A DNA stretch of 22,179 nt, taken from positions 1 to 22,179 of the IMG/VR virus record IMGVR_UViG_3300047362_000894; one strand, given 5' to 3'. The DNA comes from a virus. The notes beneath the pieces are model-generated. The model searched no databases and was not told the DNA's origin. It saw only the letters and a program-made list of their open reading frames with translations. Numbering within the stretch: position 1 is the first letter of the stretch; each line of letters starts with the position of its first letter. This document shows, in pieces, positions 1-22,179 of this stretch. Position numbers and translations under genes: made by a program.

Positions 1-341
1 GTTTTAAAAACAAATGTTCCTGGTTTAACTGTTTGTGTTATAGGATCATTAAAGGAGGTTTCTTCATCAAAAATTAGTAATGCATCTGGCAATGTGCCTC
101 TATCCATTTGTATGCCTGAAGTTTTTTCAGTAATACCTGCGCCAGCTTCTCCTTTGTTAAGAACAATTACATTATCTACTAAATCTATGTTAGTTGTGTT
201 AACAGTTGTCTGTGTTCCTGCAACTAGTAAATTACCTGTTAGGCTTACTGAGCCGCTACTGCCAGTATCAAACGTAATTGTTTGACCATCTTGTACCTTT
301 ACTCTGTAATCTCCTGAATTTACATTTAGTGTTTTTGACAT
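1..341 (-). CDS. Structural (tail fibre/appendage-like) protein, N-terminal part
   Basis: The gene begins at 341 and runs off the left edge of the window, so only about 113 N-terminal residues are seen, with no stop. An AAGGA ribosome site lies about 7 bases before the ATG. The protein starts MSKTLNVNSGDYRV and then has a Gly/Thr/Val-rich beta stretch followed by the pattern VNTTNIDLVDNVIVLNKG at about residues 54-71. Patterns of this kind (beta-rich, TTN..V.DN.I.LN.G) are common in phage tail fibres and other virion appendages of T4-like marine phages. It lies downstream of another structural gene in the same direction. The family call is by pattern only; the rest of the protein could change it. 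Confidence 0.55.
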   Translation of the reverse strand, partial: MSKTLNVNSGDYRVKVQDGQTITFDTGSSGSVSLTGNLLVAGTQTTVNTTNIDLVDNVIVLNKGEAGAGITEKTSGIQMDRGTLPDALLIFDEETSFNDPITQTVKPGTFVFK

Positions 342-360
342 TTATAATTCCTTAAAGTAA

Positions 361-382
361 TGGGGGTAATTAAATACCCCCA
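361..382 (-). repeat. Perfect intercistronic hairpin
   Basis: TGGGGGTA and TACCCCCA form a perfect 8-bp stem around a 6-base AT loop, between the stop of the 154-aa gene and the start of the next minus-strand gene. No run of T follows on the minus strand, so it is a weak terminator candidate. It may instead be an mRNA-processing or stability hairpin that sets unequal expression of the two genes. Confidence 0.5.
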
Positions 383-389
383 AAAACAT

Positions 390-854
390 TTATGCGTCTT
401 CTGTTAGATCGTCGTCGTCAGTACCTGATAATGTGTTATCATCACCAGCTTCTTCCATTCTAACTAATCCAGCCGCGGCCGCACCTGTTAGAGCGTATTT
501 TAACGATGCTCCACCTGTTAAAGCATTTGATCCAGTAGCACTTGGAGATGCTACAGTAACTTTACGTCCTGTAATTTTTGCAACTCCGTAAGTTTCTGAA
601 TCTGCACCTTGTACTGAGATTGACATTTGTCCTGCTGTTAAGTTAGCAGGTAGTACACCTGTTTTTATTGTACAATCAAATAATCCAGCTGTTCCAATTT
701 CTTCAACACGGAACTTTTTAGATCCAAGTTGCTTTACGATATAGCCTTCTTTAACTGCTGTACCGTTGTGAAAATTTACTTTGATTTCTGTTGAGCCTGC
801 TGTAGGTCCTGTTCCCGCTACACCAAACATTCTTTTATTAAGTGGTCTTCCCAT
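390..854 (-). CDS. Small virion structural protein (T4-like marine phage family)
   Basis: 154 residues starting MGRPLNKRMFG, preceded by a strong AGGAG site. The protein is rich in Gly, Ala, Thr and Val, is predicted mostly beta, and ends in a very acidic tail (TDDDDLTEDA). The N-terminus MGRPLNK and the overall make-up resemble small virion proteins of T4-like cyanophages; I know of no assigned function. A late-promoter-like octamer (GATAAATA, 948-955) sits about 95 bases upstream, inside the end of the preceding gene, which fits late expression. It is followed after 48 bases by another structural gene. No membrane segment or enzyme motif is seen. Confidence 0.55.
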   Translation of the reverse strand: MGRPLNKRMFGVAGTGPTAGSTEIKVNFHNGTAVKEGYIVKQLGSKKFRVEEIGTAGLFDCTIKTGVLPANLTAGQMSISVQGADSETYGVAKITGRKVTVASPSATGSNALTGGASLKYALTGAAAAGLVRMEEAGDDNTLSGTDDDDLTEDA

Positions 855-934
855 TTTTTTCTCCTATATAAGTAGTCCAATGCCCGTTCTATGAGCTACG
901 CTGTGGGTACAGCATAAGTCCGCCTTGCGGCACA

Positions 935-1336
935 CTATCGACACAAGTATTTATCATTCCTAATATGATTAATAAAAAAACGTATGTGATCAAAGTGTTT
1001 TGCTAAGGTTTCAAATAATTCTATGTTTAAAGCAGTTGTACATCTGTTGTAACTAATTTTGCCAATACTTGAGTAATATTTTACATCTATTCCGTATTCA
1101 GGAAATAATCCCGTAACGAACAAGCATGTGTCGCCTAGTGTTTTTGCATCTCTAGAGTGTTTTATTTCTAACATAGATTCAGCAAAAGTTTTTGTAGGTA
1201 GGAAATCAGATTTGTCAACATGAGAAGCAAGCAACAAAACAACATAGTGTTCGATGTACTCTGGCATTTCAATGCCGGTTCTATCACGTGTATCTTTTAC
1301 AACGTCATAGAAAGCTGAGGCGTACTCGTCTCTCAT
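935..1336 (-). CDS. Conserved uncharacterised protein
   Basis: 133 residues. Visible landmarks are a hydrophobic helix around residues 27-40, the block LGDTCLFVTGLFPE at 67-80, and YYSSIGKISYN at 87-97. I recognise this arrangement (LGD..LF..G.FPE followed by YY...G...Y) from small bacterial proteins of unknown function, so a cellular origin is possible. No catalytic motif, signal peptide or membrane segment is clear. The start at 1336 has no good ribosome site and lies only 15 bases beyond the terminator of the upstream ncRNA; a later ATG at residue 24 is possible but would cut into the conserved region. A CTAAATA sequence lies immediately upstream of the start. Confidence 0.6.
   Translation of the reverse strand: MRDEYASAFYDVVKDTRDRTGIEMPEYIEHYVVLLLASHVDKSDFLPTKTFAESMLEIKHSRDAKTLGDTCLFVTGLFPEYGIDVKYYSSIGKISYNRCTTALNIELFETLAKHFDHIRFFINHIRNDKYLCR
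948..955 (-). promoter_or_regulatory. Candidate late promoter (GATAAATA)
   Basis: On the minus strand the sequence reads GATAAATA, one base off the T4 late octamer TATAAATA and matching the NATAAATA form described for T4-like cyanophages. It would start transcription about 85 bases before the 390-854 gene. The leader would contain two small hairpins (GCTGT/ACAGC and CCGC/GCGG). Confidence 0.45.
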
Positions 1337-1341
1337 ACTAA

Positions 1342-1348
1342 TATTTAG
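1342..1348 (-). promoter_or_regulatory. Weak late-promoter-like CTAAATA
   Basis: CTAAATA on the minus strand, 6 bases before the ATG of the 935-1336 gene. If used, transcription would start almost at the ATG, giving a leaderless or near-leaderless message. It may be chance in AT-rich DNA. Confidence 0.2.
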
Positions 1349-1353
1349 TCAAG

Positions 1354-1378
1354 AAAAAAGACACCGAAGTGCCTTTTT
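1354..1378 (-). terminator. Intrinsic terminator of the ncRNA
   Basis: On the minus strand a 10-bp stem (AAAAAGGCAC with GTGTCTTTTT) closes on a UUCG tetraloop and runs into six T residues. The single wobble pair (G1372 with U1361) is G-U on the minus strand but would be a C-A mismatch on the plus strand, so the minus strand is the intended one. It ends the transcript starting near 1598 and isolates the gene at 935-1336 from it. Confidence 0.85.
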
Positions 1379-1598
1379 AATATAAGCAAAATAGGTAGGA
1401 CTTGGGTACACCTACAAGCACGGACCGAAATACCATTTCTAAACCGTACAACCTGTCCCCGCGGGTTAGTGCGATGTGACTCAGCGTATTTCTACTACCA
1501 AGCCTGGGTACCACCCCTGGACAGTCAAGTTCGACTCTTTTGGTAGGAGCCTCTTCCTTGCACTATAAACAAAAATTAATTACTTTTTTGTTGCTTAT
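1354..1598 (-). ncRNA. Structured noncoding RNA of unknown class, with own promoter and terminator
   Basis: A minus-strand transcript of about 245 nt is bounded by a sigma70-type promoter (1605-1633) and a UUCG terminator. It is clearly less AT-rich than the surrounding spacers and has no reading frame with a ribosome site. The ends pair: ATAAGCAA (1598-1591) with TTGCTTAT (1389-1382), 8 perfect bp. Inside, TAGTGC (1565-1560) pairs with GCACTA (1472-1467), and this encloses CTACCAA (1546-1540) paired with TTGGTAG (1501-1495). A 3' hairpin has ACGG/CCGT (1447-1444 with 1423-1420) around GAAAT-GGT-ATTTC. GGAC/GTCC (1458-1455 with 1401-1398) would form the base of that domain. This is a closed multi-branch fold, typical of a stable functional RNA. 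It lacks tRNA, tmRNA and RNase P signatures that I can recognise, and is not the single irregular rod of 6S RNA. The exact fold is inferred by eye. Confidence 0.7.
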
Positions 1599-1604
1599 GT
1601 ACTT

Positions 1605-1633
1605 AATATAACAGACTTTATATATAAAGTCAA
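1605..1633 (-). promoter_or_regulatory. sigma70-type promoter for the ncRNA
   Basis: Minus strand: -35 TTGACT at 1633-1628, 17-base spacer, -10 TATATT at 1610-1605, giving a start near 1598. That start coincides with the first base of the RNA's closing stem. The -35 context GTTGACTTTAT is shared with the gp55 promoter of this window. Confidence 0.75.
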
Positions 1634-1652
1634 CCTCTTTTTTACCAAAATA

Positions 1653-1805
1653 TTAAATTTTTTGTAATCTAGGGTCTGTACTAAGTATGTTCTTTTCAGC
1701 TCTTGGTCTAGATAGACGATTTTCAGCCATTTTGCGTACTATTGCTTTATGTGCTAGTTCCGTTTTTCTCTTTTTGCGAGCTATTTCGAAGTCTTTATGA
1801 TTCAT
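1653..1805 (-). CDS. Small basic protein of unknown function (50 aa)
   Basis: A short reading frame of 50 residues starts at 1805 behind an excellent ribosome site (GAGGAG, about 7 bases before the ATG) and stops at 1653. The protein begins MNHKDFEIARKKRK and is strongly basic and helical (many Lys and Arg), with a C-terminal stretch RLSRPRAEKNILSTDPRL. Such small basic phage proteins often bind nucleic acid or a host factor, but nothing here identifies a target. It lies between speD and the ncRNA promoter, whose -35 box starts 20 bases after the stop. The strong ribosome site and amino-acid make-up argue that it is real; I do not recognise a family. Confidence 0.6.
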   Translation of the reverse strand: MNHKDFEIARKKRKTELAHKAIVRKMAENRLSRPRAEKNILSTDPRLQKI

Positions 1806-1881
1806 GACACTCTCCTCGTTAAAGTTAAGTGCGTTCCTTCGCTAATGCTACTTCCGGGCTAATTGCCTGAACGTTGTATTA

Positions 1882-2253
1882 TTATTTAGTATCTAGTACT
1901 TGAATAAATTCGTTTTCTCTGTCCAAATATTTAAAGTCAATCTTTACTGGATCAAACTTATCTAACGCATCAAATACTATTCGTGTGTCTAACTCTCCAC
2001 AAGTATAGACGTCTAATTGTATTAGTTTTGGAGATTGTTCGTCCCATATGTGTATTGCTACATGTGATGTTTCAATGATGGTAACGCAAGTAAATCCTTT
2101 GTTACCTTTCATATCACAATACTTAACATAAGGTCCCATCATAATCTTCATACCAATGTCTCTAATTAAATTAGAGGCCCAATCAGTAATAGTTTGTTCG
2201 CATATTGGAGGATTACTTACTTCTGCTCGTACTATTAAATGTTTATGTTTCAT
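1882..2253 (-). CDS. speD: S-adenosylmethionine decarboxylase (SpeD)
   Basis: SpeD removes the carboxyl group of S-adenosylmethionine to give the aminopropyl donor for spermidine synthesis; the enzyme cleaves itself to make a pyruvoyl cofactor. The 123-residue length fits the short prokaryotic class. The key block is ETSHVAIHIW at residues 61-70: Ser63 would become the pyruvoyl group and His64/His68 lie in the usual positions. It is followed by DVYTCG at 81-86 with the catalytic Cys85. The gene has its own sigma70-type promoter with a very short leader (about 13 bases) and no clear ribosome site. It stands apart from the capsid gene, which ends in a terminator just upstream. speD is a known auxiliary metabolic gene of T4-like marine phages, thought to support polyamine supply during DNA replication or packaging; that role here is inference. 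Confidence 0.9.
   Translation of the reverse strand: MKHKHLIVRAEVSNPPICEQTITDWASNLIRDIGMKIMMGPYVKYCDMKGNKGFTCVTIIETSHVAIHIWDEQSPKLIQLDVYTCGELDTRIVFDALDKFDPVKIDFKYLDRENEFIQVLDTK
1883..1889 (-). promoter_or_regulatory. Weak late-promoter-like CTAAATA upstream of the 50-aa gene
   Basis: CTAAATA on the minus strand overlaps the stop codon of speD (ACT AAA TAA). It lies about 80 bases before the 50-aa gene. The leader contains a hairpin-like AAGTAGCATT ... AACGCACTT pairing just before the ribosome site. The match may arise simply from a Lys-stop codon pair. Confidence 0.25.
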
Positions 2254-2272
2254 AACTTATAGTTTATATTAA

Positions 2273-2301
2273 GTTATACCTTATTTGAAACAAAATGTCA
2301 A
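2273..2301 (-). promoter_or_regulatory. sigma70-type promoter for speD
   Basis: Minus strand: -35 TTGACA (2301-2296), 17-base spacer, -10 TATAAC (2278-2273). The predicted start near 2266 leaves only about 13 bases before the speD ATG. It lies directly after the gp23 terminator, so speD is uncoupled from the late head operon. Confidence 0.7.
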
Positions 2302-2316
2302 CCAGAAAATTTAGTC

Positions 2317-2344
2317 AAAAAAATAGGCGCCGTAGCGCCTATTT
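2317..2344 (-). terminator. Intrinsic terminator after gp23
   Basis: A perfect 10-bp stem (AAATAGGCGC with GCGCCTATTT) with a 4-base loop is followed on the minus strand by a run of seven T. It begins 20 bases after the capsid gene stop and closes the head operon. Confidence 0.85.
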
Positions 2345-2364
2345 TGTATTTTGTAACTTAAGAC

Positions 2365-3537
2365 TTAGCTAAAGCTAACGTTAGCAATGCTAACACGAGC
2401 TAGGTAGTCTGCTGCGTTACCTAATGAACTTGCAGTGTTGTTTAGCTCAACATATCCGTATCTAGTCATGAATGACACAACTGGTTCGAATGATGTTGGA
2501 TCTAATACAACGCCACTTGACATTAGTGGGATATATGGGCAATAGAACGCTGCTGCGTCTGATTCGCTTGATCCCTTGTAACCTACAAGTACGTCTTGTG
2601 CATCAGCAGCATATGTGTTTACATATACTTTCATTGCATTGTTTAAAGTACCAACCATTTTAGTATTAGTTGGAGCTTCAAATGTGCCTTCAGTTGTTCT
2701 TGCGAACGCTGAAGTTGTTGCTGATTGAAGTACTGTTAATGCATACGGACTTACAACTGCCCAGTTACCTGCGCCTCTACGTGTACGTTGTGCAATTTTG
2801 TTACTTGCGCGGTTGATCATAACAGCTAATGCTGCATGCTCGTCACCTACGAAAGTAGCTGTTCCTGATACACCAGCTTGATCATACTGAGTATCTGCTT
2901 CAGCTGTTCCTGCTAATGTGTATAGTGAACCAAGTACTTCTTGGTCAATCTCAGCTGTAATTTCTTGAGCTAAAGCAGCCATAATTTCTGCTTCAACATC
3001 AATACCATGCTGTGATTGTGCGTCTTGTGCAGACTCAAAAGTCCAACGTGCTGATAGCTTACGTGATTTAGCTTCAACAGTCTGTTTTAAGATCTGAATA
3101 GACATTTTGTTACCAGCTTCACCTTCTAGTGCTGCTGTGTTTGCCGCTGTTCCTGCTGTCGCACCTGAGTACGCTTCAGCAATTTTGAACGGTGATAGTG
3201 CTTCTTCACCAGCTACAGTACCGCTTGCGCCTGTACCAACTGTATCCGAATAACGAACACGTAGTGTGTGAATTTGCCCTACTGGGCCAGTCATAGGCTG
3301 AACACCAACGATTTCATTAGCAATGACTGTTGGCATTACACGTCTGATGACGGGTAAAATAACTCTGTTAAGAGTTGCGACGTTACCGGCGGATGTTGCA
3401 CCTGCGCCTGCAGTTTCTGACAAATACTTGCGTGTATTTTCCAGTGTAGCTGACATTACAGATTTCTTTGTGCCTGCTAGGCCTTCAAGAAGTGCGCTCT
3501 TCGTATCCAGCCAGCGACTTTCTAATAGTTCTGACAT
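2365..3537 (-). CDS. 23: Major capsid protein gp23
   Basis: Forms the hexameric lattice of the prolate head. The protein is 390 residues, shorter than T4 gp23 (about 520) and than most cyanophage versions. It is recognised by the N-terminal region NVATLNRVILPVIRRVMPTV (about 52-71), the following IANEIVGVQPMTGPVGQI and the TLRVRYSD stretch, which are typical of gp23. The T4 protease gp21 cuts after (L/I)-x-E. Two such sites occur near the N-terminus, after Glu18 (LLE/G) and after Glu41 (LSE/T), either of which could be the maturation cut. A strong AAGGAG site precedes the ATG. The gene follows gp22 by 10 bases and is closed by a terminator, the T4 order 21-22-23. No separate gp24 vertex gene is seen in the window. 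Confidence 0.95.
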   Translation of the reverse strand: MSELLESRWLDTKSALLEGLAGTKKSVMSATLENTRKYLSETAGAGATSAGNVATLNRVILPVIRRVMPTVIANEIVGVQPMTGPVGQIHTLRVRYSDTVGTGASGTVAGEEALSPFKIAEAYSGATAGTAANTAALEGEAGNKMSIQILKQTVEAKSRKLSARWTFESAQDAQSQHGIDVEAEIMAALAQEITAEIDQEVLGSLYTLAGTAEADTQYDQAGVSGTATFVGDEHAALAVMINRASNKIAQRTRRGAGNWAVVSPYALTVLQSATTSAFARTTEGTFEAPTNTKMVGTLNNAMKVYVNTYAADAQDVLVGYKGSSESDAAAFYCPYIPLMSSGVVLDPTSFEPVVSFMTRYGYVELNNTASSLGNAADYLARVSIANVSFS

Positions 3538-3547
3538 AGTTTTCTCC

Positions 3548-4639
3548 TTAATTTAAACCAGCTAAACGTCTAATGTCAACGACATTATCGTCTTGCTTTG
3601 AACTAACGTTAGTTTGTTTTCTATTGCCTGTGATTTCTGTGCCTTCTGTAATTACTGCCTTCTGCTTCGCTGGAGATTTACCATCAATTACTGACGGTAG
3701 GTACTTGTCAAATGCAGATTGTAGTCTGTTTGTTTGTACTGATTCCAGTAAATCTGTCATGATTTCTTGTTCTGCTCTGTTTAGTGGGCTTAACAATCCA
3801 TCAATAGTTTCTTTGCGCTCAGCGATTTGTGCCATACGCTTAACTTCGTTCGCCTTAGACTCAGCTAAAACTTTTGCTTTTGTTGCAAATGCTTTTGCTT
3901 CAGCTAGTTGTTTGTCTTTAACTGCAACTACATTCATAAGTTTTGCAACTTCTGAATTTTCATTCAGATGACTTGTTGCGTACTCAGATGCAAATGCTTC
4001 AAACATTTTGCGACCGAAATCGTTCTTACGTGCTTCTTCAATATCTTCTTTTAATGCGCTAATCTCACCCTTAAGAGTGTTTTCAACGATTGTAGATACT
4101 TTATCGGCACTTTTCGCAATGAAGTTAGTCTTAACTTCAGCAAATTTATTTTTAGCTTCTTTTATAAGTTTGACCTTAGTTTCAGCTAAATCTTTTTTGT
4201 CTTCGTGGAACTCTGCAATTTCTTTAGCAAGTGCATCGACAATAAAGTTCTCAAGCATGCTGAACTTATCAGACATTGCTTTTTGATCTTCATGTAACTC
4301 AGAAACTTCTGTCTTTAGTGATTCTAAAACAAATTTTTGCATTAATTTTGCGTCTTCACGCATTTTAACAGCATATTTTGCTTTAGCTTCAGCTAGTTGT
4401 TTGCGGTCTTCTGCAAACTCAGCAATTTCTTCAGCTAAACGCTCTGAGATCATAGCATCGATAGCCTCAACCATAGTTGATTTATCATGCTCATATTTCT
4501 TAGCAAATTCTTCGCGAAGTTCAGCAGTTGCTTGCTGACGATTCTCTTTGATTTTGCTTTCCCAAGCGCCTTCGATTTCAGCACGTACTTCTTCGGAAAC
4601 TACATCGTTTTCAAAAAGTGTTTTAAGTGCGTCCAACAT
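3548..4639 (-). CDS. 22: Prohead core scaffold protein gp22
   Basis: 363 residues, almost entirely charged alpha-helix and coiled coil rich in Glu, Lys and Ala, with repeated EIAEF.ED..LAEAK-type segments (about residues 70-85, 140-152) and later LAEAKAFATKAKVLAESK. In T4-like phages gp22 builds the internal core on which gp23 assembles and is then digested by gp21. The identification rests on this composition and on position directly between gp21 and gp23. The C-terminus (DNVVDIRRLAGLN) is the usual conserved end of marine gp22 proteins as I remember it. A strong AAGGAG site precedes the ATG. The internal EIAEFxED repeats look like partial duplications of one helical unit. Confidence 0.88.
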   Translation of the reverse strand: MLDALKTLFENDVVSEEVRAEIEGAWESKIKENRQQATAELREEFAKKYEHDKSTMVEAIDAMISERLAEEIAEFAEDRKQLAEAKAKYAVKMREDAKLMQKFVLESLKTEVSELHEDQKAMSDKFSMLENFIVDALAKEIAEFHEDKKDLAETKVKLIKEAKNKFAEVKTNFIAKSADKVSTIVENTLKGEISALKEDIEEARKNDFGRKMFEAFASEYATSHLNENSEVAKLMNVVAVKDKQLAEAKAFATKAKVLAESKANEVKRMAQIAERKETIDGLLSPLNRAEQEIMTDLLESVQTNRLQSAFDKYLPSVIDGKSPAKQKAVITEGTEITGNRKQTNVSSKQDDNVVDIRRLAGLN

Positions 4640-4653
4640 ATTATGTTCTCCTT

Positions 4654-5286
4654 TTATTGGAGTCTACTGATTATATTAATCAGAGATTCTTTTAAGTATT
4701 TTTGTGCCTTTGTGTCGTGTTTAGTTGCCTGTGCAAGTTCGTATGCCTTCATTCCTCCACGTGCATTCATTAAATGTTCGTAAATTGGTGTCGGATACGC
4801 ACCAGGGGCGCTAGGCTGAGCCACAACGTCCACAGTGATTATTTCGAAATCAGAAACTTCGTTGCCGCCGTCTTCTGATACATTGCCGCTACCACGCGAT
4901 GAAACACCTAGTTTAACACCATTTTGTATCATAGTGCTAACTAACTGCCCCATCGGAGTTGGTAGAATTTTTAATTTACCATAACCGTTTGCGCCATCCA
5001 TCCAACATTCTTGGATCATATGACTCACGCGGTCTAAGTTAATGTTAAGTCCTTCTGGATGATCAACTTCTCCGAGAACTGAATATCCTCCCTGGATTTG
5101 ATCATTGAGAGTTTTGACAGCCCTACCAATTTCGTTTACAGGATATACACGTTGGTTTGCATTACGCACTCCACCTTGTATACAAATACCTTTCATATAA
5201 AGATCTTTGCCCCCATTGGCGTTATCGGTAGACTCAACGACTATATTAGCCTGGTCGAATGTCAGATGCTCTCGTAAGTTTATCAT
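4654..5286 (-). CDS. 21: Prohead maturation protease gp21
   Basis: Serine protease that digests the core and trims head proteins after (L/I)-x-E during maturation. The 210-residue protein carries the expected catalytic His76 in LGEVDHPEG (71-79) and Ser129/Ser130 in GVSSRGSG (127-134), followed by a DFEIITVDVVAQPSAPGA block (146-163) typical of the family. The length matches T4 gp21 (212). The ATG has an AAGGA site; the gene lies 14 bases before gp22 and 16 bases after the acidic core gene, so it is part of one head operon. Its probable substrates in this window are gp22, the acidic core protein, gp23 and the 397-aa protein at 12297-13490. Confidence 0.93.
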   Translation of the reverse strand: MINLREHLTFDQANIVVESTDNANGGKDLYMKGICIQGGVRNANQRVYPVNEIGRAVKTLNDQIQGGYSVLGEVDHPEGLNINLDRVSHMIQECWMDGANGYGKLKILPTPMGQLVSTMIQNGVKLGVSSRGSGNVSEDGGNEVSDFEIITVDVVAQPSAPGAYPTPIYEHLMNARGGMKAYELAQATKHDTKAQKYLKESLINIISRLQ

Positions 5287-5302
5287 TTAAAGTTCCTTAA
5301 CC

Positions 5303-6265
5303 TTAAGAACCGATAGTTGATTTACTATCTGCTCCGCTTTCGCCTGCGCCTTTTTTCTCTGCGCCGTGGCCTTTTGGCTGTGCTTTCATGCTTTTTGATG
5401 CTTTGCCGCCTGGAACGTTAACATTACCAGCTGTTTCATCTTTTGGAGATGTTCCTGCTAGTCCGCCTTCTGTTCCGCCGTTTCCGCCGTCTGCATTCTG
5501 CGCCAAGTTTGAAGCAGTTCCGCCCATGTCATTTGCACTAGCTACAGTTGACTTAGTGTTTGCACCGTTGTCGCCCATTTTAGCTGTTACTTTTTCAACA
5601 TATTCACGCATTGTTTCTGCTTCTGATTTAGATGATTCATCAGTTTCTTCGTCTGCTGCTTCATCTACTTCTTCATCTGATGCTTCGTCGACTTCTTCGT
5701 CAGTTGCTTCAAACGCTACTGATTCTTCTTCAGCTTCGTCGTCACCGTCAGCGTCCATATCCATGTCGCCTTCGTCACCAGCATCTTCGTCTTCGTCACC
5801 CATCATTTTTTCAAATTCTGCTTTAAGATCATCTAAAGCAACTTCTAGATCGTCAACACGATCTTCTACGTCACCTTCGCCACCTTCAGCATCCATATCC
5901 ATATCCATGTCGCCGCCTTCTGCGTCACCGTCCATGTCCATGCCCATTTTGTCCATCATGTCATCAGCTGGATCGCCACCTTCAACTTCAAACTCATCTA
6001 AGTTAAAGTCTTCGTTAGTAGCTTCTTCTTTGTCATCATCTGATGCTTCATCTACTTCTTCGTCTGATGCTTCATCTACTTCTTCGTCTGATGCTTCATC
6101 TACTTCTTCATCTGTAGTTTCATCAACTTCTAGATCTGACTCTAATAGTCCTTCGTAGATATCTCTTGATTTTTCAACCACAATCTCGTGGAATAATTCT
6201 TCTGCTCCAGCTTTGTCTTCGTTGACTAGCTTTTCGAGCATTTCTTCAAATTTATTACTCGCCAT
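5303..6265 (-). CDS. Highly acidic prohead core protein (gp67/gp68 position)
   Basis: 320 residues. The N-terminal 50 residues are an ordinary amphipathic helix (NKFEEMLEKLVNEDKAGAEE), residues about 50-215 are extremely acidic, and the C-terminal 100 are Gly/Ser/Lys-rich and basic. The acidic part contains an eight-residue repeat DEEVDEAS, three to four copies near residues 53-78 and two to three near 190-205, plus Met-Asp runs (MDMDMDAEGG). It lies where T4 keeps the small acidic core genes 67 and 68, just before gp21, and a similarly acidic core protein is usual in marine relatives. I infer a scaffold role, probably with gp21 digestion. A strong AGGAG site precedes the ATG. No sequence-based proof of homology to gp67 is possible by eye. 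Confidence 0.65.
   Translation of the reverse strand: MASNKFEEMLEKLVNEDKAGAEELFHEIVVEKSRDIYEGLLESDLEVDETTDEEVDEASDEEVDEASDEEVDEASDDDKEEATNEDFNLDEFEVEGGDPADDMMDKMGMDMDGDAEGGDMDMDMDAEGGEGDVEDRVDDLEVALDDLKAEFEKMMGDEDEDAGDEGDMDMDADGDDEAEEESVAFEATDEEVDEASDEEVDEAADEETDESSKSEAETMREYVEKVTAKMGDNGANTKSTVASANDMGGTASNLAQNADGGNGGTEGGLAGTSPKDETAGNVNVPGGKASKSMKAQPKGHGAEKKGAGESGADSKSTIGS
5652..5699. repeat. Two copies of the 24-bp repeat (second block)
   Basis: Units 5652-5675 and 5676-5699 match the 24-base unit of the main block at 6039-6110 with a few changes (ctgctgcttcat, ctgatgcttcgtcgac). They encode the same eight-residue acidic motif near the end of the acidic region, about 340 bases from the first block. 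Confidence 0.8.
6039..6134. repeat. 24-bp tandem repeat coding for DEEVDEAS
   Basis: Three head-to-tail copies (6039-6062, 6063-6086, 6087-6110) of a 24-base unit beginning tctgatgcttcatctacttc, identical except for the final base of the third, then a decayed fourth (6111-6134). In-frame period of eight residues. Near-identity at the DNA level points to recent expansion. Confidence 0.9.
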
Positions 6266-6311
6266 TATTTTCTCCTATAAATTGTTGTACCTATGGTAAG
6301 GCTGTCCTTTG

Positions 6312-6319
6312 TATTTAAC
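6312..6319 (-). promoter_or_regulatory. Possible late promoter variant (GTTAAATA)
   Basis: GTTAAATA on the minus strand, about 47 bases before the acidic core gene. It differs from NATAAATA at the second base. It is the only late-like box I find between the 252-aa gene and gp23, so it may drive 67-21-22-23, or those genes may depend on read-through from the portal promoter. Confidence 0.3.
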
Positions 6320-6346
6320 GTATATAGAGAAAAGTGTGTAGAAATA

Positions 6347-6361
6347 GGCTCAAAACGAGCC
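6347..6361. terminator. Weak hairpin between the 252-aa gene and the acidic core gene
   Basis: GGCTC/GAGCC stem with a 5-base loop. On the minus strand it is followed only by TATTTCT, a poor T-run; on the plus strand it is followed by GTTTTT but no plus-strand gene approaches it. Best read as a partial terminator or attenuator inside the head operon. Confidence 0.35.
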
Positions 6362-6373
6362 GTTTTTAAAAAA

Positions 6374-7132
6374 TCAGGCTAAAACAAACCGATTTTTGAA
6401 CTCTTGAACAGTAATTGTGTTGTAGTTTTCAAGTTTATTTAGTTCCTCTGGACAATAATTATCTGGTGCTATTACCCTTACAAACTCAGTTTTTTCATGT
6501 TCTTTTACTACACTAGTTGTTTGTCGTAACCAATTTCCAAAGAATGTAGCACTATCTTGTGACTTTTTGTAGTTAGGAGTATCAGCATATAAGTTATTAA
6601 ACTTCATACCGTCTTTTAATCCTTTGTAGTCAAAGCCTAGTATATAAATTGTTTTATGTCGATGTTGTGCTGATAACCATAATGCTGTTGGTCCACTTGA
6701 CCAACCTTTTCCTGGTTGAAAATAATTAAAATGTTGAAGACCTTCGTAGGACTTATTATAATTTGTCCATACTTGATTTTTATGTTGATACATTGATTTA
6801 TTAATTTCTAAAATCATTTTAACATCAACCGCAACTAAGTAATCTGGTCTAAATGTTCGATACAAAGCATTACATCCATATACCGGACCGTACTTTTTTA
6901 GCTCTTCGGGCTCTATGCTTTTTCTACTTAAACCGTTACCTAAAACAAATGCTGTATTTTGATTGTGAGCAAATCTACTTTCGTCTACTATTTCTTGATG
7001 TGCAAAGTTTATTGGTTTAGCACGTTTAGCAAACTGTTCTTTTTTGTCGTCAGACATTTTTTCTAAACGTCTAATCTCCATTAAACGTGTTGCTTCTTCT
7101 TTTGAATATTTGGTCTTATCTAATTTTGCCAT
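6374..7132 (-). CDS. Rossmann-like protein in the head cluster (FVLGNGLSR motif)
   Basis: 252 residues. After a charged helical N-terminus (about 1-45) comes FVLGNGLSRK at 62-71, then GCNALYRTFRPDYLVAVD at about 86-103, and later IYILGFDYKGL. A glycine-rich loop after a strand followed by a C-N and an (V)AVD strand is the layout of the DUF115/MptE-like and sialyltransferase-like Rossmann proteins, so a nucleotide-sugar or nucleotide binding fold is plausible. I recall similar proteins beside gp20 in other marine T4-like phages, without known function. The start overlaps the previous stop by one base (TAATG), so translation is coupled to the 82-aa gene. T4 itself has no such gene between 20 and 21. 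Function is not assigned. Confidence 0.6.
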   Translation of the reverse strand: MAKLDKTKYSKEEATRLMEIRRLEKMSDDKKEQFAKRAKPINFAHQEIVDESRFAHNQNTAFVLGNGLSRKSIEPEELKKYGPVYGCNALYRTFRPDYLVAVDVKMILEINKSMYQHKNQVWTNYNKSYEGLQHFNYFQPGKGWSSGPTALWLSAQHRHKTIYILGFDYKGLKDGMKFNNLYADTPNYKKSQDSATFFGNWLRQTTSVVKEHEKTEFVRVIAPDNYCPEELNKLENYNTITVQEFKNRFVLA

Positions 7133-7380
7133 TAAACACCGGCAGCGGCTGCTTGCGCTGCTATCCCATACATCTGTCTAACAAAATCTAATTCGTCAGC
7201 TTTCTCATTTGTATGTAGCTCGCTTGCTTTCCTTGCACGGTTAATTTGGCGTAGGGTGAGTCTTGTCTTTCTTGTATCGTCAAAATTGACAATTGAATCA
7301 TCATATTCGGGCTCATAGCGATTGTCGTCTACAGGCTCAATTGTTTCTTTATCAAAATAAAATAATTCTCTTAATATCAT
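7132..7380 (-). CDS. Small head-cluster protein following the portal (gp67/68 position)
   Basis: 82 residues in two parts: an acidic first half (about 1-35, many Asp and Glu) and a basic helical second half with TRLTLRQINRARKASE at about 40-55, then FVRQMYGIAA and an Ala-rich end. It starts 8 bases after the portal stop with no ribosome site, so it is probably translated by coupling to the portal gene. In T4 the acidic core gene 67 occupies this slot; similar TRLTLRQIN proteins are found in marine T4-like phages as I remember, unnamed. A role as a core or portal-associated factor is inferred from position only. Confidence 0.6.
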   Translation of the reverse strand: MILRELFYFDKETIEPVDDNRYEPEYDDSIVNFDDTRKTRLTLRQINRARKASELHTNEKADELDFVRQMYGIAAQAAAAGV

Positions 7381-7385
7381 AATAC

Positions 7386-7393
7386 TATTTATA
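7386..7393 (-). promoter_or_regulatory. TATAAATA octamer at the end of the portal gene
   Basis: An exact T4 late octamer on the minus strand, overlapping the portal stop codon. Transcription from it would start almost at the ATG of the 82-aa gene, leaving no leader, so its use is doubtful. Confidence 0.25.
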
Positions 7394-9134
7394 TCGTTTG
7401 GTCAGTTGCCGGTGCACCCGGTGCTGCTGTGTCGCCGCCTGTTGCTGTTTCAGGTGGAGTTGCTTCTGCGCCAATTTCTGCTGTTTCGTCATCTGGTGCA
7501 ATATCCTCTGCTCCACTAATGTCAGCACTAATGCCTGCTGAACTAATTCCTGCTCCACGCATTTCTGCACTTGCATCTGCTGCTGGTTGATTTAATGTTT
7601 CGTCATTTTCTTCACGCCACATACGTTCATTCTCTGCAATCTCTTCAGCACTCATGCCCAAGAATCGTTTCATTGCAAAACGATTTGAAATATAAGGTAT
7701 AGCACTCATTTGTGTATATGTTGGAACACGAGCATTATCAAGTTCTGATTGTCTATATGCTGCAAAGTTTTGCGGTGGTTCAAATTCTAAGTCAAACATT
7801 GCTGTGTCAATGTTTACACCTTTTTCTAATAGATATCTTTTAAATTCTTGATTAAAGTCTTCTATAATAAGACCTTGTAAACGTTCACAGTATGTGTTGA
7901 AACGCAATTCTTGAATAAATGCTGTACCTACTCTACCATCATTATATGATGAAGTTGCGTCATCACCGCCGGTAGGCAAGTAGCTGCTAGGGATTCGTAA
8001 ACCGCGTACGAGCTTATTAGTAAAATATCGTAAGTCATCAATCTCTCCTAAGTTAGTTCCGCCTGGTAGTGTTTCAACTTTAGATCCTCTACCTTCTGCT
8101 GTTTGTGGGAAAAAGTAATCTTCGTTAATTGACAGAGGATTGTAAGAACTGTCTATGACATTTGTGCCTCCACCTGTCGCTGATGGGATCCTTCTTTGAT
8201 GGATTTCCGTTTTAACACGTTCAACAAATTGCATAGCAAGGTGTGATGGCATGTTACCCACATCAACGTAGAATACTCTGCGCTCAGGCGCACGTTGTAC
8301 ACGATAGATAATAATAGCATCTTCGAGTAATTCTTTTTGTTTGAATACTTTAAATATTGTTTCTAATAATGAGTTACCAAAAGGAAAGTTATTGTCTAAT
8401 CCTTCTGACAGGCTTAGGTGTAACACATGCTGTGCGTCGACAGCAACTTCGCCTTCTTCAATAGCAAAACGTGAACCTGGTGGTACATTAACACCGCCAG
8501 TCATTCCTCTTGCTCCGCCAGTTTGATAACTTGCGCCAGGACTACTTATGTTACCGTTTGTAATATGCGGTGATGTTGCAACCATTTCTTTGAAATTTAA
8601 GTTTACATCTTTGATAATGTACTGTTCAGGCTTTTTGCCGTCTGATTCATTTACAATAATACGTGTAAGTTTTGCAGGATCAACATGAAATAATTTTTTT
8701 GTTTCTGGATCTCTTAGAAATATTGCATCTCCGTATTTGAATACATTACGGAATGTTCTAAACATACGTGTTTCAAAATTATTAATTTTGCACCATTGTT
8801 TTAGGTACTGACCTAAAATATTAATTTCGTTATTAGTTGCTGCTTTGTTATAATGAAAATTAAAGTTAGTTCCGTTTTCATCATTTTTTTGTGTACAAAA
8901 CTCAGCAAGGATATCAAGTGCAGCATTTACTTCACTGTCGTTGTCCATTGTGTTATATTGTCCGTAGCGTTCAACTCTATTTGGGCTACCTACGTATACA
9001 TCTGGTAAGTAACTTGAATAGTTTGATCTTGCAGGACCTGGTCGACCGTTTGCACCGCCTCCGCTTATTGGTCCGTAGCTACCGCTTAGATTGTCGCCTG
9101 TGGGCACTGGGGTAAAATATTTTTTCCAACTCAT
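7389..9134 (-). CDS. 20: Portal vertex protein gp20
   Basis: Dodecameric portal through which DNA is packaged and ejected, and the nucleus for head assembly. The protein is 581 residues (T4 gp20: 524). It shows the family's typical sequence: YGQYNTMDNDSEVNAALDIL (57-76), FKYGDAIFLRD, the long central region with LEDAIIIYRVQRAPERRVFYVDVG, and the YFFPQTAEGRGSKVETLPGG segment with LRYFTNKLVRGLRIPSSYL, which are hallmarks of gp20 used in marine surveys. An extra C-terminal tail rich in Ala, Gly, Glu and Thr (last about 60 residues) looks disordered. A GGAAGAG site lies in the end of the upstream gene, one base away, and a TATAAATA box lies 85 bases upstream. Confidence 0.95.
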   Translation of the reverse strand: MSWKKYFTPVPTGDNLSGSYGPISGGGANGRPGPARSNYSSYLPDVYVGSPNRVERYGQYNTMDNDSEVNAALDILAEFCTQKNDENGTNFNFHYNKAATNNEINILGQYLKQWCKINNFETRMFRTFRNVFKYGDAIFLRDPETKKLFHVDPAKLTRIIVNESDGKKPEQYIIKDVNLNFKEMVATSPHITNGNISSPGASYQTGGARGMTGGVNVPPGSRFAIEEGEVAVDAQHVLHLSLSEGLDNNFPFGNSLLETIFKVFKQKELLEDAIIIYRVQRAPERRVFYVDVGNMPSHLAMQFVERVKTEIHQRRIPSATGGGTNVIDSSYNPLSINEDYFFPQTAEGRGSKVETLPGGTNLGEIDDLRYFTNKLVRGLRIPSSYLPTGGDDATSSYNDGRVGTAFIQELRFNTYCERLQGLIIEDFNQEFKRYLLEKGVNIDTAMFDLEFEPPQNFAAYRQSELDNARVPTYTQMSAIPYISNRFAMKRFLGMSAEEIAENERMWREENDETLNQPAADASAEMRGAGISSAGISADISGAEDIAPDDETAEIGAEATPPETATGGDTAAPGAPATDQTI

Positions 9135-9135
9135 A

Positions 9136-11172
9136 TTATGCTCTTCCTAATCCGCTCATTAAATTGCCCGCACTGCGCATTGTTCTAATCTGTTTATTTC
9201 CAATATCTTTCTGCATGTTATTTATATTAACTAATTGTAACATGGTTTGGTTCAGAATGTCAAGTTTTTCTTCTACAGATCCGCCCTGCGGCATTGTAGC
9301 CATAGCTGTTTTAGCCGCTTCTGTCATAGGAGCACCCATAGTTGCCATCTGATCTTGTAATTGTTGTGCCATATCTGGCATTCTATTCAGCATTGACTTC
9401 ATATTTGGTATAATTGATCCGTCCATGTTAGGCACAAACGTTTCTGGTCCGAGTTCACCAATTTTGTATGCAACATTTTCCATTACGCCGCCACCGATTG
9501 CTTTACTTCCTTGTTCTGATGTACTAACTGAATTCTGTGAATCGTTTTTGTCTGCATCTCGTGCTTGATCTAACACGTCAACTGGTGTTACACGAATTGC
9601 ATTACCATTTGTTACGCCTTTAAAAAGTTCAGTAAAATTATTTCTATCTGTTAATATTGGATTCATTTCAGCATCATCACCAATAAAATTACCAAGATCA
9701 AAACTTTCTCTTAATTGCCTTGTAATCTCTACTGTAGCCCGAATACCTTCTGCTATGTTGTTTTGTAATACTGTATTTGCTGATAAATTTTTTGCTACAG
9801 TACCTTGCACATCTGCTGCACTATTTGCTAACTCAATTGTAGCTTTGTTTAACTCTCTAGATATTGATTGTCCTTCAGAGCCGCCACCTGTTTGAGCCCT
9901 TACTACATTTCTAGCTTCTTCTAAATAAATTTTAGCTGCTTCTGCGGTGCTAACAGTTCCTTCACCAGCGGCCTGCATTCTTGCTTGTACTTTTTCAACA
10001 CCTTCTGTGAATGCTCTAGTTTCTGCAATAACTTTAGCTTGAGATTCACCAATAGAATTAAGTTGGCCAACTGATGCAGCAAATAATTGTGTGTCACCAA
10101 CTGATTCTTCTGCAAATGCAGCTTTTGCTTGGTCTGACAGTCTAGCAATTTCTTTGTTCTTTTGTGCTGTTGTCATGTTAGATTCTCTAACTCTTTGCAT
10201 TGCTTCGATGTTTGCAGCAGTTTCAGGATGCATTAGTTTAAAGTTTTTCGTCATGTCGCTCATCGGCACGCCGGTTTGATTCATGTCTTGTGCAAATGCT
10301 TTTGCTGCTGATCCTAATGGTCCTAAAGAAACCAACGCTGTATTCATTGTTTGAGTTGCATCATGGATGCCTCTATTTTCCATACGTCTGTTTGCAGCAA
10401 TATTCTTACCATCACGTTGCGAATCAACTAGGTCTTGTTTTTGTTTTTCAGCACTTTCACCGCTTATCTCGGCCATTACAGCAATATTTTGAGCCATATC
10501 TAATGTTGCTTGAGTAACCGCTTTATCGCTCATTCCTGTTAGCATAGCTTGTCTACCAAGTAAACTAGCATTGGTCAACAGCATTTCATTAGATTCTTCT
10601 AAACTATAACCTAAATTTGCCATACCTGCAATAACTTTACCGTCTTCAAACATCACTCTTGATAGTTCAGAAAATCTTTTAGCACCTTGGTTAACACTTC
10701 CTCCAAGAACAGTTAAATTTTGTGCATTATTTCCAACCATATTTGCAAATACGTCTAATGTCATTCTAGTGTTTGCAGTTGCAGCCCGCAGAGCTCCTAG
10801 GTCACCATTAAATCCAGCACCAACTTTTGAAAGTGATTGGAATGTACGTTGTGTATCATCTAAATAACCAATAAAATCAGCGGCTGAATTGCCGAATGAC
10901 TTAAATATCGGCGGCAAGACACTTGCCTGGCTTTTCATATTTTCTACAACTGATGATTGGTTAGTTAAAAACTTAGTAAAATTACTAGCTGCATTAGTGG
11001 CGTTGTTAACGCTTTTTCCAAAGTCAGTGCTACTGCCACCGCTGGTGCCACCACCACCACCACTAGATGATGTTTGTTGGCTCTTGGCAATCCCTGATTT
11101 TTTTAATGCTCCAACTAATGCGGTTTGGAGTTGTCCTACTGTTAATTCACTTACTGGGTCATCTGAAGCCAT
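9136..11172 (-). CDS. Tape-measure-like tail protein
   Basis: 678 residues. A Gly/Ser-rich linker near 37-50 is followed by long Ala-rich helical sequence for most of the length. Near the C-terminus, residues about 572-590 read GELGPETFVPNMDGSIIPN, a motif (GE.GPE.FVP...G.I.P) found near the end of many phage tape measure proteins. Such proteins fill the tail tube, set tail length and are passed into the host. T4's equivalent is gp29 (590 residues). The gene is divergent from the tail-assembly chaperone gene at 11256, the usual partner of a tape measure, which supports the call. A GATAAATA late box is upstream and a weak GGAAAC ribosome site precedes the ATG. Its place next to gp20 differs from T4. 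An alternative is another long virion protein with the same motif. Confidence 0.6.
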   Translation of the reverse strand: MASDDPVSELTVGQLQTALVGALKKSGIAKSQQTSSSGGGGGTSGGSSTDFGKSVNNATNAASNFTKFLTNQSSVVENMKSQASVLPPIFKSFGNSAADFIGYLDDTQRTFQSLSKVGAGFNGDLGALRAATANTRMTLDVFANMVGNNAQNLTVLGGSVNQGAKRFSELSRVMFEDGKVIAGMANLGYSLEESNEMLLTNASLLGRQAMLTGMSDKAVTQATLDMAQNIAVMAEISGESAEKQKQDLVDSQRDGKNIAANRRMENRGIHDATQTMNTALVSLGPLGSAAKAFAQDMNQTGVPMSDMTKNFKLMHPETAANIEAMQRVRESNMTTAQKNKEIARLSDQAKAAFAEESVGDTQLFAASVGQLNSIGESQAKVIAETRAFTEGVEKVQARMQAAGEGTVSTAEAAKIYLEEARNVVRAQTGGGSEGQSISRELNKATIELANSAADVQGTVAKNLSANTVLQNNIAEGIRATVEITRQLRESFDLGNFIGDDAEMNPILTDRNNFTELFKGVTNGNAIRVTPVDVLDQARDADKNDSQNSVSTSEQGSKAIGGGVMENVAYKIGELGPETFVPNMDGSIIPNMKSMLNRMPDMAQQLQDQMATMGAPMTEAAKTAMATMPQGGSVEEKLDILNQTMLQLVNINNMQKDIGNKQIRTMRSAGNLMSGLGRA
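9219..9226 (-). promoter_or_regulatory. Candidate late promoter for gp20 (TATAAATA)
   Basis: An exact match to the T4 late octamer on the minus strand, inside the 3' end of the tape-measure-like gene and 85 bases before the portal ATG. It would give the head operon its own late start. Confidence 0.55.
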
Positions 11173-11208
11173 TTTGTTTCCAATTTATAATATGCATACT
11201 TTATAAAG

Positions 11209-11216
11209 CATAAATA
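11209..11216 (+). promoter_or_regulatory. Candidate late promoter (CATAAATA) for the tail chaperone
   Basis: CATAAATA on the plus strand, 40 bases before the ATG at 11256, with a GGAAAGGA ribosome site between. It forms a divergent pair with the minus-strand box at 11236-11243. Confidence 0.55.
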
Positions 11217-11235
11217 ATAGTATGTTAGTTATTAG

Positions 11236-11243
11236 TATTTATC
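11236..11243 (-). promoter_or_regulatory. Candidate late promoter (GATAAATA) for the tape-measure gene
   Basis: GATAAATA on the minus strand, 64 bases before the ATG at 11172. It lies downstream of the plus-strand box, so the two late units overlap face to face across about 35 bases. Confidence 0.55.
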
Positions 11244-11255
11244 GGAAAGGATTAT

Positions 11256-12122
11256 ATGAGTAGTTTTCTTCAAGATTATAAAAGACAGCCTAAATTATTT
11301 ATTGACTTGCCTAGCCAAGGTCATTTCTATGATCACACAGTAATAGCTGATAATAAGTTTTCTTCAATACCTGTTTTTGGTATGAACGCTATGGATGAGA
11401 TACTATTTAAAACACCTGATGCATTATTTACAGGCAATGCAACAGCAGAAGTCATAAAAAGTTGTATACCAGACATTACAGATCCTTGGAAATTAGTAGG
11501 TTTTGATATTGACTATATCTTAGTAGCAATACGTATTGCTACATATACTGACGATCTTCCTGTCAAAACAACTTGCCCTAGTTGTAGTAATGACAATGAT
11601 AGTATTCTTAGTTTAACATCTTTAATTGAAAATTTTAATAATTACAAAATTGAAAATAATTTTAAAATTGACGATCTTACTTTTAAACTAAAGCCGTTGA
11701 CTTACAAACAAATGTCAGATATTGCTATTGAAAATTATACCTTAGAAAGACAAATTATACAAATTGCTAAAAATAAAGATTTTACAGATAATCAAAGAGA
11801 CAACGAAACTCAAAAAATATATAATAAAATGAACGAGTTAAATCTTAGCACTGCTGTATTATACATTCAATCAATCGATAATAGTGCAAATACTGAAACT
11901 GATGCACAATTAATTAAAGATTTTATTTCAACAAATGATACTAGATTTTATAAAGAATTAAAAGAAAATATTTTTGATTTAAGTAATCAGTGGAAGTTAC
12001 CTAACTTAGAAGTAGTGTGTGGCGCAGAAGAGTGTGGACACAAATATAAGTCACAAATCGATCTGGACTACTCAAATTTTTTCGGACTACAATTCTTACA
12101 CTCGAGGAATCTGATCAATTAA
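11256..12122 (+). CDS. 26: Baseplate hub / tail-assembly chaperone, gp26-type, zero-frame product
   Basis: 288 residues starting MSSFLQDYKRQPKLFIDLPS, a typical beginning of the T4-like gp26/gp51 hub-assembly family (RQPK.FI.LPS.G.FY). Residues about 49-72 (KTPDALFTGNATAEVIKSC) and DILVAIRIATY-like sequence follow. Two cysteine pairs, CPSC near residue 109 and C...C in CGAEECGHKY near 254, look like a split zinc ribbon. In T4 this family acts in assembly of the central hub and tape measure and is not a major virion part. The gene starts behind a GGAAAGGA site and late box and is divergent from the tape-measure-like gene. The zero frame stops at 12122, soon after a slippery run, and the -1 frame stays open and conserved to 12316. 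Confidence 0.75.
   Translation: MSSFLQDYKRQPKLFIDLPSQGHFYDHTVIADNKFSSIPVFGMNAMDEILFKTPDALFTGNATAEVIKSCIPDITDPWKLVGFDIDYILVAIRIATYTDDLPVKTTCPSCSNDNDSILSLTSLIENFNNYKIENNFKIDDLTFKLKPLTYKQMSDIAIENYTLERQIIQIAKNKDFTDNQRDNETQKIYNKMNELNLSTAVLYIQSIDNSANTETDAQLIKDFISTNDTRFYKELKENIFDLSNQWKLPNLEVVCGAEECGHKYKSQIDLDYSNFFGLQFLHSRNLIN
12074..12083 (+). promoter_or_regulatory. Slippery site for programmed -1 frameshift
   Basis: In the zero frame the codons read TCA AAT TTT TTC. This contains two overlapping heptamers of the X XXY YYZ form: A AAT TTT (12074-12080) and T TTT TTC (12077-12083). Slipping back one base on either leads into the open -1 frame. An 11-base direct repeat (AATCTGATCAA at 12108-12118 and 12122-12132) lies downstream; whether it forms a stimulating structure is not clear. 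Confidence 0.75.
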
Positions 12123-12316
12123 ATCTGATCAAACAACTTGAAAACGATATCAAACAAATCAAAGATGATAGGTATCGTTTAGGTTGGTATATGAGAGGGT
12201 CTGTTTCTTACAAAGAACTAATGTATAGTTTAAGTCATGATGATATAGAAATTTATAACAAAATTATCAAAGATAACATCGAAACTACTGAAAAAACTAA
12301 TCTGCCTTTAATTTAG
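12083..12316 (+). CDS. -1 frame extension of the tail chaperone (gp51-like C-terminal domain)
   Basis: The frame one base back is open from 12050 to the TAG at 12314-12316. It encodes about 77 residues after the slippery site, among them TLEESDQLNLIKQLEND, then GWYMRGSVSYKELMYSLS, and an end ETTEKTNLPLI. The WYMRG.-.-(E) block and the ...T...LP. ending are what I associate with the small gp51-type partner of gp26 in T4-like marine phages. No ATG, GTG or TTG start with a ribosome site exists before the conserved WYMRG block; the first ATG (12191) falls inside it. The likely product is therefore a fusion of about 353 residues made by -1 frameshifting, analogous to lambda gpG-gpGT. It overlaps tail-to-tail by 20 bases with the 12297-13490 gene, and a plus-strand terminator follows. 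Confidence 0.75.
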   Translation, partial: RTTILTLEESDQLNLIKQLENDIKQIKDDRYRLGWYMRGSVSYKELMYSLSHDDIEIYNKIIKDNIETTEKTNLPLI

Positions 12317-13490
12317 CTTTAAATTTAGGTAATAGTTTTTTACCTTTTTTGTAAGCTGCTAATATTTCAGGATCACTTTTAATTATTTTTTCTAAGTCAC
12401 TCTTAATAGCACTACTAGATTTTTCCTCAACTATTGTTGCACTTTCGCCAAATATGCCACTAGTAAAATCTGGAATACCTGCCGTTGTTGAGGCACTGCC
12501 AATCCCGTCAGCAAATTGGTTGCCTAGTTCTTGTATCCTGTCTAAAGCTCTAGCCCATCTACATGATTGTTCCAAGCCAAGAAAAGTGCTACCGACAAAA
12601 TTTTCTAGTTTTTCTTGTACGCCAAGAGCATCCAAGCATCTACGTATTAACTCTGGACCTCCAATTAGCCAAGCACCGCCTGCAATAATTGACAGCACCA
12701 CGGTTGTTCCGCCGCTTGATACTCCTAATGCAATAAAAAGAGCACTTGCTACTGCAATAGCCGCTGGTGTAGACGCAGCTGTAAAAAAACCTACGAATAC
12801 TTCAAATATTAATTCTGTAGTTAGACTTACTACTTTACGATAGGCTCTTGCAACATATAGTGGAACGCCACCGTCGGCTGTAGCAATGCTTCCTATTGTT
12901 TTACATCTTGATGGATCGGTCATTCCAGCTTTAACAAGTGATCTTAGATATGCATCAAACGCATCTTCAAGTTGCGGAACATTCAGTGCAACTTGTATAT
13001 ATGAACCTACAGCACCTAACCCTAATTTTCTGACAAGCCACATAATCCTTCTTAACCATTTTTTAAAAAACCCGCTAGATGCCTTTTTCATGTCCGCTTC
13101 TATTTTATCTAAACGTGCTTTTAGTTCAGCTTCTCCACCACCATCAATATTCGAAGGTACAGCTTTAGGAGCCTTTACCTTAGTAGTATTTCCTGAAGGA
13201 GCATCTGCTTTAGGAGCTGCTGTTGTAGTGCTCGTACCTAATCCAATATTTAACGGAGTTAATTTTTTTGGATCTAATAATTTTTTAATCGAAACGTTAA
13301 ACGTTTTGCCCTTAGAATCCTTAAAGGAAACTTGGTTTGGATTACCGTTTTTCGCAGGACCTACTATAGTTCCTTTACTAACACTACCATTTTTATTTGC
13401 AAAAGCTGCCTTTGTACCAGTAATTTCTGTTCCGATGCCACTAATTTTTGGTTCAATCCTAGGGGCTTCTGTAATATGATATATTTTCAT
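12297..13490 (-). CDS. Putative internal head protein with capsid targeting sequence and membrane segments
   Basis: 397 residues, family not recognised. The N-terminus MKIYHITEAP resembles the capsid targeting sequence of T4 internal proteins (MKTYQEFIAEA), with a gp21-type cut site I-T-E/A after Glu8. Next comes a Lys/Gly/Ser/Thr-rich, small beta-like region (about 12-75, with KAAFANKNGSVSKGTIVG), then a low-complexity linker (80-118) and a helix (118-138). There follow hydrophobic stretches at about 146-168, 223-257 and 262-278 that look like membrane segments, and a Lys-rich end. I infer packaging inside the head, trimming by gp21, and possible action on the host membrane on ejection. A CATAAATA late box and an AAGGA site precede it. 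Confidence 0.55.
   Translation of the reverse strand: MKIYHITEAPRIEPKISGIGTEITGTKAAFANKNGSVSKGTIVGPAKNGNPNQVSFKDSKGKTFNVSIKKLLDPKKLTPLNIGLGTSTTTAAPKADAPSGNTTKVKAPKAVPSNIDGGGEAELKARLDKIEADMKKASSGFFKKWLRRIMWLVRKLGLGAVGSYIQVALNVPQLEDAFDAYLRSLVKAGMTDPSRCKTIGSIATADGGVPLYVARAYRKVVSLTTELIFEVFVGFFTAASTPAAIAVASALFIALGVSSGGTTVVLSIIAGGAWLIGGPELIRRCLDALGVQEKLENFVGSTFLGLEQSCRWARALDRIQELGNQFADGIGSASTTAGIPDFTSGIFGESATIVEEKSSSAIKSDLEKIIKSDPEILAAYKKGKKLLPKFKAKLKAD
12327..12350 (+). terminator. Intrinsic terminator for the chaperone transcript
   Basis: AGGTAA/TTACCT stem with a 7-base loop and a run of six T on the plus strand, starting 11 bases after the -1 frame stop. It is embedded in the coding end of the convergent gene, and its place fits a transcript that includes the frameshift extension. 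Confidence 0.55.
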
Positions 13491-13517
13491 GAGATATCCT
13501 TAATCATTAGTTGTATG

Positions 13518-13525
13518 TATTTATG
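13518..13525 (-). promoter_or_regulatory. Candidate late promoter (CATAAATA)
   Basis: Minus-strand CATAAATA 28 bases before the ATG of the 397-aa protein, with TTAAGGAT as ribosome site in between. A perfect 9-bp hairpin (13524-13544) lies directly upstream of it. Confidence 0.55.
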
Positions 13526-13544
13526 TTTTAACTTCGTTAAAACA
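13524..13544. repeat. Perfect hairpin TGTTTTAAC-TTC-GTTAAAACA
   Basis: Nine-base perfect inverted repeat with a 3-base loop, touching the late box at 13518-13525. It could act on either strand. No long T-run follows on the minus strand. Confidence 0.6.
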
Positions 13545-13545
13545 A

Positions 13546-13988
13546 GTTTTCGCTAACGCTCAAACTATTTACTTCGTATATGATTATGTGTGATAGAAGT
13601 AATATACTTGAATTAAAGCAATATTACGAAGTAATATTGTAATTGCTTCATGTAGATTGTTTCAGTCAGATGGAACCTACACAGCGGTTCCATCTAATCT
13701 TGGTCTTCATGTGAGTTCGTCACAGCCGAGATTCGGAAGTAGGTAATTGTTTATACACTTAGTTCAATGGGCTCTGACCTTTCCCAACCTACGTCGACAT
13801 CGCTTACGCTACCTCTCGCTTCGTTCCTATTGCTAAAGAGTTTTTATGAACTGTGTTGTGTTTTTCGATTGCTAACAGTCAACCTACGCCAATCCTGCCG
13901 CCCTACTACCGGACGCGGCTCAACGTGTACGAGTGTCCTTATCACGGGACCTTTTTCTCAGCGGTATTTGTAAACTGGCCCGCCAACC
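13546..13988. other. Long gene-free region with several strong hairpins
   Basis: No convincing reading frame on either strand, and the second half (about 13780-13980) is clearly richer in G and C than the rest of the window. Hairpins seen: CAATATTAC/GTAATATTG (13619-13639); AGATGGAACC/GGTTCCATCT (13668-13695, 10 bp); AATCTTGG/CCGAGATT (13696-13733) enclosing GTGA/TCAC. The third stem has one T-G pair that is a wobble only if the plus strand is the RNA, hinting at plus-strand transcription. CAACCTACG occurs twice (about 13784 and 13879). A weak plus-strand promoter candidate is TTGAAT (13609) with TAATAT 18 bases on. It is probably a noncoding RNA or regulatory region; strand and ends are unknown. 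Confidence 0.45.
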
Positions 13989-14438
13989 TTATGTGTTAGA
14001 TTGTTTTGCCTTGATATTTTGTTCTAGCAATGCCTGTTTGAGTTTGTCTGATCCGCCTACTCTAACATTAATGATACCGTTATAGTATTCATCTGTTTCA
14101 AGTACACGCCTATCAAATTGTTCTCGTGCCTCTATGTAGGACATTTCGCCCCTACCTTTACATAGGTATAGTATTTCTCTTGTAAACTTATCTTCGCCTA
14201 GTTTGGCTACATCTGCGTTTAGTCTGTCACTGGATCCCCAGTAATCTCTCCAATCGCTTTCTTTGTAACCTCGTCTTTTATTTTTTCTGCCTTTGAGTGG
14301 TGGCTTGGTAGTTTTAAATTTTGCTAGTTTTTTACCTATGTATTTTTGGCCTGTAGTGGTATTAGTAATAAGATAAACAAAACCTTCATACTCATTTGGT
14401 ATTTCGTCAATTGTCTTGCCTTCATAAGTCCACTGCAT
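13989..14438 (-). CDS. GIY-YIG family endonuclease
   Basis: 149 residues. GFVYLITN at 19-26 and KYIGKK at 32-37 are the GIY and YIG elements of the nuclease fold. They are followed by a basic stretch (38-57), DYWGSSDRL, FTREILYLC and YIEAREQF with Glu103 as the likely metal-binding residue, and YYNGIIN near the end of the domain. The domain fills nearly the whole protein, with no DNA-binding C-terminal module, as in T4 Seg-type free-standing nucleases and related proteins of marine T4-like phages. It probably cuts DNA, either as a homing enzyme or in phage recombination. It is the last gene of the gp55-47-46-hemC operon, and a 500-base gene-free region lies after it. Confidence 0.8.
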   Translation of the reverse strand: MQWTYEGKTIDEIPNEYEGFVYLITNTTTGQKYIGKKLAKFKTTKPPLKGRKNKRRGYKESDWRDYWGSSDRLNADVAKLGEDKFTREILYLCKGRGEMSYIEAREQFDRRVLETDEYYNGIINVRVGGSDKLKQALLEQNIKAKQSNT

Positions 14439-14459
14439 GAACTTACTTACCTGTGCCTA

Positions 14460-14660
14460 TTATTTTTTTGCCTCTGTTTTGGTTTTGAACTTCTCGTGTA
14501 TCTCATCGCCTCTAATTTTGCTTAGTCTACGTATTTCTCTGAGCCATTTTCTGCTTGCTCGGTGTGTTCTAAAGCTCAGCCTTTTTTCAAAGTTTTCGTT
14601 TGCTTTGAAATATTCTAAATAGGCTTTTACTAATTGATCATGTATGTCATCATCAATCAT
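14460..14660 (-). CDS. Small basic conserved phage protein (66 aa)
   Basis: 66 residues, helical and basic: an N-terminal acidic tip (MIDDDIHDQL), then VKAYLEYFKANENFEKR, and a Lys/Arg-rich half with RASRKWLREIRRLSKIRGDEI. Proteins with this layout (helix with EYF..NE.FE, then A.R.WL.EI..L.K.RR.EI) recur in T4-like phages without a known function; a DNA- or RNA-binding role is a guess from charge. The start overlaps the hemC stop by eight bases, so it is translated by coupling within the gp47-gp46-hemC operon. Confidence 0.65.
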   Translation of the reverse strand: MIDDDIHDQLVKAYLEYFKANENFEKRLSFRTHRASRKWLREIRRLSKIRGDEIHEKFKTKTEAKK

Positions 14661-15396
14661 AGTACATTGCCTTTAGTGTAATCGGATTAGTACCAGTAGC
14701 ATGAGCTGCTAACTTTGTATGACAGTCGCCGCCAATGCCTTTTAAAAATGCACGTTCAACTTGTGCTTGTGCAAATGTAGTTGCATGATTAACTTTCTTA
14801 ACAACGTCTATAACTTCTTGATTGTCTTTTCTAGTTTGTAATGCAATAATACCTTGACCAACAGCTGGTATAGTAGGTACTCGCAACCAAGTACGTCGAA
14901 TGTCTAATGCTTGTAAACCTGCTTCGGCTAAAATTATTGCATCATAATCTTTGTTATCAAGTTTTTCAAGTCTGGTATCAATATTACCACGTATGGGTTT
15001 AATTTTTATATCTAAGTTTTTATACAACTCTTTTAGTTGTGCAATACGCCTTGGACTACTAGTACCAATTGTACATCCATATCCTACACTTCCAATTAAG
15101 ACATCATGTGGACTATTGCGTTTTAGCATTGCTGTAATAGACAAGTCTGGATGTTCTTCGCCTGGCATGTCTTTCAAACTGTGTACAGCAACATCAATGT
15201 CGCCTTCTAGTAGTTTTGTTTCTATTGTGCTACAAAAAACACCCTTGCCACCAATTTCATAAATTGGTACATCAGGATTTAAATCTCCGTCAGTTTTAAT
15301 AGTTATAATTTCGGTATCACAAGAAAGTTCTTTGCAGGCTCTTTCAGCATATGCAAGTGCTAGTTTACTTCCTCGTACTCCAATTTTTAGTTTCAT
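14653..15396 (-). CDS. hemC: Porphobilinogen deaminase (hydroxymethylbilane synthase), short form
   Basis: HemC joins four porphobilinogen units into hydroxymethylbilane, the linear precursor of haem and other tetrapyrroles. All catalytic landmarks are present: VRGSKLAL (7-14), IGGKGVF (48-54), AVHSLKDMP with Asp76 (70-78), GTSSPRR with Arg116/117 (111-117), RGNIDTRL (136-143), PAVGQGI (177-183) and the cofactor-binding Cys225 in GGDCHTKLAAHA. The protein has 247 residues against about 310 in bacteria: domain 3 stops about 22 residues after the cofactor Cys. The ATG overlaps the gp46 stop (ATGA) and the next gene overlaps its end, so it is firmly inside the recombination operon. It has the AT-rich codon use of its neighbours. 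The missing C-terminus suggests a minimal phage form; activity is untested. Confidence 0.92.
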   Translation of the reverse strand: MKLKIGVRGSKLALAYAERACKELSCDTEIITIKTDGDLNPDVPIYEIGGKGVFCSTIETKLLEGDIDVAVHSLKDMPGEEHPDLSITAMLKRNSPHDVLIGSVGYGCTIGTSSPRRIAQLKELYKNLDIKIKPIRGNIDTRLEKLDNKDYDAIILAEAGLQALDIRRTWLRVPTIPAVGQGIIALQTRKDNQEVIDVVKKVNHATTFAQAQVERAFLKGIGGDCHTKLAAHATGTNPITLKAMYYD

Positions 15397-17165
15397 TCTA
15401 CAATGTCAATATCATTTTCGTATGATGTAAAGCCGTTTTCTTTTACAACTCTCATCACATAATTGACCCTTCCTATTAGTTCGTCCTTATGTGAAATAAG
15501 GAACACATTTTTATCACCAGCTCGGCCCATCTTTTTAAGAACAGCTAACGAACCTTCTACACCGGCAGTGTCCATACCACTATCAATAAGCTCGTCGATA
15601 AACAACAAGTTAATTTTTTGATATAAACTTTCCCAAACATCTCTGAACGCAAAACTCATGCCTAAAATAAGTCTGTTACGTTCACCTCTTGATAGATTAT
15701 CAAAGTCTAAATCTTGACCAAGCTGTGTAATTTCAACAGTTAAATCATTTTGGAATATAACACTATGCGGTAATCCTAGTTTATCTAAGTAATATGTAAG
15801 TCTGTTGTTTAGATATGCTAAGTTTTGATCAATAATCTTTTTACGGATAAAACTATCTTTGTTTGTTAGTAGTTTCAATAAAAAGTCTTGATGTTCTTTA
15901 AATGTTGTAAGTTCGTTGACTGGTGTCCAATCAATTTCTTGTATTGCACTGTTGTTCAATTCATCTATTTGTGCTTGGTAAGGATCAGTTTCGTTTTGTT
16001 TTGCGCTAAGTGCAGTTTTTAAACTATCAACGTTTTGTCTATGCTCGTATGCTTCTTTGGCAGTTTCGTAAAATACACTAGGCTTTCCGTTGATGTCTCC
16101 AATGTCAGACAGCGACTTAGTAACATCAATAAGTTTATCGCCTACTTCTTTTTGATACGATAATGCATCGTCAAGTTCTTTAGCTTTACGGTCTGCAATT
16201 TCTGTTTTTTTGTCTACATGTAGTTCTTGGCCACATGTATAACACACAGCATCTTCAAGATCTGCGATGTCTTTATTAACTTTTTCAACACTTTTGTCTG
16301 CACGTTGTAGTGCTGGTTCTAAAGTACTAAGTTCCTTTTTAAGAGCCAAAATAGCATTGTTATGTTCAGTCCAATTTGATAACTTATCATGCGAATCTAA
16401 TTCTGCATCAATGTCTAAATGCTCTAATTCGTCGATTGCAGATGCTAATTTGTTTACATCTTGTTGTTTTTTAGCAAGCCATGCTCGTTGTGTGCCTTGT
16501 AGACTACTAATAGTACTTTCAATTTTACTATTTGCAGTTTGCATTGCTTCAATTTTTAATGTTTCGGTAGTAATAGACTCTTTAGTGATGCGTGTTTGCT
16601 CTTTTAGTGCATCAGCTTTCTCACTTAGGATAGTAATACCAAGTAACTGTTCGATAATAGCACGTTGATCGTTTTGTCTCATGCTAAGAAACGGCTCAGT
16701 GTAAGTGTTTAGTGCAACAATGTGCTTGAACATGTCATGACTCATGTCAAGCAAGCCGTCAATGTCCTTTTGTGTTTGTCGACTGTCGCCTTGTGACTCG
16801 TCTACTAGTTCTTGTTCTTGGTCATTAACAAAAAACTTTAGTACATTAGGGGATCTTCCACGTTCGATTCTATAATCTACATTGTTTTTTTCAAAATGTA
16901 GTGTAACTAACATGCCTTTGCTGTTAGTTTTATTAATTAAATTGTTTGCTCTGATATTTGTAAGTGCTTTTCCGTATAATGCATAGCTAAGTGCATTAAT
17001 AATAGTAGTTTTACCTGTACCATTACGTGATCCGCTGTCGTCTCCACCTTGATCTAAGTTTTCTCCAAGCACAAGTGTTAAGTTTTCTCTGTTAAAGTCA
17101 ACAGCTTGGGTTTGATTACCCACACTCATAAAATTTTTGACGGTTAAATCTTTAATTTGTATCAT
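15393..17165 (-). CDS. 46: Recombination nuclease ATPase subunit gp46 (Rad50/SbcC-like)
   Basis: ATPase partner of gp47; together they resect DNA ends for recombination-dependent replication and help degrade host DNA. The 590 residues carry every expected element: Walker A GSRNGTGKT (45-53, after a Gly/Asp-rich insert), two coiled-coil arms, the zinc hook CYTC (308-311), the signature LSRGERNRL (491-499), Walker B LLFIDELID (520-528) and the His559 switch in LISHKDEL. The length is close to T4 gp46 (560). The start overlaps the gp47 stop by four bases (ATGA), as does hemC's start with this stop, so all three are translationally coupled. Confidence 0.96.
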   Translation of the reverse strand: MIQIKDLTVKNFMSVGNQTQAVDFNRENLTLVLGENLDQGGDDSGSRNGTGKTTIINALSYALYGKALTNIRANNLINKTNSKGMLVTLHFEKNNVDYRIERGRSPNVLKFFVNDQEQELVDESQGDSRQTQKDIDGLLDMSHDMFKHIVALNTYTEPFLSMRQNDQRAIIEQLLGITILSEKADALKEQTRITKESITTETLKIEAMQTANSKIESTISSLQGTQRAWLAKKQQDVNKLASAIDELEHLDIDAELDSHDKLSNWTEHNNAILALKKELSTLEPALQRADKSVEKVNKDIADLEDAVCYTCGQELHVDKKTEIADRKAKELDDALSYQKEVGDKLIDVTKSLSDIGDINGKPSVFYETAKEAYEHRQNVDSLKTALSAKQNETDPYQAQIDELNNSAIQEIDWTPVNELTTFKEHQDFLLKLLTNKDSFIRKKIIDQNLAYLNNRLTYYLDKLGLPHSVIFQNDLTVEITQLGQDLDFDNLSRGERNRLILGMSFAFRDVWESLYQKINLLFIDELIDSGMDTAGVEGSLAVLKKMGRAGDKNVFLISHKDELIGRVNYVMRVVKENGFTSYENDIDIVE

Positions 17166-18172
17166 AGTTCGTTATAAATATCCATTAGCATCTTTTTATT
17201 AAAGTTGTCTGAGTCAATTGCATTGATTTCGCCTGCAACAATTTGATCAACGCTTTCAAATTGTTGAATATCTAGTTCAGTTGATATTTCTTCAAGTTGT
17301 TTTTGTGGTATAAGACTAATTTCTCTACAACCAAAGTTATTAATAAAGGTTTCTTTAATAAAACTAGCTTCTTCGTAGCTAATAGGTAAGTCTAAGTTTA
17401 CCCGTAAATACATATTTGGCTTAATTAGTGTTGCTTGTTCGTCAATTAGCTGACTTAGTTTAACTGTTCTATACTTAGGACAGTCTGGCCAATCAATATA
17501 TTCTGGTTCTTTGTTGTTTTCTCTGTCAAGTATCATCATACCACGGTTGTCATCCCATGCATCTGCATAGTTGTGTGGAAATGCGTTACCAATATAGTGT
17601 ATTTTGCCTTGTTTTTGTCTTTTGTGAAAGTGTCCAGAGAACACATACTCTTGATGTTCAAAATGTTCAGCTTTCAGTTCGCCGTGGTCGGGCATCTGCA
17701 CCATTGCGTTCATATAAAAACTAGGAAGTTCAAAATGACCAAACATATATTTGCTTTTTATACTTTTAATTGTTCGCCATTCATCACCTACTAACCACGG
17801 AACAAGAGCAACATCATCTTCAATGTATACTTCGTCAATAAATGTAATACCAGGAATGTGTTTTGCAAATGCTGTACTATTAACATCACGTTTGTCTTTA
17901 TAATACAAGTCGTGATTGCCGTCAAAGAAGTAAAACTTCTCAAAAGATTTGCCTAACTTTTCCATACAGCGTATTGTTGCATCCATTGTTGTTAGGTTAA
18001 GTGAATTTCTGTTGTGATGCCAGTCACCGCAGAAGATACCGGTTTCGCAACCAGCAGCTTTTGCTTGATCTATGTACCAATCAACAAAATTTTCACAATC
18101 TTGGTTGTGTACTTTGCTATTGCCCTTAAGGCCAAAGTGTATATCTGTAAAAACAGCCGCTTTTTTAAACAA
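17162..18172 (-). CDS. 47: Recombination nuclease subunit gp47 (Mre11/SbcD-like)
   Basis: Nuclease subunit of the gp46/47 complex. The 336 residues show the metallophosphoesterase motifs in order: DIHFG (10-14), GDWHHN (about 49-54), GNHD (about 85-88), GHFE (about 145-148) and SGHFHKRQ (about 180-187). The length matches T4 gp47 (339). The start codon is TTG, the only possible one because a stop lies just upstream in frame; AGAGAGA about 8 bases before serves as ribosome site. A consensus-like sigma70 promoter lies 25 bases before the likely transcription start, making this the first gene of the 47-46-hemC-66aa-GIY-YIG unit. Confidence 0.95.
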   Translation of the reverse strand: MFKKAAVFTDIHFGLKGNSKVHNQDCENFVDWYIDQAKAAGCETGIFCGDWHHNRNSLNLTTMDATIRCMEKLGKSFEKFYFFDGNHDLYYKDKRDVNSTAFAKHIPGITFIDEVYIEDDVALVPWLVGDEWRTIKSIKSKYMFGHFELPSFYMNAMVQMPDHGELKAEHFEHQEYVFSGHFHKRQKQGKIHYIGNAFPHNYADAWDDNRGMMILDRENNKEPEYIDWPDCPKYRTVKLSQLIDEQATLIKPNMYLRVNLDLPISYEEASFIKETFINNFGCREISLIPQKQLEEISTELDIQQFESVDQIVAGEINAIDSDNFNKKMLMDIYNEL

Positions 18173-18203
18173 TTTTATATCTCTCTATAGTCATACTATT
18201 AGC

Positions 18204-18232
18204 ATTATACGTTCAAATAATGTAAAAGTCAA
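18204..18232 (-). promoter_or_regulatory. Strong sigma70-type promoter of the gp47-gp46-hemC operon
   Basis: Minus strand: -35 TTGACT (18232-18227), 17-base spacer, -10 TATAAT (18209-18204, perfect consensus), start near 18197 and a leader of about 25 bases. It should be read by unmodified host polymerase, so early or middle expression is expected. Confidence 0.85.
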
Positions 18233-18236
18233 CGAC

Positions 18237-19070
18237 TTATTTAGAAGCATTTATTTTATCAGTTTCTCTTTTCTGTTCAGCTTCCCATTGTCCTTGGTTC
18301 TGCCTTGTAAAACTAGGATTCATGTCATTCATCTCTAATATATCGTCTCTAATGTTTTGATTTCGCTTCTCAATGTTAATAACACGTACAAAACTGTTAG
18401 TTACAGCCGCAGTATAGTATGCAAACGGATTAGCAGACTTAGATTCGTCAAATTGTAAGCCAATTTGTGCTAGTTGTAGTATTGCTTGGCCACGCATTTC
18501 GTCATTGTATGTGTATCCGCGAACATTACCACGTGTAGCGTACCGATCACACAGTTTCATCCACATTAAAGCAAGTTTATTAGTTGCTTTGCCGTGATCT
18601 TTGCTAAAACATCCGTTTTCCATACCGCCTTCCCAATGACTTTTGCCTATACATACCAACTCACCGTCATCATTAAATTTATAATGTTGAAAGGGCGGAA
18701 AATTAAGTTTTACTTTGTGATCTGCAACTGTTTTGGGGGTCTTTTTTCTTCCGGGCTCGTCTGGTATGTGATCAAACGTCATAATTCTAAAAATTAATTC
18801 TTCTTTTGTAATCTTTTTATAGTCAACTTCAAATTCTGCTTGTTTTACTTTTTTTCCTGCTAGTTTAGCAGCATCAAATGCGGTTACTTGTAGTCTTTTT
18901 GCTTTATTACGTTTTGCTTCAGCTACGGTCCTTATATTAATCTTATCAATGCTAGGCAAGATTATGTCGTATTGTGCATACGTAGGATCAACGTAGCTAC
19001 AAAACGTAGACTTTGACTTGTGGATTTCTTTTAAGATATCCTTATTATTTAAATAGTTTACTCTTTTCAT
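18237..19070 (-). CDS. 55: Late-transcription sigma factor gp55 with long insertion
   Basis: gp55 directs host RNA polymerase to late promoters of the TATAAATA type, several of which lie in this window. The 277-residue protein begins VNYLNNKDIL, the same start motif as T4 gp55 (YNYVNNKEL). It then has about 130 residues absent from T4's 185-residue version, with basic stretches and the block GKSHWEGGMENGCF near 143-156. The sigma-like core follows: NKLALMWMKLCDRYATRGNVRGYTY and MRGQAILQLAQIGLQFDESKSANPFAYYTA, and ends with EKRNQNIRDDILEM. I remember marine T4-like gp55 proteins with the same insert. It has its own sigma70 promoter and a GGAG ribosome site. Confidence 0.9.
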   Translation of the reverse strand: MKRVNYLNNKDILKEIHKSKSTFCSYVDPTYAQYDIILPSIDKINIRTVAEAKRNKAKRLQVTAFDAAKLAGKKVKQAEFEVDYKKITKEELIFRIMTFDHIPDEPGRKKTPKTVADHKVKLNFPPFQHYKFNDDGELVCIGKSHWEGGMENGCFSKDHGKATNKLALMWMKLCDRYATRGNVRGYTYNDEMRGQAILQLAQIGLQFDESKSANPFAYYTAAVTNSFVRVINIEKRNQNIRDDILEMNDMNPSFTRQNQGQWEAEQKRETDKINASK

Positions 19071-19091
19071 ATTTTCTCCATTTGTAGTTAC

Positions 19092-19120
19092 ATTATAATA
19101 TACTCTGTTAATAAAGTCAA
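19092..19120 (-). promoter_or_regulatory. sigma70-type promoter for gp55
   Basis: Minus strand: -35 TTGACT (19120-19115), 17-base spacer, -10 TATAAT (19097-19092). The context GTTGACTTTAT is the same as at the ncRNA promoter. The -35 box touches a plus-strand CTAAATA that points the other way. Confidence 0.8.
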
Positions 19121-19127
19121 CTAAATA
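19121..19127 (+). promoter_or_regulatory. Candidate late promoter (CTAAATA) for the baseplate operon
   Basis: CTAAATA on the plus strand, 32 bases before the gp48-like ATG, with AGGAG as ribosome site. It directly abuts the -35 box of the divergent gp55 promoter, so late polymerase binding could shut off gp55. Confidence 0.45.
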
Positions 19128-19158
19128 ATAGTATTAGTAATACTAGGAGACTTTATAT

Positions 19159-20058
19159 ATGTCAGGCAGACAAGACGGCCCCGGAACTGTAGCAAATAAT
19201 GTTGCATCTCCTGTTAGTCAACAAAATACAAGTGCAGGTTCTCAAAATCAAAATTCAAAAGCACCTTCTAAAACATTAACCAACACAGTAGGAAGTGAAA
19301 CTATCGGTGTTGGTGCTAGTATTTTAAAAAATGGTGTCAAACAAACTATAGAAGATATTGCTTCAGGTGGCGTTGGCGGCATAATGAGTGCTATCAGAGG
19401 ATTTGGTATACCTGTAGACGGACTAGCTGGCATCTTTGGTGGCGGTAGTACCGCTAGTTGGTCTAGAGATGATACAGGCGATTGGCGTATGCGTTTAAGT
19501 ATTCCAGTTGGCATGTCTTTAGATGGTGTACTCCAAGCTCAATTGAATGAAACCCAAGGTATGATTTTTCCTTATACTCCTAGTATTATATTCCAACATT
19601 CTGCACAATATAGTATGATGAAACCTACACATAGTAATTATCCTTTTCCAATATACCAAAGTAGTCAACCTGATGCATTACAAATTTCAGGTGAATTTTA
19701 TGTAGAAAGTGCAGCTGAAGGATTGTATTGGGCGGCTGCTGTACAATATTTGCGTTCAGTAACAAAAATGGCATACGGTTCAACAAGCAACCAAGGCGCT
19801 CCGCCCCCAATTATTTTACTAAACGGATACGGAGATTATGTTTTTAAAAATGTTCCATGTGTAATACAATCTTTTTCAGTTGATTTGCCAACAGATGTTG
19901 ACTACATATATTGTCCTGAGATAAACACCTATGCCCCAACAAGAAGTACTATAACAGTTGTTGCACAACCTACTTATTCAAGAAGCGAAATTCATCAATT
20001 TAGTTTAGATACATTTGTCAAAGGCGGATATGCTAAAGGCAAAGGAGGGTTTATTTAA
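19159..20058 (+). CDS. 48: Baseplate tail-tube cap protein, gp48-like
   Basis: 299 residues. The first about 100 are Gly/Ser/Asn-rich and flexible, then comes a beta-rich domain with DWRMRLSIPVG (about 107-117), GMIFPYTPSIIF (about 134-145), THSNYPFP, GEFYVESAAEGLYWAAAVQYLRS and TKMAYG, PPPIILLNGYGDY, and DLPTDVDYIY. This series (FPYTP.I.F, THSNY, A...Y..A...RS.TKM.YG, PP...L.G.G.Y, LP.DVDY) is characteristic of the gp48/gp54 tail-tube initiators of T4-like marine phages, which sit on top of the baseplate and start tube assembly. gp54 is the alternative name. The AGGAG site is strong; the next gene overlaps its stop by one base. Confidence 0.7.
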   Translation: MSGRQDGPGTVANNVASPVSQQNTSAGSQNQNSKAPSKTLTNTVGSETIGVGASILKNGVKQTIEDIASGGVGGIMSAIRGFGIPVDGLAGIFGGGSTASWSRDDTGDWRMRLSIPVGMSLDGVLQAQLNETQGMIFPYTPSIIFQHSAQYSMMKPTHSNYPFPIYQSSQPDALQISGEFYVESAAEGLYWAAAVQYLRSVTKMAYGSTSNQGAPPPIILLNGYGDYVFKNVPCVIQSFSVDLPTDVDYIYCPEINTYAPTRSTITVVAQPTYSRSEIHQFSLDTFVKGGYAKGKGGFI

Positions 20059-20354
20059 TGTATTCTCCAAGTAGTCCTTATTATAAAACACCTTTTGTTT
20101 CTGGCCAATATTTAGATATATTAAAAATAAGACCAATACCAGCTGAACCTGACGATGTACTTTATATTATACAAGTGCAATATACGCATCGACCTGATTT
20201 GCTTGCATTTGATATGTATGGTGACAAAGATCTATGGTGGGTTTATGCACAACGCAATCTTGAAATTTTAAAAGATCCTATTTTTGACTTTGAAGCAGGA
20301 ACAGAAATATTTGTACCAAAAGGCCCATCACTTAAACGCTTGTTGGGATTATAG
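20058..20354 (+). CDS. 53: Baseplate wedge subunit gp53
   Basis: 98 residues, about half of T4 gp53 (196) but covering its conserved core: YTHRPDLLAFDMYGDKDLWWVYAQRN (about 41-66), followed by DPIFDFEAGTEIFVP. The PDLLA(Y/F)D.YGD..LWW..A.RN pattern with a following PG-type turn and IxVP is the standard signature of gp53, which joins wedges into the baseplate and has a LysM-like fold. The ATG overlaps the gp48-like stop (TAATG), and the next gene begins directly after its stop, so the three baseplate genes are one translational unit. Confidence 0.85.
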   Translation: MYSPSSPYYKTPFVSGQYLDILKIRPIPAEPDDVLYIIQVQYTHRPDLLAFDMYGDKDLWWVYAQRNLEILKDPIFDFEAGTEIFVPKGPSLKRLLGL

Positions 20355-22179
20355 ATGTCATCTACTAATATACAGAACATAACAGAACGATTAAAGTCCA
20401 AAGGCAAAGAATTAGCACAAACAGGTGCTGATGCTGCTTCACAAGTAGCAACTCAGTTTCAGACTTCAGGAAAAATTACAGTAGGCGGCGTTGCAAGTGC
20501 TGTTGAAGGTGCATTATCAGAAATTAGGGGTGCAACACTCGACATGCCTAATTCTATAAACGGAATTACCGGACCAGCACTTGGTTCACTTGATCTTGCA
20601 CAAGGTGGAATAAGCCAAGTATTAAATAGTAAACTTCCTAGCTTTGCAGGAGGCGCAAGTTTAATCAGCGGAGGGCTTGGAGGAATTGCTCAAGCCTTTG
20701 GAGGATTAATGGGAGGCCTAGGAAAACAAAAAAATATTCTCAGCCCGTTCTCAAGTTACAACTATGTTTTTACACTAGGATGTTTGACAGACTTTGAATT
20801 AAATTTTCCAGACTTAACTTACAGATTTGCTGATCCTATGATTACAATTATTAAATCAGGAGGCGGAAAACCGTTAGTTGGAAGTAAAACTATATACGAA
20901 ATAAACGGAAAAACAGAATATTTCATAGACGATGTTGAAATAGAAACTATGATAGCACCTAACCCCGCAACAAGATCTACAAATGCACTATCTTTAAGTT
21001 TTAAAGTACAAGAACCATATAGCATGGGACTATTTTTACAAGCATTACAAATTGCAGCATTAAGTGCCGGTCATAAAAATTATATCGATGCACCTTTTTG
21101 TCTAAGTGTTGAATTTAAAGGACACGCAGGAAACCGACCAATTAGTATACCAAATTCAAGGCGCATATTTCCTTTAAAATTTACTGATATACAATTTGAC
21201 GTTACAGAAGGCGGAAGCCAATATAATGTAACTGCCATTCCTTATCACGAAACAGCATTAACAGATCAGGCACAGTCTACAAGAAATGATGTAACATTCG
21301 AAGGTAGAACAGTTGCAGAAATGTTACAGTGGGGATTTGATAGTCTGACTACAAATATGAACGAAAAAGAACTTGAAGGTGTTGAACAGGAAAATAAGTC
21401 CAAAGGTAATCAGTATATAATTATGTTTCCTACTAAGAAATCTAGTGCTGAAGAATCTGTAGAATTTGCTTCATCTGAAGACGAAGGATCAGCAACAACA
21501 CAAGGCAACGATAGCGGCGCTGGAACACCAAAGCGTGAACTTACCGAAGAACAACAACAGAGATTATACGAGTCTGCTATAGCTGTACAAGAAAAAAGCA
21601 TGCCCATTGAAAAATTTAAAGCAGCACTAGATAAAGAACTAGGTATTAGTGTAAAGAGATCTGATCTCGGCGAAACAATAAGAGATTATGCAGATGATCC
21701 AAAGAATATAAACGATATTGGAAGTTCAAAGATTGTAAAATCAAAAAATGACGTTGGCAAGAAAACTATGGTTAAACAAGCTGCTGCTGAAAGTGAAGAA
21801 GAAAAAGGAAAAATTGATCGTTGTAAAGTACAATGCAATCCTGATCAACGAATGATGACAGTTAGTAGTGGAAAGAAAATAGAACAAATTATAGAAGATG
21901 TAATACTAGTAAGTGAATTTGGAAGAAGTGTTGTTGATCAAAAACCAGATGAAAACGGAATGCTTGATTGGTATAGAGTTGAAACTAATGTTTACAATGT
22001 TTCCGATCTCGAAAACATAGATAAAACCGGTCAACCACCAAAGATTTTTGTTTTTAGAGTTGTTCCGTATAAAGTACATCACAGTAATTTTAGAAGTCCA
22101 ACAGAAGCATCAAAAGGATTAGAAAGTTTACAAACACAAGCATCAAAAGAATACAATTATATCTATACAGGACAAAATG
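20355..22179 (+). CDS. Large baseplate structural protein, N-terminal part
   Basis: The ATG follows the gp53 stop without a gap, and the frame is open for 608 codons to the right edge, so the 3' end is missing. The N-terminal 120 residues are Gly/Ala-rich like those of the gp48-like protein. From about residue 131 the sequence reads LSPFSSYNYVFTLGCLTDFELNF, then EYFIDDVEIETMIAPN, EPYSMGLFLQALQIAALSAG, NYIDAPFCLSVEFKGHAG, RRIFPLKFTDIQFDVTEGGS and YNVTAIPYHETALTDQ. I recognise this as a large virion protein that follows gp53 in T4-like marine phages, probably a baseplate hub protein in the gp27/gp5 role. An acidic low-complexity segment lies near 365-395, before a further domain with GKKIEQIIEDVILVSEFG. 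Exact role unproven. Confidence 0.65.
   Translation, partial: MSSTNIQNITERLKSKGKELAQTGADAASQVATQFQTSGKITVGGVASAVEGALSEIRGATLDMPNSINGITGPALGSLDLAQGGISQVLNSKLPSFAGGASLISGGLGGIAQAFGGLMGGLGKQKNILSPFSSYNYVFTLGCLTDFELNFPDLTYRFADPMITIIKSGGGKPLVGSKTIYEINGKTEYFIDDVEIETMIAPNPATRSTNALSLSFKVQEPYSMGLFLQALQIAALSAGHKNYIDAPFCLSVEFKGHAGNRPISIPNSRRIFPLKFTDIQFDVTEGGSQYNVTAIPYHETALTDQAQSTRNDVTFEGRTVAEMLQWGFDSLTTNMNEKELEGVEQENKSKGNQYIIMFPTKKSSAEESVEFASSEDEGSATTQGNDSGAGTPKRELTEEQQQRLYESAIAVQEKSMPIEKFKAALDKELGISVKRSDLGETIRDYADDPKNINDIGSSKIVKSKNDVGKKTMVKQAAAESEEEKGKIDRCKVQCNPDQRMMTVSSGKKIEQIIEDVILVSEFGRSVVDQKPDENGMLDWYRVETNVYNVSDLENIDKTGQPPKIFVFRVVPYKVHHSNFRSPTEASKGLESLQTQASKEYNYIYTGQN

Follow-up and report, generated by a model that had tools for sequence, protein, structure and literature searches.

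A divergent manA-family RNA as a probable independent gene in a marine T4-like phage contig

The window (the whole 22,179-nt stretch of IMG/VR virus record IMGVR_UViG_3300047362_000894 analyzed here) carries on its minus strand a structured RNA which, judged by covariance-model match and comparative evidence, is a divergent member of the manA family (RF01745). We consider it probable that this RNA is encoded as an independent phage gene, likely expressed early, most likely acting in trans, and held as an optional cassette. In the order of transcription, the features of the locus are:

1605..1633, minus strand: sigma-70-type promoter (−35 TTGACT at 1633–1628, 17-nt spacer, extended −10 TATATT at 1610–1605)
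1591..1598, minus strand: 5′ arm of the outer stem P0, AUAAGCAA, beginning at the predicted transcription start (covariation and pairing probability)
1385..1590, minus strand: manA RNA, RF01745 (covariance-model match and structure covariation)
1506..1517, minus strand: hairpin with a GGU loop (1512–1510), 5′ side of the pseudoknot (loop-pair complementarity)
1464..1466, minus strand: ACC, loop triplet of the hairpin that follows and 3′ partner in the pseudoknot (loop-pair complementarity)
1382..1389, minus strand: 3′ arm of P0, UUGCUUAU (covariation and pairing probability)
1354..1378, minus strand: intrinsic terminator with a UUCG loop, AAAAAGGCAC-UUCG-GUGUCUUUUUU, −9.9 kcal/mol
1339..1348, minus strand: late promoter (T4-type) from which the next gene would be read, CTAAATATTA, 3′ of the terminator and kept in relatives that lack manA
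935..1336, minus strand: next gene, a 133-aa ORF, which manA-less relatives retain together with its late promoter

Family assignment and phage distribution

The first-pass annotation had placed the RNA in no recognised class, and the Rfam check which it had itself named as able to overturn this view found a known class when run on the interval. In E-value mode, cmscan returned a full-length match to RF01745 (model positions 1–192 of 192; 50.2 bits, E 3.5e-12). A default Rfam scan at the gathering threshold gave nothing in the interval 1354–1633, because this score lies 5 bits below the RF01745 gathering score of 55.2 bits. Two same-locus relatives (L090, 57.5 bits; L091, 61.9 bits) and the copy in Pelagibacter phage Mosig (64 bits) exceed this curated cut-off; as the window-type sequences show, other family members fall short of it. 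Models of tRNA, tmRNA, 6S RNA, and RNase P RNA did not match the 1354–1633 RNA in Rfam scans. The wcaG (RF01761) and PhotoRC-II (RF01717) RNAs are likewise orphan structured RNAs of T4-like cyanophages, but they represent different families, and neither was matched in the window by the Rfam scan.

RF01745 was present in 33 of the 100 viral and phage records searched, and relatives of manA occur in IMG/VR contigs and in the Kyanoviridae. The cyanophages P-HM1, P-SSM4, P-SSM2, P-RSM4, S-SSM5, and S-SSM7 carry copies scoring 124–186 bits, the first five of them 169–186 bits as opposed to 50.2 bits in the window. A gp23-like capsid protein and a late sigma factor encoded in the window fit the marine T4-like phage setting of manA, which the window RNA shares with RF01745 together with the closing stem, multibranch fold, 3′ hairpin, and pseudoknot. 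It differs from the Rfam family in the additional stem P0, in its own terminator and in the separate promoter of the gene that follows, and is thus not a plain 5′-UTR element. The one isolate relative found by blastn was Mosig EXVC030M (MT647606, 108164–108371, unannotated), with 74.9% identity over 225 nt to the window RNA. The two have the same kind of promoter (in Mosig TTGACA-17-TATATT), and P0 is present in Mosig as AAUGC/GCAUU; unlike the window, Mosig lacks a terminator, and a rubrerythrin gene lies 23 nt 3′ of manA. With Mosig manA as the query, blastn retrieved no cyanophage copy, and sequence similarity alone therefore cannot link the manA subtypes. Mosig also encodes a tmRNA (L003, 1587–1925), for which the permuted tmRNA model was the best fit (93.6 bits). 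A bacterial origin of manA was rejected: one pattern, covering the cyanophage-type core only, had two matches among 85,000 bacterial and archaeal genomes, each on a contig that carries phage genes.

Covariation of the core fold, outer stem, and pseudoknot

Folding energy alone is weak evidence for the structure (z −2.3 with the terminator, −1.1 without it); comparative evidence was therefore needed, and covariation carries the structural case. The Rfam structure from the cmscan alignment was projected onto 62 window-type relatives (alignment A1), and is independent of any fitting to these test sequences. Standard pairs filled 81.3% of the cells, compared to 65.2% in shuffled and at most 54% in slid versions, and 573 cells were changed on both sides versus 197 in shuffles, counts which, like those for P0, include two chance pattern matches (L243 and L246) that should weaken them and derive from related sequences, so that changes do not equal independent events. 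On each of the five measures, the observed value was out of reach of all 500 shuffles and of every slid version. That TAGTGCAAGGAA is invariant in this alignment is an effect of the search pattern, an artefact that was left out of the evidence. The inner stems that the first-pass annotation had seen nested within the RNA are thus real and constitute the manA fold.

The outer stem P0, which is absent from the Rfam model, is a perfect 8-bp helix whose first base lies 7 nt 3′ of the −10 box, and the predicted ensemble assigns pairing probabilities of 0.85–1.0 to its first six pairs. The pairing of the two RNA ends from the predicted start onward had been noticed before; its coordinates hold, and the stem covaries across relatives (97 double changes versus 51 in shuffles; score 0.388 versus 0.178, reached in 0 of 500 shuffles), with variants such as AUAAGC/GCUUAU, AUAAUGC/GCAUUAU, AUAGUA/UACUAU, and AUAUGC/GCAUAU. 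The pseudoknot was drawn with a question mark when manA RNA was described (Weinberg et al., 2010; PMC2864571). Among window-type sequences, again related to one another, 16 of 23 distinct loop pairs are strictly complementary, where 5.0 are expected and none of 2000 shuffles reaches 16; the triplets are GGU/ACC, UGU/ACA, AGU/ACU, UGC/GCA, and UAU/AUA. Rfam's corrected manA alignment has 48 significant pairs (PMC7779021) and may already hold part of this support. A covariation analysis of homologous loci, as a check of the kind that had been proposed for this RNA, found compensatory change in all three features, core fold, P0, and pseudoknot.

As had been stated, no long reading frame crosses the RNA, the only one being a GTG frame of 45 codons. 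Hypothetical proteins are annotated over manA on the same strand in P-HM1 (112705–112881), P-SSM4 (164884–165057), S-SSM5 (116417–116623), and S-SSM7 (151441–151572); these are probably not genes.

Promoter, terminator, and optional cassette

The promoter reported by the first-pass annotation was recovered on the minus strand. It matches 10 of 12 consensus positions and has the extended TG, but 0.8 such promoters are expected by chance in 400 bp, so that the single site alone is near chance. More elements were collected with two DNA patterns that lie inside the RNA, without selection on the flanks, which yielded 96 distinct window-type and 99 cyanophage-type elements among the matches listed, including a few chance matches. 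A promoter just 5′ of manA (TTGACA-(16–18)-TATAAT with at most two mismatches) accompanies 80 of the 96 and 97 of the 99, in total 177 of 195 among the matches listed, compared to about 2–4% of random positions in the same contigs; these assignments, like those of terminators, are pattern-based. Early promoters of T4-like phages are of the sigma-70 type, and late ones are (N)ATAAATA-like motifs. The manA promoter would be read by host RNA polymerase carrying sigma-70, and expression is therefore probably early.

A perfect 18-bp inverted repeat, GACTTTATATATAAAGTC (1614–1631, minus strand), covers the −35 box and spacer of the promoter. Compensatory variants (GACTTCTGAATAGAAGTC, GACTTTAGGAATAAAGTC) occur in the nearest relatives only, and the repeat is a possible operator. 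In several cyanophages (L141, L143, L144, L145) a terminator-like hairpin 5′ of manA includes the TTGACA −35 box, so that terminator and promoter overlap; such a hairpin stands after the preceding gene, which is gp23 in P-HM1, P-RSM4, and S-SSM5.

The UUCG-loop terminator described earlier was likewise found at 1378–1354, and its stem is compensated in relatives (GACGC/GCGUC, GACUC/GAGUC, GGCAC/GUGUC). The G–U pair that had been taken as strand evidence favors the minus strand. One pattern-based scan did not call this terminator, probably because the A/T part of its stem runs into the T tract. Across phages, the 3′ flanks of 87 window-type and 94 cyanophage-type elements with a recognised 3′ end were classified. 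Among the matches listed, window-type elements are followed by a terminator in 45 of 87 cases (39 of them also with a late-promoter motif), by a late promoter alone in 26, by a tRNA in 2 and by none of these in 14; for the cyanophage type the figures are 40 of 94 (terminator), 11 (tRNA), 10 (late promoter), and 33 (none). The next gene is thus cut off in 73/87 and 61/94 of the elements among the matches listed, while random positions have terminators in 7% and late motifs in 6%. Many cyanophage copies (L290, L292, L300, L313, L318, L324) have just 3′ of manA a large-loop terminator-like element, AGACCTAAGATGCAACTC...GTGGGGCAGATGGTCTTTTTTT, which gave no Rfam match in scans of L313, L294, and L326.

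The 133-aa ORF, whose product has no family match, has relatives in 26 contigs, and their comparison suggests that manA is optional at this locus. The RNA precedes the ORF in 14 of the 26, and eight others (L095, L097–L099, L101–L104) retain the ORF and lack the cassette. In these eight, the ORF comes 70–71 nt after the major capsid gene and has the same kind of terminator and the same late promoter, TTTTTTTGACTAAATATTAGTATG; with the cassette, the distance between capsid gene and ORF is 732 nt in L090 and 1028 nt in the window. The downstream gene is therefore independent of manA. The missing block comprises a glutamine riboswitch, a 50-codon ORF, and manA, and in L090 a T-tract/late-promoter sequence ending in TTGACTAAATA stands on both sides of it, a repeat which would allow gain or loss of the block by recombination.

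The glutamine riboswitch (RF01739, 45.5 bits; 1828–1875, minus strand) lies within an element at 1653–1875, 5′ of the 50-codon ORF; one study of pelagimyophages reported no riboswitches in them (PMC7029224). The basic ORF itself, MNHKDFEIARKK...LSRPRAEKNILSTDPRLQKI, is conserved in L086, L090, L100, and L149 and has no Pfam or PHROG match. It might encode a small inactivating factor of glutamine synthetase. An S-adenosylmethionine decarboxylase gene (PF02675; 1882–2253, minus strand), which has its own sigma-70-like promoter, stands in the window between this cassette and the major capsid gene; the decarboxylase gene is missing at the same place in L090. Further elements on the minus strand are a freshwater-2 RNA (RF02980, 66 bits; 852–934) directly 5′ of a 154-aa ORF (390–854), recurring in L084, L086, L088, L090, L091, L101, L104, and L149, and a phage-encoded porphobilinogen deaminase HemC (PF01379, E 1.9e-62; 14653–15396) with a shortened C-terminal domain and no PHROG family match.

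Candidate functions of the manA RNA

Altogether, the sequence evidence supports the earlier proposal that a self-contained, structured RNA is transcribed by itself, from a host-type promoter to a terminator of its own. A transcript of about 220 nt would begin at P0, form the closed, multibranched, and pseudoknotted manA fold and stop at its terminator, the next gene being read from its own late promoter with no need of manA. The free RNA would most likely act in trans by binding a protein, a ribonucleoprotein, or the translation machinery, and would move between phages as an optional cassette.

Two specific trans-acting roles appear unlikely to a similar degree. The first is that of a translation-machinery RNA, tRNA-like or associated with the ribosome or with tRNA processing, and freed together with tRNAs in some phages. 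Its basis are copies next to tRNA genes: in S-SSM7, tRNA-Gly begins at the base directly after the manA end, and a tRNA begins shortly 3′ of 13 of the 181 elements among the matches listed. In the T4-like phage S-CREM1, manA is of the same Rfam family as the window RNA, but stands inside a tRNA cluster between tRNA-Leu and tRNA-Asn with spacers of 0–1 nt and without its own promoter directly 5′; the authors who placed it there nevertheless labeled it cis-regulatory (PMC9964418). However, most copies lie away from tRNAs, there is no CCA end or match to a tRNA or tmRNA model, and tRNA arrays may be mere insertion spots in these phages. In the second role, proposed by the first-pass annotation, manA would be a decoy or sponge whose target is a host factor that binds RNA or acts in transcription. 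The host-type promoter and the closed, stable fold would suit such an RNA, but none of the known host RNA classes matched it in the Rfam scan.

Less likely still is a cis-acting riboswitch or leader, in which binding of a metabolite by the manA fold would decide whether transcription continues past the terminator into the next gene, or whether that gene is translated. This function was proposed in the original description, where manA was filed as cis-regulatory on the ground of its location in possible 5′ UTRs (PMC2864571), and the Rfam type entry is "Cis-reg". The 5′ edge of manA at the promoter agrees with it, as do the short distances to the Mosig rubrerythrin gene and to purL in P-SSM2, which begins 16 nt 3′ of manA. 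Sugar-related neighbors also recur 3′ of manA, namely transaldolase (talC), phosphomannomutase-like (PMM-like), and mannose-6-phosphate isomerase (ManA) domain genes. Yet the first downstream ORFs belong to at least 48 families, which include, besides gp32, heat-shock, redox, and structural-type genes; among the matches listed are gp32 (38, both types), an E1_FCCH-domain protein (19), transaldolase (11), phosphomannomutase-like proteins (5), Hsp20 (5), ManA-domain proteins (5), peroxiredoxin, and others. Copies inside tRNA clusters speak against this function as well. A leader would be a 5′ UTR with no independent promoter between it and its gene, whereas in the window a terminator and a late-promoter motif intervene, and that gene persists with its promoter in the eight manA-less relatives. 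An attenuator at the window locus was rejected on these grounds and because the terminator bases neither pair with manA nor have an antiterminator in the predicted ensemble, although a tertiary switch is possible. Since 33/94 cyanophage-type and 14/87 window-type elements among the matches listed have no separator, with gp32 or talC often a few tens of nt 3′ of manA, part of the copies must serve as mRNA leaders too, and one transcript may have both roles where no terminator intervenes. A chance fold without function, with which the unremarkable folding energy of the RNA without its terminator would agree, is refuted by the covariation in three separate structural features and by the presence of the element in well over 100 contigs.

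While the family itself was already known, our analysis appears, within the searchable open-access literature, to be new in three respects: the sub-threshold window-type members with P0, the covariation of the formerly uncertain pseudoknot, to which these sequences contribute as they do for P0, and systematic evidence for manA as, in most cases, a transcription unit by itself. It is conceivable, at slightly less than even confidence, that the manA family as a whole consists of stand-alone, early, trans-acting phage RNAs that are exchanged as cassettes and have a conserved host component as their target. For more than 15 years manA has been filed as a riboswitch candidate, a label that steers work toward ligands of the neighboring genes. 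If manA is an independent RNA gene, the useful work would instead be transcript mapping, deletion with rescue from elsewhere, and pull-down.
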